A DNA stretch of 64,000 bases from Pseudanabaena sp. Chao 1811 (GTDB lineage Bacteria > Cyanobacteriota > Cyanobacteriia > Pseudanabaenales > Pseudanabaenaceae): NCBI RefSeq assembly GCF_027942295.1, contig NZ_CP101416.1:1178001-1242000 (forward strand), read 5' to 3'. Shown piece after piece: positions 1-64,000 of this stretch. The translations under genes were made by a program, and so were the position numbers. Under the pieces are notes generated by a model that made no database searches, was not told where the DNA came from, and saw only the letters and a list, made by a program, of their open reading frames with translations. Position 1 is the first letter of the stretch. Every line of letters begins with the position of its first letter.

Positions 1-856
1 GGACTAATCCAGAGTAGGGCTGGACTTTTGCCATGATAATTTGAGATAGGCGGCGAGAGTCCTCAGCGAGACGATCCTCAGCCTGCTCAAGAGCTTTGCG
101 ATCGCTCTTGAGGCGATCAATCGTATTTTGTTGAGCAACCGCTTCTGCTTCAATATTTGATTTTTGATATTTCAGCTTTTGAGTTAATAGCTCAATCTCA
201 TTCTTTTGCGCAACGATCTGGGTACGCTGCTTCTCTACACGTGCAGATCTTTGGGTCAAATCCTCAAGTAACTTGCGATCGCTATTATAAATACGCTCAA
301 TCTGCCGACGGCGATCGGCAAATTGATTCAGATCGCGACTGCTGAGCAAAGTTATCCACCAGCGTTGCAATTGTTGTCTTTGTAAATAACGTAACCTTGC
401 TGAGGTGGCATCGCGTTTTTTATTCAAGTCATATTCTAGTTCTTGGAGTTTGGTGCTGAGAGTTTGTAGTTGATTTCTCGCCTGACGGATTTTTTTCTCA
501 TTGTCTTGGATCTGCGCCTCGGTCACACGTACATTTTTTCTGAGGGCAGCAAGGCGAGATTCCGCAGGTTTTGTCAGCGCATTAATCTGCTCTTGTTGCT
601 TTTGAATGATTTGACGCTGTTGATCGACAAAATTTTGGTAGTTTTTCAGTTCATTGACCGACTGCGCTTGTACAGGCTCAAATCGACTCAAGGTCAAGCA
701 ACAAGCGATCGCCACAATTACCATCATCAGACCAAAGATCCGCCACACAACTCCATGACCAAATCTCTGTCCAATGTTTGGTTTTGTTTGGCAATCGTTC
801 GGACGATTCGGACGATGTTTATCAGTTGTATCTTGCCAATGACGGCGATCGCGCAT
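1..856 (-). CDS. EnvC-like coiled-coil protein, N-terminal part (gene runs off the left edge)
   Basis: Reading the minus strand from an ATG at 856 gives an open frame to the window edge (285 codons). Residues 38-57 form one hydrophobic segment (WRIFGLMMVIVAIACCLTLS) followed by VQAQ, so this is a signal peptide or signal anchor. The rest is a long charged coiled coil (Q/E/K/R-rich heptads), including the stretch RWWITLLSSRDLNQFADR, which resembles the YLxxLLxSxSxxDFxDR part of EnvC-type murein hydrolase activators. In cyanobacteria this N-terminus usually precedes a peptidase M23 (LytM) domain, which would lie outside the window. The family assignment is an inference from the coiled-coil pattern only. 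Plus-strand open frames in this area are antisense shadows. Confidence 0.7.
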   Translation of the reverse strand, partial: MRDRRHWQDTTDKHRPNRPNDCQTKPNIGQRFGHGVVWRIFGLMMVIVAIACCLTLSRFEPVQAQSVNELKNYQNFVDQQRQIIQKQQEQINALTKPAESRLAALRKNVRVTEAQIQDNEKKIRQARNQLQTLSTKLQELEYDLNKKRDATSARLRYLQRQQLQRWWITLLSSRDLNQFADRRRQIERIYNSDRKLLEDLTQRSARVEKQRTQIVAQKNEIELLTQKLKYQKSNIEAEAVAQQNTIDRLKSDRKALEQAEDRLAEDSRRLSQIIMAKVQPYSGLV

Positions 857-1020
857 TCAGTCCACCATATCCACAAACTAGGGCAAGATTTTAGCTGTAT
901 TTTGCCATTAAAGAAAGCCTATATTTAGCGTGAGTATTAAGCGATCGATCCGAAACTCTCATAAACCCAAATCTTAAACCTGCGGTTTATGCGCCATAGG
1001 TTTAAGGATTTTCTGTAAGT

Positions 1021-1053
1021 AGCTGTGGCGCACGCGCAGTGTGCGCCACAGCT
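1021..1053. repeat. Palindrome, GTGGCGCACGC-GCA family (copy 1)
   Basis: Two 15-base arms (AGCTGTGGCGCACGC and GTGTGCGCCACAGCT) around a GCA loop, with one G-T wobble near the loop. The core recurs at 17230-17270 with different outer arms that are still self-complementary. It is not followed by a T-run, so a terminator role is doubtful; it looks like a dispersed palindromic repeat. Confidence 0.75.
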
Positions 1054-1087
1054 TTTTGGTTTTATATTTAATTGCGCCTAGCTACTT

Positions 1088-1136
1088 AGAGAAATCCTTA
1101 AAAGCGTTGCGAAGCAACGCTTTTAAGGATTTCTCT
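1088..1136. repeat. Perfect 23-bp palindrome with GAA loop
   Basis: Arms 1088-1110 and 1114-1136 are exact reverse complements (AGAGAAATCCTTAAAAGCGTTGC) with a three-base loop GAA. It lies just after copy 1 of the GTGGCGCACGC palindrome. A fold this stable could form in RNA from either strand or extrude in DNA. No gene end is adjacent, so it belongs with the dispersed hairpin repeats. Confidence 0.75.
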
Positions 1137-1383
1137 GTTTTTTAATTCAGCAAGCCTACTTACTTAGAACTGAGTAGAAATCACTAGTCCAAAATCCAAA
1201 GTTTTAACTTTTAATAATATTTCTGTATCTTTTACTACTAAAGTTTGCCTATATACTGTTTCCATGACATAATTTGATGAGCTAATAAAATAGCCCATTA
1301 AAAAATCGTTTAGTAAAATTGTTTAAATACTTAATTTAGTAAAACATCAGTAAAAATGCTGGCAAGATTGCAGAGATAACGCT

Positions 1384-1623
1384 ATGACAACCACCACACA
1401 TCCACATAAGTTTCAAGCCACTAAGAATAGAAAGCAGTCTCATTACCCACAATGTTTACAGCCCTTGCCTTCCACTTGGGTAACATTGCTAGAACCGCCC
1501 ACATCTAGTTGCTACGATGAGGCTTTGTTGATGTGCCAATATCCTGATGGTCACTGGGCAGCATGGATACCTGATTTGGGGGAAATTAAGTTACATTCAG
1601 GTCAGTTTTGTCGGATGTCATAG
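1384..1623 (+). CDS. Small hypothetical protein, 79 aa
   Basis: Open frame from ATG to TAG, followed at once by a strong terminator hairpin, which supports a real transcription unit. The N-terminal 30 residues are polar and basic. The C-terminal half has a Trp/Cys-rich pattern (CYDEALLMCQYPDGHWAAWIPDLGEIKL) that reads like a small folded beta domain. No signal peptide or membrane segment is seen. I do not recognise the family. It precedes the glycan cluster but is separated from it by the terminator. Confidence 0.6.
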   Translation: MTTTTHPHKFQATKNRKQSHYPQCLQPLPSTWVTLLEPPTSSCYDEALLMCQYPDGHWAAWIPDLGEIKLHSGQFCRMS

Positions 1624-1628
1624 TTTAT

Positions 1629-1660
1629 AAAAAGGGAGGTGCTAAGCACCTCCCTTTTTT
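1629..1660 (+). terminator. Hairpin terminator after the 1384 gene
   Basis: A 14-bp stem (AAAAAGGGAGGTGC and its complement) with loop TAA followed by a T-run. It ends the small gene just upstream of the first glycosyltransferase. Confidence 0.85.
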
Positions 1661-1684
1661 ATATGGCTTTCATACGGTAGGAAA

Positions 1685-2848
1685 ATGACGAGATCTAAGC
1701 ATGTTCACCTCTGGATTCCTGAGCTTTTCTGCTCTAAGGGGGGAATTCAAGTATTTTCAGGTTTCTTCTTACAAGCTTTACAAACTCTATACCCTGATGC
1801 AAATTTAAGTGTGTTCCTCAAAAATGACTCCACAGAGATAATTGAGCAAGCATTTAAACAAAATCACACTCACCATTGGTCACAACTCCCAGTCTATTGT
1901 TCAGGCAAAGCGCCAACACCTTTAAGAACCCTATTTTTTTCTTGGCAGTTACTTAGTTTAGCGATCGCCCAAAAGCCAGACTTGATTATCACGACACACC
2001 TAAATTTTGCGCCGATCGCCTTCATCCTCAAAAAACTCCTTGGCATAAAATATATTGCGATCGCCCACGGAGTCGAAGCGTGGAATATCCAAAATCCCTT
2101 ACTAAAAAAATCGCTACAGGCGGCGGACTTGATTCTTGCAGTTAGTCATTTCACTCGTGATCGCCTCTGTCAAGAGCAGGGACTATCTCCTCATAAGGTA
2201 GGCATTTTGCACAATACCTTTGATGATAAAGCTTGGAAAATCAGTCCAAAACCACCAAATTTACTGCAAAAATATGGCTTATGTAACGATCAAAAAATTA
2301 TTCTCACAGTATCTCGCCTAGTCGCATCGGAACAGTACAAAGGTTACGATCGCATCCTTGAAGCCCTACCTATTATTCGACAAACCATTCCCAATATTCA
2401 TTACATCATCGTGGGCAAGGGTAGCGATCGCGATCGACTCGAGCAGGTCGTTCGCCAAAATGAATTAGAAAAGCATGTTACCTTAGCAGGATTTATCCCC
2501 GATGCGGATTTAGGTGACTACTATAATCTCTGTGATTTATTTGTTATGCCTAGCAAAAGGGAGGGATTTGGGATAGTCTACTTGGAATCTCTCGCCTGTG
2601 GTAAACCGACCTTAGGCGGTAATCTAGATGGGGCTGTTGACGCTCTATGTGAGGGAGAAATTGGAGTGCTGATTAATCCTGATAATTTGTCAGAGATAGC
2701 CGAAACAATCGTTAAAATCCTGTCAGGAGAATATAAAAATCAAGCAATTTATCAACCTCAAATATTACGCCAAAAAGTAATTGCCAAGTTTGGATTTGAA
2801 CATTTTCAGCAGACTATATTTAGTTATTTATTAGATTTCCTTACTTAA
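1685..2848 (+). CDS. Glycosyltransferase family 4 (GT-B fold)
   Basis: A 387-aa protein with the two-domain GT-B layout. The N-terminal acceptor domain has the GGIQVFS loop near residue 20. The C-terminal donor domain starts near 'ILTVSRLV' and carries the GT4 E-x7-E motif in EGFGIVYLESLACGKP. No membrane helix is seen, so it should act at the inner face of the membrane and transfer a nucleotide-sugar residue to a polysaccharide or lipid-linked acceptor. It opens a same-strand run of glycan genes (AsnB, second GT4, methyltransferase, GT2). The acceptor and sugar cannot be told from sequence. Confidence 0.88.
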   Translation: MTRSKHVHLWIPELFCSKGGIQVFSGFFLQALQTLYPDANLSVFLKNDSTEIIEQAFKQNHTHHWSQLPVYCSGKAPTPLRTLFFSWQLLSLAIAQKPDLIITTHLNFAPIAFILKKLLGIKYIAIAHGVEAWNIQNPLLKKSLQAADLILAVSHFTRDRLCQEQGLSPHKVGILHNTFDDKAWKISPKPPNLLQKYGLCNDQKIILTVSRLVASEQYKGYDRILEALPIIRQTIPNIHYIIVGKGSDRDRLEQVVRQNELEKHVTLAGFIPDADLGDYYNLCDLFVMPSKREGFGIVYLESLACGKPTLGGNLDGAVDALCEGEIGVLINPDNLSEIAETIVKILSGEYKNQAIYQPQILRQKVIAKFGFEHFQQTIFSYLLDFLT

Positions 2849-2947
2849 TATCTTTAACATGAAAGATGTTTTTTTAGTCATATCAAAATCTAGAAAGCCG
2901 AGAGATAGGAAAGATATCTGTCTAATTTCCCATAAATGGAGCAGATC

Positions 2948-4813
2948 ATGTGTGGAATAGCAGGTATTTTGACCACATCATTGCAAGATTCAATAGAGCA
3001 ATATGCACAAGTAATGCAAACGGCTCTTGAACATCGAGGCTCCGATGATCGCGGTATATATTTATCAGCAAATCGAGATATTGGATTCGTGCATAACCGT
3101 CTTGCCATTCTCGATCTTAGCCAAAATGGACATCAACCGATGTACATTGCCAATCAAAGATATTGGATTACCTTCAATGGTGAAATTTATAATTTTTTAG
3201 AATTAAGAGAACTTTTAAAAAGTGAGGGAGAAACTTTCTTTTCTCACACAGATACAGAAGTAATTCTCAAGCTCTATGCAAAGCATGGTACAAGATGTGT
3301 AGATTTTTTGCGCGGTATGTTTGCTTTCGCGATTTGGGACGATCTCGACAAAGTATGTTTTCTAGCCCGTGATCCCCTAGGTATTAAACCGCTTTATTAC
3401 TGGTATCACCAAGAAACTTTGATATTTGCTTCAGAATTACGTGCCATTCTTACTACAGGACTAGTTCCTAAACAATTAAGCCCCATCGGTCTATACACAT
3501 ATTTAACCAATGGCTCAGTATCAGAACCTTGGACAATCATTGAGAATGTCAAAGGCTTAGCAGCAGGTAGTTACTTACTATGGAAGTCAGGGAAACTTCA
3601 GTCAAAGAGATATTGGGATATTAACTTCGATGCCTCCGCAATTAATTCCTCTTTTGCTAAAGATTTCTCAAGGCAGACGGGAAACTTTACATTAGATGCG
3701 ATCGCTAAAACAAGAGCGGCTTTAATCGATAGCATCCAACATCATTTTATTAGTGATGTCCCTGTGGGTATATTTTTGAGCGGTGGTGTCGACTCAACGG
3801 CACTCGTAGCGATCGCTAAACAAACTCAAGTGAATGAATTACGCACTTACTCCATTGCATTTAATGAGACACAATGGAATGAGGGGGCAATTGCTAAACA
3901 AGTCGCCCAAGAATTTGGCACATTACACACAGAATATTTACTAACTGCTAAGGTTGCCAAAAGTCTATTGCCAGAATATTGGCGATCGCTTGATCAGCCC
4001 ACTATCGATGGATTTAATACATTTTGCGTGTCAAAAATCGCTCATCAACATGGCACGAAAGTAGTATTGTCAGGGTTGGGAAGTGATGAGCTATTTGGTG
4101 GCTACGGTACATTTCAGCAAGTGCCAAGGATCGTAAATCAAAGAAAAAATATAGCTTTTTTAAAAGCGATCGCCAAACTTGTTGGTAATGGACTAGAAAG
4201 ATTATCCCATTTACCTAAATATCGGCGACTAGGGGCATTTCTAACCAAAGAGAACTCACTCAAAAATGCCTATAGTTTAGTCCGTGGAGTCTTTTCAGAT
4301 TGGGAAGCCTATCAATTAGTCAAGTTCTACTTAGGTCACGATGTTGGCGATCACCTCCAATCTGAGCTACTTAATTATTTAAAAATAGAAAATCATCATT
4401 ATCAAACATTCCCCACTGCTCAAGACGAGGTATCCTATCTAGAACTCAGTCGCTATATGCGAAATCAGCTACTGCGCGATAGTGATGTCATGAGTATGCG
4501 ATGGGGTTTAGAGCTGCGTGTCCCCTTTGTCGATCGCGAGCTATTTCGGGAAGTAAGCCAGATTCCTGCTGCCATCCGTTTACAAAGAAGCAAAAATTTA
4601 TTAACTAGTGCTGTTCCAGAAATTCCTGACTATATTACTAATCGTAAAAAATGTGGATTTACAATCCCGTTTGAGCAATGGATTGATCAGGATTGGAACG
4701 ACTGTACTATGGACATCACAATACCAAGTTATATCCCTCTACCGCGTAAGCAGTGGTATAGGCGATGGAGCTTAGTAGTTTTACAAAATTGGTTGCAGGC
4801 AATTTCAATATGA
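2948..4813 (+). CDS. asnB: Asparagine synthase-like glutamine amidotransferase
   Basis: An ATG at 2936 is possible, but the start at 2948 gives MCGIAGI, in which Cys2 becomes the N-terminal nucleophile of the class II glutaminase; GGAG sits six bases upstream. From 2948 the protein is 621 aa. The N-terminal domain hydrolyses glutamine. The C-terminal domain has the ATP-pyrophosphatase P-loop SGGVDSTALV and the downstream GLGSDELFGGY motif. Such paralogues in polysaccharide clusters often amidate sugar acids or amino acids on the glycan rather than making free asparagine, which is the likely role here. The stop overlaps the next start by four bases (ATGA), so the two are translationally coupled. 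Confidence 0.88.
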   Translation: MCGIAGILTTSLQDSIEQYAQVMQTALEHRGSDDRGIYLSANRDIGFVHNRLAILDLSQNGHQPMYIANQRYWITFNGEIYNFLELRELLKSEGETFFSHTDTEVILKLYAKHGTRCVDFLRGMFAFAIWDDLDKVCFLARDPLGIKPLYYWYHQETLIFASELRAILTTGLVPKQLSPIGLYTYLTNGSVSEPWTIIENVKGLAAGSYLLWKSGKLQSKRYWDINFDASAINSSFAKDFSRQTGNFTLDAIAKTRAALIDSIQHHFISDVPVGIFLSGGVDSTALVAIAKQTQVNELRTYSIAFNETQWNEGAIAKQVAQEFGTLHTEYLLTAKVAKSLLPEYWRSLDQPTIDGFNTFCVSKIAHQHGTKVVLSGLGSDELFGGYGTFQQVPRIVNQRKNIAFLKAIAKLVGNGLERLSHLPKYRRLGAFLTKENSLKNAYSLVRGVFSDWEAYQLVKFYLGHDVGDHLQSELLNYLKIENHHYQTFPTAQDEVSYLELSRYMRNQLLRDSDVMSMRWGLELRVPFVDRELFREVSQIPAAIRLQRSKNLLTSAVPEIPDYITNRKKCGFTIPFEQWIDQDWNDCTMDITIPSYIPLPRKQWYRRWSLVVLQNWLQAISI

Positions 4814-5994
4814 AAGTTCTCCATGTTATTCCTTCAGTGGCAAAAGTGCGCGGAGGCCCCAGTCAAGCAATCATCGAAATGGTCACAGCTTTGCGATCGC
4901 AAGGTATTGATGCCGAGATTGTCACGACTAACGACAATGGCAAAGAATTACTGGATGTACCTTTGCATGAACTGACCGATCAGCTAGAAGCATATGGCAA
5001 TGTACCAATTCGCTTTTTCCCAAGATTTTCGCCCAATATTAACGCTGTGCGTGAGTTTGCCTATTCAGGCGCGCTGACAACTTGGCTATGGCAACATATC
5101 AGCGAATACGACATCATTCATGTCCATGCCATCTTTTCCTATACTTCTACAGTTGCTATGGCGATCGCGCGTATTAAAAATATTCCCTACATCAATCGCC
5201 CCCTCGGACAGCTGTGTGAATGGTCATTGCAACAAAGCCAACTGCGTAAACAAATCTATCTCAATGTCATTGAACGCTCTAATTTATTACATAGTCAAGC
5301 ACTCCATTTTACAGCCGCGCAGGAAAGAGAGGAATTCCATCAACTGGGTTTAAATATTCCAAACTTTGTACTGCCTCACGGTGTACATATTCCCACCATA
5401 ATTCCTAATGCTCAGGAGCAGTTACATAAAATCCTCCAAATTCCTGAACATATCCCAATAATTCTGTTCATGTCCCGTATTCATCCGAAAAAAGGATTAG
5501 AATATCTCATTCCTGCCCTTGGCAAATTAAAGGCAGCCGATTTTGCTTTGGCGATCGCAGGGAGTGGTGAGCCAGATTATGTAAATCACATCCAAGATTT
5601 ATTAGCAGAGTATCAAATCAGCGATCGCACTTACTGGGGAGGTTTTGTCCAAGGTGAAAACAAAAATTTATACCTGCAAGGATCAGATCTATTTGCCCTC
5701 ACTTCCCATTCCGAAAACTTTGGGATCGCGGCAATTGAAGCCCTCGCATCAGGAACACCTGTCTTAGTTACCGATGGTGTGGCGATCGCACCTATGGTCA
5801 AAGAACAAGATCTTGGCTATATTACTAAGCTTGATATTGAGGCAATTACTTCTACAATTCAAAGATTTCTTGCCTCTACTCAAGTTGCAAAGCAAAAAGG
5901 CGATCGCGCCCAGCAATATATTGCTGAACATTATAGTTGGGCTAAAATAGCTGATAGTTTGATGAACATATATAACAAGTATGCCAAGCTATGA
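4810..5994 (+). CDS. Glycosyltransferase family 4
   Basis: Starting at 4810 (MKVLHVIPSVAKVRGGPSQ), inside the ATGA overlap with asnB, gives a 394-aa GT-B protein. The GGPSQ loop is typical of the N-terminal domain of GT4 enzymes. The donor half has 'FMSRIHPKKGLEYLI' and the ENFGIAAIEALASGTPVL motif with the two catalytic/donor-binding glutamates spaced E-x7-E. The upstream ATG at 4765 lies inside asnB and would add residues not expected in the family. Coupling to asnB suggests both act on the same glycan. Confidence 0.88.
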   Translation: MKVLHVIPSVAKVRGGPSQAIIEMVTALRSQGIDAEIVTTNDNGKELLDVPLHELTDQLEAYGNVPIRFFPRFSPNINAVREFAYSGALTTWLWQHISEYDIIHVHAIFSYTSTVAMAIARIKNIPYINRPLGQLCEWSLQQSQLRKQIYLNVIERSNLLHSQALHFTAAQEREEFHQLGLNIPNFVLPHGVHIPTIIPNAQEQLHKILQIPEHIPIILFMSRIHPKKGLEYLIPALGKLKAADFALAIAGSGEPDYVNHIQDLLAEYQISDRTYWGGFVQGENKNLYLQGSDLFALTSHSENFGIAAIEALASGTPVLVTDGVAIAPMVKEQDLGYITKLDIEAITSTIQRFLASTQVAKQKGDRAQQYIAEHYSWAKIADSLMNIYNKYAKL

Positions 5995-6608
5995 ATATAA
6001 CCAATTTTATAAGAATCTAACCAGTAAATAGTGCAAATTATGCTCAACACAAATTTAAATTATGAATACTCTTATACAAATGCAGAATCTGGACATCATC
6101 ATCATTATCTATTACCTTCATTGCTCAAATTATTGAATAAGACTAAACAAAAAAGAACCGAAAAACTACGAGTTTTAGATATTGGTTGTGGTAATGGCAG
6201 CTTAAGCAATCTAATTAGGAAGGAAGGTTATGAAGTTATCGGTATTGAAGATTCTCTGACAGGAGTGACTAATGCCAGTAACAACTTCCCAGAATGTAAA
6301 TTTATTAACGCTAGTGTGTACAACCTGCCCTACTCCGATCTAGGAGGAGAGTTTGATATTGTCATCTCTGCTGAAGTAATTGAACATTTGATATATCCAA
6401 GAGAGTTAATTAAATCGGCAAAGAATTGTCTAAAGCCAAATGGTTCCTTAATTATCACCACTCCATATCATGGCTACCTCAAAAATCTCGCTCTTGCCGT
6501 AACAGGCAAAATGGATAGTCACTTTACTGTGCTATGGGATGGTGGTCATATCAAATTCTTTTCCGTAAATACTTTAACTAAGTTACTCATAGAAGAAAAG
6601 TTTTATAA

Positions 6609-7865
6609 CTGAGATCTTGCAGCATTCGTGAAAGAGTCAAGTGGGAATGGGTTTGAGAATAATTTCAAAGCCATGACGAGCAGCAATATCGGCACTAATT
6701 TGAAGATACCTGAGAAGTTTCAACCAAAGGACAGAAGGGAATAAAACAGAAAGGGTTAAATCACAGGTAGCTTTCCAGTCCAAGATGGGAGGAAACGACC
6801 ATTGATCAATCCAATGAGCCAAAAGATAAGAAAGCAGAGAGAGGATAAGCCAACGATAAACGCCAAGTTTTGTAGATTGCCCAAAACAATGCAAACCAAA
6901 GCGATGTTTGATGGTTTTGAAGAATCCCTCAATCGCCCAACGCTTACGACCTAACATCACCAGATAAGCGCCAGAATAAGGATGAGAAGAGACCACAAAG
7001 CGTAACTCCCGTTTACTATCGGCTCTTTTGAGCCAGAACCAAGAGATCGTCAAAGGCGTACTTAGCCCTTCCAGTAAAATTAGTTGTCCACGTTTGCCAT
7101 GGGGATAAAGTTGTTTGACGGTACGTCCATCTTGAAGTTTACGATTGTTGCGGACACCGACAACGATGCGCCAAGACTTGGCGCGGACAGCATTGAAAAA
7201 CTTCACCGTACTAAACTCAGTATCAGCAAGGACAATCACAGTCTTGCCTTGGGTTAGTTGCTTGGGTACTGTCCCCAATAACTTACAAGCTAAGTCAGAG
7301 GGACTGGAGTATCCTTTGCCGCGCCATACTCTAAAACTCCATGGTACGCGCCACTCTCCATAGACCAGATACAGTACAACCAGATGTAGTCCTCGCTTTC
7401 CGTTGAGGATTCTCACCCATGGGTCTGGTTCGTTTGGGGTGGGATTGCTCAAATGTAAAAACTTGCCGCTTTTTTCTAAGGTGGTCAGGTCTATCAGTAT
7501 CTTTAATGGCACTCTCTTCGATGGGCGATGCTTGGCGATTTGCCCCAAAATTGACAGCCTTGTTGCTCGAATTAGTCCTCTTGTTGACCAGTTATAGTGA
7601 TTGAGAAATCGGCTTAATGCACTCGCTGATTTTACCTGTGTATGTTCTGGATAGGGATGCCCTTGCGCTTCCAGAAATAGCCCTAATATTGCATTCAGAC
7701 TTGCTTTTTGATACACACTTGGCATCAGACAAATTAGGCTATACACTAAACCTTGGGCGTGCTTAACGATGCTTTCCATAATCGTTATTTAATTTACTAC
7801 TACGCCCTTTTTTTCACATCTTTACTCTCTTTGCAACCCCTTTCCAGAATGGTGCAAGTTCTCAG
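6609..7865 (-). mobile_element. IS4-family insertion sequence (in the methyltransferase gene)
   Basis: About 1.26 kb with imperfect terminal inverted repeats: left CTGAGATCTTGCAGCATTC, right (as complement) CTGAGAACTTGCACCATTC. One transposase fills it on the minus strand. The flanks read TTATAA on the left and TTAACC on the right, so a clean target duplication is not visible; four bases TAAC are shared. The methyltransferase frame continues across the element. Confidence 0.85.
6637..7779 (-). CDS. IS4-family DDE transposase
   Basis: A 380-aa protein that looks complete. DDE-type residues are visible: first Asp in ILIDLTTLEK, second Asp in VIVLADTEFS, and Glu in RWAIEGFFKTIKHRFG, which fits the R-x3-E-x6-K signature of the IS4 group. 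It lies alone inside matched inverted repeats. The copy has no stop or frameshift, so the element may still be active. Confidence 0.88.
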   Translation of the reverse strand: MESIVKHAQGLVYSLICLMPSVYQKASLNAILGLFLEAQGHPYPEHTQVKSASALSRFLNHYNWSTRGLIRATRLSILGQIAKHRPSKRVPLKILIDLTTLEKSGKFLHLSNPTPNEPDPWVRILNGKRGLHLVVLYLVYGEWRVPWSFRVWRGKGYSSPSDLACKLLGTVPKQLTQGKTVIVLADTEFSTVKFFNAVRAKSWRIVVGVRNNRKLQDGRTVKQLYPHGKRGQLILLEGLSTPLTISWFWLKRADSKRELRFVVSSHPYSGAYLVMLGRKRWAIEGFFKTIKHRFGLHCFGQSTKLGVYRWLILSLLSYLLAHWIDQWSFPPILDWKATCDLTLSVLFPSVLWLKLLRYLQISADIAARHGFEIILKPIPT

Positions 7866-8118
7866 TTAACCTTCAATTTGAATTTGCTGGCAGAGTTCCT
7901 TATTTATGGAAGTCTATGCTAGTTGCTGCCACTTTATTGGATATTCATCAAAATGATTGAGAAAATTACTCCACTAATTCTTACTTATAATGAAGCCCCC
8001 AATATTAGTAGAACATTAGAATGCTTAACTTGGGCAACAAGAATTGTTGTTACAGCCTATTGAGGGAAAGAGTAGTACAAGATAAGCTAGGATAGCAAAA
8101 CCCAAAAGAGAGTAAAAA

Positions 8119-9065
8119 ATGGCACCTTACTCACTAGATCTCAGAGAAAAGATCGTAGCAAACTACGAAGCAGGAAATACATCGATTCGGGAAGTAGCGA
8201 AGCAATTTCAAGTCGCGACGAAAACAGTGCAAAAACTACTGAATCAATACCGAGAGACAGGAGAACTAAACCACAAACCATTAGGTAGTCCAATCAAAAG
8301 TCCCCTCGAAGCGCATCAGGAGAAAATCCTCGAAATTGTCTCAGAGCATCCAGATTGGACACTATGGCAGTACTGTGAAGAAGTAGCAGAACAAACAGGA
8401 GTATCAGTGACCACAGGCAGCATGTGCCGATTTTTCCAGAGGCATAACATCACTCTAAAAAAAAGACCTATCGCCATGAAAAGGTAAAAAGTGAGGCAGT
8501 ACAACAGCAAAGATGTGAATTTTGGGAAGCATTGAATGAAGTGAAAGCTGAAGATCTGATTTGTATTGATGAAACGGGAGTATGGCAGGGGATGGAACGC
8601 TCTGTGGCAAGAAGTGAATGTGGCAAAAGAGTATTCAGTCTTCGTCCCTTTTACAAAGGTCAGAAATACACAATAATTGGCGCTATTTCAGTTGATGGGA
8701 TTGTTTGCCTGAAAACGATTCAGGGTTCTATGAAAGGAGCAGATTTTCTCACCTTTGTCCAAGATGACCTAGTACCTAAATTACGTCCTGAGCATAGGAT
8801 CATCATGGATAACCTCAACTGCCATAAAGTTGAGGGGGTCGCAAAAGCAATTACAGCGACAGGTGCTAAGATTTTGTACTTACCCACCTATTCTCCTGAT
8901 TTTAATCCAATTGAGATGATGTGGTCGGTTCTCAAATATTTTATTAGATTGCTTAGACCTCATTCTCAAAAACTACTTCAGCATTTAATCAACGTTTTCC
9001 CTTACTTGTTAGAAAAAGATTTCTTCAAAAATTGGTTTACTAAGTGTTGTTACTGTACTACTTAA
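8119..9065 (+). CDS. IS630-family transposase made by -1 frameshifting
   Basis: The first frame (8119-8487) encodes an N-terminal helix-turn-helix region (SLDLREKIVANYEAG...KTVQKLL). The second frame, entered by a -1 shift at the A8 run 8457-8464, encodes the DDE domain: ICIDETGV (Asp), IIMDNLNCHK (Asp) and YLPTYSPDFNPIEMMW (Glu). The fused product is about 315 aa, the normal size for this family. Many cyanobacterial IS630 copies use the same two-frame arrangement, so the shift is likely programmed rather than damage. Confidence 0.88.
8457..8465 (+). promoter_or_regulatory. A8-G slippery site for -1 frameshift
   Basis: Eight A residues followed by G sit where the upstream frame reads CTA AAA AAA AGA and the downstream frame needs AAG ACC. 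Slipping back one base joins the two transposase frames exactly. Confidence 0.7.
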
Positions 9066-9834
9066 TCCCTCAATGGACTGTATTGATAGCTTTAGCGATG
9101 ATCAAACTCTAGAGATCTTAGCCTGATTGACTGACAAAAGTGGTAAGAGAAGTTGCGAGAAAGTATACAGAGATTGAATTTGAGTAAAAAAGAGGCGTAT
9201 GCTGTTTTTTGAAGAAAAAGGAGCATAGGACAAATGACCCAAAACGCCTCACGTATCTATAATGAACTAATAAAATTCGGGAGTCAATACAGCCAGTGGT
9301 CAGATGTGCGCCATTTGGGAGTAATGGCGTGGATGATGGTGGGAATGATCGCCACAGGGAGTGTGAATTTAACGAAGTGGTTAAGCCATATCAACACAAA
9401 AGCATTGATCGCCCAAAGCACGCAAAGACAACTATCAAGATGGCTGAACAATCCGCGCATAAATCCAGCCAAGCTATACAGTCAAGTAATCAAAGAGTTA
9501 ATCGCTAAATGGAAAGAGCCAGAAATATATCTGAGTTTTGATACCAGTCAACTGTGGGAAGAATACAGCATGATCCGATTGTGTGTAGTTCATCAGGGAA
9601 GAGCTTTACCGTTATGTTGGCGTGTAATCAAACATCGCAGTAGTAGTGTAGAGATGAGTAGCTATCAAGACATGCTCAAACGCGCATCGAAACTGTTGCC
9701 CGTGAATGTCAAAGTAGTTTTATTAGCAGACCGAGGATTTGCTAATCCAGAACTGGTGCGCTATGTGTGGGAATTAAAATGGCAATGTCGGATTCGGATC
9801 AAGGGTAATTTCTGGATATATGCCCCCAAGCATG

Positions 9835-11161
9835 GAGATTGTCAAGTAAAATGTGTAAAGTCTAGAAGCTAGACGTGGAGACGATCCTCGAAGAGGATGG
9901 CAAAGCGATTAAGAGCAGGTTTCCAATCACGAATCGGCATCGTCCACTTCTTCGAGATATTCCGCATTGCTAAATAAACGAGCTTGAAAGCAGCATCATC
10001 AGAGGGAAAAATCTGTTGGGATTTAATCACCTTCCGCAAACTACTGTTCATCGACTCAATCGCATTGGTGGTATAAATCGCCCTGCGAATCTCGGTCGGG
10101 AAAGCAAAGAAGGGGATAATGTTTGCCCAATGACTGCGCCAAGACTTGGAGATTGATGGATATTGCTTGTCCCACTTTTCAGCAAAGAGTTCGAGATTAA
10201 ACTCAGCCTCCGATTCCGTCGCCGCGCTATAAATAGCCTTGAGGTCAGCACAAACTTGCTTGCGTTGTTGCCAAGGTACAAAAGCGACCGAGTTTCTGAC
10301 CATGTGGACAATGCATAACTGCACCTGAGTTTTAGGAAATACCGTCTCAATCGCATTAGGGAAACCAGTCAAGCCATCGACACATGCAATCAAAATATCT
10401 TTGACCCCACGGTTGTGAATTTCGGTGAGTACTGACAACCAGAATTTCGCACCTTCATTCGGAGAAATCCACATACCCAGTAATTCCTTGTACCCGTCCA
10501 TATTCACGCCCAAGGCAAAGTACAAGGATTTGTTAATCACTCTGCCATTGTCTCGGACTTTGATGACTAGACAGTCCAGAAAGACGATTGGATAGACTGC
10601 TTCAAGGGGACGGTTTTGCCATTGCTTCACCTCGTCAATTACTGCATCTGTAACATTGGAAATAAGTGTTGGTGATACTTCAACACCATCCATTTCTTGC
10701 AACTGGGCTTGAATATCCCTGACACTCATACCTCGTGCGTAGAGAGCAATGATCTTTTCATCTAGTCCTGACAAGCGACTTTGTCCTTTCTTCACCATCT
10801 GCGGTTCAAACTCCCCTTGCCGATCTCGGGGGACTGCGATTTCGGCTACGCCAAAGTCACCTTGCACTTTTTTCTGGCTATAACCGTTGCGACTGTTGGT
10901 TTGTCCTTCTGGTCTAGGTTCGTGCTTACCGTATCCCAGATGGGTTGATAGTTCTGCTTCCAAGGCTCTCTCCACCAACGCGGTTGTCAGTTGTTTCAGA
11001 ATGCCTCCTTCTCCGAATAGGTCAGGTGGTGTTTTACATTCTTGCAGCAATTCGTCGAGCAATTCTTTGCGTATATTCATCAGTTTTAGTGTTGGTAATT
11101 GTGTGTCTAGATCATCTCTCTGTATATATCCCAGACTTTACACACTTCACTTTACACTCTC
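9835..11161 (-). mobile_element. IS256-family insertion sequence
   Basis: The element is 1327 bp with inverted ends (left starts GAGATTGTCAAG, right complement GAGAGTGTAAAG; both share TGTGTAAAGTCT further in). The 8-bp target duplication CAAGCATG is at 9827-9834 and 11162-11169, as expected for IS256. It inserted in the transposase gene of the surrounding IS. Confidence 0.93.
9869..11080 (-). CDS. IS256-family (mutator-type) transposase
   Basis: A 403-aa complete protein. It shows the mutator-type pattern: [22 protein letters not shown] in the N-terminal half, [13 protein letters not shown] (Asp), [15 protein letters not shown] (Asp) and the C-terminal ...[15 protein letters not shown] with the Glu. 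The frame is intact, so this is the likely active element of the nested stack. Confidence 0.93.
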
Positions 11162-12453
11162 CAAGCATGGCTGGCAAACAGTCAAACAATTACATCTTCG
11201 TCTTGGTGAAGCTAAGTTGATCCACAATGTTAAAGTTCACAAAACTGAGTCCAAGCGTCTTACCGATGTGCATATTGCGGCGGCTTGGGAATCTGGGAGC
11301 CGAGAGTATTGGTATATTCTCAGTACTGAACCTACCACACTCCAAACTTTTTGGGAGTATGGTCTGAGATTCGATATTGAGGAGAATTTCTTGGATGATA
11401 AATCTAATGGCTTTGATTTAGAATCTTCGCGTTTACGTTCGGCTCCTGCCATTTCTCGCCTTTGTTTTGTGATAGCACTGACCACCTTGTTTTTAACGGC
11501 TCAAGGACTGGCAGTTGCTGATTCTGGCTATCGTCGTTTGGTTGATCCTCATTGGTTTCGTGGGCTTAGTTATCTCAAGATTGGCTGGAACTGGATTCAC
11601 ACCGCTATCACTAAAAACTGGGCTTTCTTGCCTTTCTACTCTTTTACTTCTTATCTTGACTCTCACCCTGCTATTGCTTCTCGTCGAAAACATCTTCAGA
11701 AATTATTCCGCATTGAGTTCTATGCTTCTACTCTCGACTGGGCTTCCTAGTCTTTTGTCAGTCAATCAGGATCTTAGCTGGATATCCACAAATAGATCTC
11801 TATCAACGCACTTTCGATCATTTTGCAGGGCAATGTAATTATGGAATAGAGCAAATTACAACGGAATGGGTGCTTTCATTGGATGCTGACTATAACTTAA
11901 GTAAAGAATTAATTGCTGAACTCCATTCTTTGCCAGAATCTTTATCCAAAGATTCCTATTTTGCAAATTTTAAATATTGTGTATTTGGGAAACCTCTACG
12001 CGGAACTCTACTCCCCCCTCGTAAAGTTCTATACCGCAAAGATAAGTCTTATTATATTGAAGATGGTCATGCCCATCGGGTTAAGGTTGTAGGAGATTAT
12101 GGATATTTAGCTGGGTATATCTATCATGACGATCGCAAGTCCTTAAGCCGTTGGCTCTGGGCGCAAGATCGATATATGCAAATTGAAGCTAAAAAACTAT
12201 TAAATACACCTTCAGGGCAATTAAGTTTTGGCGATCGCCTACGCAAACAAAAAATAATTGCGCCATTCGTGATTTTGTTCTATTGCTTAATTCTGAAAGG
12301 GGGCATTTTTGATGGATGGGCTGGTTGGTATTACGCTTGGCAAAGGATGCTGGCAGAAATTTTATTAGCAATTCGGCTAATTGAGTCAGATTTATAAAAA
12401 AGAACGCTTAACGTTTTTTTTGATAGTCCTAAAAAGGAAAGAATTTATGGTGG

Positions 12454-12488
12454 TAAGAATGGGCGGCGCTTCGCGCCGCCCATTCTTA
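12454..12488. terminator. Bidirectional hairpin, GGCGGCGC-TTC-GCGCCGCC
   Basis: A 16-bp perfect stem with loop TTC between the convergent GT2 remnant and the gene at 12498. The stem ends in AT-rich arms on both sides, so either strand would give a stem followed by U-rich RNA. The arms nearly repeat the hairpin at 39446-39478. Confidence 0.7.
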
Positions 12489-12497
12489 ATTTTATGG

Positions 12498-13088
12498 TTA
12501 ACGATTGTTAGCTCTTTGTGCAGTTGTGGTTGTAGGCATTACACCATCAGTACTCGGTGAAGCAATTTCCGTAGGATCGAGTAGCTTAATAGTCATCTGA
12601 TTGCTCTTAATCAAACCTTGCTTTCGCAACAACATTTCTTGAGACTTACCCGAATTTAAAGTTTGGGGTAAATTTTCACGCAAAGCATTAACCCGTTGCT
12701 CAACGGAATTTACCTCTGTTGTAATTTCGTCGAGCCGATCTTTTTGGGATGATTGATAGGGTAATAATCTCGTAATGGCAGCGATCGCCGCAAGGGACAA
12801 AGCCACATTCACAGCAATTACGATTATTGACTCAGTAGCCTTAGTACGACAATATTGCTCTTTTTTTCGCTCAATAGAATGGGCAACGGCTTCACTATAG
12901 CCATTAGCAGCATTCAATGCGGGATTAGCAATCCCCACAGGTGAAACTTTACCACTAGAGGCAGAATGGTTGCTGTGTGAACTTATGCTCACGACATCAT
13001 TTCGCCCGTTCTGATCTGGCGATCGGCGTAGGTTTTGTTTTGCTACTGCTGGAGAAACACGCGGAGATAGGTTTCGCTTGGCAACCAT
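12498..13088 (-). CDS. Hypothetical single-pass membrane protein
   Basis: Start at 13088 (MVAKRNLSPRVS) is preferred because AGAGG lies six bases upstream. The first ~95 residues are basic and low-complexity (Ser/Asn/Pro-rich, likely disordered). One membrane helix follows (ESIIVIAVNVALSLAAIAAI), then a short coiled coil (DEITTEVNSVEQRVNALREN) and a polar tail. The topology suggests a cytoplasmic tail and an outer coiled coil of slyB/FtsL-like size. I do not recognise the family. It lies just downstream of psaM on the same strand. Confidence 0.7.
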   Translation of the reverse strand: MVAKRNLSPRVSPAVAKQNLRRSPDQNGRNDVVSISSHSNHSASSGKVSPVGIANPALNAANGYSEAVAHSIERKKEQYCRTKATESIIVIAVNVALSLAAIAAITRLLPYQSSQKDRLDEITTEVNSVEQRVNALRENLPQTLNSGKSQEMLLRKQGLIKSNQMTIKLLDPTEIASPSTDGVMPTTTTAQRANNR

Positions 13089-13126
13089 TCGCAACCTCTA
13101 GGTTGTAAAAAATAGATGAATGAGGA

Positions 13127-13225
13127 CTAGGAATTTGCAAGAGCAGAACCTAACAAAGCAGCCAATACTGCGGGAACTAGTGCGAGTACTAGTGCTGAGA
13201 AAATTTGAGCATCTGAAAGAGCCAT
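13127..13225 (-). CDS. psaM: Photosystem I reaction centre subunit XII
   Basis: A 32-aa open frame (MALSDAQIFSALVLALVPAV...) with AGGAGA seven bases before the ATG. The N-terminal half matches PsaM (MALSDxQIxxALxxALxPxxLA) residue by residue as I know the family. The tail differs: PsaM usually ends near FRLSTELYK, whereas here it ends LLGSALANS. It is a single hydrophobic helix, as expected for a small thylakoid photosystem I subunit near the PsaB trimerisation side. The gene is too short for usual ORF cut-offs. Another tiny one-helix photosynthetic protein is the main alternative. Confidence 0.72.
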   Translation of the reverse strand: MALSDAQIFSALVLALVPAVLAALLGSALANS

Positions 13226-13348
13226 ACAATATCTCCTAAATATAATTTATATAAGTGATTATTTCGATCTTAACAATACACCGTCATATCAAAAATTGAC
13301 TAGCTGTTAAAACAAATAAAAACAAAAAGTGACACTTTCTGCCATTTC

Positions 13349-14578
13349 TTAGATCACTTGATGTTCCAGTATGAATTTGCGGATGCGATCGCAGGTTTCA
13401 GGACGGATCTCATGGGACATTTCATACTCTTCATATTCTACGGTTGCGCCTAAAGTCTCAAACAACTGCCGCGCATTACGCGCAGCCCCAATCGGAACTA
13501 CAGTGTCCTCTGTGCCATGGGCAATGAAAATGGGAGGAAATGTGGCATTGGCAAATTCTTGCAATTCCTCTTCGGCAATGTGCAAGTAACCACTTAAGGA
13601 TATTAAACCAGCCAAGGGAAAGCCTAAGCCGACATCCAAAGTCATTGCCCCACCCTGTGAAAAGCCTAATAAAAATGTCTTTTCTAAGGGGATGCCAGTT
13701 AGTGTCGGTAAATCTTCAAGGAATTGGCTGAGTAATTCACAGCTTTTGGCTAATCCCTCTGCATCAAGACTTTGGAGGTCATACCACATCTTGCCATTGG
13801 GCATAGGATGATTAAAGGGAGCCTCAGGACAAATCCATTGATAATTTGGGAGTCCAACCAGTGGCGCTAGGGAAATTAAATCATCACAATTTGCCCCCCA
13901 TCCATGCAGGGCAACGATCGCACCTTGGGCATCAGGATTCGGTAATTGTGTAGGAAACGCTCGGTAATTTAAGGTCATGAGCAACAGTCCATAGTTTTGG
14001 GCAGCATCTGGAGCTATATCTGGAAGATGACGCAGCATATCATCCCATGTAGTTTGTGCTTGCAGTGACTCTACAACTAACGGTAATGGTTCGGCAAGAA
14101 TAGCAGGAAAATTTGCCTCTTCGGGAAACTGTGTTTGAAAGGCTAGTTGTTCATGGGGCGGGGTGAATTGGGCGTTAACTCCAGCTTTATTGCCTCTAGC
14201 ATCCACTCGATACCAACCAAATTCAGGTAAGTAAATGGCATTAAACCCATGCAAACTGTAGGGAGCGCCTTGATCATCAATACTTAATCGTTGATAACAA
14301 AATCCTGAGGGAATCTGGTTAGCACGGAGGAGCGCCGCAAGGAGATGGCTCTTGGCATAGCAATAGCCTGTTTTATGTTTTAGGACATCTGATGCTCGCC
14401 AAGTCACAGGATTCATTTGATAGTCAAAACTATGACAGATCTCGTCACGTACCCATTCAAAACAAGCTTTAGCGATCGCCTCTGGTGTTTGATGCCCCAA
14501 GGCGATCTGGCGGGCGCATTTAATGATTTCAGGATGTTGCCAATCAATGACTGGACTAATTTGTAAATACTCTTTCAT
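13349..14578 (-). CDS. Transglutaminase-like protease fused to a carboxylesterase/phospholipase
   Basis: A 409-aa protein from ATG 14578. The N-terminal domain (to about 190) is transglutaminase-like: Cys73 in TGYCYAKSHLL, His110 in SLHGFNAIY and Asp126 in WYRVDARG form the expected triad. After a linker, the C-terminal domain is an alpha/beta hydrolase of the carboxylesterase/phospholipase type: ALHGWGANCDDL, nucleophile elbow GFSQGG near residue 306, Asp in HGTEDTVVPIG and His in EMSHEI. Both catalytic sets look complete. The fusion in one frame without a break is unusual; the substrate is unknown. Confidence 0.82.
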   Translation of the reverse strand: MKEYLQISPVIDWQHPEIIKCARQIALGHQTPEAIAKACFEWVRDEICHSFDYQMNPVTWRASDVLKHKTGYCYAKSHLLAALLRANQIPSGFCYQRLSIDDQGAPYSLHGFNAIYLPEFGWYRVDARGNKAGVNAQFTPPHEQLAFQTQFPEEANFPAILAEPLPLVVESLQAQTTWDDMLRHLPDIAPDAAQNYGLLLMTLNYRAFPTQLPNPDAQGAIVALHGWGANCDDLISLAPLVGLPNYQWICPEAPFNHPMPNGKMWYDLQSLDAEGLAKSCELLSQFLEDLPTLTGIPLEKTFLLGFSQGGAMTLDVGLGFPLAGLISLSGYLHIAEEELQEFANATFPPIFIAHGTEDTVVPIGAARNARQLFETLGATVEYEEYEMSHEIRPETCDRIRKFILEHQVI

Positions 14579-14681
14579 CTGCAAAAGCTTGGACTCTCAT
14601 CTGCGGGATTTTCTGGACTTTAAGAGGCAAATGGTAAGGCTTATCAACATCGCTTACAATAATGTTTATAGCAATCTTAAA

Positions 14682-14729
14682 GGGTTTGTGGAAGCGCACC
14701 CCTCCGAAGGGGTGCGCTTCCACAAACCC
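14682..14729. repeat. 21-bp palindrome, GGAAGCGCACCCC family (copy 1)
   Basis: Perfect 21-base arms starting GGGTTTGTGGAAGCGC with loop TCCGAA. The inner part GGAAGCGCACCCC recurs in the hairpin at 24692-24724. It lies between divergent genes (the fusion protein and ccsA), so it is not a simple terminator. Confidence 0.75.
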
Positions 14730-14804
14730 AAAAATCTACAAATGATTTAGGAATGCTATAAACCAATAATAAAACCTTTTTAAAATTGCTGGAGAATTGC
14801 CTGA

Positions 14805-15848
14805 ATGCAACTCGTCGCGCTTCAGAACCTACTGGATAACACTTCATTTGCTGTCCTCTTTGCGACTATGCTCGTTTTTTGGGTACATGTCGCATTTCCC
14901 AATTTGCCCTATTTACGATCGCTAGGAAATGCAGGCATGGCGATCGCCAATCTCTGTATTGCTGCATTACTGGGAGCGCGTTGGATTGATGCAGGCTATT
15001 TCCCACTAAGCAATCTTTACGAATCATTGTTTTTCTTGGCATGGGGCATCACCACCATGCACATTGTCGTTGATCGCATTGGGTATAAGAGCGCTAATGA
15101 TACTGCCAAGCGTTTGATCGGTGCATTTACTTCACCGATGGCAATGGGCATCACCGCTTTTGCAGCTTTGGCTTTACCCGCAGGGATGCAGGTTTCGGAG
15201 CCGCTTGTACCTGCATTAAAGTCTAATTGGTTAATGATGCACGTTACGGTAATGTTGCTCAGCTATGCAGCTTTGATGACTGGCAGCATTTTAGCGATCG
15301 CCTTTTTGATTGTTACCCGTGGTCAAGATGTGGTTTTACAAGGTAGTTCCTTCGGCACAAATCTGCGTAGCGTTACCGAAGCAAAGCAGTCTAATCCCGA
15401 AACTTTTGCCGCTTTTGCTATTGAAGGGATGGGTAATGTTTTAAATTCAACAAATCTCTCCTCTGCAAATACCGCTACGCTGGTATCGGAGAATGCAACC
15501 CAAACGAAACCCTTATCACTGCGCCGCCTGACCTTAGGGGAAACTTTAGATAATCTCAGTTATCGAGCGATCGGATTAGGCTTCCCATTGCTGACCATTG
15601 GCATCATCGCTGGCGGCGTATGGGCAAATGAGGCATGGGGTTCCTATTGGAGTTGGGACCCTAAGGAAACTTGGTCTTTAATTACATGGCTAGTATTTGC
15701 CGCCTATCTGCATACACGCATTACCAAGGGCTGGCAAGGACGCAAGCCTGCAATTTTAGCAAGTGTTGGTTTATTAGTAGTCTGGACTTGCTACCTTGGC
15801 GTTAACCTTCTCGGCAAAGGCTTACATAGCTACGGCTGGTTCCTATAA
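14805..15848 (+). CDS. ccsA: Cytochrome c biogenesis protein CcsA (system II)
   Basis: A 347-aa polytopic membrane protein. The tryptophan-rich haem-handling WWD motif is clear in [15 protein letters not shown], with the following helix and the conserved C-terminal GLHSYGWF. Conserved His residues stand in the loops (WVHVAF, MMHVTVM, AAYLHTR, GLHSYG). CcsA works with Ccs1/CcsB to deliver and attach haem to apocytochromes c on the lumenal side of the thylakoid. Some databases call this protein CcsB. No Ccs1 gene is next to it here. Confidence 0.92.
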
Positions 15849-15850
15849 AT

Positions 15851-15883
15851 AAAAGAGGCGGCGCGATGCGCCGCCTCTTTTTT
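15851..15883. terminator. Bidirectional terminator between ccsA and a DUF29 gene
   Basis: Perfect 14-bp stem AAAAGAGGCGGCGC with loop GAT and a T-run on the ccsA side. The convergent DUF29 stop codon overlaps its right edge. Confidence 0.85.
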
Positions 15884-16316
15884 ATGGATCAGGAAAATTC
15901 GGATTAAAAATTTGCTCTTCGGTAAATGGGCAAGTTTCAGGTAAGTCTTGATCGATTAACTGAGTTTCCTTAAAAAATAGTTCTAGCCCTAGGTCATAGC
16001 CAACCGCGATCGCCTCTGACAGGTAAGACTTCAAGCTCGGATTTTGTTGAATATGTCTTTGTAGCTGTTGTCTTTGTACACGAATTGTCACCTGCCAACT
16101 GCGACTCCGCATACTGGGCTGATAAATCCACTTCAACAAATGCCCAATTAAAACCCCAAGACGATTTTCCAACTCACGTTTTTCTTGTTTGCCCAAAGAT
16201 TCAATTTCCTCAACCAGATGCACAATATCCACTGACTTCCAGTCCCCAGACTGCAAAAGTTGAGACTGCTCCAAAGTCCAAGCATAAAAATCTGTATCGT
16301 AAAGTTTGGCTGTCAT
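15882..16316 (-). CDS. DUF29 family protein
   Basis: A 144-aa protein from ATG 16316, chosen because AGGAGA lies seven bases upstream and because MTAKLYDTDFYAWTLEQSQLL is the usual DUF29 N-terminus. The family pattern follows: HLVEEIESLGKQEKRELENRLGVLIGHLLKWIYQP and a C-terminal CPFTEEQI(F/L)xPxFP. It is predicted to be an all-helical soluble protein of unknown function, found in many copies in cyanobacteria. A second full copy lies at 24739-25236 and a 5' remnant at 31272. Confidence 0.88.
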   Translation of the reverse strand: MTAKLYDTDFYAWTLEQSQLLQSGDWKSVDIVHLVEEIESLGKQEKRELENRLGVLIGHLLKWIYQPSMRSRSWQVTIRVQRQQLQRHIQQNPSLKSYLSEAIAVGYDLGLELFFKETQLIDQDLPETCPFTEEQIFNPNFPDP

Positions 16317-16345
16317 ATCAGGGTCTCCTGCAAACAACTATGTCC

Positions 16346-16999
16346 TTAGAGTTGTTCACGGTTGATTAACTCTTGTTCTAGTTTAGGCAAACTCTCTAAT
16401 TCAAATACAGTGATTTGTCCAGAATTAGCGCTACCCTTACCATTTTGTAACAGCTCCACCCAATAGCCATATTTTTTACCTTGACGGAGTTCCCCCTGCA
16501 AAGCCCAGAGAATTTGTGAAGCGTTCTTGCCTTGCGATCGCTGAACCATTGCCGCGGTTGGATAGGCATAAACCCGTTTTGCGGTGGCATAGTCACGCAT
16601 GATTTCAGGTCCATAAATCGAACGTAGGGACTCTTCTAGACGCGATCGGGTCACACCATTAATGATGTCAAAAAATCGAATCTGCTCACTTCTAATCAAA
16701 TTGGCATCGCTCGCCTTAATTGCAGCAATCCCTGGTAACACCACACTGGCTTGAAATTGAAAGCGTCTTGACGGGGTATCGCTTTTTCGCACGAGCAGAC
16801 GCTCACCAGACTCTGGACGCAATGCAGGGTTAGTTCTAATCCAATCAATTACTTGATCGGGCTTTTGTCCTGGTAAAGCGATCGCTGAGGGTATCGCTTG
16901 CCATGCTGTCGGCAAGGCGATGCTGAGTATTTGCGTCAAAAGTGTCGTGGCGATCGCCGTCTTGGCACTTTTAATGTTTGTGCTTTTAAAGCAATTCAT
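16346..16999 (-). CDS. Hypothetical secreted protein
   Basis: A 217-aa protein with a signal peptide (basic start, hydrophobic core TAIATTLLTQILSIALPTAW, likely cleavage near AIA-LPGQ). The mature part is hydrophilic, mixed alpha/beta, with no catalytic motif I can name. It probably goes to the periplasm or thylakoid lumen. The DUF29 gene lies 29 bases downstream on the same strand, so they may be cotranscribed. Confidence 0.72.
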   Translation of the reverse strand: MNCFKSTNIKSAKTAIATTLLTQILSIALPTAWQAIPSAIALPGQKPDQVIDWIRTNPALRPESGERLLVRKSDTPSRRFQFQASVVLPGIAAIKASDANLIRSEQIRFFDIINGVTRSRLEESLRSIYGPEIMRDYATAKRVYAYPTAAMVQRSQGKNASQILWALQGELRQGKKYGYWVELLQNGKGSANSGQITVFELESLPKLEQELINREQL

Positions 17000-17140
17000 G
17001 TAAGTCCTCTACACCAATTAAATCTTAATGGACAAATTTAGCTGGCAAATAATGGCTGACAGAATATCATGGTCTGAGGGAATTGCAATGACTTTTTCGG
17101 GCTTTTTACGATATTTTGTGGCAACTCGTCTTAGTTAAGC

Positions 17141-17185
17141 CCCAACAAATGAAGGTCGCACTTTGTGCGACCTTCATTTGTTGGG
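17141..17185. repeat. Perfect 21-bp palindrome with TTT loop
   Basis: Arms 17141-17161 and 17165-17185 are exact complements (CCCAACAAATGAAGGTCGCAC). Loop is TTT, with the recurrent C-NNN-G apex. Confidence 0.8.
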
Positions 17186-17229
17186 TTGTTGCATTGATAA
17201 GTAGCTAAGCGAAATTAAATATAAAACCC

Positions 17230-17270
17230 CAAATCCTGTGGCGCACGCGCAGCGTGCGCCACAGGATTTG
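17230..17270. repeat. Palindrome, GTGGCGCACGC-GCA family (copy 2)
   Basis: A 19-bp perfect stem (CAAATCCTGTGGCGCACGC) with loop GCA. The inner GTGGCGCACGC-GCA is shared with 1021-1053, while the outer arms differ yet remain complementary. Confidence 0.78.
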
Positions 17271-17371
17271 GCTTTAAGATATTGAAGGATAAGTCTGTTA
17301 GTTGAAGCCCTTATGTAGTGGTGATTTCAGGATTGCGATTGAAAAAGTTTCAAAAAATATAATCAAAAGTA

Positions 17372-17400
17372 TTGACAAACGCTTTTTAAATCTCCATAAT
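17372..17400 (+). promoter_or_regulatory. Sigma70-type promoter upstream of tRNA-Asp
   Basis: TTGACA (17372-17377), a 17-base spacer and CATAAT (17395-17400) give a near-consensus promoter. Transcription would start near 17407, some 78 bases before the mature tRNA end. Confidence 0.65.
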
Positions 17401-17484
17401 AAGGAGCGCTTAAATAAAGAAACGCAAAAAACGAGCTGCAAAACAGTTAGTGGTAAGTGATTCTTAAGTTAAGAGCAGAAACTT

Positions 17485-17558
17485 GGGTTCGTAGTTCAAT
17501 TGGTTAGAGCACCGCCCTGTCACGGCGGAAGTTGCGGGTTCGAGCCCCGTCGAACCCG
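17485..17558 (+). tRNA. tRNA-Asp (GTC anticodon)
   Basis: A 74-nt cloverleaf: acceptor GGGTTCG/CGAACCC, D-arm with GTTCAATTGGTTAGAGC, anticodon stem CCGCC/GGCGG enclosing CTGTCAC (GTC), and T-arm GCGGGTTCGAGCCCCGT. Discriminator is G, the Asp identity base. CCA is not encoded. Confidence 0.96.
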
Positions 17559-17574
17559 TTCTATAAAGAACGGA

Positions 17575-17613
17575 AAACAAAAAGGGAATCGCTAAGCGAT
17601 TCCTTTTTTGTTT
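17575..17613. terminator. Terminator after tRNA-Asp
   Basis: Stem GGAATCGC/GCGATTCC with loop TAA, extended by A-tract and T-tract arms on both sides (AACAAAAAG and CTTTTTTGTT). It serves both the tRNA and the convergent DnaJ-like gene. Confidence 0.85.
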
Positions 17614-17621
17614 GTTGATTT

Positions 17622-18281
17622 CTATTTTTTATTTTTTAGTAATTGGACTCGTTCTAAGTCACGATTCACTTCAAACGCCAATTCCCGATTTTTAGGATCG
17701 GTGGTTAGCGCTTTATTGAGATAGATTTCTGCTTCGCGTAACTTCCCATTCAAAATTAACTCACTACTCCAACGATGATAAGTTACCGCCTGCCAATGGA
17801 TGACTTCGGGCGTATTGGGGAATCTCTCGCTCATTCCTTCTACAACAGCGATCGCTACGACATATTTTTTTTGCTTCAGCAAATCCTGCACCCGCCGCAA
17901 CATATCCAGTTTCAGTTTTAACTCTGGATTGCTACTAATCGGATCGACTTTATTGCTAACCTGCTTCACCTCAATTTTGATTTTGGGATGGGGTTGAGGT
18001 GGCTTACTGTAAGTTTTTGGAGGTGGTGGTGGGGCAGAGTTAGCTTGCGATCGCGTAGCCACATTTTTAGAAAACAGCTCTTTTTCTAAATCTCCCTTAT
18101 CCGCATCCTTGAGCATTTTGTAAGCTTCTTGCACAAGGCGAAACTTATCGGCGGCGGTAGGATCATTCTGATTAACGTCAGGGTGATACTTACGTGCTAA
18201 ACGACGGTAGGCGACCTTAATATCATCTAAGGTTGCATTGCGGGGAACTCCTAAAAGTCGATAGCATTCAGATAGGTGCAT
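17622..18281 (-). CDS. J-domain (DnaJ-like) protein
   Basis: A 219-aa protein. Residues about 4-70 form a J domain with the HPD motif in ARKYHPDVNQND, which stimulates the ATPase of a DnaK partner. A Pro-rich linker follows (APPPPPKTYSKPPQPHPK). The C-terminal ~100 residues are helical with TPR-like pairs (VVEGMSERFPNTPEVIHWQAVTYHRW, AEIYLNKALTTDPKNRELA). The Gly/Phe region and zinc fingers of true DnaJ are absent, so this is a class C J-protein with a client-binding helical tail. Confidence 0.85.
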   Translation of the reverse strand: MHLSECYRLLGVPRNATLDDIKVAYRRLARKYHPDVNQNDPTAADKFRLVQEAYKMLKDADKGDLEKELFSKNVATRSQANSAPPPPPKTYSKPPQPHPKIKIEVKQVSNKVDPISSNPELKLKLDMLRRVQDLLKQKKYVVAIAVVEGMSERFPNTPEVIHWQAVTYHRWSSELILNGKLREAEIYLNKALTTDPKNRELAFEVNRDLERVQLLKNKK

Positions 18282-18364
18282 GAAGTGAAATTTGACGATA
18301 AACAGCAGATCACATTTGATAGCTCACATTAAATCACATTAAAATTTAGAGGCGATCGCAGTTG

Positions 18365-18532
18365 CTAATCAGGCTTTTTGCGAATTGTATATTTTCCCTT
18401 ACTAGTAACAGGTGAACCTTTATTAGCTTCTACAAGTTTGATGTACTTATCCAAAGCTTCCTCCTTAGTTCCATGTTCAGAAATAACATGAACCTTACGA
18501 CTTCCAGCAATTTCGAGGACAACTTGGTGCAT
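18365..18532 (-). CDS. Small hypothetical protein, 55 aa
   Basis: A short frame starting MHQVVLEIAGSRKVHVISE and ending YTIRKKPD. Composition and beta-alpha pattern look like a real small domain rather than random sequence. It lies between the DnaJ-like gene and the typA terminator on the same strand as both. No Shine-Dalgarno match is strong. The family is not recognised. Confidence 0.55.
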   Translation of the reverse strand: MHQVVLEIAGSRKVHVISEHGTKEEALDKYIKLVEANKGSPVTSKGKYTIRKKPD

Positions 18533-18587
18533 AGCTTGGATAGAGTTTGGATAGCCCTAAATTTTTAAATAGTCTAGCAAATAACAC

Positions 18588-18622
18588 AAACGAAAAGGGG
18601 CGCGATGCGCCCCTTTTCGTTT
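18588..18622. terminator. Terminator after typA
   Basis: Perfect 16-bp stem AAACGAAAAGGGGCGC with loop GAT, placed just after the typA stop; the minus-strand read ends in TTTTCGTTT. Confidence 0.85.
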
Positions 18623-18627
18623 AGTGA

Positions 18628-20421
18628 TTAGCGCTTAGCAAATTTCTTGGTCATTTTGCGTAAACGAATTGATTCGGGAGTAACCTCAAGAATTTCGTCG
18701 GGGCCAATGTATTCCAAGGCGCGTTCGAGGCTCATTTCGATCGGAGCTTGCAACTGCACGATGTCATCAGCACCAGCCGCACGCATGTTCGTAAGCTGCT
18801 TGCTCTTACATACATTCAGTTCCATATCCTGAGGACGATTATTTTCGCCAATAATCATGCCCTTATACACCTTTGTACCGGGTTTAATGAAGAACACACC
18901 GCGATCTTCTGCATTCTTCAAGGAGAACTCAGTTGCCACACCTTCTTCAAAGGAGATCAGTACACCATTCCGACGGGCGCTAATTTCGCCAGCCGCAGGA
19001 CGGTAATCGAGGAAGCTGTGGTTCATGATGCCAGCACCACGGGTGGCGCGCATGAAATCGCCACGGAAGCCAATTAATCCCCGTGCAGGAACGACGAATT
19101 CTAGCTGAGAGCGTCCAGTGCTAGACATTTGCATATCGATCATTTCGGCGCGACGTTGACCTAAGCGCTCAATACATCCACCGACGGCATCTTCAGGCAC
19201 ATCTAGAACTAGAGCTTCGTAGGGTTCGCACTTTTGACCATTGATTTCGCGGTAAATAACTTGAGGCTGAGTTACTTGGAACTCATAGCCTTCACGACGC
19301 ATGGTTTCGATCAAAATACCCAAGTGCAATTCACCACGTCCAGCAACCGCAAAGCGATCAGGAGATTCAGGATCTTCGGTGACACGTAGCGCGACGTTAG
19401 TTTCGAGTTCGCGCAAGAGGCGATCGCGTACTTGACGGGTAGTGACTAATTTACCTTCTTGACCAACAAAGGGCGAGTCATTAACGCAGAAGGTCATCTG
19501 CAAAGTGGGTTCGTCCACTTTGATCATTGGCAGTGCTAGAGGCTCATTAGGACAGGTAATGGTTTCGCCAATATTGGCAGTGGCAAAACCTGCAACCGCC
19601 ACAATGTTACCTGCGGATGAGGTTTGCATTTCAACGCGCTTTAAGCCATCAAATCCTAAGAGTTTGGTGATTTTACCTTTAACGATCGAGCCATCTTCAG
19701 TGATCAGAGCAGCTTGCTGTCCCGCAGTAATCGTGCCGTTGTGGATTTTACCGATCACAATCCGACCGAGATATTCGGAATAGTCAAGGGTCGTAACTTG
19801 CAACTGCAAAGGCTTGTCAGGATTGCCCACAGGTGGCGATACGTGATGGATAATTGCCTCAAACAAAGGCTTCATATCTACACTTTCATCTTCGAGTTGT
19901 TCCTTAGCAAAGCCCCCCATGCCTGAAGCAAATAGGTAAGGGAAATCGCACTGGTCATCATCTGCACCGAGTTCGAGGAATAGATCAAGAACTTTGCTGA
20001 CAGCAACGTGGGGATCGGCAAATTCGCGATCGATCTTATTAATAACGACTAAAGGTCGCAAGCCTTTTTCCAGCGCTTTTTTCAACACAAAGCGAGTTTG
20101 GGGCATAGGACCTTCGTTGGCATCAACGATCAGCAAACAGCCTTCAACCATGCCAAGTACGCGCTCAACTTCGCCACCAAAGTCCGCGTGTCCGGGGGTG
20201 TCAACAATGTTGATCAGCGTATCTTTGTATTTGACAGCAGTATTTTTAGAAAGAATGGTAATGCCGCGTTCACGCTCTAGGTCGTTGGAGTCCATCACGC
20301 ATTCGACAAGGGCTTCACCTTCGCGAAAAGCGCCAGACTGTCTGAGAAGTGCGTCTACTAGAGTGGTTTTGCCGTGATCGACGTGGGCGATGATGGCGAC
20401 GTTGCGGATGGGGAGAGACAT
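18628..20421 (-). CDS. typA: Ribosome-associated translational GTPase TypA/BipA
   Basis: A 597-aa full-length protein. The GTPase motifs are all present near the N-terminus: P-loop [23 protein letters not shown] and NKIDRE. The EF-G-like domains II, III and V and the TypA-specific C-terminus follow ([34 protein letters not shown]). TypA binds the 70S ribosome and helps 50S assembly and stress growth. The gene stands alone, with terminators on both sides. Confidence 0.97.
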
Positions 20422-20510
20422 GGGTGATGTATCGAGTTGATCGAAAAACTTATTATTTCTTTATCTATTATGCTCGAATTTGTCAAAAAACTTTGCATTA
20501 GTAATTGTCA

Positions 20511-20547
20511 ATACAAAAAGGCGGTGCTATGCACCGCCTTTTTGTAT
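20511..20547. terminator. Terminator after the RseP-type protease gene
   Basis: Perfect 17-bp stem ATACAAAAAGGCGGTGC with loop TAT, located between the protease stop and the typA start on the minus strand. Confidence 0.85.
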
Positions 20548-20564
20548 TTTGTATTGTGATTGAA

Positions 20565-21653
20565 CTACAAAGGACTTAACCCACTCTGTTGCAGCAAATT
20601 GAAGGAGTCTTTGAAAATCATCACGACACCTAAGCCCAGCAGAATTACTAAGCCGCCCTGCATCACATTATTTTGTAACTCTTCGGGTAAGGGTTTACCT
20701 CCACGCAAAGCCTCGATCGCTAAAAATACCAATTGACCACCATCGAGAGCAGGCAAGGGCAAAATATTGATAATTGCGAGGTTAATACTAATGATTGCTG
20801 TGAAATCAAATAATGCTGCCGCATCGGATTTAACTAATTCTGAACCCATCGCCACGATCGCTACAGGTCCTGACAACTGCGAAGCCGTATTTTGGAAATT
20901 TGTGGCAAGTTGTTTTAAGCCTTGAACAGTCATCACGACTAAACGCTCAAAACTTTGAGTCGCATTATCAATTGCTTCACCAATATTATGTACAGCTCGA
21001 CGATGGGGCTTACCTGTAAAGTCCAATCTGACCCCGATTCTGCCTTTACCAGCTTCACCATCAGGCAAGATTGGTACTTGCAGCATTTTGCCATCGCGCA
21101 TTACCTGCAAATCTACGGTTTGATTGGCATTTTTGGCAATCAAGGACTGAAAGCGATCCAAGGTGGTCAAACTGGTGTCAAATTTTGTACCGTTAGCCGC
21201 CAAGATAATATCGCCAGAGCGTAAACCTGAAACTGCCGCAGGTGCATTTGGTTCAAGAATTTTCGTAATTCTTACCCCTGGTTGATCGACAGTGCCGATA
21301 CCAACGCTCAGGGTCATGACTAATAAAACTAGATAGGCAAATACAAAGTTAGCGATGACCCCTGCACTGATCACGATCGCGCGATCGACGATGGGGCGAT
21401 TTTTCATCAAGTTGGGATCATTAGGTGGGATATCGCTATCTTCGTCATCATCGGGAAAGCCGACATAACCACCAAGGGGAATTGCCCGCAGCGCATATTC
21501 CGTTTGCTTACCCTGATATTTCCACAGCACAGGTCCAAACCCAATCGAAAATCGATTTACATGAATACCCTGTACACGGGCAGCCATAAAGTGTCCGAGT
21601 TCATGAACCAATATCAGAATCGCAAGTACAGCAATTGCAGGCAATGCAGACAT
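20565..21653 (-). CDS. rseP: Site-2 membrane metalloprotease (RseP/RasP type)
   Basis: A 362-aa polytopic protein. The zinc motif HELGH is at residues 17-21 in the first helix (ILVHELGHFMAARVQG), and the third ligand region is NILPLPALDGGQLVF near the C-terminus. A PDZ domain lies in the middle (ITKILEPNAPAAVSGLRSGDIILAANG). The enzyme cuts transmembrane segments of regulators such as anti-sigma factors after a first cleavage. Length is normal for the family. Confidence 0.93.
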   Translation of the reverse strand: MSALPAIAVLAILILVHELGHFMAARVQGIHVNRFSIGFGPVLWKYQGKQTEYALRAIPLGGYVGFPDDDEDSDIPPNDPNLMKNRPIVDRAIVISAGVIANFVFAYLVLLVMTLSVGIGTVDQPGVRITKILEPNAPAAVSGLRSGDIILAANGTKFDTSLTTLDRFQSLIAKNANQTVDLQVMRDGKMLQVPILPDGEAGKGRIGVRLDFTGKPHRRAVHNIGEAIDNATQSFERLVVMTVQGLKQLATNFQNTASQLSGPVAIVAMGSELVKSDAAALFDFTAIISINLAIINILPLPALDGGQLVFLAIEALRGGKPLPEELQNNVMQGGLVILLGLGVVMIFKDSFNLLQQSGLSPL

Positions 21654-21883
21654 AAGCTTTGCTCTAAGAATTTACTAAGAATAATTTGGGATGACGTTGA
21701 ATGTGAGATGCAATACACACAGATTGTTTTGCGATCGTAACACAACTAAAAGCGAAGGAATGCCATACAAGCTTTTGCTTTTAAGTATTTTTCAGGGACT
21801 CCCAAAAAAACTTATGTTAAGATTAATGTATATATGTCATAAATTATTTCAATTAATTAATTTTTATTAACTGCGGTGCTGCA

Positions 21884-22414
21884 ATGAACAACACAATTCG
21901 CCTTGCTGCTTCAATTAGTCGCCTAATTCTTAGTTCAGACTCCGCACCAATTTCTTTAACACAGGGCGCATTGCTTTTGCTGCGGGTTGTGTTGGGTACG
22001 GTCATGATCCATAACGGATTCGATAAACTAGCAGATATTTCTGGTTTTGCCGAAGCCTATGTAGAAGTAATCGGTCTACCATTTCCGATCTTTTTTGCCT
22101 ACTGTGCTGCTATTACTGAAGTTGTTGCCTCACCCTTGTTAGCTTTAGGTTTTTTGACTAGACCTGCGGCTTTAGGGCTGTTTGTAACAATGCTAGTAGC
22201 AACCTATCACCATATTTTGGTTGGTGGATTTTCAATTCCATCAATTGAGCTATCCTCGATTTATGCTACATCCTTTGCTTTCTTTGTCATTTATGGTGGT
22301 GGCAAATATGCGATCGATACTTTGATTGCGAATCTACTTGGCAAAGTATTATCAGGCGATGCAGAAGCAGATGCAAGTACACAAGCTGTAAAAGTTACTA
22401 TTTCCAACAAATAA
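21884..22414 (+). CDS. DoxX family membrane protein
   Basis: A 176-aa protein with four predicted membrane helices. LLLRVVLGTVMIHNGFDKLADISGFAEAY is the typical DoxX first helix and loop, followed by YCAAITEVVASPLLALGFLTRPAAL. Members are linked to thiol/quinone redox or oxidative stress, but the reaction is not settled. The gene stands alone with a strong terminator. Confidence 0.85.
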   Translation: MNNTIRLAASISRLILSSDSAPISLTQGALLLLRVVLGTVMIHNGFDKLADISGFAEAYVEVIGLPFPIFFAYCAAITEVVASPLLALGFLTRPAALGLFVTMLVATYHHILVGGFSIPSIELSSIYATSFAFFVIYGGGKYAIDTLIANLLGKVLSGDAEADASTQAVKVTISNK

Positions 22415-22427
22415 ATATTTATTATTC

Positions 22428-22464
22428 ACAGCAAAAAGCAGCACAAAGTGCTGCTTTTTGCTGT
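22428..22464 (+). terminator. Terminator after the DoxX gene
   Basis: Stem of 17 bp (ACAGCAAAAAGCAGCAC) with loop AAA. Confidence 0.85.
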
Positions 22465-22965
22465 TAGTGAGATAAAACTATTAATAATCTTCAAGGATCT
22501 AATAATCTCTAATAGTTTCCTTAAGACAGATGACAACCTACAGATTATTTTCCTTTTTTGATACTTTTTGGAACTAAATAAGCGATCGCAAAGTATCTCC
22601 AAACTAAATTTATTTTAATTTATATAAAAAGGTATCACACAACACGCTTTTATTGAAAGTTATAGAGATTAAAATCCTACTAGGCTAAGTATCCTAACAA
22701 ATTTAGTAAAATTAATTGTGCATAATACTTCTAACCAAAACTTATGCCGTAATTAATGTCTTTAATTCAGATACTCAAATCATTTAGCGTAAATATTTTC
22801 AAGATAATCGAATAATTGAAGATGACTGCGCTAGAATATGTGCGGATGAGTATTTCTAGATCGCATGTTTAGTTTCAGTATTGACAGTCGTCTTCTGTTT
22901 CATCGTGGCAGGCTTCTTTCCGAAATCTCTATCTCTACACATATCTGATTGTTGAAGCAAGTATT
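22465..22965 (+). other. 500-bp AT-rich region and probable long leader of rbpA
   Basis: No open frame of note. The stretch is strongly AT-rich and ends in the rbpA start. Cold-inducible RNA-binding protein genes of cyanobacteria often have a long 5' untranslated leader, so part of this region is probably transcribed; no defined fold or promoter could be fixed by eye. Confidence 0.45.
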
Positions 22966-23295
22966 ATGTCTATTTATGTTGGTAACCTCTCTTATGAGGT
23001 TACAGAAGATGATTTAAAAGCCGTATTTGCAGAATATGGCAAAATCACTCGTGTTCATTTACCCATTGATCGCGAATCTGGTCGCCCACGCGGTTTCGCT
23101 TTTGTGGAAATGACTGATGAAAAAGAAGAAGATGCGGCGATCGAAGCACTCGATGAAGCAGAATGGATGGGTCGTTCACTCAAAGTGAACAAAGCTAAGC
23201 CTCGTGAAAGTTCTGACTCCTTTGGTGGTGGCAGAGGCGGCTTCAAAGGCGGCGGTGGTCGTCCTTCAGGTGGCGGCGGTCGTAACCGTTACTAA
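22966..23295 (+). CDS. Glycine-rich RNA-binding protein (RRM), Rbp family
   Basis: A 109-aa protein with one RRM: RNP2 is IYVGNL at residues 3-8 and RNP1 is RGFAFVEM near 43-50. A Gly/Arg-rich tail (GGGRGGFKGGGGRPSGGGG) follows, as in RbpA-type proteins. These bind mRNA and rise in the cold in many cyanobacteria. The long leader upstream fits post-transcriptional control. Confidence 0.93.
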   Translation: MSIYVGNLSYEVTEDDLKAVFAEYGKITRVHLPIDRESGRPRGFAFVEMTDEKEEDAAIEALDEAEWMGRSLKVNKAKPRESSDSFGGGRGGFKGGGGRPSGGGGRNRY

Positions 23296-23335
23296 ATAAA
23301 AAAGAGGAGATGCAAAGCATCTCCTCTTTTTTATT
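23295..23335. terminator. Bidirectional terminator between rbp and ferredoxin genes
   Basis: A 19-bp perfect stem AATAAAAAAGAGGAGATGC with loop AAA. It overlaps the stop codons of both convergent genes. Confidence 0.88.
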
Positions 23336-23729
23336 GGTTAATGGAGCGTCTTAAGGCTGAACCATCACCAATGATTCCTAAATTTCTGATGGTTTGATGT
23401 TTTCTAGCTTCTTCAAGCTTGTTGAGGTCGTTGTAGCTAACCCAAGCAATACAGTCTACGGGGCAAGTATCGATCGCTTCCTGTACCAAATCTTCTTCAT
23501 CGCCATCTTGGGCAATTACCCTTGCGCGTCCATATTCTTGCTCTAAAAAGAAGGTGCTACTAGCTGTATGGGCGCAATGTCCACAACCAATACATACAGT
23601 TTCATCGACAAATACTGCATTTTGTCGCAACTCACCACCCAGTTCGGGTTCAAAGCCAGAGCGATCACTAATATCTGGCTCTAAACCCGTGGATAATGGT
23701 TCTGCTGTATGAATAGGCAAATTATCCAT
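23331..23729 (-). CDS. Ferredoxin-like [4Fe-4S] protein
   Basis: A 132-aa protein with one cluster site: CIGCGHC in the middle and the fourth Cys in DTCPVDCI. The intervening text (TFFLEQEYGRARVIAQDGD) matches the plant-type 'Fer4 after Cys' proteins of cyanobacteria and plastids. N- and C-terminal extensions are polar. The start overlaps the end of the ycf35 gene by eight bases, so the two are coupled. The electron partner is not known. Confidence 0.88.
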   Translation of the reverse strand: MDNLPIHTAEPLSTGLEPDISDRSGFEPELGGELRQNAVFVDETVCIGCGHCAHTASSTFFLEQEYGRARVIAQDGDEEDLVQEAIDTCPVDCIAWVSYNDLNKLEEARKHQTIRNLGIIGDGSALRRSINQ

Positions 23730-24108
23730 TCCAACGCTGGAGAACTAAACGTACTGAGCCATCTTCACGTACTTGCTGCTCAGCGAGAGCAAATCCTTGG
23801 TTGCTCGATTCGCTCATCACTGTGGCGATCGCATAACGCTGAGTGACCTTTTGCAAGAAGCTTTCCACAGTCCAAGGTTGTTGCCAAAACTGCATATCAG
23901 CGACTAGGGCATATTCAGAGCCATTCCACTGAAAGCCAACATCATAACCATTGTCTTGGGCAATTACCACTTCAGCCTCGGTTGTTGCACCTTGATGACC
24001 GCGCATGGGCGATGCTCCAGATTTCCAGTTGACTCCTAAATCAGTTAGAGCCTTTTGAAGCGGTTCTAAACTACGGATTTGGGTTTTTACTTGGCTAAAA
24101 TGTGACAT
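23722..24108 (-). CDS. ycf35: Ycf35 family protein (DUF1257)
   Basis: A 128-aa protein beginning MSHFSQVKTQIRSLEPLQKAL and containing YDVGFQWNGSEYALVADMQFWQQPW, the hallmark of the plastid/cyanobacterial Ycf35 family. Function is unknown. It is the middle gene of a three-gene minus-strand operon: DUF2997, ycf35, ferredoxin. The steady association suggests that the three act together in an iron-sulfur or redox task. Confidence 0.9.
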   Translation of the reverse strand: MSHFSQVKTQIRSLEPLQKALTDLGVNWKSGASPMRGHQGATTEAEVVIAQDNGYDVGFQWNGSEYALVADMQFWQQPWTVESFLQKVTQRYAIATVMSESSNQGFALAEQQVREDGSVRLVLQRWNG

Positions 24109-24202
24109 AGGGTTTATCCTGACTTCGATCTAATGGGCAAATGGACGAGATTTTTAAATTTTTTTGTTTAATCTGGTGAAAACTTGGATTTTCAGGGCTT
24201 TA

Positions 24203-24436
24203 TTACCATTGACTAAATCTAGAAGCGTCCATGTCTGACACGCGATCGAGTTGCGTAGCCGACTGAGATGTAAGTTGCTGCTGAGCAAAATTTTCGGAAG
24301 TTAACTCTCGATGAGCGACTATCCCTAGTTTTGCTTCGATCGCTGCTGTCACCTCAGCACAACTAGAACCGACAATGCCTGTCACACGCTCTTCGACCCG
24401 ACCATCTGGGTAAATAATGAATTCCAGAGTTTCCAT
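24203..24436 (-). CDS. DUF2997 family protein
   Basis: A 77-aa protein starting METLEFIIYPDGRVEERVTGIVGSSCAEVT, which matches the DUF2997 pattern (I-x-PDG-x-V...V-GxxC...T). A single conserved Cys is seen. It is first in the operon with ycf35 and the ferredoxin-like gene. Function is not known. Confidence 0.85.
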   Translation of the reverse strand: METLEFIIYPDGRVEERVTGIVGSSCAEVTAAIEAKLGIVAHRELTSENFAQQQLTSQSATQLDRVSDMDASRFSQW

Positions 24437-24691
24437 GCTGGTTCTAGCTATTGAGTTACTAGACAGTTTGACGCAAAGTTCCTATAAACGTCAAGAAGCC
24501 AACCCCGCAAAATTAACAGGCTTTTCTGATACTTGTAATAGAGCGATCGCAATGTTTAGCAAGGATTTTCAGGTTTTTATTAATTAATTAAATTTATTTT
24601 AAATTTTTTGAATTTGCCTAAACTGTGACAAGACACTCCTTAAGGAATAGGGAAGAAATTGTCATGCTTCGCACTAAATGCTCTGATTGGT

Positions 24692-24724
24692 TTGGAAGCG
24701 CACCCCAAAGGGGTGCGCTTCCAA
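24692..24724. repeat. Palindrome, GGAAGCGCACCCC family (copy 2)
   Basis: Perfect 15-bp stem TTGGAAGCGCACCCC with loop AAA, sharing its inner arm with the hairpin at 14682-14729. It ends 15 bases from the DUF29 stop, so it may act as its terminator. Confidence 0.7.
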
Positions 24725-24738
24725 GATTTCTATATAGA

Positions 24739-25236
24739 TTATTCAAATGGGAATTGCAGATCGAGAATTTGGGCGATCGCATAGGGACATTCTGAAGGTA
24801 AGTCATGCAGATCAAGGGGCGTTTCTTTTAAAACTAAGTTAATCCCTTGGCGAAATCCCTTTTGAACCGCTTCATCAAGGTAAGGCTTTAAGCTGGGATT
24901 CTCTTGCAAAATTTCTAAAATCTCATCCCGTTGTTCACGAATAGTGGCTCGCCAACTTTTACTACGCAATTCTGGTTGATAGTCCCACTTTAATAAATGC
25001 CCAATTAAAATTCCTAAACGATTGCGGAGTTCCTGCTTTTGCAGCCTACCCAAAGATAAAATCTCCTCTACCAAATTTTCAATATCTAGCCCCTGCCATT
25101 GTCCCCAACGTAATAATTCAGATTGCTCTTGTGTCCAAGCGTAAAAATCTTGTTCATATTGATTAATAGGTTGATTGCCAACGAGAGTATTAGAGCGATC
25201 GCCTTGCAAATTTTGCTTTAAGTCTGATTGCAGCAT
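24739..25236 (-). CDS. DUF29 family protein
   Basis: From ATG 25236 (GAGG eight bases upstream) the protein is 165 aa. An N-terminal extension of about 25 residues precedes the DUF29 core YEQDFYAWTQEQSELLRWGQW. The pattern NLVEEILSLGRLQKQELRNRLGILIGHLLKWDYQP matches the copy at 15882-16316 closely, and the tail CPYAIAQILDLQFPFE is conserved. Function unknown. Confidence 0.88.
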   Translation of the reverse strand: MLQSDLKQNLQGDRSNTLVGNQPINQYEQDFYAWTQEQSELLRWGQWQGLDIENLVEEILSLGRLQKQELRNRLGILIGHLLKWDYQPELRSKSWRATIREQRDEILEILQENPSLKPYLDEAVQKGFRQGINLVLKETPLDLHDLPSECPYAIAQILDLQFPFE

Positions 25237-25273
25237 TAAGATCACCTCATCTCTAATCAGCTACCTTGATCCC

Positions 25274-25305
25274 AAAATACAAAATGCGTAGCCATTTTGT
25301 ATTTT
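25274..25305. terminator. Hairpin between two minus-strand genes
   Basis: Stem AAAATACAAAATG (13 bp), loop CGTAGC. It follows the 25335-25988 gene on the minus strand and lies before the DUF29 start. Confidence 0.6.
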
Positions 25306-25334
25306 TAAAATCCTTACTGGGTTTGTTTTTTAAT

Positions 25335-25988
25335 TCACAAAGGTGTAGTCACACTTTTGTGAATTGGTATTACTACTTTGCCATACCTCATATCTATAGA
25401 GACTGCAACTTTGGATTTGTCGCGGCTTGACTCAATCGGAAAAGTTGCGATATCACCTCGGAGAATTGGCTTCTCCAAAAAGCAAGGACAAGAGAGTAAG
25501 GTCGTCGTAACTGGCAAAATCCACACCCTACGTCGGATCTCAGTGGAGTAATAATCACATTCAGTCCGACTATCAGGGGGAAAACAAGTATTTTCGTAAA
25601 TGTACAGAGTTGTGGGTAAGTCTTGAAATTGGTATGTGGCGACGGGATGGTAATCCAGATAGGCGATCGCTAAGTTGACCAACAAAAAAAATGGTACGGC
25701 TAGAGTAAAAATTGCTAAAAATGGAAAAAAGATAAATGGGCGAAATAAGATAACTCTCTGGTTACGGGCAGTCTGCGATCGCCACCTGAACGCAAACCCT
25801 ATAACCATAATTAAAAATATCAATACAGCGATCGGCTTGACTATTTCCCAAGTAGGGATCATCTGTACAAAGCTCATACCAACAAGTGCAGGTAGGCTAA
25901 ATACAATAATTAACTGCTTTAGATATTGAGAATTTGTAAATGCTTGTTTACGCACTTCTTTACTTATCCTTAAAATGTTCCATAGCAA
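25335..25988 (-). CDS. Hypothetical membrane protein, 217 aa
   Basis: Three hydrophobic segments are visible (IIVFSLPALVGMSFVQMI, PIAVLIFLIMVIGFAF and FIFFPFLAIFTLAVPFFLLV), followed by a C-terminal outside domain with four Cys (CFPPDSRTECDYY; SCPCFLEKP) that could form disulfides. The family is not recognised. It is transcribed away from the GNAT gene at 26032. Confidence 0.65.
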   Translation of the reverse strand: MLWNILRISKEVRKQAFTNSQYLKQLIIVFSLPALVGMSFVQMIPTWEIVKPIAVLIFLIMVIGFAFRWRSQTARNQRVILFRPFIFFPFLAIFTLAVPFFLLVNLAIAYLDYHPVATYQFQDLPTTLYIYENTCFPPDSRTECDYYSTEIRRRVWILPVTTTLLSCPCFLEKPILRGDIATFPIESSRDKSKVAVSIDMRYGKVVIPIHKSVTTPL

Positions 25989-26031
25989 TTTGCTATAAAT
26001 TTAGGCTAATGTGAGTTTTGAGGAGATACAG

Positions 26032-26472
26032 ATGCAGGTTACTCTAGCTAGTCTTGAGCATCTTGACGAAGTTTCTAGATTATTTGACCAATATCGCGTT
26101 TTTTACAATCAGCCTTCAGATCTCAATGCTGCTAAAAACTTCCTTCAGGACAGGTTACAGGCTCAAGATTCTACTATCTTTATAGCGAGTGAAGGGGGAC
26201 ATGTGGTTGGATTCACCCAACTGTATCCCAGCTTCTCCTCAGTGTCGATGAAGCGTGTTTGGATTTTGAATGATTTATTTGTAGACGAACCTTACCGAAA
26301 GCAGGGAGTTGCCAAATTGTTGATGAATGCGGCTGAGCAATTTGCACGGGAAACAGGAGCAGTCCGACTTGTTTTAGAAACGCAAATTTCTAATATTGCA
26401 GCGCAGTCTCTATACGAATCGCTTGGATACATCAAGGACAAAGATTTTTATAACTATGCGTTACATCTGTAG
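26032..26472 (+). CDS. GNAT-family N-acetyltransferase
   Basis: The start at 26032 is chosen because GAGGAGA lies a few bases before it; a GTG at 26011 would place this ribosome site inside the gene. The 146-aa product has the GNAT motif A (LNDLFVDEPYRKQGVAKLLMNAAEQ), which binds the acetyl-CoA pyrophosphate, and motif B (LVLETQISNIAAQSLYESLGY). The acceptor substrate is unknown. Confidence 0.88.
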   Translation: MQVTLASLEHLDEVSRLFDQYRVFYNQPSDLNAAKNFLQDRLQAQDSTIFIASEGGHVVGFTQLYPSFSSVSMKRVWILNDLFVDEPYRKQGVAKLLMNAAEQFARETGAVRLVLETQISNIAAQSLYESLGYIKDKDFYNYALHL

Positions 26473-26480
26473 AGGCTATG

Positions 26481-26521
26481 AAACAAAAAAGGCACTTGCT
26501 AAGCAAGTGCCTTTTTTGTTT
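26481..26521. terminator. Bidirectional terminator between GNAT gene and tmRNA
   Basis: Perfect 19-bp stem AAACAAAAAAGGCACTTGC with loop TAA, between the convergent GNAT and ssrA genes. Confidence 0.88.
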
Positions 26522-26528
26522 AGGTTAA

Positions 26529-26917
26529 TGGAATCGGGCAGAGTCGAACTGCCGTCCGCACTAGCGCCTAACCTCCCAGTCATTCACAGGTTTATCCAAT
26601 CTAATCCTCTTGGAGGGAACTGCTATTTATCTCTAGCAATGGGAGATGCACTGATAAAGTCTTAAGCGAAAAGCCTACCAGAGAAAGCTATTCACAGCAT
26701 CCGTTGATTGGTTGAGTGGGGCATTTAACGGAGTCATACACCACTCCTCGAAACCGAAAAGTTTGGTTCTTAGGCTGCTACTGGAGCTGCTTTACGAGAG
26801 AAAGATACAATGTTGTTCGCATGTACTTGTTTGAACCATTGATTTACGAGAGATAGTCCGCTCTCGACCTGCATCAAGGGATAGCTTCTACTAACACGTC
26901 GAAACCCTTACGATCCC
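26529..26917 (-). ncRNA. ssrA: tmRNA (ssrA)
   Basis: On the minus strand the RNA starts GGGATCGTAAGGGTTTCGAC at 26917 and ends ...GGCAGTTCGACTCTGCCCGATTCCA at 26529. The ends pair as a tRNA-like acceptor (GGGATCG with CGATTCC), and the T-arm GTTCGACTC is present; CCA is not encoded. The tag reading frame (26820 down to 26770) gives ANNIVSFSRKAAPVAA-stop, the cyanobacterial tag type, preceded by the usual resume region. It rescues stalled ribosomes with SmpB. Length 389 nt is normal. Confidence 0.95.
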
Positions 26918-27047
26918 AATTGCGTTAACTGCGATTAGATGAAGTAGAAATTGTACATACAGAAGTTGTAAATCTCAGCCTATCTATCGACCGTTAGATT
27001 AATCATAGCTTACAAAACTAATAACTGGGGCAAAATTTTTACTTGAG

Positions 27048-27086
27048 ACAAAAAAGAAGCGGTGCTTTGCACCGCTTCTTTTTTGT
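27048..27086. terminator. Terminator after vipp1
   Basis: Perfect 18-bp stem ACAAAAAAGAAGCGGTGC with loop TTT, just beyond the vipp1 stop on the minus strand. Confidence 0.85.
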
Positions 27087-27091
27087 TTAGG

Positions 27092-27859
27092 TTAGTTACC
27101 CATTTGCCGACGAAGAGCTTCTAACTCAGCATCGATCGCTGCACCAACACTTGGTCTTGCCGCATCCGATGGAGGTAATGCGCCTTGAGGTGTAGGACTA
27201 CTAGAAATCATCTTTGCCTTGAGGGCGGCGAGTTCATCATCGACACCACTACCAGCTTCTAGCTGAGCAAACTGTGATTCTAGATTGTCCATACCCAGTT
27301 CAGAGCTAGCACTTGCCTTAGCTTCTGCCATTAATACACGCTCTTCCATGCGCTCAAAGGTCGCCGCAGCAGAGTTGGTATTGACCTTGCCCAACATATT
27401 GTTGAGATTTTCTTGAGCCTTAGCCGATTGCAATCTTGCCTTAAGCATTTCTTTCTTGGTTTTCGCCTCAGAAATCTTGCCTTCGATCGCAATCAGATTT
27501 TTCTTGAGAGTATCTACTTGAGTTGTTTGTTGATCTAAACCAACCTTTAAAGTTGCCGCCGCATCCGCATGGGTTTTCTTGCGACTGAGAGCTTCCCTTG
27601 CTAGGTTTTCATCTCCCTTTTGGAGAGCTAGCATTGCCCGTTTTTCCCATTCTTGGGCTTGAGTTGCACTTTGATTATATTGTTGCTCTTGGCGCTTGAG
27701 GGCAGCCATTGATTGCGCGACAGCTTGGCGCAATTGCACCAAATCTTCTTGCATATCAATGATTGATTGCTCCAGAATTTTTTCTGGATCTTCAGCAGCC
27801 GTAACCATTGCATTTACATTGGACTTGACCACCATACCAATGCGATCGAGTAATCCCAT
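27092..27859 (-). CDS. vipp1: Vipp1/IM30 (PspA family) membrane-shaping protein
   Basis: A 255-aa protein. It starts MGLLDRIGMVVKSNVNAMVTAAEDPEKILEQ, the amphipathic helix plus coiled-coil start of PspA/IM30. Long helices carry the family pattern to about residue 215. A C-terminal extension with a short helix (AIDAELEALRRQMGN) after a Pro/Ser linker separates Vipp1 from bacterial PspA. It forms ESCRT-III-like rings and rods that protect and build thylakoid membranes. Confidence 0.95.
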   Translation of the reverse strand: MGLLDRIGMVVKSNVNAMVTAAEDPEKILEQSIIDMQEDLVQLRQAVAQSMAALKRQEQQYNQSATQAQEWEKRAMLALQKGDENLAREALSRKKTHADAAATLKVGLDQQTTQVDTLKKNLIAIEGKISEAKTKKEMLKARLQSAKAQENLNNMLGKVNTNSAAATFERMEERVLMAEAKASASSELGMDNLESQFAQLEAGSGVDDELAALKAKMISSSPTPQGALPPSDAARPSVGAAIDAELEALRRQMGN

Positions 27860-27955
27860 AATCCTGTCCTTTGCGTTAGGGAGTAAATTGTCTACATACT
27901 ATCATGAACGAAAAACATCGGCAGTGCATACACTACCGATGTTTTTCGAGATTAT

Positions 27956-28027
27956 AGCAGCTCCGGGATTTGAACCCGGGACCTACGGATTATGAGACCG
28001 TCGCTCTAACCACCTGAGCCAAGCTGC
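27956..28027 (-). tRNA. tRNA-Met (CAT anticodon)
   Basis: Minus-strand cloverleaf: acceptor GCAGCTT paired with GAGCTGC, D-arm GGCTCAGGTGGTTAGAGC, anticodon loop CTCATAA and T-arm CCCGGGTTCAAATCCCGG. CAT could mark elongator Met, initiator Met or Ile2 (lysidine-modified). The first acceptor pair G-C argues against initiator. Elongator Met is preferred, Ile2 is the alternative. Confidence 0.85.
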
Positions 28028-28118
28028 CGCATTTGTTAATATAACATAGCTGATGTAAATTTTTTGCAATATTTGGTTTGAATTTTTGATCAGGACAGCG
28101 ATTTATGCTTACTTAAAA

Positions 28119-28173
28119 TCCAGATAAATTTCCAAAAAGCTTTCCTTGCAAGCTTTTTGGAAATTTATCTGGA
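28119..28173. repeat. 24-bp perfect palindrome
   Basis: Arms 28119-28142 and 28150-28173 are exact complements (begin TCCAGATAAATTTCCAAAAA) with loop TCCTTGC. It lies beside another 20-bp palindrome between a tRNA and a convergent-free gap. Confidence 0.8.
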
Positions 28174-28177
28174 CTAA

Positions 28178-28220
28178 CCAAAGATAAAAGGCAGCGCTTC
28201 GCGCTGCCTTTTATCTTTGG
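28178..28220. terminator. Hairpin after the 28211 gene
   Basis: Perfect 20-bp stem CCAAAGATAAAAGGCAGCGC with loop TTC. It overlaps the last codons of the minus-strand gene ending at 28211. Confidence 0.7.
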
Positions 28221-28705
28221 GGGGATGTACCGTAACATATTGTCCCTTCGTGGTAGAACTCAATACACCAACCAGTAACGGGTTCAAAGATCCATGTATC
28301 CCAATCTTGCGCCACAATTTCCGCGATCGCATCCTTAACCAGTTGTAATGGCATTTCTAAAGTGGGCTGATGGGCGGAATACCAGAGGATGTTGACATTG
28401 GGATTAATCAATTGCTTAGTTTGACAAAGCTGCTGAAAAGCTGAAACCACATCATGACTATGCCAATTTAAACAAATACTTTCAGGGACACTTTGCCAAT
28501 CAATTTGTCCATATTGCCAAGGGAAAGACTGGCTCAGCCATTGCTCTAGATGTTTTGCAGCAGAGCTATTGGACAAGAAGATCTGGCAAGCATCTATCGG
28601 AATGCCGATATCCGTTAACCAATTTTGCGCTGCTTTTAACTGCGATCGCTGGCGCACCACAGCTAATTTTTGTGCTAGTTGAGACTGGCTTGCCGAATCT
28701 TCCAT
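28211..28705 (-). CDS. Hypothetical protein, 164 aa
   Basis: A soluble protein with mixed alpha/beta pattern and many Trp (WLSQSFPWQYGQIDW, ILWYSAHQP, DWDTWIFEPVTGWCIEFYHEGTICYG). There is no signal peptide. The Trp-rich C-terminal strand pattern resembles small immunity-type or CdiI-like folds, but that is only an impression. It is divergent from the transketolase-like gene at 28836. The family is not recognised. Confidence 0.68.
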   Translation of the reverse strand: MEDSASQSQLAQKLAVVRQRSQLKAAQNWLTDIGIPIDACQIFLSNSSAAKHLEQWLSQSFPWQYGQIDWQSVPESICLNWHSHDVVSAFQQLCQTKQLINPNVNILWYSAHQPTLEMPLQLVKDAIAEIVAQDWDTWIFEPVTGWCIEFYHEGTICYGTSPQR

Positions 28706-28835
28706 TTATTGATGAATACATGCTCTGTCACCAGTACATACTAAAATGACTCGTAGAGAAAATTTCAACATTTCTTAACCTCTACTGATCGCATAGCTAA
28801 ATTTCTATTCTGGACAAATTAAGGTCACAAAATTT

Positions 28836-31061
28836 ATGGTCGCAACCCCTAACACCACAGACGCAGCCACTCCCGCCTTCAAAGATGACTTTCGCGAAGG
28901 CATTCAGTACTTTGGCGAACCGTTGGAGGGGTTCGACGAACTCGGACGGATTCCTGTCCTCAGTCCTGATAAATCTGGTGTTACCGATCCCCGCGATCGT
29001 GCATCGGTTTTTCAAACATTATTAGCTGCTGATGCTTTGCGCTATCTCACCTTACAAATTACTGGTAGCAAAGCCTCAGGACACCCCGGAGGATTTGCCA
29101 GCAGTGCTGAAGCTGTGGCTGCATTCTATATGCTCGGTCATAAGAATATGCCAACAGAAGTAGGACACCATGCTCCCGGTTATTACAGTGCGATGTTTTT
29201 AGATCGCTCCCTCGAAGATATGGGAATTAATACTGTTGCTCAAATGCGCGATCGCTATCGTGAAAAACATGGCTTACTCGGTCACTTGTCGGGCTACATC
29301 CCCGGAATTCTTGCACCTGCGGGTCCTCTAGGACAAGGACAGCATTTTGCGATGGCAGGTGCGTTGTTGCATCGCGATAAACTATTCCCTGTCACAATCG
29401 GTGATGGTGGACTAGGTGAACCCTATCCCATTAGCTCGATCGCCCATTTCCATACTGCCTATCCTGAAGTTACTAATTTTGTACCGATTTTGGTATGGAA
29501 CGGCTATAGCCAAGAGCATCACAGCATGGTTTCCACCAAAACTAATGCCGAGATGATCGCCTTCTGGAAAGGAAATGGCTTCGATGAAGTAATTCTGGTT
29601 GATGCTAAGGATTTTGACGATCAAAATCAAACAGGTACTTACGTCGATAGTACTGCCTTCTCTTTGAAACAACGTCTTGCTTTTACCGAAGCAGTTCTCG
29701 TCGGTGCAGATCAAGCTGCGAAACTTGCCTTTGGTGGAAAGCTGACTGTATTTATCATCAAACAACTTAAGGGTGCAGGTGTTCACGCTCGTGGCGCAAA
29801 ATCCCATAACCTCTATGCTCATCACACCCTCGATAATCCCGATGTTGTTGCTGGTTTAAAATCTCGCGCTCTCAATCCTGAAGCATGGCAAACCGTCAGC
29901 ACTAACTTGCAATGGGCTGGTGGTGGTTCTTCTTCTAAAACTGCTGTTACTGAATCCGTACTCCCTCTAACTGATTTGGGAACATTGCCCTTAGAAGAAT
30001 ATGCCGTTGGTGGAGAAGCGAAGATTGCGACAACCGCAATGGGTCGCCTAGTTGGCTATGTTGGACAAACCGATAAGCGCTTCATCGTCACCAATGCTGA
30101 TGGAAACGAAGCTTCGGGTATTGCGAACATCAACCAAGCGTTGAAAATCAATCACCCTACTACCGATGATCTCTATAACCAAGCCCCCGGTGGACAGGTT
30201 TATGAACCTCTCAATGAAGATGCCTGTGCTGGTTTAGCAGTTGGTTTAGCGCTATTTGGTAGCCGCACTCTCTGGTGTTCCTATGAATCCTTTGCAATTA
30301 ATGGACTTCCCATTTGGCAAACCGTGACTCAGGCTATGGCAGAGCTGCGTCGTCCCACTCCTGCAACTGTGTGTTTATTTACCGCAGGTGCTTTGGAACA
30401 AGGTCGCAATGGCTGGACACACCAACGTCCTGAAATCGAAGGATATTTTGCATCGATGATGCGTAATGGCAATATCTTCCCTCTCTTTCCTCTTGATGCC
30501 AATAGCATTCAAGTTTGTTATGACTGGGCTTTAAAGGCGGTCAATAAAGGTGTGGTCATTACCGCCAGTAAGTCACCTCTACCTATCCGTACTACCTTCG
30601 AGCAAAATCGCCAAGCTCTCGAAGATGGCGCGATCGCTTTGCAAGAAATTGCAGGTAGCAAGAAGGTGGTTTTTGCTGTTATCGGCGACATGATGCTATT
30701 GCCTGTATATGAAGCAGCGCAAAAACTTGCCGAGCAAGGTATCGGTTCTAAGATTGTTTCCATTGTTAGCCCCCGTCGCCTCTATCGGTCAACGGATGTG
30801 GCTTGGGATACTTGCTCTGAGCCAGATGGCAAGTTCCTTAGTGATGCTGATTTTGAGGCACTATTTGGTGGTGATGCCTTGATTGGTGTTGTTGGTGGTG
30901 CTTCGGCAATGCTGGAGCCTGTGATGCTCCGTAGCAACAGTAAGCGCGATGTCTTCTCATGGAAGCGCGGCGAAACTACCGCTTCGGCTGGTCAGTTGTT
31001 TGATTTTAATGGAATGAATGCTCAGGCAATTAGCGATCGCGCTAAGCAGTTACTTGCCTAA
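28836..31061 (+). CDS. Transketolase/phosphoketolase-like ThDP enzyme
   Basis: A 741-aa protein. The ThDP-binding motif is visible (IGDGGLGEPYPISS followed about 26 residues later by VWNGYS), and SKASGHPGGFASSAEAVAAFYML near residue 80 is the transketolase-type substrate/ThDP loop. The middle has a pyrimidine-domain motif with the activating Glu (LNEDACAGLAVGLALFG). It is longer than transketolase (about 670) and shorter than phosphoketolase (about 800). Databases often label close relatives xylulose 5-phosphate 3-epimerase or phosphoketolase-like; the exact reaction is open. A role in sugar-phosphate metabolism is likely. Confidence 0.8.
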   Translation: MVATPNTTDAATPAFKDDFREGIQYFGEPLEGFDELGRIPVLSPDKSGVTDPRDRASVFQTLLAADALRYLTLQITGSKASGHPGGFASSAEAVAAFYMLGHKNMPTEVGHHAPGYYSAMFLDRSLEDMGINTVAQMRDRYREKHGLLGHLSGYIPGILAPAGPLGQGQHFAMAGALLHRDKLFPVTIGDGGLGEPYPISSIAHFHTAYPEVTNFVPILVWNGYSQEHHSMVSTKTNAEMIAFWKGNGFDEVILVDAKDFDDQNQTGTYVDSTAFSLKQRLAFTEAVLVGADQAAKLAFGGKLTVFIIKQLKGAGVHARGAKSHNLYAHHTLDNPDVVAGLKSRALNPEAWQTVSTNLQWAGGGSSSKTAVTESVLPLTDLGTLPLEEYAVGGEAKIATTAMGRLVGYVGQTDKRFIVTNADGNEASGIANINQALKINHPTTDDLYNQAPGGQVYEPLNEDACAGLAVGLALFGSRTLWCSYESFAINGLPIWQTVTQAMAELRRPTPATVCLFTAGALEQGRNGWTHQRPEIEGYFASMMRNGNIFPLFPLDANSIQVCYDWALKAVNKGVVITASKSPLPIRTTFEQNRQALEDGAIALQEIAGSKKVVFAVIGDMMLLPVYEAAQKLAEQGIGSKIVSIVSPRRLYRSTDVAWDTCSEPDGKFLSDADFEALFGGDALIGVVGGASAMLEPVMLRSNSKRDVFSWKRGETTASAGQLFDFNGMNAQAISDRAKQLLA

Positions 31062-31066
31062 ACTTT

Positions 31067-31100
31067 AAAGAGATGTTTTGCAAAGCAAAACATCTCTTTT
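31067..31100 (+). terminator. Terminator after the ThDP enzyme gene
   Basis: Perfect 15-bp stem AAAGAGATGTTTTGC with loop AAA and trailing T. Confidence 0.85.
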
Positions 31101-31110
31101 CACAACATAA

Positions 31111-31214
31111 AGCGATCGCTATTTGCTAAAAGTAAAATCATGATTAGAAGGGCGATCGCTTTATGAGATGTTTGCTAAATCCCTATGCAAATCAGGGCAG
31201 TAACGGCGATCGCT
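31111..31214. repeat. HIP1-rich degenerate repeat, copy C1
   Basis: Shares an ordered series of words with 32473-32595: GCGATC.CTATTTG, AGTAAAA, TTATGAGAT, GCTAAATC, GCAGTAA and a closing GGCGATCGCT. Copies are diverged but colinear. They bracket the HTH/PIN toxin module. Confidence 0.5.
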
Positions 31215-31271
31215 TATAGTTAATTGTAAGATTAAAATAAATTGAGATGAGCGATCACAGGAGTAAACCTA

Positions 31272-31331
31272 ATGACTCAGGCAATTGCAGAAAAAACATC
31301 ACTGTATGATTGCGATCTCAATCTATGGTAG
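31272..31331 (+). pseudogene. 5' remnant of a DUF29 gene
   Basis: ATG followed by 19 codons, MTQAIAEKTSLYDCDLNLW, then a stop. This is the usual start of DUF29 proteins (LYDxDxxxW). GGAG lies just upstream, so the 5' end with its ribosome site is kept. The body of the gene is gone: the sequence becomes the antisense of the HTH gene tail. It marks a recombination joint near 31330. Confidence 0.65.
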
Positions 31332-31636
31332 TAGGCTTTGATTTCTTCGGGTGGTGTGACTTTGAGGCGTTGGGCTAATAGGTTTCTAACTGGATCTACA
31401 AAGGGCGATCGCGGGTTCCATGTATAGAGGTGAGTTTTGCCCACTAATCGACTAACTAATAAGCCTGAGTCTTCAAATTTTTGCAGTTGTTTCTGTACTG
31501 AACTCAAGGATATCTCAAAGGTATCGGCGATCGCTTTGCCGTAGCCTTCTTCATAATTTTCAAGATATAGCAAAACCTGTTCGGGTGTTTTACCGCCAAA
31601 AAGTTCTTTCAGCATAGGTTTTAAGTCTAAGAACAT
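31277..31636 (-). CDS. Winged-helix (HTH) transcriptional regulator, possibly with a foreign tail
   Basis: A 119-aa protein. Residues 12-75 form a winged helix (EQVLLYLENYEEGYGKAIADTFEISLSSVQKQLQKFEDSGLLVSRLVGKTHLYTWN in outline). This kind of small HTH often sits with TA or nucleotidyltransferase genes. The last 10 codons (QSYSDVFSAIA) are antisense to the DUF29 remnant, so the original C-terminus was probably replaced by the joint near 31330. The DNA-binding core is complete. Confidence 0.72.
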   Translation of the reverse strand: MFLDLKPMLKELFGGKTPEQVLLYLENYEEGYGKAIADTFEISLSSVQKQLQKFEDSGLLVSRLVGKTHLYTWNPRSPFVDPVRNLLAQRLKVTPPEEIKAYYHRLRSQSYSDVFSAIA

Positions 31637-31734
31637 CTACCTATTATAGGGGGTATATAGTTGTTATTAGAGGTAGATATTTTGCTTGAGTTAAAGGCGA
31701 TCACTTCTCAAATAACCACATCACAAGGAGATCG

Positions 31735-32127
31735 CTAAACGATCCAATTTTCTAACCCTAATCCAGAAATATTGATAAAATCCTTTGTGTTATTCGTAAC
31801 TACCTTATCATGACGAGATCTCGCTACAGCAGCAATCATGGCATCTAATTCACCGGTGGGTTTACCGATTTGTCTAAGTTCTGATTGGATTTTGCCAAAT
31901 TCTTTAGCTGCCAATAGATCGAAACTGATAATTGGCATATCTTTGAGAAAAAGTTCAAGTGAAGCAAGGTTCTGTTCTACTCGCTGTGAGCAGTAAACTC
32001 CCTTATAAAGTTCAGCAACATTAATTGTGGAAATATAGCATTCATCAGCACAGGCATTAAAGGACGAAACAACGGGAGAATTACCTTTGAGCAGTGCGAT
32101 GCATATGTTTGTGTCGAGTAAATACAT
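31735..32127 (-). CDS. vapC: VapC-type PIN-domain toxin
   Basis: A 130-aa PIN-domain protein of normal length. Acidic metal ligands are in place: Asp5 in YLLDTNICIALL, Glu in TINVAELYKGV and the Asp pair in GELDAMIAAVARSRHDKVVTNNTKDF. VapC proteins are Mg-dependent ribonucleases that often cut tRNA. The antitoxin gene lies six bases upstream on the same strand. Confidence 0.9.
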   Translation of the reverse strand: MYLLDTNICIALLKGNSPVVSSFNACADECYISTINVAELYKGVYCSQRVEQNLASLELFLKDMPIISFDLLAAKEFGKIQSELRQIGKPTGELDAMIAAVARSRHDKVVTNNTKDFINISGLGLENWIV

Positions 32128-32133
32128 GGATAA

Positions 32134-32385
32134 TTAGAAGTCGAAAGAGTCAATATTTCTGCCATAGTCTTGATGGCGTTGTGTATCAATATCAGCAAAT
32201 ATTAGATCGATGTCGGGCTGGTTACGCCATGCACCGAATACACCGTTTAGTCTTGCTAGTCTTGCGCTTTTATCGATGGGTTTGTCTGCTTCAATTTCTA
32301 GAAATACTGTTCCATCAGGAATATTAACTATATCTAACAGTTTAATCGTTTGCCCTGATTTAATACCTTGAATTTGTAGTTTCAT
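32134..32385 (-). CDS. Antitoxin partner of the PIN toxin
   Basis: The start at 32385 (MKLQIQGIKSGQTIKLLD) is the natural one; the longer frame upstream has an unlike composition. The 83-aa product begins with a short beta-rich domain and ends in a charged tail (RHQDYGRNIDSFDF), the typical layout of VapB-like antitoxins in which the tail covers the toxin. It ends six bases before vapC. By context it is the DNA-binding neutraliser of the toxin. Confidence 0.75.
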   Translation of the reverse strand: MKLQIQGIKSGQTIKLLDIVNIPDGTVFLEIEADKPIDKSARLARLNGVFGAWRNQPDIDLIFADIDTQRHQDYGRNIDSFDF

Positions 32386-32723
32386 AGTTTTACAGCACCA
32401 GTAACATATTGCTAGATTAACATAACTGTCTTGAATGGTTTGGGACAATACCTTTCCAATAACCACGTCATAAGGCGATCACTATTTGATGGAAGTAAAA
32501 CCGCGATGATCGCTTTAAATGATGCAAAACAAATGCATGGCTTATGAGATAGTCGCTAAATCGCTATTTGAATAAGTGCAGTAAAGGCGATCGCTCCTTG
32601 AATAACTGTAATAAGAATCGATCACTATATAATGAGAATAAAGTTTATTGCGTAGATTTTCACAAATAACTCTATTCATCAAAACCCACAAACATCGTTG
32701 TTTCAATAATCTCTTATTGGAAA
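32386..32723. other. Repeat-rich intergenic stretch
   Basis: No gene is supported. It contains several degenerate words around GCGATCGC or GCGATCAC, including repeat copy C2 at 32473-32595. The open frame on the minus strand here has biased, low-complexity composition and is rejected. Confidence 0.5.
32473..32595. repeat. HIP1-rich degenerate repeat, copy C2
   Basis: Colinear with 31111-31214 (GGCGATCACTATTTG, AAGTAAAA, TTATGAGAT, GCTAAATC, GCAGTAA, GGCGATCGCT). Confidence 0.5.
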
Positions 32724-33317
32724 TTGAATACAAGACTAATTCAGAAATTTAATCAAATTATTCCTCTAACCCTTGAGCAAAAGATCGATCTGCAAAGGGT
32801 CTGTGAGTATGAAAAACTTCCTAAAGATTGCTTTTTATTAGAGCATGGTAAAATTTCCAACCATGTTTATTTTATTTTAGAAGGAACTGTAATCTGTATT
32901 CATTACAGCAACGGCAAAGAAATTATTCCTTGGTTTGCTTTTGAGAATGATTTTGTCAATTCACATTTTAGTTTTATTCATCGACAGCCTAGTGTAGAAA
33001 GTCTTTTTACTCTATCTGATTGTCATCTTCTCTCCATAAGTTATGAGAATTTGCAGTATCTCAACAGAAAAGATCCTGTTTGGAATAAGTTGTTTTACTC
33101 TGTAGTAGAAGGTTACTATCTTGAAATACAAGAGCGTTTAGTATCTTTACTAGCCCAATCAGCTTCTGAACGTTATGACAGCTTGATTCAGCAATATCCA
33201 GATATCGAACAAAGACTAAAGCTTGGTCATATAGCATCATTTTTAGGAATAACTCAATCCACGCTCAGTCGGCTTAGGGTTGGAAGATCTCGTCGTCAGC
33301 ATTTGAAAAAAAGCTAA
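32724..33317 (+). CDS. Crp/Fnr-family transcriptional regulator
   Basis: A 197-aa protein read from a TTG (MNTRLIQKFNQIIPLT). The N-terminal cyclic-nucleotide-binding-type domain has KDCFLLEHGKISNHVYFILEGTV, and the C-terminal helix-turn-helix is LGHIASFLGITQSTLSRLRVG. Residues that bind cAMP are not obvious, so the ligand may differ. It lies just upstream of the serine hydrolase on the same strand and may control it. The TTG start is uncertain. Confidence 0.85.
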   Translation: MNTRLIQKFNQIIPLTLEQKIDLQRVCEYEKLPKDCFLLEHGKISNHVYFILEGTVICIHYSNGKEIIPWFAFENDFVNSHFSFIHRQPSVESLFTLSDCHLLSISYENLQYLNRKDPVWNKLFYSVVEGYYLEIQERLVSLLAQSASERYDSLIQQYPDIEQRLKLGHIASFLGITQSTLSRLRVGRSRRQHLKKS

Positions 33318-33434
33318 ACCTCAAAAATTATTGCAAGGATTTGCTTTAAAGCAAAAAAAACATCTATACATTCTTTTCTCAGCATCCCTAAGATGAAATC
33401 CAGCACTAAATATATTTAATTGCTGGATAAACCA

Positions 33435-34637
33435 ATGCTGCAAAAAGGGAAAAAATTTATGCTTTTTATCTTTGTATTTCTTCTTTTAAGTGTTGTGGGA
33501 ATTTGCACTTACCGTTTTTACTTTTTCCCAAAGCTAACAATATGGGACGACGACAAACGGGCAGAAAACTTCCGAAGTATGGATAAGATTTTTCCAAGCA
33601 AATGGATTCATCGCTCTAGTAAACCACTTCAACTTAATGAGAATTATCAAAAGTTGGAAATATCCTATCTTTTTGATGGACGAAACTGCCAAATGACAGA
33701 GATGCTAGAGCGTTCGGGAACAACAGGAATTTTAGTGGTTAAAAATGACACGATTGTTTATGAGAAATATTTTCAAGGTAATACTCAAAATGCTAAAAAT
33801 AATTCTTGGTCTGTTGCTAAATCCTTTGTATCTGCTCTAGTGGGCATAGCGATCGCAGATAGATATATCAGTAGTGTCAACGATCCAATTACTAAATATC
33901 TTCCAGAACTTGCACAAACAGGATATCGAGATGTCCCAATTAAACATATTCTTCAAATGTCATCTGGAGTAAAGTTCAGTGAAGATTATTTAGATAATTC
34001 TTCCGATATTAACAACCTCCTTCCGCAGATTTTCTTGCAAATGCGTCCTATTAAAAAAGTTGCTTTGGACTTTCCCTCCGAATCTCCATCAGGCAAGAAA
34101 TTCCACTACATCAGTCTAGATACACAAATATTGGGGATGCTGATAGAGCGTGCGACAGGAAAGAGTGTATCAGCCTACTTACAAACTAAACTTTGGGAAC
34201 CTCTAGGTGCAGAATCTGAAGCCTTTTGGTCTACGGACAATTACAATACTGAACTTTCGTTTTGCTGTTTGAACGCGACTTTACGCGACTATGCCAAGTT
34301 TGGATTACTTTATCTACATAACGGCTACTTTAATGGAAAGCAGCTGGTACCTGCGGATTGGATCAAAGAATCCATTGTTCCTGATAGTCCTCATCTGCAA
34401 GTTGGAGCAACTGATGCTAGAGATTATGGCAGTTGGGGTCATCAATACCAATGGTGGATTCCTACAGGCTCTACAGGTGATTATCTAGCTGTGGGCATTT
34501 GGGGACAATATATCTACATCAATCCTCAGAAAAATGTTGTGATTGTTAAGACGAGTACAGGTTCGTGGACGATGACGACTAAGGATGATGACGAGGCAGT
34601 AGCTCTGTTTCGTGCCATCTCTCAAAAGCTTGAGTAA
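33435..34637 (+). CDS. Serine hydrolase, class C beta-lactamase family
   Basis: From ATG 33435 the product is 400 aa. An N-terminal membrane anchor or signal (FMLFIFVFLLLSVVGICTYRF) is followed by the penicillin-binding-type fold. The SxxK motif is SVAK in NNSWSVAKSFVSALVG, and a YxN-like element occurs as YISLDTQ. The third box is less clear. These esterases/peptidases act outside the membrane; substrate unknown. A TTG at 33420 is an alternative start. Confidence 0.83.
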   Translation: MLQKGKKFMLFIFVFLLLSVVGICTYRFYFFPKLTIWDDDKRAENFRSMDKIFPSKWIHRSSKPLQLNENYQKLEISYLFDGRNCQMTEMLERSGTTGILVVKNDTIVYEKYFQGNTQNAKNNSWSVAKSFVSALVGIAIADRYISSVNDPITKYLPELAQTGYRDVPIKHILQMSSGVKFSEDYLDNSSDINNLLPQIFLQMRPIKKVALDFPSESPSGKKFHYISLDTQILGMLIERATGKSVSAYLQTKLWEPLGAESEAFWSTDNYNTELSFCCLNATLRDYAKFGLLYLHNGYFNGKQLVPADWIKESIVPDSPHLQVGATDARDYGSWGHQYQWWIPTGSTGDYLAVGIWGQYIYINPQKNVVIVKTSTGSWTMTTKDDDEAVALFRAISQKLE

Positions 34638-34686
34638 ATTGAAAGCCGCTATGTTTTTTTAGATAAGTGCGATAGCCATTTACTTG

Positions 34687-34714
34687 CAACGAGATTAAAG
34701 AGGCGATCGCGCTT
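34687..34714. repeat. Repeat B: GAGATTAAAGAGGCGATCGC
   Basis: The word GAGATTAAAGAGGCGATCGC also occurs in 35321-35366, and nearly so in 35907-35945, where it is preceded by CTTTACTTTC. Confidence 0.55.
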
Positions 34715-34748
34715 TTGCTTAGAATAGCGCTCAATTTATGGAAACTGA

Positions 34749-35242
<494 letters not shown>

Positions 35243-35320
35243 AGCCTCAATCTCATAGATATCAAGGACAGACTGCGGAAAATCTTTGAGATTGAAAGTG
35301 ATGATTTGATTAGCTCCACT

Positions 35321-35366
35321 TGCGATCGCCCTTTACTTTCGCCGAGATTAAAGAGGCGATCGCCTT
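35321..35366. repeat. Repeat B, HIP1-bracketed
   Basis: GCGATCGCC-CTTTACTTTC-GCCGAGATTAAAGAGGCGATCGCC: a 46-base unit with GCGATCGC at each end. It marks the broken edge of the PIN fragment. Confidence 0.6.
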
Positions 35367-35637
35367 AACTAATTGCTTTTGATTTTCTTGGAGCAGGCGC
35401 ACCACGTAACATACCTTCAGTACTCAAATCCTCATCAAGATCTTCCCAGTGAATACCATAGCCACCACCGCAGACTTCCCAATTAGCAAGCTGCTCACTA
35501 GTTCCATTCAATAACCTCGGATACCACACTAACGGAACTACAATCGTCCGCCCATCCATCAAATCAACACTGATCGTATCTTCAGTAAAGCTAACATTCT
35601 TAACTCTCTCATCCGTCTTAATCGCCAAAGTACTCAT
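35365..35637 (-). CDS. DUF2442 family protein
   Basis: From ATG 35637 (MSTLAIKTDERVKNVSFTEDTISVDLMDGRTI) the product is 90 aa. The motifs VPLVWYPRLLN, NWEVCGGGYGIHWEDLDEDLS and LLRG-like tail define DUF2442. It overlaps the upstream DUF4160 gene by 20 bases. DUF4160/DUF2442 pairs behave like toxin-antitoxin or similar two-gene modules in comparative data; neither role is proven. Confidence 0.88.
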   Translation of the reverse strand: MSTLAIKTDERVKNVSFTEDTISVDLMDGRTIVVPLVWYPRLLNGTSEQLANWEVCGGGYGIHWEDLDEDLSTEGMLRGAPAPRKSKAIS

Positions 35638-35854
35638 ACCAAGCCTCAAGTAATTGTGTTTGATTTTCGACCACCATAGATTGCAGTTTCCTTAACTCTT
35701 TAGCGGGAAATCCAATATTTTGAGCTAGGCTAACTGATTGCAACCAAAACTTAGCTGTCAAGTTATCGCGATCAATATGAATATGTGGTGGTTCATTTGG
35801 TTCGTGACTGTAAAAATAAAAACGATACGAACCAATCCTTAAAATCGTTGGCAT
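35618..35854 (-). CDS. DUF4160 family protein
   Basis: A 78-aa protein with the signature MPTILRIGSYRFYFYSHEPNEPPHIHIDRD. The HEPNEPPHIHI box is near-invariant in DUF4160 and looks like a metal or active-site loop. First gene of the pair with DUF2442. Confidence 0.9.
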   Translation of the reverse strand: MPTILRIGSYRFYFYSHEPNEPPHIHIDRDNLTAKFWLQSVSLAQNIGFPAKELRKLQSMVVENQTQLLEAWYEYFGD

Positions 35855-35906
35855 AACTTAAAAATAACACAGAGCAATTCTTGACTAATTAAAATATATC
35901 GATACG

Positions 35907-35945
35907 TGATCGCGCTTTACTTTCACAGAGATTAAAGAGGAGAGC
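35907..35945. repeat. Repeat B, degraded copy
   Basis: GATCGCGCTTTACTTTCACAGAGATTAAAGAGG, then AGAGCGCATC in place of a HIP1 site. Confidence 0.5.
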
Positions 35946-36612
35946 GCATCATGGCGTATTTTTGGTTATGGGTAATTCTTGCTGCACCACGTAACTGGCT
36001 GGCATACCATTGTGAAACCTGATCTGAGCCTGAGAGTTCACTGATAGCAATACCATTATGTCCATGTTCTTTGCCAGAGCTATGGATATAGGCGCGATCG
36101 CCAATATATATGCCCACATGGGTCGCCTTAAGAGGTGTGCCAAAGAAAATCAGATCACCGATTTGCAACTCATCTAGAGAGACGGGTTCACCAAAGGCTT
36201 CCTGTTGATAAGCATCACGGGGAATCAAAATACCAACCGAAGCAAAGGCAGCTTGCATTAGTCCAGAACAATCATAATTTGGCGCAACTGTCCCACCCCA
36301 GAGATATTCATTCGGTGTTGCCATTGCTTGTTGGATAAAAGCAATTACTTGCGGCAAGCGATCGCCTATTTCGGCAGCACTTAATGCTGGTGGTAAATGA
36401 TCAATAAAACTTTGGCGATCGCTTGGCGCTAACTTGTCTAAATCTTGGCGATCGAGCAACCCTTCATAGTCATCTTCGAGTAGCTGGATTTTTAGAAAAT
36501 TTGGCTCAGACTCTAATACCTGTAAATATCTACCCTTTGCCATCTGTGTTGCAAGGCGATCGAGCGTTGGGGAATCGTAAATATTAATGTCAGTTAAGCT
36601 ACGGTAAATCAT
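35932..36612 (-). CDS. NlpC/P60 peptidoglycan endopeptidase with SH3b domain
   Basis: A 226-aa protein. Residues 1-70 form a bacterial SH3 domain. The NlpC/P60 domain has Cys115 (YDCSGLMQAAF), His165 (ATHVGIYI) and His177 (AYIHSSG), the expected Cys-His-His triad. It has the size and layout of the Nostoc/Anabaena gamma-D-glutamyl-L-diamino acid endopeptidases whose structures are known. No signal peptide is seen, so it probably acts on recycled muropeptides in the cytoplasm. Confidence 0.92.
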   Translation of the reverse strand: MIYRSLTDINIYDSPTLDRLATQMAKGRYLQVLESEPNFLKIQLLEDDYEGLLDRQDLDKLAPSDRQSFIDHLPPALSAAEIGDRLPQVIAFIQQAMATPNEYLWGGTVAPNYDCSGLMQAAFASVGILIPRDAYQQEAFGEPVSLDELQIGDLIFFGTPLKATHVGIYIGDRAYIHSSGKEHGHNGIAISELSGSDQVSQWYASQLRGAARITHNQKYAMMRSPL

Positions 36613-36750
36613 AAAGCCTACTTTCCAGCACGAGATGCCAAGATCTCCCTCTGAAATTATTTAGTACGAACTACGGGTTGCATTATCATACTTTGCTGCT
36701 AGTATGTGTGCATCAAAAATGAAAACCTATAAAGTGAGCTAGCAATAGCC

Positions 36751-37377
36751 GTGACCGTGCAGCTTCCCCCCCTTCCCGAAATTCATCACCCTAAGATTCA
36801 GGCGCTTTTCCAGAAAAGCGATCGCGATCTCGTGACACTATTTCAAAGGCATCCTGAAGAGGGTCAATATTTTGCAGCGATTTTTTGTCGCTATGGACAA
36901 GTGCTGTATACCCTGATTGGCACGGCAACGCGATCGCCAGTGCAATCAGACTATTTATTTGTCAAAACTTGGGAATATATCTACCACGAAATGCGAGTGC
37001 TAGACCTGCGGGTGACAACGCCACGCCTATCCTTGCAAAGTTGGCTAATCAATATTGCCGCGATGATGATTAATCGTGCCGAAGTACCTCCCGTTGAAGA
37101 AATTCAATATTCCCTCAAGGATACCCCCCCTGTATTTTGGTGCTACCTTAATCAAGCCCTAAATCAAATGGCAGGCAACCTGCGTCTGGTACTATTGTTA
37201 TCTCAAACTTTTCAATGGAGCCATACACGCATCGCCGCCTACTTACATGCTGAGGGCGAAAGCATTTCTGCTAGCGATGTAAAACAACTTCTATTCAGAG
37301 CCTATCAAGCTCTAGAAGATGCTCTGCCCGAAGATATCCGAGACATTTACCTAGCTCAACCCGCCGTTACTGCCTGA
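36751..37377 (+). CDS. Sigma-factor-like protein
   Basis: A 208-aa protein. The middle (YFAAIFCRYGQVLYTLIG...YLFVKTWEYIYHEMRVLDLR) resembles region 2 of group 4 sigma factors, and the end (LVLLLSQTFQWSHTRIAAYLHAEGESISASDVKQLLFRAYQALEDAL) resembles region 4 with a helix-turn-helix. Key aromatic residues for promoter melting are not clear. It is followed 11 bases later by a SPOR-like membrane protein, which may be its regulator or co-transcribed partner. Confidence 0.72.
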   Translation: MTVQLPPLPEIHHPKIQALFQKSDRDLVTLFQRHPEEGQYFAAIFCRYGQVLYTLIGTATRSPVQSDYLFVKTWEYIYHEMRVLDLRVTTPRLSLQSWLINIAAMMINRAEVPPVEEIQYSLKDTPPVFWCYLNQALNQMAGNLRLVLLLSQTFQWSHTRIAAYLHAEGESISASDVKQLLFRAYQALEDALPEDIRDIYLAQPAVTA

Positions 37378-37388
37378 GGTAAAGAATT

Positions 37389-38975
37389 ATGCAAACATTG
37401 AGTCCTACCATCTCCCCAACCATTTCACCCAAAATTTCTCAAACTAACCCAAGGGTCACTGACGCAGAGACTGATTTTTTACCTGCGATCGCTCAATCAT
37501 CAGTCTTGCAAACAGCGTTGGCTGGTTTGGATGCGAGCCTCAATGATGAGCTAGATCGCTATCGCCATTGGCAAGAGAATGGTCAAACCATTTCCTATCT
37601 CAATCCTTTTAGACCTCGCGCTGTATCTACTCAATCCATCTGGACATCGCCCAGTTTATCGGAGGCCTTGTCTCCCCTTACGCCTCCCATTGATATCAAT
37701 AGCGATCGCCGCACGATTCAAATGCCTGTGATGCCGTCAATAGGTGCAAATGTACCTACGGCCGATGCGGTCAATATTGCAAGCGCAGAGCTTCACCAAT
37801 ATAAAGGACTAGATCTTGATAGCGTAGATAAACCTAGTCATAGTGATATTAATGCAGATTTAGACAGAGCCGTTGCTTACGCGCAAAGTTTGCATGGTTA
37901 TGGTGATGTAGCAATGGGCATAAATTCACCAAGTGATGCCCCCAATATTGCACCAACGATGGCACAGGTTCCTGCCCCTGATGATGATGAAATTCTGCAA
38001 AGTTTCGCCAATGATTACGCCAATAACTACGCAGATAATTATCAAGACTCAGTTAATCAAGAATATCCATATCCTTCTCCACCAGCCGAAAAGAGTGCTC
38101 TCCGCAGTTTGATGAATCCTGTGGGGATAATTTCACTATTATTACTGCTCTGCTCTAGTGCAGCGATCGGTTATTTGATGGTCGATCCTTCGGGGGTGAT
38201 GAAACTATTTAAACCAGATCAAAAAACCAAAGCAGCCCAAACTAGCAGCAGCAATGAAGATTTGGGCAAGGATATTAATCTGCAAAATCCGCAGAAATCT
38301 AATGACTTATCCTTTGTGCCTTTTGCGGGGGATAAAACTCAAGTTAATGTCGATAGCCTCGCTAAAAATAGTAAAGCGATTCCTGATCCTACTTTCGTCA
38401 ATAAAACCAAAAATAGTACCTTAACTAAAAACTCATCGGTCTTTGCCCCCAATAGCGCTTTTGTGCCAAGTGTGCCATTGCGAACAGTACCATCTACAAA
38501 CTTCCCTGCCCTATCGGTTGCACCATTGCCACCAGCTTTAGCGCCTTTGGAGAGGAGTTATACACCTGCACCTACACCTGCTAATAGGAGCGAACCTGTA
38601 CCTACACGGTCCTATAGTGAGCCTGCACCTAGCCGTACTACTAGCTCTAACGCTTCTTCTCCCAAGCCATCACGGAATGCCTCAGTAGCACCAACAACAC
38701 CTGCTCCCGTGCCTGAATATGTTGCACCTCGTAGTAACACGGCTGTGAAATATGCAGCCCCTCTATCATCTGCCCCCACAACTCCACCAGCCCAAAGTAG
38801 CTATCGAGTTGTTGTTGAAAATAGCTATGCGGCTAGCGCCCAACAGATCGAACGTGATGCCTATGTACGCCCCAGTGATGGTCAAGTGCAGGTTGGCTCG
38901 TATCGCGATCCTAATGTGGCTCAACAACGCATCGAGCAATTGCGTCGTCAGGGGATTCCTGCCAGAATTGAGTAG
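37389..38975 (+). CDS. Single-pass membrane protein with C-terminal SPOR-like domain
   Basis: A 528-aa protein with a long acidic cytoplasmic part, one membrane helix near residues 242-263 (NPVGIISLLLLLCSSAAIGYLMV), then a Pro/Ser/Thr/Ala-rich spacer and a C-terminal SPOR-like element (QVQVGSYRDPNVAQQRIEQLRRQGIPARIE). SPOR domains bind denuded peptidoglycan at division sites. Coupling to the sigma-like gene, and its shape of a cytoplasmic domain, one helix and an outside sensor, would suit an anti-sigma or envelope-signal role. That is inference. Confidence 0.75.
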   Translation: MQTLSPTISPTISPKISQTNPRVTDAETDFLPAIAQSSVLQTALAGLDASLNDELDRYRHWQENGQTISYLNPFRPRAVSTQSIWTSPSLSEALSPLTPPIDINSDRRTIQMPVMPSIGANVPTADAVNIASAELHQYKGLDLDSVDKPSHSDINADLDRAVAYAQSLHGYGDVAMGINSPSDAPNIAPTMAQVPAPDDDEILQSFANDYANNYADNYQDSVNQEYPYPSPPAEKSALRSLMNPVGIISLLLLLCSSAAIGYLMVDPSGVMKLFKPDQKTKAAQTSSSNEDLGKDINLQNPQKSNDLSFVPFAGDKTQVNVDSLAKNSKAIPDPTFVNKTKNSTLTKNSSVFAPNSAFVPSVPLRTVPSTNFPALSVAPLPPALAPLERSYTPAPTPANRSEPVPTRSYSEPAPSRTTSSNASSPKPSRNASVAPTTPAPVPEYVAPRSNTAVKYAAPLSSAPTTPPAQSSYRVVVENSYAASAQQIERDAYVRPSDGQVQVGSYRDPNVAQQRIEQLRRQGIPARIE

Positions 38976-38981
38976 CAATAA

Positions 38982-39012
38982 TGATTTTGGGTGGCTTTGC
39001 CACCCAAAATCA
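38982..39012 (+). terminator. Terminator after the SPOR-like gene
   Basis: Perfect 14-bp stem TGATTTTGGGTGGC with loop TTT; no long T-run follows. Confidence 0.65.
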
Positions 39013-39046
39013 ACTCTGTTGAATTAGTTTCACGCTGTGAAAATAT

Positions 39047-39397
39047 ATGCAATTTCTTATTGATGCGATCGCCTGTGGTTTATTGGCAGGGCTAACTTGG
39101 TTAGGCTTGGTCTGGATGTCGCCCGATCGCCCCATTGAGTCGGGCAAAGCATGGGTACAGGGTATCGGTGCTGTCGCGATCGCTAATATCTTGATTTGGC
39201 TTGCCTTAGCTATTCTCAATTTACGATTGATTCCCCTCTGGGCAATTGTCTTTTTAATTGTGAATGCCGCGATCGCCCGTTTAGTATTTCCCCTTTGCGA
39301 TGGGATCAAGATTCCCAGTATGTGGGCTTTGGTAATTCATCCGATCGCGATCACGGGGATGAGTGTATTGCTAGGTGGCGCAGTTGGCTTTTTGTAA
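39047..39397 (+). CDS. Hypothetical membrane protein, 116 aa
   Basis: Four hydrophobic segments: LIDAIACGLLAGLTWLGLVW, GIGAVAIANILIWLALAILN, WAIVFLIVNAAIARLV and VIHPIAITGMSVLLGGAVGF. The loop between the first and second has SPDRPIESGK. The pattern matches small cyanobacterial four-helix proteins of unknown role. The gene lies after the SPOR-like gene on the same strand. Confidence 0.7.
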   Translation: MQFLIDAIACGLLAGLTWLGLVWMSPDRPIESGKAWVQGIGAVAIANILIWLALAILNLRLIPLWAIVFLIVNAAIARLVFPLCDGIKIPSMWALVIHPIAITGMSVLLGGAVGFL

Positions 39398-39407
39398 ATT
39401 TTTTTAT

Positions 39408-39434
39408 ATGGTGCGGTGCTTTGCCCCGCACCAT
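39408..39434. repeat. Imperfect hairpin GGTGCGG...CCGCACC
   Basis: Stem ATGGTGCGG/CCGCACCAT around TGC-TTT-GCC. Follows the 39047 gene and probably ends it. Confidence 0.6.
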
Positions 39435-39445
39435 CAATTTTAGAT

Positions 39446-39478
39446 AAAGAATGGCGGCGCTTTGCGCCGCCATTCTTT
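39446..39478. terminator. Bidirectional hairpin, GGCGGCGC-TTT
   Basis: Perfect 15-bp stem AAAGAATGGCGGCGC with loop TTT, almost identical to the one at 12454-12488. It sits ten bases from the stop of the convergent gene at 39488. Confidence 0.75.
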
Positions 39479-39487
39479 AATTGGTTT

Positions 39488-39721
39488 TTAGGAAGCACGA
39501 AGCGAAAAATTGAGAAATATCAGCATGATGCCAAAGGCTAGCATTCCTACTGCAAAAACTGACAATGCATTGGTGATTTGCTCAGAAAACTGCATTACTT
39601 CTGCGGCAATTACTTCTGGAGTTTTGTAGCGATCGGCCCACCAGAAATAACTGAGCATAAACGCTACTCCTAAAAATAGAATCATAAATAGCGTGAAACC
39701 AATCAAAGGGGTATACACCAT
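39488..39721 (-). CDS. Small hypothetical membrane protein, 77 aa
   Basis: Two membrane helices (LIGFTLFMILFLGVAFMLSYFW and ALSVFAVGMLAFGIMLIFL) separated by a polar loop ADRYKTPEVIAAEVMQFSEQITN. Its end is fixed by the terminator at 39446. The family is not recognised. Confidence 0.65.
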   Translation of the reverse strand: MVYTPLIGFTLFMILFLGVAFMLSYFWWADRYKTPEVIAAEVMQFSEQITNALSVFAVGMLAFGIMLIFLNFSLRAS

Positions 39722-39976
39722 ATATCCTCCAACTCCTCATAGTGTAAAGATTTAAAAGGGGCAGAACCTCTTTTAAATTGTGGTTGATCCTGTGTAGATT
39801 TAAAAGGGGACTTTGCCGCTTTCAAATTGTTATTTAGTCTAGGCAAGGTATAAGTTTTGATGGTAGCGATCGCTACTAGTTGGATTTCTCTCTCGCTGCC
39901 TATACTTGTTCCCATTATCGCTTTCCCATCTCTATTTTGGTTTGAGCTATATTTGACGATTTGTAACAAAGCTCTC
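39722..39976. other. Intergenic region with direct repeats
   Basis: It contains two copies of GTAAAGATTTAAAAGGGG / GTAGATTTAAAAGGGG about 60 bases apart. The minus-strand open frame here is built from these repeats and is not accepted as a gene. The small plus-strand frame at 39857 (ISLSLPILVPIIAFPSLFWF) could be a tiny membrane peptide but has no support. Confidence 0.4.
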
Positions 39977-40015
39977 AATAAAGAAAGGCGGCGCGATGCG
40001 CCGCCTTTCTTTATT
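39977..40015. terminator. Terminator after prmA
   Basis: Perfect 18-bp stem AATAAAGAAAGGCGGCGC with loop GAT, touching the prmA stop codon. Confidence 0.85.
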
Positions 40016-40967
40016 TGGGATTTTGATAGAAAGCGATCGCGATCCATTCATCGATTTGAGCGCGATCGCATTCCACAAAACCCACATCAGCCATAGCTGA
40101 AGCTACATTTTCAGCGCGATCGCTGGTATATCCTGCGGTGATTAAAATCCCTGAATGGGTGGAAGTAGAACGTAACGCTTTGTAAAATTCAGGGGCAAGG
40201 GAAATATGCACTCGCGCAAAAATATTAGCCACGATTAGATCAAATTGTTCCTGAGCTGCAATTGCAGGAACCGACTCAATACTATCACCGCCCATCCAAT
40301 GCCCCAATTGACTAGCACTGCCAAGGCTTGCTTCTTTAACTGTCACCTGTTGTGTGACTTGATTTCGCTCTACTGCATCTTGAGTTGCTGATACCGCAAT
40401 AGGATCATTATCGATCGCCAAAACCTTTGCGCCTAACTTTGCCATAGCGACACTGAGAATCCCTGAACCTGAACCAAGATCGAGGGTATCGAGATTGGGC
40501 TTAACATGACGTTCTAGTAAGCGTAGGCTGAGAATGGTTGCGGGATGTAGCCCACTGCCAAAGGCAAGACTATTTTGCAATCGCAGCACAATCTCTTGGG
40601 GATGGGCTTGATAGTCTGATGCCGCCGATAGAACCACAAAGCGATCGCCTATTTTTCTAATTAAAGAACTTGCCGTATAAGATTCCGATCCTATGTGGAT
40701 GGGCTTATGGTCAAGGATAAAGGTTTGTAATCCACTGGTCATGCCTGTGCGATGCAGTGGTGTGAGAATCTTCTCAATCTCATCAATCCGTTGATGAATG
40801 CGTGCATCCTCAGGTAAGTACATTTGGATCGTAAATGTCCATTGTGATGATTCTTCCTGATATTCGCTGATGTGCATATCTTCAACAGCGATCGCTTTGG
40901 CAAGCAAGGTACAGACCCAATCTACCGCTTCATTGGTAGTATCAATACTCAGTTCTATCCATGACAT
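40011..40967 (-). CDS. prmA: Ribosomal protein L11 methyltransferase
   Basis: A 318-aa protein. The N-terminal L11-recognition domain starts MSWIELSIDTTNEAVDWVCTLL. The methyltransferase half has FGSGLHPATILSLRLLE, SAM motif I LDLGSGSGILSVAMAKLGA and post-motif DLIVANIFARVHI (NI-type catalytic motif). It trimethylates lysines and the N-terminus of L11. The gene stands alone on the minus strand after a terminator. Confidence 0.93.
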   Translation of the reverse strand: MSWIELSIDTTNEAVDWVCTLLAKAIAVEDMHISEYQEESSQWTFTIQMYLPEDARIHQRIDEIEKILTPLHRTGMTSGLQTFILDHKPIHIGSESYTASSLIRKIGDRFVVLSAASDYQAHPQEIVLRLQNSLAFGSGLHPATILSLRLLERHVKPNLDTLDLGSGSGILSVAMAKLGAKVLAIDNDPIAVSATQDAVERNQVTQQVTVKEASLGSASQLGHWMGGDSIESVPAIAAQEQFDLIVANIFARVHISLAPEFYKALRSTSTHSGILITAGYTSDRAENVASAMADVGFVECDRAQIDEWIAIAFYQNPK

Positions 40968-41017
40968 AATTATTGCTCAGTATTAAAAACACAGCACTAT
41001 GCGCTAATTTTCATCTG

Positions 41018-41050
41018 TAACAGATTCAGCGCACAGCGCTGAATCTGTTA
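41018..41050. terminator. Terminator after agmatine deiminase gene
   Basis: Perfect 15-bp stem TAACAGATTCAGCGC with loop ACA; its right arm contains the stop codon of the minus-strand gene. Confidence 0.7.
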
Positions 41051-42061
41051 TTGGGGTTGATGACAGGTGATGCAATGGAATGCGCCGCCACCTAAGAGAA
41101 TATGTTTTGCAGAAAGCCCGATTGCTTTGCGGTTCGGGAAATGCTTGGCGATTGCTTGCACTGCGAATTCATCATTAGGAGAACCATAAATAGGAATAAT
41201 CACGCTATCGTTAGAGATATAGAAATTGAGATAACTAGCGGGCATGATCTCACCTTCGTCATCGAGAACAAGATTGGGTGAAGGAATTCTCACTACATCT
41301 ATTTTTCTATCCTTCGCATCGGTCATGGTTTCTAACTGTGATGCGATATCCTTGAGAACTTGATAGTTAGGATCATCCTCAGAAGTTGGTTCCATACACA
41401 TGATCGTATACGGTGCGATGAAGCGTGCGATCGTGTCGATATGTCCATCGGTGTGGTCATTGAGCAGACCTTCCTCAATCCACAGGACTTTCTCTACGCC
41501 CAAAGCTGTTTTTAAGCCAGATTCGATCGCTTCTTGATCGAGGTGAGGATTGCGATTGGGATTGAGTAAGCATTGCTTGGTAGTCAAACAGGTTCCTTCA
41601 CCATCGACTTCGATCGCGCCACCTTCAAGTACCCAGTCAAATTCAAATTTAGGAATATCAAAGGTTTGGAGAATATTAGCTGCTACGCGATCGTCATGTT
41701 CGAGCATATATTTGCCACCCCATCCGTTCCATTGGAAATGCAAAGCCCCTAATTTCCCATCGGCATTTTTGATATAAATCGGAGTCATGTCGCGCATCCA
41801 GATATCACCAAAGGGAATCTGATGGAAGCGCACAGGCAAATCACCAAGCAATTGCTGGGCAAGGGTGGCAGTTTCCTCTAGTACTAAAATTTCTAGCTGC
41901 TCGGATGTGGCGATCGCTTTGGCAAGGGCAACAAATTCCGCTTGGACGATATCGAGATATTCTAACCACAGGTCGCGATGGCTAGGAAAGGCTAGCCAAC
42001 AGGCGCTATGAGGTTGCCATTCGGCTGGCTGAGCATAGCCCAAGGTTTTGGGGTTTTCCAT
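41048..42061 (-). CDS. aguA: Agmatine deiminase (peptidylarginine deiminase family)
   Basis: A 337-aa protein. Guanidino-group motifs are visible: FGDIWMRDMTPIYI, VLEGGAIEVDGEGTCL, NDHTDGHIDTIARFI (catalytic His/Asp) and the C-terminal GGGAFHCITCHQPQ with the nucleophilic Cys. It converts agmatine to N-carbamoylputrescine, the second step of polyamine synthesis from arginine. Length and motif order are normal. Confidence 0.93.
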   Translation of the reverse strand: MENPKTLGYAQPAEWQPHSACWLAFPSHRDLWLEYLDIVQAEFVALAKAIATSEQLEILVLEETATLAQQLLGDLPVRFHQIPFGDIWMRDMTPIYIKNADGKLGALHFQWNGWGGKYMLEHDDRVAANILQTFDIPKFEFDWVLEGGAIEVDGEGTCLTTKQCLLNPNRNPHLDQEAIESGLKTALGVEKVLWIEEGLLNDHTDGHIDTIARFIAPYTIMCMEPTSEDDPNYQVLKDIASQLETMTDAKDRKIDVVRIPSPNLVLDDEGEIMPASYLNFYISNDSVIIPIYGSPNDEFAVQAIAKHFPNRKAIGLSAKHILLGGGAFHCITCHQPQ

Positions 42062-42194
42062 GACTGCGGTATTGTTGATGCTGTTAACTGTCCATCGGAA
42101 ATCCTACCTTTATTTGGGGCTATTTGGGTGATCTCTTCTAGTTGTTGTTTTACTGGTTGGGTAATTGGTGCGATGCTTAATATTTATCGGCATA

Positions 42195-42241
42195 GGCGAT
42201 CGCCTTTTACTTGCGGATAGGTTTATGCGTGTGGCGATCGC
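42195..42241. repeat. Repeat A, HIP1-bracketed (copy 1)
   Basis: GGCGATCGCCTTTTACTTGC-GGATAGGTTTATGCGTGTGGCGATCGC. Nearly the same 46-base unit lies at 43137-43182, on the far side of xisI/xisH. Confidence 0.7.
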
Positions 42242-42260
42242 AGAATCTTAGATGTAATTA

Positions 42261-42599
42261 TCATGCAACGGCAAAACCTGTATATTGTCGAACCTTTGGA
42301 TGACGAAAACCGAGGACAATATCACTTTTGGACACACCTGCATCTATTAAGTCGGTTACTATTCCTTCTTCAGTATCATCATACTGAATCCAGATTTTGT
42401 CATTGACTAGGCTCAGATGAATGGGAGTATTGTGAAGATACTGATCATCATTCCAGCCAATGTCGAGAACTAGATATTGACCGCGCTCATCATCAAACAA
42501 GAGTTGAGATGTATAAGCATCAGGAATTGTAGAGCGATATTCAGCGTGGTTTTGGAGTACTTGTTTAATGATCTGACGATATTTTAATTGGGTATCCAT
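42261..42599 (-). CDS. xisI: XisI-like protein
   Basis: A 112-aa protein with the XisI pattern: LKYRQIIKQVLQNHAEY, DERGQYLVLDIGWNDDQYLHNTPIHLSLVNDKIWIQYDDTEEGI and VLGFRHPKVRQYTGFAVA. XisI was named as a controlling factor of fdxN element excision in Anabaena. The family is far wider than heterocyst formers and sits next to xisH, as here, so a TA-like or nuclease-linked role is plausible. Its start overlaps the end of xisH by 16 bases. Confidence 0.92.
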   Translation of the reverse strand: MDTQLKYRQIIKQVLQNHAEYRSTIPDAYTSQLLFDDERGQYLVLDIGWNDDQYLHNTPIHLSLVNDKIWIQYDDTEEGIVTDLIDAGVSKSDIVLGFRHPKVRQYTGFAVA

Positions 42600-43101
42600 T
42601 GGACAATTACCTCACTTTCATCATCAAAAACAATTAATTTTATAATCTGATTTGTAAGTAGGATCTCCCCTAATTGTATCGTGAATATGCTTTTGAAGGT
42701 TAAGCGGGAGACTGCAAGATAAAGTTCTCTATCAATTTTTGTCTCGTTAAGGATTTGACGATACAAAATATACTGTCCTAAAGCTTGCTCTAAGTCTTTA
42801 ACATCAGACTGACCTACGAAGCTTTTTATTTGAACTAAGAGGGTAAATACCCCACCGCTCTGCGGTGTGAGTATATTCTAGTAAAAAAGAATTTGATACC
42901 CCGTCCGCTTGCGGCGGGGTGATTCATTTCAACTACAATTTTTTGAAGGTTCTTTTCTGCACTGATGAGACGTTCTGCTCCCAAGTCAACAGATAAACGC
43001 TTTTTCCCTATTTGTAATGGAAATGGATCGTGGGTAATTGTCCAGCCATCTTTTTCTAGGGCTGTTTTGACGGTGTTGTGGTAAATATCTCTTGCTGGCA
43101 C
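42584..43101 (-). pseudogene. xisH: XisH-like gene split by a mini-element
   Basis: The N-terminal part (MPARDIYHNTVKTALEKDGWTITHDPF...LGAERLISAEKNLQKIVVE) and the C-terminal part (KSFVGQSDVKDLEQALGQYILYRQ...IVQWIPN) are in different frames because of 98 extra bases at 42828-42925. Without them the gene has exactly 140 codons and reads KIVVEIKSFVG, the conserved PD-(D/E)xK-like E-x-K motif of XisH. The insertion therefore cuts the catalytic motif. Confidence 0.9.
42828..42925. mobile_element. 98-bp IS200/IS605-like mini-element (no transposase)
   Basis: It lies between two ATTT copies (42828-42831 and 42926-42929). It holds one hairpin near each end: CCCACCGCTCTGCGGTG and ACCCCGTCCGCTTGCGGCGGGGT. 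Subterminal palindromes of unequal sequence, without inverted terminal repeats, are typical of IS200/IS605 ends. There is no coding capacity, so it is a non-autonomous palindrome-carrying element. Confidence 0.8.
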
Positions 43102-43136
43102 AAGTTAAAAGTGTGAAGTTGTACCTGTCAGTATAT

Positions 43137-43182
43137 GAGATCGCCTTTTACTTACTGATAGGTTTATGAGTGGGGCGATCGC
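43137..43182. repeat. Repeat A, HIP1-bracketed (copy 2)
   Basis: GAGATCGCCTTTTACTTACTGATAGGTTTATGAGTGGGGCGATCGC, a near copy of 42195-42241. Confidence 0.7.
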
Positions 43183-43267
43183 TTAAATATAAGAATCAAA
43201 ATCCTTTAGCTTATTTGACCGATTATACAAAATTTTATATAATCTTGACAAAGTTGAATATAAAGTT

Positions 43268-43591
43268 ATGACAATTAAGTTTTACGAGAGTCCTTTTCAT
43301 GCGATCGAGGAGCCTGAAGTTGCGAGTAAGTCGGTTTTAAAGGCTGACTTGACGATCATGATTCGCGACATAATTGAGAATAGAGGTTGGACTCAGAAAG
43401 AGGCTGCTGAAAGGTTGGCAGTTACTCAGCCGCGTGTGTCGGACATTGTGAATGGAAAAATTGATAAGTTTACTTTGGATATGTTGTTTTCGATGCTCGA
43501 TAAGCTGGGGTTTAGGACTGAGTTTACTTTTAGCAGTTTAGAAAGTGCTTCTATTAAAATCCAAACAAGGGATTTAGCTGAAGTCGCTTAG
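43268..43591 (+). CDS. XRE-family antitoxin-like regulator
   Basis: A 107-aa protein. The helix-turn-helix is clear in WTQKEAAERLAVTQPRVSDIVNGKIDKFTLDMLFSMLDKLG. Its N-terminal FHAIE..... and C-terminal tail fit the HigA/'COG5606' antitoxins that pair with RelE/HigB toxins. No intact toxin is adjacent; a RelE-like N-terminal fragment points the other way just downstream. Confidence 0.85.
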   Translation: MTIKFYESPFHAIEEPEVASKSVLKADLTIMIRDIIENRGWTQKEAAERLAVTQPRVSDIVNGKIDKFTLDMLFSMLDKLGFRTEFTFSSLESASIKIQTRDLAEVA

Positions 43592-43694
43592 TTGTTTTTG
43601 TCTTTTCATTTTTTCGATATTGCTGTTGAGTCTCTTTTGGAAAGTCTTTGTATTCTCTTTTAACAGCATCGTTCACAAAGGCAAACTGTTTCAT
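43554..43694 (-). pseudogene. N-terminal remnant of a RelE/HigB-like toxin
   Basis: The minus strand reads MKQFAFVNDAVKREYKDFP followed by KETQQQ, the start of phage-Gp49/HigB-type toxins (MKxxxFVxxAxxxLxxFP). After about 25 residues the similarity ends and the frame runs into the antisense of the XRE gene tail, stopping at 43554. The toxin core is missing. Assignment rests on a short stretch. Confidence 0.5.
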
Positions 43695-43983
43695 GATTAG
43701 TAAATTTCTAATAGTTAATATAATTTATATTGTAAAAACCGCATGATAGCTAATAAAAAAGACCCCTATCGCTTCTAGTTGCTTGTTTTCAGGCTTGTGA
43801 TTGCAGACAATCAGGCAATCAATAGTTATAAAAATATCAGGAATGCAGAGGTTTATAGATAGGCGTAGCTAATGATTTCTTTTTGACAGAAAAATTTAGT
43901 CAAACCAAGACATTTCCTAGATTAAACTTACTCAATACATACTAGATAATTTCTTTTCTCTACAAAAATATATAAGCAACTTT
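43695..43983. other. AT-rich intergenic region
   Basis: No gene or strong repeat seen. It probably contains promoters for the RelE-like remnant (minus) and the gene at 43984 (plus). Confidence 0.4.
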
Positions 43984-44097
43984 ATGAAATTAGAAAATAA
44001 CAATGAACGACCATTACTAGAAGCAACGCTTGAAAATATCGAAGTTATTTTTGATATTGCTAGCGATGGAAATTTCTGGAGTGAAGTGCCTGTAGTT

Positions 44098-45102
44098 AAC
44101 GTGAGTTCGACGGAGTAGACAGAAGCAAAAGAAAAGCTGAGACTAGGTTTGAAGCAAAAAAGGTCTCAGCAATATGAACAATATCGTATCGCACTTAGAT
44201 ATCACACGAATCTTCTGTGAAGTAGATGATTTTTGCCAAAGTTTTGAAAAACACTGGGAAGAGCAACCAATGTTGCCATCAATGATAGGAGAAAGAAAAA
44301 GTCGTTCCAGAATGAGACTGAGTGAAGTGATGACGATAGCGATCGCCTTTCATGGGTCAGGATATAAAACCTTCAAAGAGTTCTATACCCTAACTGTAAT
44401 ACCGTTTTGGCGAAAAGCTTTTCCGCACTTAGTAAGCTACACCCGTTTTGTCGAGCTAATGCCTTGGACAATGATGTTGTTATGTTGCTTTCTCCATACC
44501 CGTAAAGGAGAAGTAACAGGGATATCATTCATTGACTCCACGCCAATAAATGTCTGTGTCCCTTGCCGCGCCCACGCTCACAAAGTATTTAAAGGAATGG
44601 TCAATTGGGGCAAAAACTCAGTCGGATGGCACTTTGGTTTCAAACTACATTTGATTATTAATGACAAAGGGGAATTGCTTGCTTTCAAACTCACACCAGC
44701 CAATGTCGATGACCGTGAACCTGTGCCTGAGATGGCTCAAGACCTCTTTGGTCAATTGTTTGGTGACCGTGGTTATATCTCCCAAAAGTTGTTTGAAAAG
44801 CTCTATGAACAAGGTTTGCAACTGATTACCAAGCGCAAGAAAAATATGAAAAACTGTCTGGTCAAGTTGATTGACAAAATTCTGCTTCGCAAGCGCGCAA
44901 TTATTGAGTCCGTCAATGACCAACTCAAGAACATTTCTCAGATTGAGCATTCTCGTCATCGCAGCTTTTTCAATTTTCTCGTTAATCTTCTTGCTGGCTT
45001 AGTTGCCTATACCTATCGCCAGTCTAAACCTGCTTTAGATCTTCAGCCTAAAGGCTTGCCTGCTCTTCCTCCTGCCATCTTTTAGTTCGTCGAACTCACG
45101 TT
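44098..45102 (+). mobile_element. IS982-family insertion sequence
   Basis: The element is 1005 bp with perfect 15-bp inverted ends AACGTGAGTTCGACG and a 6-bp target duplication GTAGTT (44092-44097 and 45103-45108). One intact transposase gene is inside. Confidence 0.93.
44174..45085 (+). CDS. IS982-family transposase
   Basis: A 303-aa complete DDE transposase. Asp residues lie in SFIDSTPINVC and QLFGDRGYIS, and the Glu in RAIIESVNDQLKNISQIEHSRHRS, a box characteristic of IS982. No frameshift or stop; probably functional. Confidence 0.93.
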   Translation: MNNIVSHLDITRIFCEVDDFCQSFEKHWEEQPMLPSMIGERKSRSRMRLSEVMTIAIAFHGSGYKTFKEFYTLTVIPFWRKAFPHLVSYTRFVELMPWTMMLLCCFLHTRKGEVTGISFIDSTPINVCVPCRAHAHKVFKGMVNWGKNSVGWHFGFKLHLIINDKGELLAFKLTPANVDDREPVPEMAQDLFGQLFGDRGYISQKLFEKLYEQGLQLITKRKKNMKNCLVKLIDKILLRKRAIIESVNDQLKNISQIEHSRHRSFFNFLVNLLAGLVAYTYRQSKPALDLQPKGLPALPPAIF

Positions 45103-45790
45103 GTAGTTAGCACAGCATTCAAGTTACTTCGTGCTTCTGATACAATTCGAGAAAAACTATTTGCTAAAAAGATATCTATCTTCTTTGACGAATTAAATAG
45201 AGTTCCTGATTCAACTAGAAAACAAATGAGGCAAAAGATTGTAGAGTCCCCACAAGAGTTAGAAGAAGTTGGCAATACACTTTTAATGGTCTTGGATAAA
45301 GTGACCGAATTCAACAAGCCCAGATTACTTGGAAATCTTTTTGTTGCTTATCTTGATAATATCATTTCTAAAGAAGATATGCTAAGGCTAATCTATGCCG
45401 TAGAAGTTGCATTTGCGGATGATCTGCGGAAGCTAATACAAAATGGGACAGCATCTGATGTAGGTTCCCATCTTGAATTTTTAGTCCCATCTGGATTGTC
45501 GTGTGTTGTGGCAGGAGGCTGGAGCAATATGGGATCAAGTTCTACGGAAGTTTCCTATAAAACAACCATACTTGCTAACAAAATGTTGCAAGCTTACTAC
45601 CATGTTAATGGAACGCCTAACTTATAGCTTGAGCAATTTCTTACATTAGAGATTGTACGATCTATTTCCAATAAACTCTAATCTGAATACTTAAGCGAAC
45701 CCAAGTCATCGGCTATATAAAAGGATTGATAAAAACTAGCTAGCACCGAATGATAAAGGGGTATCAACTTTGTTAGAACAGCCTCGTTTG

Positions 45791-45820
45791 GGATCGCTTT
45801 TACTACTTACGAGACTTACC
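45791..45820. repeat. Repeat A-like unit
   Basis: GGATCGCTTTTACTACTTACGAGACTTACC; related to the units at 46450-46485 and 47929-47976. Confidence 0.55.
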
Positions 45821-45848
45821 AACTTAAAATGCTACTCAATATTGACAC

Positions 45849-46172
45849 ATGCCTATGATTGAAGATATTCAGACCAAAATTGCCAACGAACAATATGAGT
45901 TTTCTAAACATGCCGTCGATCAATCCATTATTCGCCAAATTCGTTTGCACGAGATCGTAGAAGCGATCGCTAATGGTCAAATCATTGAAGAATATCCCAA
46001 CGACAAATACGCTCCTAGCTGTCTCATTTGTGGCATAACTCAAACTGGTAGAACAATTCATATCCAAAGCAGCTATCCTAGCCGCCCATTGGTTAAAATC
46101 ATTACAGTCTATGAACCTGATCCGAATAAATGGAATAACGATTTCACAGTAAGGAGAAAAAACAATGAATAA
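45849..46172 (+). CDS. DUF4258 family protein (RelE-fold toxin candidate)
   Basis: A 107-aa protein. The pattern YEFSKHAVDQSIIRQIRLHEIVEAIANGQIIEEYPNDKYAPSCLICG fits DUF4258, a RelE/ParE-like family; the word S-x-H-A-x-x-Q/R and the later Arg/His residues are its usual active-site set. It overlaps the next gene by eight bases, and that gene is MqsA-like, so the pair forms a probable TA module of MqsRA style. Confidence 0.87.
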   Translation: MPMIEDIQTKIANEQYEFSKHAVDQSIIRQIRLHEIVEAIANGQIIEEYPNDKYAPSCLICGITQTGRTIHIQSSYPSRPLVKIITVYEPDPNKWNNDFTVRRKNNE

Positions 46173-46383
46173 TGAAGAGCAACTTGTCGAAAAGTATGTA
46201 ACCTACTCATTAGAACTAAACGACAAATTCATCCTGATTGAGAACGTTCCTGCTCGCGTAAACGAAGAAACAGGAGAACAATTCTTTGCTCCATCAACTG
46301 TGATGTTATTGCAAAAAATTATTTTGGATGGTCAAGAACCACAGCGTGTAATTCAGACACATGTTTATAGCTATGCCGCCTAA
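46165..46383 (+). CDS. MqsA/YgiT-like antitoxin lacking the zinc finger
   Basis: A 72-aa protein. EKYVTYSLELNDKFILIENVPARVNEETGEQFFAPSTVMLLQKII matches the middle of YgiT-type antitoxins (VTYxLExxGKxxxIENVPARVCxETGE). The usual N-terminal CxxC zinc-binding part is missing and the Cys of ARVC is Asn. There is no C-terminal DNA-binding HTH. It should still cover the DUF4258 partner. Confidence 0.8.
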   Translation: MNNEEQLVEKYVTYSLELNDKFILIENVPARVNEETGEQFFAPSTVMLLQKIILDGQEPQRVIQTHVYSYAA

Positions 46384-46409
46384 TCTAGAGGCTAATTTTT
46401 TCTCCATTG

Positions 46410-46485
46410 ATGGGATGTTTGGGAAGAGTTGAAGAGAATGGGAAAAAGTGCGATCGCTTTTATTATTTGCGAGACTTACTGATAG
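46410..46485. repeat. Repeat D plus repeat A-like unit
   Basis: Unit D (GGGATGTTTGGGAAGAGTTG... to GCGATCGC) resembles 47188-47236. It runs into CGATCGCTTTTATTATTTGCGAGACTTACTGATAG, an A-like unit that supplies the leader of the DUF433 gene. Confidence 0.55.
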
Positions 46486-46501
46486 AAAAGGAGACATAAA
46501 C

Positions 46502-46828
46502 ATGACACTCAAAGAACTACAACCACAACTACTAGCCCTAACCCCCGAAGAAAAATCTCAAGCAATCCAAATATTAGTACAAAGCCTCAGCAACACATGG
46601 CAAGGCATTGAAAAAAATCCCAGAGTCATGGGCGGAGATGCTTGCATTCGACAAACCCGCATACCCGTATGGCTACTAGTAAGCCTCCAACGCCAAGGCG
46701 CAAGCGAAGCCTACATTCTCGAAGACTATCCTACCCTCTCTGCAACAGATCTAGTAAACGCATGGCGCTATGCCGAAACACACGTTGATGAGATAGAAGC
46801 CGCCATTCATAGGCAAGAGGCGGCTTAG
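46502..46828 (+). CDS. DUF433 antitoxin-like protein
   Basis: The start at 46502 (MTLKELQPQLLALTPEEKSQ) follows AGGAG; the longer frame upstream is built from the repeat. The 108-aa product has an N-terminal helix (TPEEKSQAIQILVQSL) typical of antitoxin leaders and the DUF433 core (GIEKNPRVMGGDACIRQTRIPVWLLVSL; YPTLSATDLVNAWRYAE). It ends one base before the DUF5615 gene. Confidence 0.9.
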   Translation: MTLKELQPQLLALTPEEKSQAIQILVQSLSNTWQGIEKNPRVMGGDACIRQTRIPVWLLVSLQRQGASEAYILEDYPTLSATDLVNAWRYAETHVDEIEAAIHRQEAA

Positions 46829-46829
46829 C

Positions 46830-47171
46830 ATGGCACGTCTCTACGCCGATGAGCAATTCCCTAGAATTGTCGTCAAACTGCTACGCGCACTAGGGCATGA
46901 TATTTTGACAGTCCAAGAAGCAGGAAAAGCCAACCAAAGAATCCCCGATGAAGAAGTATTAGCCTTTGCGATCGCAGATAACCGCACTATATTAACGATT
47001 AATCGAAGTGACTTCATTCGACTGCATAATTTACAACCTAGCCATGCAGGTATTATCGTTTGTACAGAAGACCTCAATAGACAAAGACTAGCTAACCAAA
47101 TTCATGAAGCAATCACCAATACAGCCGATCTAACCAACATACTAATTCGTATAAATCGTCCTAGCAAATAA
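46830..47171 (+). CDS. DUF5615 PIN-like toxin
   Basis: A 113-aa complete protein. Asp residues stand in ARLYADEQFPRIVVKLL, AFAIADNRTILTINRSDFIRLH and in the middle region, consistent with a minimal PIN-like nuclease. It is the partner of the DUF433 gene just before it. Compare the truncated copy at 35030. Confidence 0.9.
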   Translation: MARLYADEQFPRIVVKLLRALGHDILTVQEAGKANQRIPDEEVLAFAIADNRTILTINRSDFIRLHNLQPSHAGIIVCTEDLNRQRLANQIHEAITNTADLTNILIRINRPSK

Positions 47172-47187
47172 AGATTGCTTCGCCATT

Positions 47188-47236
47188 AGCAGGATATTTG
47201 GAAAGAGTTGAGAGTGATTGGAGAAAAGGCAATCGC
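47188..47236. repeat. Repeat D, second copy
   Basis: AGCAGGATATTTGGAAAGAG-TTGAGAGTGATTGGAGAAAAGGCAATCGC; colinear with 46410-46457. Confidence 0.5.
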
Positions 47237-47327
47237 GGTTTGTAGCAACGGATAGATGCTCACAGGTTATGGAGACTGGATGGGCGATCGCTGTTAATAT
47301 CAAAGAAGTTTTATAGGGCATAGGGCT

Positions 47328-47885
47328 ATGACCACGACAGCAATTCGACCCATAACTATAGATGAGTTTTTGCAATTGCCAGAGACGAAACCAGCCTCTG
47401 AATTTATTCATGGACAAATCATACAGAAGCCAATGCCACAAGGAGAACATAGTTTATTACAAGGTACACTCTGCCAAACTATTAGCCAAATTGCTCAACC
47501 AAAGCAAATTGCTCTAGCCTTTCCAGAGTTACGCTGTGTTTTTGGTGGATTAGCGATTGTCCCAGACATAGCCGTATTTCGTTGGGAGAGAATCCCCCGT
47601 TCCCCATCAGGTCGCATCGCCAATCGTTTTGAAATTAATCCAGATTGGGCAATTGAAATTCTTTCTCCAGATCAACGATACAAGCAAGTTTTAGGTAAGC
47701 TGCTGCACTGTGCGGAATATGGTACTGAGCTAGGCTGGTTGCTTGATGCTGAGGATGAGAGCGTTTTGGTAGTAGATAGCGATCGCCGCGTTAGAGAATT
47801 TACAAATAGCGATCGCTTACCAGTTCTAACAGGAATTGATTTAGAACTGACGGTTGAGCAAGTTTTTAGCTGGCTAAGTCTTTAG
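47328..47885 (+). CDS. Uma2-family (PD-(D/E)xK) endonuclease-like protein
   Basis: A 185-aa protein of standard Uma2 length. ITIDEFLQLPETKPASEFIHGQIIQKPMPQGEHSLLQ is the N-terminal signature. The nuclease core is VPDIAVFRWERIP and DWAIEILSPDQRYKQVLGKLLHCAEYG (PD...E-x-x motifs). Members are very numerous in cyanobacteria; function is not established. Confidence 0.92.
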   Translation: MTTTAIRPITIDEFLQLPETKPASEFIHGQIIQKPMPQGEHSLLQGTLCQTISQIAQPKQIALAFPELRCVFGGLAIVPDIAVFRWERIPRSPSGRIANRFEINPDWAIEILSPDQRYKQVLGKLLHCAEYGTELGWLLDAEDESVLVVDSDRRVREFTNSDRLPVLTGIDLELTVEQVFSWLSL

Positions 47886-48185
47886 CTCATTGATTTTTGT
47901 GATATCGCAGGTTGTGATGGTTAGATAGGCGATCACGCTTTTACTACCTGCAAGACTTAATGATGGGGCGATCGCCGAACTGACGTTAATACAAGTGGCT
48001 ATAGCGATAACCATCAAATTAGGGCAAAATAACAGAGATGTGGTGCGACGGATAAGGACAAACTCTTCTAAAAAACGAGTTTTTAATGCTCAACTGAATG
48101 GGCAAGTTTGCTGCTCTTTTCATTTCTGCTTTTGCCAACTCATTAATTTTTCATGGCAGAAACAAGCTATAAGCACTGTATAACT
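47886..48185. other. Intergenic region with a repeat
   Basis: It holds the A-like repeat at 47929-47976. The 62-residue plus-strand frame at 47995 has no ribosome site and biased composition, so it is not accepted. Confidence 0.45.
47929..47976. repeat. Repeat A-like unit, HIP1-bracketed
   Basis: GGCGATCACGCTTTTACTACCTGCAAGACTTAATGATGGGGCGATCGCC in outline; like 46450-46485 with an added closing HIP1 site. Confidence 0.6.
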
Positions 48186-49736
48186 ATGATCAAAACCGCA
48201 ATTACGAAGATCTCAATAGTAGGAATTTTCCCACTAATGTGTAGTCTCGCTCCTGCTCTAGATACGATCGCCTTAGCCCAAACCTTGCCTACCTCAACGA
48301 GTAAGATTGCTCAGAGTACTCCACTGGCAAACACAACAATTAAGCTGGTAGAAAGGGCAAATTCCTTAAGGGAGCAAAATCAACTTGATCGCGCTATGGC
48401 TTTATATCGCCAAGCGATCGCCACAAGTCCAGAGTTTGTACCTGCCTACTATGGTTTAGGAGTAACTTTGCGCCAAAAGGGGGACATTCAAGGTGCAATC
48501 GAAGCCCATCGCCAAGCAATTACCATTGATAAAAACTATACGCCTGCCTATTACGGGTTAGGGATTGCGCTGTATCAAAAAGGGGATACGAATGGCGCGA
48601 TCGAGGCATATAACCAATTTATCCAACTTAGCAAAGCGGATACAAATCTTGCGCCTGTGTACTACAACTTGGGGCTTGCCCATGAGCGACGCAATAATAT
48701 TGATGGAGCAATCAGCGCTTTTCGGAAGGCAATAGAATTTGATCCTAAATATGCCCTTGCCCATAACGGTTTAGGTACAGTGCTCCGTCGGCAAGGGAAT
48801 CGTCAAGAAGCGATCGCAGCCTATCGTCGGGCGATCGAGCTTGCACCACAATATGCCGTTGCCCATTTTGCTTTAGGTATTTCTCTATATGAAGAAAGAG
48901 ACTACGTAGGCTCAATTGATGCTTATAAACGGGTAGTCGCCATCGATCCTAATTTCCCTAATGTTTATTACAATCTGGGGCTAACCTATAACCAATTAGG
49001 TGATCACCAAAGTGCCATAGCTACTTTTCGTAAAGCGCTGGAGCAAGATCCTCGCAATGCCGATATTTATGCCGCATTGGGTAGCGCTCTATTGCGGGAA
49101 GAAAATATCCCCGAAGCGGCGGAAGCTTTTAAACGTAGTACCGAAATTAATCCCAAGGTAGCGAGTAATTTCAATGGCTTAGGGTTAGCCCTGCGTCGCC
49201 AAGGAGATCTTGAAGGAGCGATCGCTGCCTATGAGCAATCTATTTCCATTAACCCCAGCTATGCAGCCGCCTACAACAATCTCGGTCGGGTTCTGTCCGA
49301 TCAAAATCGCAATAATGAAGCCATTGCCGCATTTCGCCGCGCGATCGCCCTTGACAACAGAAATGCCGTTGCCTATAGCAATCTAGGCAATCTTTTGCGC
49401 TCTCAAGGCAATATTGATGAGGCGATCGAGGCTTTCCAAAAAACCATTGCGATCGGCAAAGAAGATTTATGGGTGGACTATACCAGCTTAGGGCTTGCCT
49501 ATGCCGATCGCGGTAAGTTAGGGGATGCCCAAACAGCCTATCTCAAGGCGCTAGATTTAAATCCCAAATTTGCCAAGGCTTATTTTGGTTTAGGCGCTTT
49601 GTATACCCTGAGAGGTGAAGTGAGTAATGCCATTCGCTCCTATCAAGAGGCTCTTAAGCTATACGAAGAAACACGCGAGGCTGAATGGATTAAGCGGACT
49701 CAGCAAGCAATTCAAGCATTGCAAGGAATTACCTAA
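48186..49736 (+). CDS. Secreted tetratricopeptide-repeat protein
   Basis: From ATG 48186 the product is 516 aa. The signal peptide (MIKTAITKISIVGIFPLMCSLAPALDTIALAQ) is followed by about twelve TPR units (ALYRQAIATSPEFVPAYYGLG, AIEAHRQAITIDKNYTPAYYGLG and so on). TPR arrays bind partner proteins; here in the periplasm or lumen. No catalytic domain is present. The start at 48153 would put extra residues before the signal and is less likely. Confidence 0.9.
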   Translation: MIKTAITKISIVGIFPLMCSLAPALDTIALAQTLPTSTSKIAQSTPLANTTIKLVERANSLREQNQLDRAMALYRQAIATSPEFVPAYYGLGVTLRQKGDIQGAIEAHRQAITIDKNYTPAYYGLGIALYQKGDTNGAIEAYNQFIQLSKADTNLAPVYYNLGLAHERRNNIDGAISAFRKAIEFDPKYALAHNGLGTVLRRQGNRQEAIAAYRRAIELAPQYAVAHFALGISLYEERDYVGSIDAYKRVVAIDPNFPNVYYNLGLTYNQLGDHQSAIATFRKALEQDPRNADIYAALGSALLREENIPEAAEAFKRSTEINPKVASNFNGLGLALRRQGDLEGAIAAYEQSISINPSYAAAYNNLGRVLSDQNRNNEAIAAFRRAIALDNRNAVAYSNLGNLLRSQGNIDEAIEAFQKTIAIGKEDLWVDYTSLGLAYADRGKLGDAQTAYLKALDLNPKFAKAYFGLGALYTLRGEVSNAIRSYQEALKLYEETREAEWIKRTQQAIQALQGIT

Positions 49737-49831
49737 AGTAAATAACTTAGGAATAACTTAGGGCATCATCAAACATTGCCCTAAGTCATTGACTTGAGGC
49801 ATGTTACAGCGCTTTGCGCTTAATTAGAACC

Positions 49832-49882
49832 CAGAAATATTTTTGAAAGCGGCGCTTCGCGCCGCTTTCAAAAATATTTCTG
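49832..49882. repeat. 24-bp perfect palindrome, GGCGC-TTC
   Basis: Arms 49832-49855 and 49859-49882 are exact complements (CAGAAATATTTTTGAAAGCG + GCGC) with loop TTC. It could end the TPR gene, 96 bases upstream, and the minus-strand small frame. Confidence 0.75.
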
Positions 49883-49944
49883 TACTACTCAAAGCCTCAA
49901 TAGACTGTAATGGATGTGGCAAGTATATAAACACCAATAGCAGC

Positions 49945-50109
49945 TTAACGAATCTCTACAAGTTCACCTATGCCAACACAGGCAATTCGATCCTGCTCTG
50001 GAATAAACAAATAAGCATCTTTACCAGAAATATTCACACAGTAGCCAATCCACCTCATGCTGATATGGCGAAATTTTCGGTTATTTACATATGGATTATT
50101 AACATTCAA
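49945..50109 (-). CDS. Possible small protein, 54 aa
   Basis: From a TTG with GAGGTGAG just before it, the minus strand reads 54 codons including KFRHISMRWIGYCVNISGKD and DAYLFIPEQDRIACVGIGEL. The composition (strands with alternating hydrophobics, no repeats) is better than the longer plus-strand frame over the same bases. A non-ATG start and lack of a recognised family keep confidence low. Confidence 0.4.
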   Translation of the reverse strand: MNVNNPYVNNRKFRHISMRWIGYCVNISGKDAYLFIPEQDRIACVGIGELVEIR

Positions 50110-51373
<1,264 letters not shown>

Positions 51374-51374
51374 A

Positions 51375-51406
51375 TTAGAGAAGGGTGCAAAAGCACCCTT
51401 CTCTAA
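51375..51406 (+). terminator. Terminator after fabG
   Basis: A 14-bp stem TTAGAGAAGGGTGC with loop AAAA. Confidence 0.8.
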
Positions 51407-51430
51407 GTTTATGGAATTAAGAGGGATCTT

Positions 51431-51916
51431 ATGCGTCGCACCTTGAAAATTTTGCTAATTGGCATATTGGGGATTTTGTGTATGGTAATTAGTCCCCATC
51501 CTGCGATCGCCTCACCCGTCAGCACAACTGCCAAACTAGCCGCGATTGATTTCACGAAGCAACAGACGATTACAGTTAATGTCAGTCTCAGTAATGCCGC
51601 TAACGAATTAAAATTTACGCCTGATCGCTTTACCTTTAACGCAGGCAAGCGTTACAAACTGATCCTCAGTAATCCTAGCGGCATGAAACATTATTTCACC
51701 AGCAAAGATTTTGCTGATGCGGTCTGGACGCAGAACGTCGTGGCTGGCAATGTGGAAATTAAGGGCAATATCCGCGAATTAGAACTAAAGCCTAATGCCA
51801 CTGCTGAATGGACTTTTGTGCCAATTAAATCAGGAACCTATGAACTGCATTGTGCGATCGCTGGTCACACCGAAGCAGGAATGCGTGGCAGCATCACAAT
51901 TCAACCAAGCATTTAA
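51431..51916 (+). CDS. Secreted cupredoxin-domain protein
   Basis: A 161-aa protein. The signal peptide is ILLIGILGILCMVIS, cleavage near AIA-SPV. The domain has FTPDRFTFNAGKRYKLILSN and copper ligands His87 (MKHYF), Cys141 (LHCAIAGH), His146 and Met151 (GM), the type 1 copper set. It resembles plastocyanin-like or SoxE-like proteins more than plastocyanin itself. It should act in the periplasm or lumen as an electron carrier or copper chaperone. Confidence 0.9.
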   Translation: MRRTLKILLIGILGILCMVISPHPAIASPVSTTAKLAAIDFTKQQTITVNVSLSNAANELKFTPDRFTFNAGKRYKLILSNPSGMKHYFTSKDFADAVWTQNVVAGNVEIKGNIRELELKPNATAEWTFVPIKSGTYELHCAIAGHTEAGMRGSITIQPSI

Positions 51917-52260
51917 TTGATATTTATTATTTGCTTAGCTTTCTGTGTAAGTACTTCATCCATCCAAGCATTTATGCTTTTACCAACTTTAGTAGCAGCA
52001 AGATGGATTAACTTGTGATGATCAGGCGTAGTCCGAAAAGGTAGCTTACCTGAATAAGGTTTATCAGGATCTTTTCCCCGTTCTGCACAAAACTCTAAAT
52101 AATCATCTACCCCATCTTTAAAGTCCTGAGTTGCTTCCTCAATAGTTTTACCTCGAAATGTAATTACATCAGTGATGTCTAAGATTCGACCATGTAAAAT
52201 AGCCGACTCAATATCAACTTCAATTTTTCCCGTATATCCTTTATAAGTAATAATGCTCAT
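51913..52260 (-). CDS. hicB: HicB-family antitoxin
   Basis: A 115-aa protein. The N-terminal partial RNase H-like fold starts MSIITYKGYTGKIEVDIESAILHGRILDI and contains TIEEATQDFKDGVDDYLEFCAERGKDP. The C-terminal ribbon-helix-helix region (PDHHKLIHLAATKVGKSINAWMDEVL) binds DNA. It is downstream of HicA on the same strand, the usual toxin-first order of hicAB. Its stop meets the cupredoxin stop head-on with a four-base overlap. Confidence 0.9.
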   Translation of the reverse strand: MSIITYKGYTGKIEVDIESAILHGRILDITDVITFRGKTIEEATQDFKDGVDDYLEFCAERGKDPDKPYSGKLPFRTTPDHHKLIHLAATKVGKSINAWMDEVLTQKAKQIININ

Positions 52261-52346
52261 ATATTCCTGTTTTTCTCTGCGAGTTTTGAATTAACGGGGG
52301 CAGTTATAATCCTGCCCCCATGTATTTATCTAATTTTCATTAGTTG

Positions 52347-52607
52347 TTATTCTTCAGGTAAACATCCTGCCGCCTCCAAAAAATCACGCAAATCTTTGAC
52401 TACATATCTCTTTATTTCTGGAGTGGGATGGGGCTCATGAAAGTGACCATCTTTACCATTTAACTCAAACATAACTCTTGACCCTCTTCCTTCCTTTATT
52501 TTTCCACCTAAACTTTTTATTAATCTTTTTACATCATCAAATCTAATATCTGAGCTTATAGGGTCTTCAAAAATTGCTTTTAGGATTTTCTTATTTTTAG
52601 TGTTCAA
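52347..52607 (-). CDS. hicA: HicA-family mRNA interferase toxin
   Basis: From a TTG at 52607 (AGAGG nine bases upstream) the 86-aa product fits HicA length and starts MNTKNKKILKAIFEDP. The key His is in DGHFHEPHPTPEIKRYVVKDLRDFLEAAG, and GGKIKEGRGSRVMFEL is the dsRBD-like core. A longer frame to 52670 adds 21 residues of Lys/Phe-rich text that are not in the family. The product cleaves mRNA and is neutralised by HicB. Confidence 0.85.
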   Translation of the reverse strand: MNTKNKKILKAIFEDPISSDIRFDDVKRLIKSLGGKIKEGRGSRVMFELNGKDGHFHEPHPTPEIKRYVVKDLRDFLEAAGCLPEE

Positions 52608-52726
52608 AAGTTTGAACCTCTTTTTTCTAAAGAACTTCTTTATGATATCACTTTTTGATATCATTGTCAAAATATTTAGACACCAATATATTTCTAATTC
52701 AGCTCTAGTCTAGGGATTACATACTC

Positions 52727-53542
52727 ATGCGTTCGATATTTGCAATTTTTCTTACTTTATTTTTATTTTTTCATTCCGCAGCGATCGCACCAGTACAGGC
52801 GCAACTAAATATTACCGAAGCAGAATCTAATCAACTGGATGACCTCGTTAAAAAAGCTTTTGCTGCCACGGATGCGGGCGAATTTCCCAAGGCTGAATGG
52901 TATTGGACAGACTTAATCAAGCTCTATCCCAATAATGCCGCAGGTTGGAGCAATCGAGGCAATGCCAAAATGAGTCAAAATCGCCCACAGGAAGCCCTCG
53001 AAGATTACAACAAATCCGTAGAGCTTGCACCAAATTTTCCTGATCCTTACCTCAATCGTGGGGCAGCTTTAGAAGGTTTGGGCAAATGGGAGGAGGCGAT
53101 CGCCGATTATGATCGCGTGTTAGCCATCGATCCCCAAGATGCGGCTGCCTATAACAATCGTGGTAATGCCAAGGCTGGGTTAGGTAAATGGCAAGAGGCG
53201 ATCGCTGATTATCAAAAAGCGATGCAGGTAAATTCGCGATTTAGTACTGCCTTTGGTAATAATGCGATCGCTTTGTATGAGGTCGGTGTTCAAACTGGTG
53301 ATACCAATACTGCAATCAAGGCGATGAAAAATATCCTACGCAAATATCCTAATTACACCGATGTGCGGGCGGCTCTCACTGCAGCTCTCTGGGCTGACAA
53401 GAAACAGGGCGAAGCGGAAAGTAATTGGGTATCTGTAGAAAATCTCGATCCACGCTACCGAGATATTAATTGGGTCAAAAATATTCGTCGCTGGCCCCCA
53501 TCCCTAGTTGATGCCCTCGAAAAATTTCTCACTTTAAAATAA
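52727..53542 (+). CDS. Secreted TPR protein
   Basis: A 271-aa protein. A signal peptide (MRSIFAIFLTLFLFFHSAAIAPVQAQ) is followed by four or five TPR units (GWSNRGNAKMSQNRPQEALEDYNKSVELAP and next). It resembles lumenal TPR proteins of cyanobacteria and plants. No enzyme motif. A terminator follows. Confidence 0.9.
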   Translation: MRSIFAIFLTLFLFFHSAAIAPVQAQLNITEAESNQLDDLVKKAFAATDAGEFPKAEWYWTDLIKLYPNNAAGWSNRGNAKMSQNRPQEALEDYNKSVELAPNFPDPYLNRGAALEGLGKWEEAIADYDRVLAIDPQDAAAYNNRGNAKAGLGKWQEAIADYQKAMQVNSRFSTAFGNNAIALYEVGVQTGDTNTAIKAMKNILRKYPNYTDVRAALTAALWADKKQGEAESNWVSVENLDPRYRDINWVKNIRRWPPSLVDALEKFLTLK

Positions 53543-53577
53543 ATAAAAAAGCGGCGCATAGCGTCGCTTTTTTATTT
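53541..53577. terminator. Terminator between convergent genes
   Basis: Stem AATAAAAAAGCGGCGC/GCGTCGCTTTTTTATT with loop ATA and one G-T pair; it overlaps the TPR stop and is two bases from the next stop. Confidence 0.85.
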
Positions 53578-53578
53578 A

Positions 53579-53917
53579 TTAATTACTTGCAGGATTACTT
53601 GCGGGGATAGAAAACTTAACTTCACGGCGTTGTTGGTTTTTAAAACTAGAAACCGCTTCATCGAAAGACTCAGCTTGATCAGCTCTAAACTTTTCAGGAG
53701 AACGACCTCCAGCGAGATTAATGTTATTTATCAACTGAAGTAAGTTGAGATTACTACCACCGATATTGAGGGAGCCTTTTTCTTGCTGTTGGGCTTCCCG
53801 CAAGGTTTGCTCAGATAATGTCGTTGCCGTATTTACTTGCGCGATCGCCCCAGCCGCAGTAAACATTGTGGCTGAGACTAAACTTGTCGCAACTACAGAA
53901 ATGGTCTTGCCGATCAT
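53579..53917 (-). CDS. Small secreted hypothetical protein
   Basis: A 112-aa protein with signal peptide (ISVVATSLVSATMFTAAGAIA-QVN). The mature part is polar with LNIGGSNLNLLQLINNINLAGG and EAVSSFKNQQRREVKFSIP. No family is recognised. Probably periplasmic. Confidence 0.7.
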   Translation of the reverse strand: MIGKTISVVATSLVSATMFTAAGAIAQVNTATTLSEQTLREAQQQEKGSLNIGGSNLNLLQLINNINLAGGRSPEKFRADQAESFDEAVSSFKNQQRREVKFSIPASNPASN

Positions 53918-54004
53918 CGGTTTAGCTCCTTGGTAACATCTACTTACTAGTCTATATCAAATTTTTTGAGTAGCGTAGAACTCAACGGGGAAGTACGCCT
54001 AAAT

Positions 54005-54358
54005 CTACGCAGCATGTGCTAAGGGGAAACGAATTTCAATCGCTTCAAAGGGTACAGAAACCATACCATCTTCAGATCGTTCAATAAGTCCCAGTTCCCA
54101 TAGACGCGACACATCAGTGTGAACGTTTGAATAGTTACGTTCGGCAGTTTTCGCAAGGGCATACATGCTACTAGCTCCAATACGACTAAGTGTATCGAGT
54201 AAATCGAGGCGGGCTGGTGTCAACTCGGAAAATAAAGCGCGAGCTGACTCGAAACTCAGATGGTAGTCAGGCGATTGTCCTTGCTGAGAGTTAGCAATTT
54301 GCTGTTTAACAGCCCCGAAGATGGAACCGTTACGACTTAATTCAATAATTGCCTTCAT
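54005..54358 (-). CDS. HTH regulator, partner of DUF6516 protein
   Basis: A 117-aa protein. The winged-helix region is LDLLDTLSRIGASSMYALAKTAERNYSNVHTDVSRLWELGLIERSEDGMVSVPFEAIEIRFPL. This is the standard antitoxin-like companion of DUF6516 genes. It starts within the last four bases of that gene (ATGA), so translation is coupled. Confidence 0.88.
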   Translation of the reverse strand: MKAIIELSRNGSIFGAVKQQIANSQQGQSPDYHLSFESARALFSELTPARLDLLDTLSRIGASSMYALAKTAERNYSNVHTDVSRLWELGLIERSEDGMVSVPFEAIEIRFPLAHAA

Positions 54359-54648
54359 AGGTTACTCCATTCGTTCACATCTTGCTCGAAATCGGCTAGA
54401 AGCTGTTCAAGTGTAGAGAAATTGTAGTCTTTCTCTTGATCTCCGTAATGGCGGTGGTCTCCTTTGCCACGCTCATTATCGTAACGAACTCGACATATGC
54501 CAGAAGCACCATAGTAAAGTCGGTACTTGTATCTATGCTTAGATGGGAATATAGATTCAGGAACTTCCCAAATCACAACTTCGATTATCGAACCATCGTC
54601 GCGGACTTCTTTAGCTCTTGCAATCAGAATAGCTGTAATATATTGCAT
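54355..54648 (-). CDS. DUF6516 family protein (toxin candidate)
   Basis: A 97-aa protein with HRYKYRLYYGASGICRVRYDNERGKGDHRHYGDQEKDYNFSTLEQLLADFEQDV. The box VRYDNERGKGDHRH is the hallmark of DUF6516. Paired with a winged-helix gene it is regarded as a likely type II TA module; the toxin activity is unproven. Confidence 0.87.
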   Translation of the reverse strand: MQYITAILIARAKEVRDDGSIIEVVIWEVPESIFPSKHRYKYRLYYGASGICRVRYDNERGKGDHRHYGDQEKDYNFSTLEQLLADFEQDVNEWSNL

Positions 54649-54731
54649 ATTAGCAATATATTATGCGGAATGTCCAAGAAACGAAAAACAACAGATATTT
54701 TTGTTCAAATGTTTACTGGTTTGGGTATAAA

Positions 54732-55757
54732 TTAGATGGAATAGTCTAATGAGAAGGACTTGGTGTCCTTGGGTTCAATATAAACATTTTGCTGTGGTTG
54801 TAAATCTAACTCATTAAAACGTTCACGGGTGAGGTGAGCAGTTAATACCTGTCCATCATCTAGTACTAGCTCAGCTTGAACTTCCCAACCAAGATTAATG
54901 ATTCTATTGATCCTTGCTGCTATAGAAGTACTAGTTGGCTCAATCTCAATCAGAATATCGCGAGGACGAATATAAAGATCACCTTTACCATTCTGTTCGT
55001 GAGTTTGCTGGAATTTGCTAACTTGTTCGCTTTTAACTGGCAATACATTCACAGGTCCAATAAAGCTCATCACAAAAGGCGTAGCAGGATTGTCATAAAC
55101 TTCCGCAGGTGTGCCAATCTGCTCAATTTTGCCTTGATTCATCACCACGATTTGATCGGATACTTCCATCGCTTCTTCTTGGTCGTGGGTGACAAATACA
55201 CTGGTGACATGGACTTCATCATGGAGACGGCGTAGCCATGCACGCAATTCTTTACGGACTTTAGCATCTAGCGCTCCAAACGGCTCATCGAGCAGCAATA
55301 CACTAGGTTGTACAGCAAGGGCGCGGGCAAGGGAGACTCTTTGGCGCTGTCCACCCGATAGTTGTGAGGGGTAGCGGTTGCCAAGTCCTTTGAGTTGAAT
55401 GAGTTCAAGTAGCTCCTCTACGCGATCGGCAATTTTTGCCTTAGGTAGTTTGCGGACTTCTAGCCCGAAGCCAATATTTTGACGAATAGTCATGTGCTTG
55501 AACAGCGCATAATGCTGAAACACGAACCCAATGTTGCGATCGCGGACATCTTGATCGGTTGCGTCTTTACCTGTGAGAAAGATTTTGCCACTATCGGGAG
55601 ATTCTAAACCTGCAATTACTCGCAATAATGTGGATTTACCAGAGCCAGAAGGTCCTAATAGCGCAACGAGTGAGCCAGTTTTGACCTCAAGATTAATATT
55701 ATCGAGGGCTACATAATCGCCAAACTTCTTATTTACATTTTCTACAACAATGCCCAC
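54732..55757 (-). CDS. cysA: Sulfate/thiosulfate ABC transporter ATP-binding protein
   Basis: A 341-aa ATPase. Walker [10 protein letters not shown], signature [15 protein letters not shown], Walker [12 protein letters not shown] and H-loop [15 protein letters not shown] are complete. The C-terminal TOBE-like region ([10 protein letters not shown]...[11 protein letters not shown]) is typical of CysA. In the window no permease (CysT/CysW) or binding protein is nearby, so the partners are encoded elsewhere. Molybdate or another oxyanion is the main alternative substrate. Confidence 0.9.
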
Positions 55758-56173
55758 GTTGCACTTGCCTCAAATTGTCTTGAAATGACCGACGGTATAG
55801 CTTTTAAGAAAGTATAGGTTGTACAAATCTACAGTTATCCTGTGAGTTTACCGTTGATTAGGTGTATTCATATATTACAGTACTTCTTGTGGATCGCAAA
55901 CCCAAAAACTAAATATAGTTGTAGTCACTCTAAAACTCAAAAGAGCGTTACAGCGCTTCATCCTACAACGCTCTTTTGGGTTTTGAGAGCGCTATAATAT
56001 TTTCAAAGAGGGGCGCATTGCGCCCCTCTTCTGTTTTGCAAGTAAATATTAAGGGGCATGACAGTAGATTGCTGTTTGTCGCTAAAGTGGATACACAAAA
56101 CACCGCCAAACCATCAAGAAATTGTGAGGAATTTTGGACTGCTTTCGAGAATTCCTGTAATTTCCTGTAATTT
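55758..56173. other. Intergenic region with two hairpins
   Basis: No gene is supported. Hairpins at about 55940-55979 (CAAAAGAGCG...CGCTCTTTTG) and 56006-56030 (AAGAGGGGCGC-ATT). The short open frames on both strands here run through the hairpins and are rejected. The region holds the divergent promoters of cysA and the 56174 gene. Confidence 0.45.
56006..56030. repeat. Hairpin AAGAGGGGCGC-ATT
   Basis: Perfect 11-bp stem with loop ATT, lying between divergent genes rather than at a gene end. Confidence 0.65.
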
Positions 56174-57748
56174 ATGTTTATGAGATCAACTCCGTTTATT
56201 CCTATTGCCGTATTTATACTTACCATTGCCTTGCTTGGTTGGGGATATGTTCGTTCCCGTCAGTTTGGCAAGCTAGGGCTACTTTCTTGGTTGCAGTTCG
56301 TAGCGCTGATGTCGCCTTGGTTAATTTATTTTGGTCTATTTGTCTCTGGTGTTTTTATTAATTTCACAACCCTATTATTTTTATTGCTTGGTTCTACGAT
56401 CGCCTATGTAGCGATTAGCAATCAATTGCGTAAGATTGTGACCGCAGAAAGATCAGAGATCGAGAAGAAACTCAAACGGGATCTCGAAGCCAGTAGCGAT
56501 CACGCCAATTTGCAGCCAGATAATTCATCTGGTACGCCCACCCAAAATCAATCTGTAAATACCCCCATTGCTGTAGCTATGTCTCAGGGCAAGACACAGC
56601 TAAAACTGTTTAAGGCAGTGCCTGCGGAAGATATGAAACTGATGCAGGGCATTTTTGGGATTGAAACCTACTACCTCACCGAGACAATCCCCTATCAAGA
56701 GGGTGCGATTTTTAAAGGTAATTTGCGTGGTGAGCCAGATGTGGTACATGAACGGCTATCAACATCTTTGCGTGATCGCCTTGGCGATAAATACAATTTA
56801 TTTTTGGTAGAGGGTCAAGACCGTAAGCCTGTGGTAATTGTGCTGCCCAATCGGGATCTATCTATTGATAACAACACGATTCCGCAAAGAGTCTTGATTG
56901 CGGTGTTGATTGTGGCTAATGGCTATACGGCTTTGAGTTTAGGAGCGCAGGTAGCAGGTATTCCCTCTATTCAAACGGCTCAAGACTATTTAGCGGGATT
57001 ACCCTTTGCTCTTGGCATTGCCGCAATTTTGGGCTTGCGAGAATTGGCAATGCGTCTAATGGCACGCAAATATAAAGTCAAAATGAGTTTGCCATTTCTC
57101 CTACCTTCCTCACAACTAGGTTCCTTTGGCGCATTCAGTCGCATTTTTTCGCCCTTACCTAATCGTGTCGCCCTCTTTGACATTGCGATCGCGCCAGCAG
57201 TTGCTAGTGGCTTGTTGTCTTTGATCGTATTGATTGTGGGCTTATATCTATCTGCGATCGGTATGGGCAGTATTGATATTCCTAGCCAAATTTTCCAAGC
57301 TTCAGTATTAGCAGGAACCTTAGCCAAGTTATTGCTTGGTGATGCTCTGCATAACAATTTGGTTTCGATCCACCCCCTTGTAATTTTGGGATGGCTCGGC
57401 TCAGCAATTACTGCCCTAAATTTAATGCCTGCGGGACAGTTAGATGGCGGGCGCATTGTCCAGTCTGTGTATGGGCGGCGGGTTGCGAGTTGGACGACCG
57501 TATTAACACTGATTTTCTTAGTAATTGCAACGGTGATCAATCCATTAGCTCTCTATTGGGGTGGGATTATCCTGATCCTTTTACGCGATCTCGAACGTCC
57601 AATGCTGAATGAACTGTCAGAACTAGATGGCGATCGCGAGGCTTTGGGTGTTGTTGCCCTATTTTGGATGGTAGTTACTTTATTACCGCTTACCTCTGGC
57701 GTGGCGGAACGTTTAGGTATAGGTGGTGGTAGCGGACTAATTCCTTAA
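56174..57748 (+). CDS. Site-2 protease family protein (EGY-like) without HExxH
   Basis: A 524-aa protein with two N-terminal helices, a soluble domain (AEDMKLMQGIFGIETYYLTETIPYQEGAIFKGNL, typical of EGY/S2P proteins) and about seven C-terminal helices. The NxxPxxxLDGG motif is intact (NLMPAGQLDGGRIVQSVYGRR). Where HExxH is expected (about residue 287) the sequence is LRELAMRLMARKY, so both zinc histidines are missing. Plant EGY3 is a known inactive member. This protein is probably a membrane-bound pseudoprotease. Confidence 0.85.
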   Translation: MFMRSTPFIPIAVFILTIALLGWGYVRSRQFGKLGLLSWLQFVALMSPWLIYFGLFVSGVFINFTTLLFLLLGSTIAYVAISNQLRKIVTAERSEIEKKLKRDLEASSDHANLQPDNSSGTPTQNQSVNTPIAVAMSQGKTQLKLFKAVPAEDMKLMQGIFGIETYYLTETIPYQEGAIFKGNLRGEPDVVHERLSTSLRDRLGDKYNLFLVEGQDRKPVVIVLPNRDLSIDNNTIPQRVLIAVLIVANGYTALSLGAQVAGIPSIQTAQDYLAGLPFALGIAAILGLRELAMRLMARKYKVKMSLPFLLPSSQLGSFGAFSRIFSPLPNRVALFDIAIAPAVASGLLSLIVLIVGLYLSAIGMGSIDIPSQIFQASVLAGTLAKLLLGDALHNNLVSIHPLVILGWLGSAITALNLMPAGQLDGGRIVQSVYGRRVASWTTVLTLIFLVIATVINPLALYWGGIILILLRDLERPMLNELSELDGDREALGVVALFWMVVTLLPLTSGVAERLGIGGGSGLIP

Positions 57749-57799
57749 GTTGTTTTATTTTGCCTACGGCAAAATAAAACTTAAAGACCCTAATGGGAT

Positions 57800-57834
57800 A
57801 AGTGGCGGCGCTTCGCGCCGCCACTTGTTTTTTA
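57800..57834. terminator. Bidirectional terminator, GGCGGCGC-TTC
   Basis: Perfect 12-bp stem AAGTGGCGGCGC with loop TTC and T-run, between the convergent protease-like and SPFH genes. A smaller hairpin (GTTTTATTTTGCC...GGCAAAATAAAAC) lies just before it at 57751-57779. Confidence 0.85.
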
Positions 57835-57845
57835 TTATATGCCCC

Positions 57846-58913
57846 TTACAAATTATCCAAATCTAAATCATTATCATTATCTTTAAGCACTTCGGGCTGA
57901 TTTGGTGGATTTGTTGGCTCTGCCTTCTCTTTACTTGTTGGCGTTCGGAAAGGTTTTACTTCAGGCAAGTTGCGTAACGCTGGGGGAATATTACTACTTT
58001 CACCAAAGGGTTTCTTAGCGATCACTTCAGTAATTTTGTTATCAGTCATCGCTAACAAAGATTGAATTGCCCCTGGGAGCGACTGCGGATCCATAAACAA
58101 CACTTTGCTACTAGGACTCTGCCCGATCGCCTGTCCCATTTCTAAATATTTTTGCGCTAATAAATACTGCACTGCATCCTGTCCGTGGGGATGATTGGCG
58201 ATCGCTTCAGCAATGCGTTCAATAGATAAAGCCATTGCCTCAGTCTGTTCTAAACGTACTTGGCGCTCTGATTCGGCAAGCACCTTATTAGACAGGGCAA
58301 CGGCTTCCGCCTTTTTGATTTCTGAAGTTTTTTCCCCCTCAGACAGAGAAATCATGGCTTTTTTCTCAATTTCTGCTGCTTTTTGTTTTTCCATCGACAG
58401 CAGCACCGATGTGGGAATTGTGATTTCGCCTAATCTCACACGCAATACCCTAATTCCCCAGTCTTTAGTATCACTAGAGATGCCCTGCAAAATTTCTTCG
58501 TTAATACGTTCTTGTCCACCAATAATATTATCGAGATCACAGCGCCCAATCTGCGTTTGAATCTGAGTGGCTAGGGACACACTCAAGGATTTATCAACAT
58601 TCTCAATATTATATTTTGCCTGTTTGAGATCCGTAACTTGCCAATACATCACCCCACTTACACTGACGCTGACACTATCAGACGTTGTACAGGGTTGGGG
58701 AGACATTTCTAAAACCTGTTCGCGGGAGCTTTGAATTAAAGCAACACGATCAAGAAATGGTAAAACGATATTAATCCCCGGTTCCATCGTTTTTTGATAC
58801 TTACCAAATCTCTCAACTAGCGCAATTTGTCCTTCTTCAATAATCTGAAAGGAGCGATAAATATAAGTGCCACTTAAAAGAGCAAAAACAATGCTGAAAA
58901 TTGTTGCTTCCAT
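57846..58913 (-). CDS. SPFH/band 7 membrane protein (stomatin/QmcA-like)
   Basis: A 355-aa protein. An N-terminal membrane segment (IFSIVFALLSGTYIYRSF) precedes the SPFH domain: QIALVERFGKYQKTMEPGINIVLPFLDRV and SVSVSGVMYWQVTDLKQAKYNIENVDKSL. A coiled coil (EKQKAAEIEKKAMISLSEGEKTSEIKKAEA) and a Pro-rich tail follow. Such proteins form large caps that organise membrane microdomains and protease complexes. Confidence 0.92.
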   Translation of the reverse strand: MEATIFSIVFALLSGTYIYRSFQIIEEGQIALVERFGKYQKTMEPGINIVLPFLDRVALIQSSREQVLEMSPQPCTTSDSVSVSVSGVMYWQVTDLKQAKYNIENVDKSLSVSLATQIQTQIGRCDLDNIIGGQERINEEILQGISSDTKDWGIRVLRVRLGEITIPTSVLLSMEKQKAAEIEKKAMISLSEGEKTSEIKKAEAVALSNKVLAESERQVRLEQTEAMALSIERIAEAIANHPHGQDAVQYLLAQKYLEMGQAIGQSPSSKVLFMDPQSLPGAIQSLLAMTDNKITEVIAKKPFGESSNIPPALRNLPEVKPFRTPTSKEKAEPTNPPNQPEVLKDNDNDLDLDNL

Positions 58914-58973
58914 TGGTGAACCTCTTGTCGTAAAAAGGTCTGCACATTGAGCAGACCCTTTTCAGCACTAAAT

Positions 58974-59198
58974 TTAGTTGGCTAATTCTATTTCATGATC
59001 ACCTAAATGAGTCACAAATCTAGGTGCAAACCTAATCTCGTAGGGATAATTGGGGCTGATCGGGCGACCATGCCACTCTGTATGTATACGCACAATTTCT
59101 CCTTCTAATCCTGAAATATCAAAGGCTTTACCCTTATGTTCAGGATGGTGGAAGACACTTAATGGTGTCTTGACACGAATGCGATCGCCAATCTTCAT
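58974..59198 (-). CDS. ftrV: Ferredoxin-thioredoxin reductase variable subunit
   Basis: A 74-aa protein: MKIGDRIRVKTPLSVFHHPEHKGKAFDISGLEGEI and TEWHGRPISPNYPYEIRF match FtrV. The variable chain is a small SH3-like beta barrel that shields the catalytic FTR subunit, which passes electrons from ferredoxin to thioredoxin in light-dependent regulation. The catalytic gene is not nearby. Confidence 0.94.
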   Translation of the reverse strand: MKIGDRIRVKTPLSVFHHPEHKGKAFDISGLEGEIVRIHTEWHGRPISPNYPYEIRFAPRFVTHLGDHEIELAN

Positions 59199-59258
59199 AA
59201 ATTTTGATGTATCTAAATGTAAACGATATTTACCAATTATCGCTTGTCTAGGTTGAAT

Positions 59259-59294
59259 TAATAAAGATGTGGCACAAAGCGCTGCATCTTTATT
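59259..59294. terminator. Hairpin after rsfS
   Basis: TTAATAAAGATG...CATCTTTATT with an internal GCACAAAGCGC part. It lies just beyond the rsfS stop on the minus strand. Confidence 0.65.
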
Positions 59295-59296
59295 GA

Positions 59297-59716
59297 CTAT
59301 TCAGCCACAGGTAAAACAACTTCTAGTTTTGGTGCATGTCCCCAGAATGCCTCTAGGTCATAATATTCACGTTCTTGAGCCATCATTGCATGGACAATCA
59401 CATCGCCGTAGTCCAGCAAAATCCATGAGCCATCTTGCTCACCAGCAATATTTCTAGGTTTACGTCCAAATTTTTCTTTGATCGCCTCTTCGGTAGCACC
59501 AGCGATCGCCCTTACCTGCGCCTTAGAAAATCCCGATGCAATTACAAAATACTCCGCCAGACTGGAAACTTCACCGATCGCCAGCAAAACGATATTCTCT
59601 CCCTTGCGATCGTCAGCAGCGAGTACGGCTGCCTGTGCTATTTGATAGCTTGGTTCTTGCTCTCTTTGACTAAGATTTAGATCTGGGGATGTAGGGATAT
59701 CGGTTGCGATGGTCAT
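59297..59716 (-). CDS. rsfS: Ribosomal silencing factor RsfS
   Basis: A 139-aa protein. AAVLAADDRKGENIVLLAIGEVSSLAEYFVIASGFSKAQVRAIAGATEEAI and GSWILLDYGDVIVHAMMAQEREYYDLEAFW are the RsfS/Iojap core. It binds L14 and blocks subunit joining when nutrients are low. An N-terminal tail of about 25 polar residues is extra. Next to ftrV on the same strand but with a hairpin between. Confidence 0.94.
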   Translation of the reverse strand: MTIATDIPTSPDLNLSQREQEPSYQIAQAAVLAADDRKGENIVLLAIGEVSSLAEYFVIASGFSKAQVRAIAGATEEAIKEKFGRKPRNIAGEQDGSWILLDYGDVIVHAMMAQEREYYDLEAFWGHAPKLEVVLPVAE

Positions 59717-59922
59717 AGTGGGCAGATGTACTCCTGATTGATGAACTGGCGTAAATTATTTCAATACATCAATATTGTAACTTGATCTCAAATTCTGGTG
59801 TTCTTTTTCAAATGCAGGCATCACCAAGCAAGGGCTCCATTTTTTAACAAGCTATTTGTGCCGTGCTTTGCATGGCGCAAGTGCAAAAGCATGGCTTTGC
59901 ACTTGCGCTAAACTAACGTTTT

Positions 59923-60513
59923 TTAAAAATTTTTTTGCAATAAAAATCTGCGGGGATGACCTAGTAGCCAATGATTTAAGGAATTTTCTTGGTCATGGAG
60001 CCGATAGCCGATGTCATCATAGAGGCTACGCGCAGGCTGATTATCTTCTAGTACGTGCATATATAAACGTGAAAATCCCCATTGCTTTACCGTTTTCTCG
60101 GCGGCTAGCAATAGTTGCTTTGCCACACCACGTCGTCGCCATTGAGGATGTACTGCTAAGTTAAAAATATAAGGGTATTGCTGCATAGTATGACCTAGCC
60201 AAAATTGATGGTGGGGCTTGGTCGGCACATAGCGCATACAAATTTCTAGTGAGGCGATCGCTTGAGACTTGTTGGTAGTATGGGTAGCTACGAGGCAGGC
60301 ATAGCAAGGGGTTTGTTCACTAAAGCGGCTGTTGAGATCGAGCATAATCCCGTAGCGCAAAAGTGGATATGCCAAATCTGTAAAGCAGCGCAGCAACCAG
60401 TTAACTTTGCGATCATGACTACGATAAAAGCTCTCAGTCAAGATGTCTGACACATGCCCAACATCTCTAGAACTAGCGTGGCGGATGATAAACGAAGAAG
60501 ATTGTCTTTGCAC
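59923..60513 (-). CDS. GNAT-family acetyltransferase (RimI-like)
   Basis: A 196-aa protein. Motif A is YIFNLAVHPQWRRRGVAKQLLLAAEKTVKQWG, followed by LYMHVLEDNQPARSLYDDIGYRLHD. The N-terminus (SSFIIRHASSRDVGHVSDILTESFY) is typical of GNAT enzymes in cyanobacteria and chloroplasts. Substrate unknown; a protein N-terminus or small amine is likely. Confidence 0.88.
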   Translation of the reverse strand: MQRQSSSFIIRHASSRDVGHVSDILTESFYRSHDRKVNWLLRCFTDLAYPLLRYGIMLDLNSRFSEQTPCYACLVATHTTNKSQAIASLEICMRYVPTKPHHQFWLGHTMQQYPYIFNLAVHPQWRRRGVAKQLLLAAEKTVKQWGFSRLYMHVLEDNQPARSLYDDIGYRLHDQENSLNHWLLGHPRRFLLQKNF

Positions 60514-60626
60514 ATCTAGCGCTAACAGCTTAGCAATAATAATTTAGCGAACGTATTTTAGGGATAATAACGTAAGTAAATCATTTTAAGAAGCAATTTC
60601 TCGCAATATTTTAACCAGCGATCGCA

Positions 60627-61454
60627 ATGACCAATCTCGATAAACCCGTCTATAGCTCCAGCAAAATCCGTCCACGCAAACAATTTGGGCAACATTGGTT
60701 GCGAAGTGATGCAGTCCTGAACAAAATTTTGCGAGCGGGACAATTGCAGCAAAGCGATCGCATTTTAGAAATTGGACCAGGAACTGGCAATCTCACCCGT
60801 TTATTACTGCCCTTTGTGGAATCCCTCACCGCCGTAGAAATTGATCGCGATCTTTGCGAGAAGCTTCGCAAAACCATGAATCAACCTAACTTCCAATTAA
60901 TCGAAGGTAGTATTCTCGATATTCCACTTCCCACTGGAACTAATAAAGTCATTGCCAATATTCCCTACAACATCACAGGCGAAATCCTCAAAAAGCTATT
61001 GGGAACCCTAGCAGAACCTATACAACAGTTTGAGCAAATCGTTCTATTAGTCCAGAAAGAAATTGGCGATCGCCTTGCGGCAAAAGCTGGTCACAAAGCC
61101 TATAATGCTCTCAGTGTAAAGATTCAATACCTTGCGGATTGTCAATTTATTTGTGATGTCCCTGCTGCCGCCTTCTATCCACCCCCAAAAGTTAATTCCG
61201 CCGTTGTTCGCATCATTCCCCGTCCACCGATCACTCCCGCCAGCGATCCTAAATTCTTAGATCGGCTAATCACTCTTGGGTTTGCAACTAAACGGAAAAT
61301 GTTACGCAACAATCTCATCTCCGAAATAGATCGCGATCGCCTAGTTCTAATCCTAGAATCAATGGGAATCAATGCACAAGTACGCGCCGAAGATCTCGAT
61401 GTTGCTCAATGGGTCGCCCTGAGCGAAGAAGTGATCAAGGTAAAATCATCATGA
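60627..61454 (+). CDS. rsmA: 16S rRNA dimethyladenosine transferase
   Basis: A 275-aa protein. RPRKQFGQHWLRSDAVLNKIL is the N-terminal signature. SAM motif I is ILEIGPGTGNLTRLLL, catalytic NIPYNITGEILKKLL, and the C-terminal helical domain is complete. It dimethylates two adjacent adenines near the 3' end of 16S rRNA (KsgA). Divergent from the GNAT gene. Confidence 0.96.
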   Translation: MTNLDKPVYSSSKIRPRKQFGQHWLRSDAVLNKILRAGQLQQSDRILEIGPGTGNLTRLLLPFVESLTAVEIDRDLCEKLRKTMNQPNFQLIEGSILDIPLPTGTNKVIANIPYNITGEILKKLLGTLAEPIQQFEQIVLLVQKEIGDRLAAKAGHKAYNALSVKIQYLADCQFICDVPAAAFYPPPKVNSAVVRIIPRPPITPASDPKFLDRLITLGFATKRKMLRNNLISEIDRDRLVLILESMGINAQVRAEDLDVAQWVALSEEVIKVKSS

Positions 61455-61580
61455 TTAAATCAGGGTATAAAATGTTTTGAGAGAGATATAGCTATTGAGT
61501 ATGAAGAGTTAAAATTTAATCAAAATAACTATGCCAACTAAACAATTTATTAATTAACGTTTTTATTGATTAACGTTATT

Positions 61581-63815
61581 TTAGTTTTGTTCTTTATAAA
61601 GGTCTGTTTCAAAAGTTGTTTCAAGAGTTTGCTCAATGAAATTAGGATAGATAATCGTGTCAAACAATTCTCTCAGAATTTCTTTTCTGTTTCCCTTGAT
61701 ACTGTCAAGGATATTTTCATAGTCTTGTTTAACAAATTTTTCTCTAGCAGACCTTCTTTCTGCCAGTGAAATTTGGTGTATGCGTTCTTTATCTTCAGGT
61801 TTAGGATATATACCATGTAGCCATGTTGTATGTAGAGCTAGAGCTAAATTTAAAGGCTGAGGATCTTTAGAGCATAGACGGAGAGGTGCTTTCTTAAAGT
61901 CATTAGCATCAAAAACCCAAAATTCATCTTTAGCGTGTTGGGGATTTTCTGGATCGTCGTCAGCAATCACAATACAAGCAATAAATCCATGAACCGAAGG
62001 ATCTCGTTCAGATGGGCAGGGTAGTGAACTTGGAATAAATTGTGGTGAACAAGCAAAGTATCCTGCTGGAAAAGCATATTGATCTTCAATCTTCATTGCT
62101 TGCGTATCAAGTCTTAGAAGTGTGGCAGGTTTATTGTCTTTTGGTAGATCCTCAAAACAAACAACTCTGCGCTTTCTGTCTTTGAATTCCTTATAAATTC
62201 TTTCAGGAATTAATTCCCATGAAAAGCCCCAAGACATCCAGTAGATATTTTTGACGATAGTTTCTGATGATTTCCCTAGATCATCTCGACAAAGATCGTA
62301 GTGAGTATATACTGTCGGTGCCCATGTGGAATTCCAGTCAAGGACATGCTGAGATTCTTCAATTTTGCTTGTCTGAGTGTTAATTACATAGCGACCAAAA
62401 CATCCTAAATCAAGAGTTCCAACCATCATTCCTTCAAGTTCATTTGGTTGATTTCGCAAGTGTGGTTTTGATGGGATATTGGAATCATAACGAGTGATCC
62501 ATTCGGTTACATCCCAACCAATGCTATGCCCAATGTGTAATGTAATTTTATCTTCGGAATCACTATAGTCCGCCGCAAAGTGAGAGATTTCTAGAGGGAT
62601 TTTTACTTGTTGAACTTCTAGACGCTTTGGATCTTTTATTGTCCCACCATTTTCTTGCAACTGATCCCGTTTGATAATATAAAGATTGTTAAAGAGCGCG
62701 GGTGGGATTGGCTGTAAGAAAACTGATTGAATCAATGAGCCTAACCATTTAAAATAGTTCTTATTAAATATTGGAAGTTTGAGAAAACCAAAGAGAAAAG
62801 GGGCAAAAACCTGAGAAAACTCCATCTGAAATGAGATATCTGCCACGATGATGTGATTTTCTGTGATCGCAAGCTGGTGTAACGACTGCTGGACGATGAC
62901 AGGGTTTCCATCGGGTAGATATAGTCGCCAACGTTCAAGTGTTTTTTGATTTGGGCAATACCGAAGGAGATCAGTATATCTCCCAAATAGTTGTTCTTTT
63001 TCTAGCTCTTTTGTGGCAATACACTTCGACAATTTGTCAAACAAAAGATTAACAGTTTTGCTACCCCAACCGTTATATCCTGTTGAATAGTTAGTTGTAT
63101 ATATTTCTTGGTCTTTTGATTTACTATCTAATTTTGACAGATCTACTGCTGGATGCGCTGAGTTGATATGTGCATCAAAGATAGTTTTACTTGAATTAAT
63201 AGGAAAAATACCTAACCAATCTTTAATTAAACCCATTGGTTCTATTAATTCTAGAGAATCAGGATCGATTTCATGGGGACGACCTCCGTCAATCGTGACC
63301 CAGAGGCGATCTCCTAGATGCAAAAAAGCTGTATTTAGTTGATTGCGAGCGCCCAGAGTCAAACTGGATCGCACTTGTCCGCCATTTCGAAAAGATTCCC
63401 AATAGCTAAACAAAGGATGCTTTTTAGCAAACCAACTTTTTGGTAATTGATCGCCTCCAGAGCAATAATGCTGAATCGCCAGATCGGCATAGTAGCAAGG
63501 AGTTTTCATAATGCGCGTTTTAAGTGTGGATTGCCCCTTCTCAAAACCCAATCGATAAACCATGCCATCGCCAGTATAAAGCTGTGTGCCGTATTCCTTT
63601 GGCTTCTTTGCGCTTTGAAACAGTGCGCCTACAAAGAAAGCATAACCATGTAGCCCCTCAAATCCTTCTGGGAATTTCTCATTCTGATAAGGAGAATTGT
63701 ATTTGATAGGCTTGTACAGATCGTCTGGATTGTGCTGACAACAATCTAATTGTATTTCTTGCTCAACTCGACTAGTTTTTGTAGCAGAGTTTGGTACGTG
63801 GGGAATGTTTGTCAT
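61581..63815 (-). CDS. Carotenoid oxygenase (RPE65)-like protein, unusually long
   Basis: A 744-aa protein. NTAFLHLGDRLWVTIDGGRPHEIDPDSLELIEPMG matches the RPE65/carotenoid cleavage dioxygenase family. Candidate Fe(II) histidines occur in INSAHPAVD (His221), LHQLAITENHIIVAD, ISHFAADYS and the C-terminal TTWLHGIYPKP. The usual length is about 480-530, so extra segments are present, including a C-terminal helical tail. The start lies one base after the stop of the WD40 gene, and AGGAG sits nine bases before it. It should cleave a carotenoid or apocarotenoid if all four His are real; substrate is unknown. Confidence 0.8.
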   Translation of the reverse strand: MTNIPHVPNSATKTSRVEQEIQLDCCQHNPDDLYKPIKYNSPYQNEKFPEGFEGLHGYAFFVGALFQSAKKPKEYGTQLYTGDGMVYRLGFEKGQSTLKTRIMKTPCYYADLAIQHYCSGGDQLPKSWFAKKHPLFSYWESFRNGGQVRSSLTLGARNQLNTAFLHLGDRLWVTIDGGRPHEIDPDSLELIEPMGLIKDWLGIFPINSSKTIFDAHINSAHPAVDLSKLDSKSKDQEIYTTNYSTGYNGWGSKTVNLLFDKLSKCIATKELEKEQLFGRYTDLLRYCPNQKTLERWRLYLPDGNPVIVQQSLHQLAITENHIIVADISFQMEFSQVFAPFLFGFLKLPIFNKNYFKWLGSLIQSVFLQPIPPALFNNLYIIKRDQLQENGGTIKDPKRLEVQQVKIPLEISHFAADYSDSEDKITLHIGHSIGWDVTEWITRYDSNIPSKPHLRNQPNELEGMMVGTLDLGCFGRYVINTQTSKIEESQHVLDWNSTWAPTVYTHYDLCRDDLGKSSETIVKNIYWMSWGFSWELIPERIYKEFKDRKRRVVCFEDLPKDNKPATLLRLDTQAMKIEDQYAFPAGYFACSPQFIPSSLPCPSERDPSVHGFIACIVIADDDPENPQHAKDEFWVFDANDFKKAPLRLCSKDPQPLNLALALHTTWLHGIYPKPEDKERIHQISLAERRSAREKFVKQDYENILDSIKGNRKEILRELFDTIIYPNFIEQTLETTFETDLYKEQN

Positions 63816-63816
63816 A

Positions 63817-64000
63817 TCACAAAGCTCCTAAACTGCTCAGCATAGTTTTTTGGGCGGAAGTTATTCCAGTGGATCCTGTCAGCTTCATGCCTTCATAAGG
63901 TCTGGGAACTCGTAATGTAAGATTACAGGTTTCTTGAGCAATATTCCATACTTTAACTGTTTCATCTTCGCTAGCACTTACGAGAAATTGGCTATTTGGA
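63817..64000 (-). CDS. C-terminus of a WD40-repeat (STAND-type) protein, partial
   Basis: The minus strand from the window edge reads SQFLVSASEDETVKVWNI, a WD40 blade, then LRVPRPYEGMKLTGSTGITSAQKTMLSSLGAL and a stop at 63817. The tail (PRPYEGMxxTGxTGxTxAQKxxLxxLGA) is the usual end of cyanobacterial NB-ARC/NACHT-WD40 regulators. Only 60 residues are inside the window; the NTPase domain would lie to the right. It is directly coupled to the carotenoid-oxygenase-like gene. Confidence 0.82.
   Translation of the reverse strand, partial: PNSQFLVSASEDETVKVWNIAQETCNLTLRVPRPYEGMKLTGSTGITSAQKTMLSSLGAL

Follow-up and report, generated by a model that had tools for sequence, protein, structure and literature searches.

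In IS608, as described in PMC5934647, cleavage sites are recognised by base pairing with a guide located 5′ of each hairpin: base 1 of the guide pairs with site position −3 and base 2 with position −4. From the guide and site sequences given there we derived a further pairing, of guide base 4 with position −1. Mobile units without a transposase gene are described from Haloquadratum, whose PATEs carry palindromes near both ends and have no terminal inverted repeats (PMC3119063), and a PATE-like unit is described from Halanaerobium (PMC7290912). The Haloquadratum report records strain-specific PATE insertions in strain C23 although all 15 tnpA genes of that strain are disrupted (PMC3119063). In REPIN/RAYT systems, short hairpin elements are thought to be moved in trans by a Y1 enzyme, and REPs flank the rayt gene in inverted orientation (PMC2817692). 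IS200 and a MITE are reported from Microcystis (PMC11448079) and a TnpB gene from a Pseudanabaena phage (PMC7431792); in the open-access literature we found no paper joining Pseudanabaena, insertion sequence and MITE.

Here we analyse a 98-bp element that lies in the gene xisH within a stretch of 64,000 nucleotides from Pseudanabaena sp. Chao 1811 (the window). The element is very probably a PATE, consisting of both ends of an IS200-type element but not its tnpA, and mobilised in trans by an IS200/IS605-type TnpA. Like the PATEs described from Haloquadratum (PMC3119063) and Halanaerobium (PMC7290912), it shows no target duplication and has ends resembling the IS605 type. Unlike them it is cyanobacterial and its ends are like those of tnpA-only IS200-type elements; here, moreover, the guide code is legible and insertions occur preferentially 3′ of hairpins. 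With IS608 and ISDra2, as presented in PMC5934647, it shares hairpin ends, a guide tetranucleotide 5′ of each hairpin, a left guide placed some 15 nt in from the left end and insertion 3′ of the target, whereas its 98 bp hold neither tnpA nor tnpB, GGG and CCC can pair around its left guide, and its family targets TTAT, TTAA, TCAA or TGAA rather than TTAC or TTGAT. REPIN/RAYT systems (PMC2817692) are alike in combining short hairpin elements with presumed movement in trans by a Y1 enzyme. The element is of a known kind, and natural recoding of the guide and the hairpin bias are the points at which it goes further.

A precise insertion interrupts xisH

The interrupted xisH gene spans positions 42584–43101 on the minus strand, with its 3′ part at 42584–42829 and its 5′ part at 42928–43101. 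The Pfam XisH profile matches the two sides of the insert separately (profile positions 1–60 on 42835–43101 and 80–134 on 42584–42766, both on the minus strand), and the partner gene xisI is full length at 42261–42599 on the same strand (Pfam XisI, profile positions 1–110 of 110, 9.8e-40). The initial annotation had recognized an insert at 42828–42925 whose removal restores xisH, and the flanks joined without the 98 bp indeed form 420 nt, or 140 codons including the stop, encoding 139 amino acids from a GTG start. The joined frame reads ...QKIVVEIKSFVG..., in which VVEIKS is a putative nuclease catalytic motif, PD-(D/E)XK-like. ATTT stands at both 42828–42831 and 42926–42929, so the insertion can be placed equally well at five starts, 42828 to 42832; we place the element at 42830–42927 on the plus strand, the position picked by the guide/cleavage rule set out below. 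Judged by the left-to-right direction of IS200 ends, the element lies antisense to xisH. Elsewhere in the window, positions 44174–45085 hold a 303-aa open frame that looks by eye like an IS5-type transposase.

Empty sites, which the initial annotation had proposed as a check, are readily found. The element is absent from all 12 xisH relatives fetched, which come from 12 other Pseudanabaena genomes. The joined xisH flanks (299–300 nt) align to eight of the 12 without a gap and to the remainder with 1 to 8 gap letters; the gap-free loci show neither duplication nor deletion of target bases, and uninterrupted sites of other copies agree. xisI adjoins xisH in 11 of the 12 loci, and orthology with the xisH of the window is best supported for the locus in genome G025, the only one that also shares the neighbouring HTH gene. 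Because xisH is multi-copy, with six other full-length and two further partial XisH matches in the window genome, and because 11 of the 12 loci share no neighbours beyond xisI, some of these loci may be paralogues or moved copies. Among eight relatives compared, the target position reads TTAC in seven and TGAC in one, against TTAT in the window genome, so that a TTAT at this site before the insertion is presumed. For the host, the outcome is a broken xisH copy, one that is perhaps redundant.

Sister copies and empty sites record movement

Other copies, also left as a check by the initial annotation, are present both in the same genome and in relatives. The window genome, a single contig of 4.73 Mb, holds three further copies at 99–100% over 98 bases, one copy at 77% and one left-end relic, and its copies stand in differing surroundings. 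Element matches, some of them to one end only, occur in 33 of the 97 genomes searched (own genome included) and in 19 of the 26 Pseudanabaena genomes. Among named genomes, the exact left-end pattern is found in 22 stretches, all from Pseudanabaena, Phormidium tenue FACHB-1050 or an uncultured cyanobacterium. Plasmids yielded one match, on the Pseudanabaena plasmid ABRG5-3 (83.5%); the element was not found in phage records, nor the exact left-end pattern in viral contigs. The comparisons below use 66 full copies from 65 places (five in the own genome, 20 and 40 elsewhere), one place being a tandem pair; matches covering fewer than 71 query letters were excluded.

The site occupied by the own-genome copy L009 is uninterrupted in G021 and retains TTAT, as do the uninterrupted sites for L073 (partial flank) and L077, and those for L224 and L201 retain TTAA, with one of the seven repeat copies shown for L224 differing. 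The target letters therefore belong to the target site. Sister copies and uninterrupted sites together establish that the element family has moved.

Individual copies have features of their own. In L081 (G021:C1:2201000-2202300) two copies stand in tandem, and the right-end TCAT of the first is where the second begins. L011 (G000:C1 ~4675935), a left end on its own that matches at 88% over 50 nt, directly follows what by eye is the apparent end of rplT, and has perhaps been reused as the rplT terminator. The right ends of L217, L234 and L233 are near-perfect palindromes, with AATGAATAACCCCG on one side and its complement on the other in L217 and L234, and look as though the 3′ arm had served as template for a new 5′ arm.

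Two subterminal hairpins with guides and cleavage sites

The initial annotation described two subterminal hairpins, and these are upheld by the single-stranded fold of the element (−19.3 kcal/mol, whereas shuffled sequences average −8.6; z −5.0; none of 200 shuffles folds as well). On the plus strand, the left-end hairpin CACCGC-TCT-GCGGTG occupies 42853–42867 and the right-end hairpin CCCCG-T-CCGC-TT-GCGG-CGGGG, which has one unpaired T, occupies 42899–42919; counting G–T, each pair is kept in 59 to 65 of the 66 copies on the left and in 58 to 65 on the right. The left cleavage/target site TTAT (42826–42829, plus strand) lies in the flank, and the left guide AATA (42846–42849, plus strand) lies within a foot, GGGTAAATACCC (42841–42852, plus strand), whose GGG and CCC are able to pair around it; the three pairs, again with G–T counted, are kept in 57, 65 and 60 of the 66 copies. 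The right guide GATA (42895–42898) immediately precedes its hairpin, and the right cleavage site TCAT (42924–42927) lies within the element, both on the plus strand. In all, the element retains about 45 nt of an IS200 left end and about 40 nt of a right end. Its 98 bp are too short for a transposase, and the open-frame list shows no tnpA in it, in agreement with the lack of coding capacity reported earlier; it is not an insertion sequence of the IS200/IS605 family proper, as only its relatives carry tnpA.

The ATTT on both sides of the insert in the window might be taken for a 4-bp target duplication, which would make the insert an ordinary MITE of about 94 bp, mobilised by a DDE transposase. 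Neither the terminal inverted repeats nor the target duplication of such a MITE is found, and we regard this origin as highly improbable. No inverted ends are visible by eye, as the initial annotation had stated, and uninterrupted sites hold a single copy of the target. Other copies share ATT at the right end and then continue with other bases (ATTA in L007, ATTG in L008 and L009), and the AATT subfamily, with TTAA on the left, still ends in CATT on the right (CATC in one copy). The ATTT borders noted at first are thus present on both sides but are not a target duplication: other copies read TTAT-T or TTAA-T on the left and a fixed TCAT-T on the right (the hyphen marks the junction).

A host regulatory palindrome or RNA element, such as a terminator or REP, inserted by recombination would also have stable hairpins, and 55 of the 66 junctions do lie outside open frames of at least 400 nt. 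Such an origin is nonetheless exceedingly improbable in view of the exact insertion into a gene that other genomes have intact, the fixed ends and the target code; Rfam gave zero matches over 42500–43300.

Guides and cleavage sites covary between copies

Applied to the element, the IS608 rule predicts TTAT from the guide AATA and TCAT from GATA, which are the sites at its borders. Comparison across copies indicates that guide tetranucleotides and cleavage/target sites vary together as this rule predicts, with exceptions. When left sites are sought 11–17 nt upstream of the guide, AATA goes with TTAT in 50 of 54 copies of the 98-bp family, and AATT with TTAA in all six copies that have it, none of which has TTAT. 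Left ends beside tnpA starts combine AATT with TTAA (13/13), GATT with TCAA (5/5), AATA with TTAT (2/2) and CATT with TGAA (1/1). Among these 21 ends are six at G072 contig edges and also partial tnpA copies from G027. TTAT is absent in four of the 54 AATA copies. The search window includes the element tip, so other sites arise by chance in AATA copies (TGAA in 25, TCAA in 18 and TTAA in 10 of the 54).

On the right, GATA goes with TCAT in 52 of the 66 copies and 14 differ. A matching change, to AATA with TTAT, is seen in L010 of the own genome and in L225, and the same combination occurs in G028. Mismatches among the 14 include GATA with TTAT (two) and AATA with TCAT (one). In L064, AATA is not accompanied by a matching site in the usual position, and L056 has none; the tandem copy in L081 sits at TCAT, mismatching its guide. 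Complementarity of guide and cleavage site is accordingly found at both ends, with exceptions. Copies within one genome or subfamily share a guide by descent, and each insertion chose its site separately.

Relatives with tnpA and the source of the transposase

Elements with similar ends and a tnpA gene are present in relatives. G016 holds two of about 540 bp, whose left end is 86% similar over 44 nt and right end 87.5% over 40 nt to the 98-bp element, and the left-to-right direction of the latter is the direction of tnpA in its tnpA-bearing relatives. This close similarity of ends bears out the earlier reading of a non-autonomous IS200/IS605 derivative. The tnpA genes of the two G016 elements (L045 and L046) have an identical stop at codon 37, and the elements lie at separate locations; either a broken copy was moved or copied in trans, or the stop is subject to readthrough. 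In G061, G075, G027, G028, G073 and one G088 copy, ends arranged in the same way enclose an open tnpA frame of 142 to 158 aa. The TnpA proteins of G061, G075, G027 and G028 retain HVH together with a tyrosine in their C-terminal part; that of G073 has HVD. Two G088 copies were fetched, one with HVY, the other with HVP plus a stop at codon 4. G073 TnpA scores 127 bits with the NCBIfam IS200/IS605 transposase model (cut-off 55) and matches by sequence the ISHp608 transposase, whose structure is solved (2a6m), as well as others including 2fyx and 2xm3. Viral contigs contain two TnpA relatives at 61%, with the right guide/site combination GATA/TCAT. The TnpA subfamily of G016 is widespread, as relatives at 62–89% are found on plasmids of cyanobacteria and of distant bacteria, with hosts that include Candidatus Megaera, Pantoea stewartii and Piscirickettsia.

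The initial annotation had supposed a TnpA encoded elsewhere and suggested looking for a full IS200/IS605 element with the same hairpin ends. Elements with closely similar ends exist in G016 and in other cyanobacteria, but none was found in the own genome, where a search with G073 TnpA (E ≤ 0.001) found no IS200-type TnpA in the assembly and TnpB gave no match. In the 26 Pseudanabaena genomes, of which drafts may be missing plasmids and repeats, the search gave no intact TnpA that is closely related: the close relatives in the genus are those of G016, with the stop, and a 70% fragment in G020, and distant open TnpA frames at 28–32% occur in G001, G003, G005, G018 and G022.

The own genome does encode three Y1 proteins, all with best scores as REP-associated tyrosine transposases (NCBIfam REP_Tyr_transpos), one above the cut-off of 80 at 177.6 and two below it at 77.4 and 68.3. 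These proteins, in a genome where no IS200-type TnpA was found, would suit a REPIN-like unit mobilised by a chromosomal RAYT. We judge this improbable, because the ends resemble those of tnpA(IS200)-bearing elements and, being distinct and ordered left to right as in IS200, are not inverted in the manner of the REPs that flank rayt (PMC2817692), and because G021, G017 and G024 contain 11, 5 and 2 element matches and gave no Y1 match at E ≤ 0.001.

For a PATE served in trans by an IS200/IS605-type TnpA, the strand chemistry can be pictured by analogy with IS608 and ISDra2. A TnpA of this type (Y1, HUH), acting in trans, would have bound both hairpins on the top strand and cleaved 3′ of TTAT at the left end and 3′ of TCAT at the right end through pairing with the guides AATA and GATA. 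The single strand would then have moved as a circle and been joined 3′ of TTAT in the xisH strand, with no target bases duplicated or deleted. The simplest reading is that the transposase came and went, as in Haloquadratum (PMC3119063).

Insertions in Pseudanabaena are enriched at sites 3′ of hairpins

For the analysis of insertion sites we used the 59 insertions with a clear junction, excluding seven of the 66 copies that have no recognisable TTAT or TTAA junction; by ungapped comparison of 60-nt flanks, none of the 59 is orthologous to another. A hairpin was counted if it had at least 7 bp, G–T allowed, and ended no more than 12 nt upstream. Such a hairpin precedes 34 of the 59 Pseudanabaena insertions, 33 of them with at least 10 bp, and the mirror test on the right flank gave three hairpins of at least 7 bp and none of at least 10 bp. 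In the window, 20 of 246 TTAT-T sites have a hairpin, and a second background, flanking DNA of the genus, predicts 11.7 hairpin insertions, the backgrounds being one 64-kb window and flanks. A stricter first test, with Watson–Crick pairs only, gave 30 of 66 against one of 66 right flanks, and a background of 14 in 422 TTATT sites (5 in 113 noncoding ones). Copies with the AATT guide show the same preference (5/6). In G016 the script detects a hairpin for L046, and for L045 one can be seen by eye a little farther off. No upstream hairpin accompanies the xisH insertion.

The target hairpins look like transcription terminators, and some are parts of high-copy repeats. The left flank of L009, in the own genome (G000:C1 ~4470005-4470156), contains a different high-copy double-hairpin repeat of about 107 bp, with many copies among the matches listed for that flank and an occurrence in several Pseudanabaena genomes. 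Another high-copy palindromic repeat of the genus, about 100 bp long, forms the left flank of L224 (G017:C25); here an AATT-type copy sits in the TTAA of the repeat, and uninterrupted repeat copies exist.

The bias could arise from survival, with insertion at TTAT being random and copies beside intergenic terminators being kept, and we give this account an even chance. A same-strand open frame ends within 150 nt upstream of 22 of 37 hairpin copies against 9 of 29 copies without a hairpin, and outside the genus just one of 19 left ends beside tnpA has a hairpin, as survival would allow. The bias nonetheless exceeds what noncoding location predicts, 12 of 109 noncoding TTAT-T sites in the window having a hairpin against 34 of the 59 insertions (Fisher 2.5e-10), and a T-run-matched expectation is 9.9 hairpin insertions, with a maximum of 22 in 5000 draws. 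Tentatively, and with rather less than even confidence, we propose instead that the Pseudanabaena elements read two signals, a four-base guide for TTAT or TTAA and an upstream hairpin, where the strand would probably be single, as an extruded cruciform or as the non-template strand at a terminator. The elements might hence land where they are least harmful, and in one lineage the guide may have been naturally recoded (AATA versus AATT), with a corresponding switch of target (TTAT versus TTAA) and the hairpin preference kept. Among open-access papers, we found no report in titles or the opening lines of abstracts of hairpin or terminator targeting by IS200/IS605 elements.

Together, these elements present a natural case of a DNA-guided target code, in which related elements with different guides at the predicted targets support the IS608 pairing rule in a further branch of the family. 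Two questions follow: what mobilised the elements in genomes where the search gave no intact TnpA of close kinship, and whether single-strand transposons land preferentially at hairpins.
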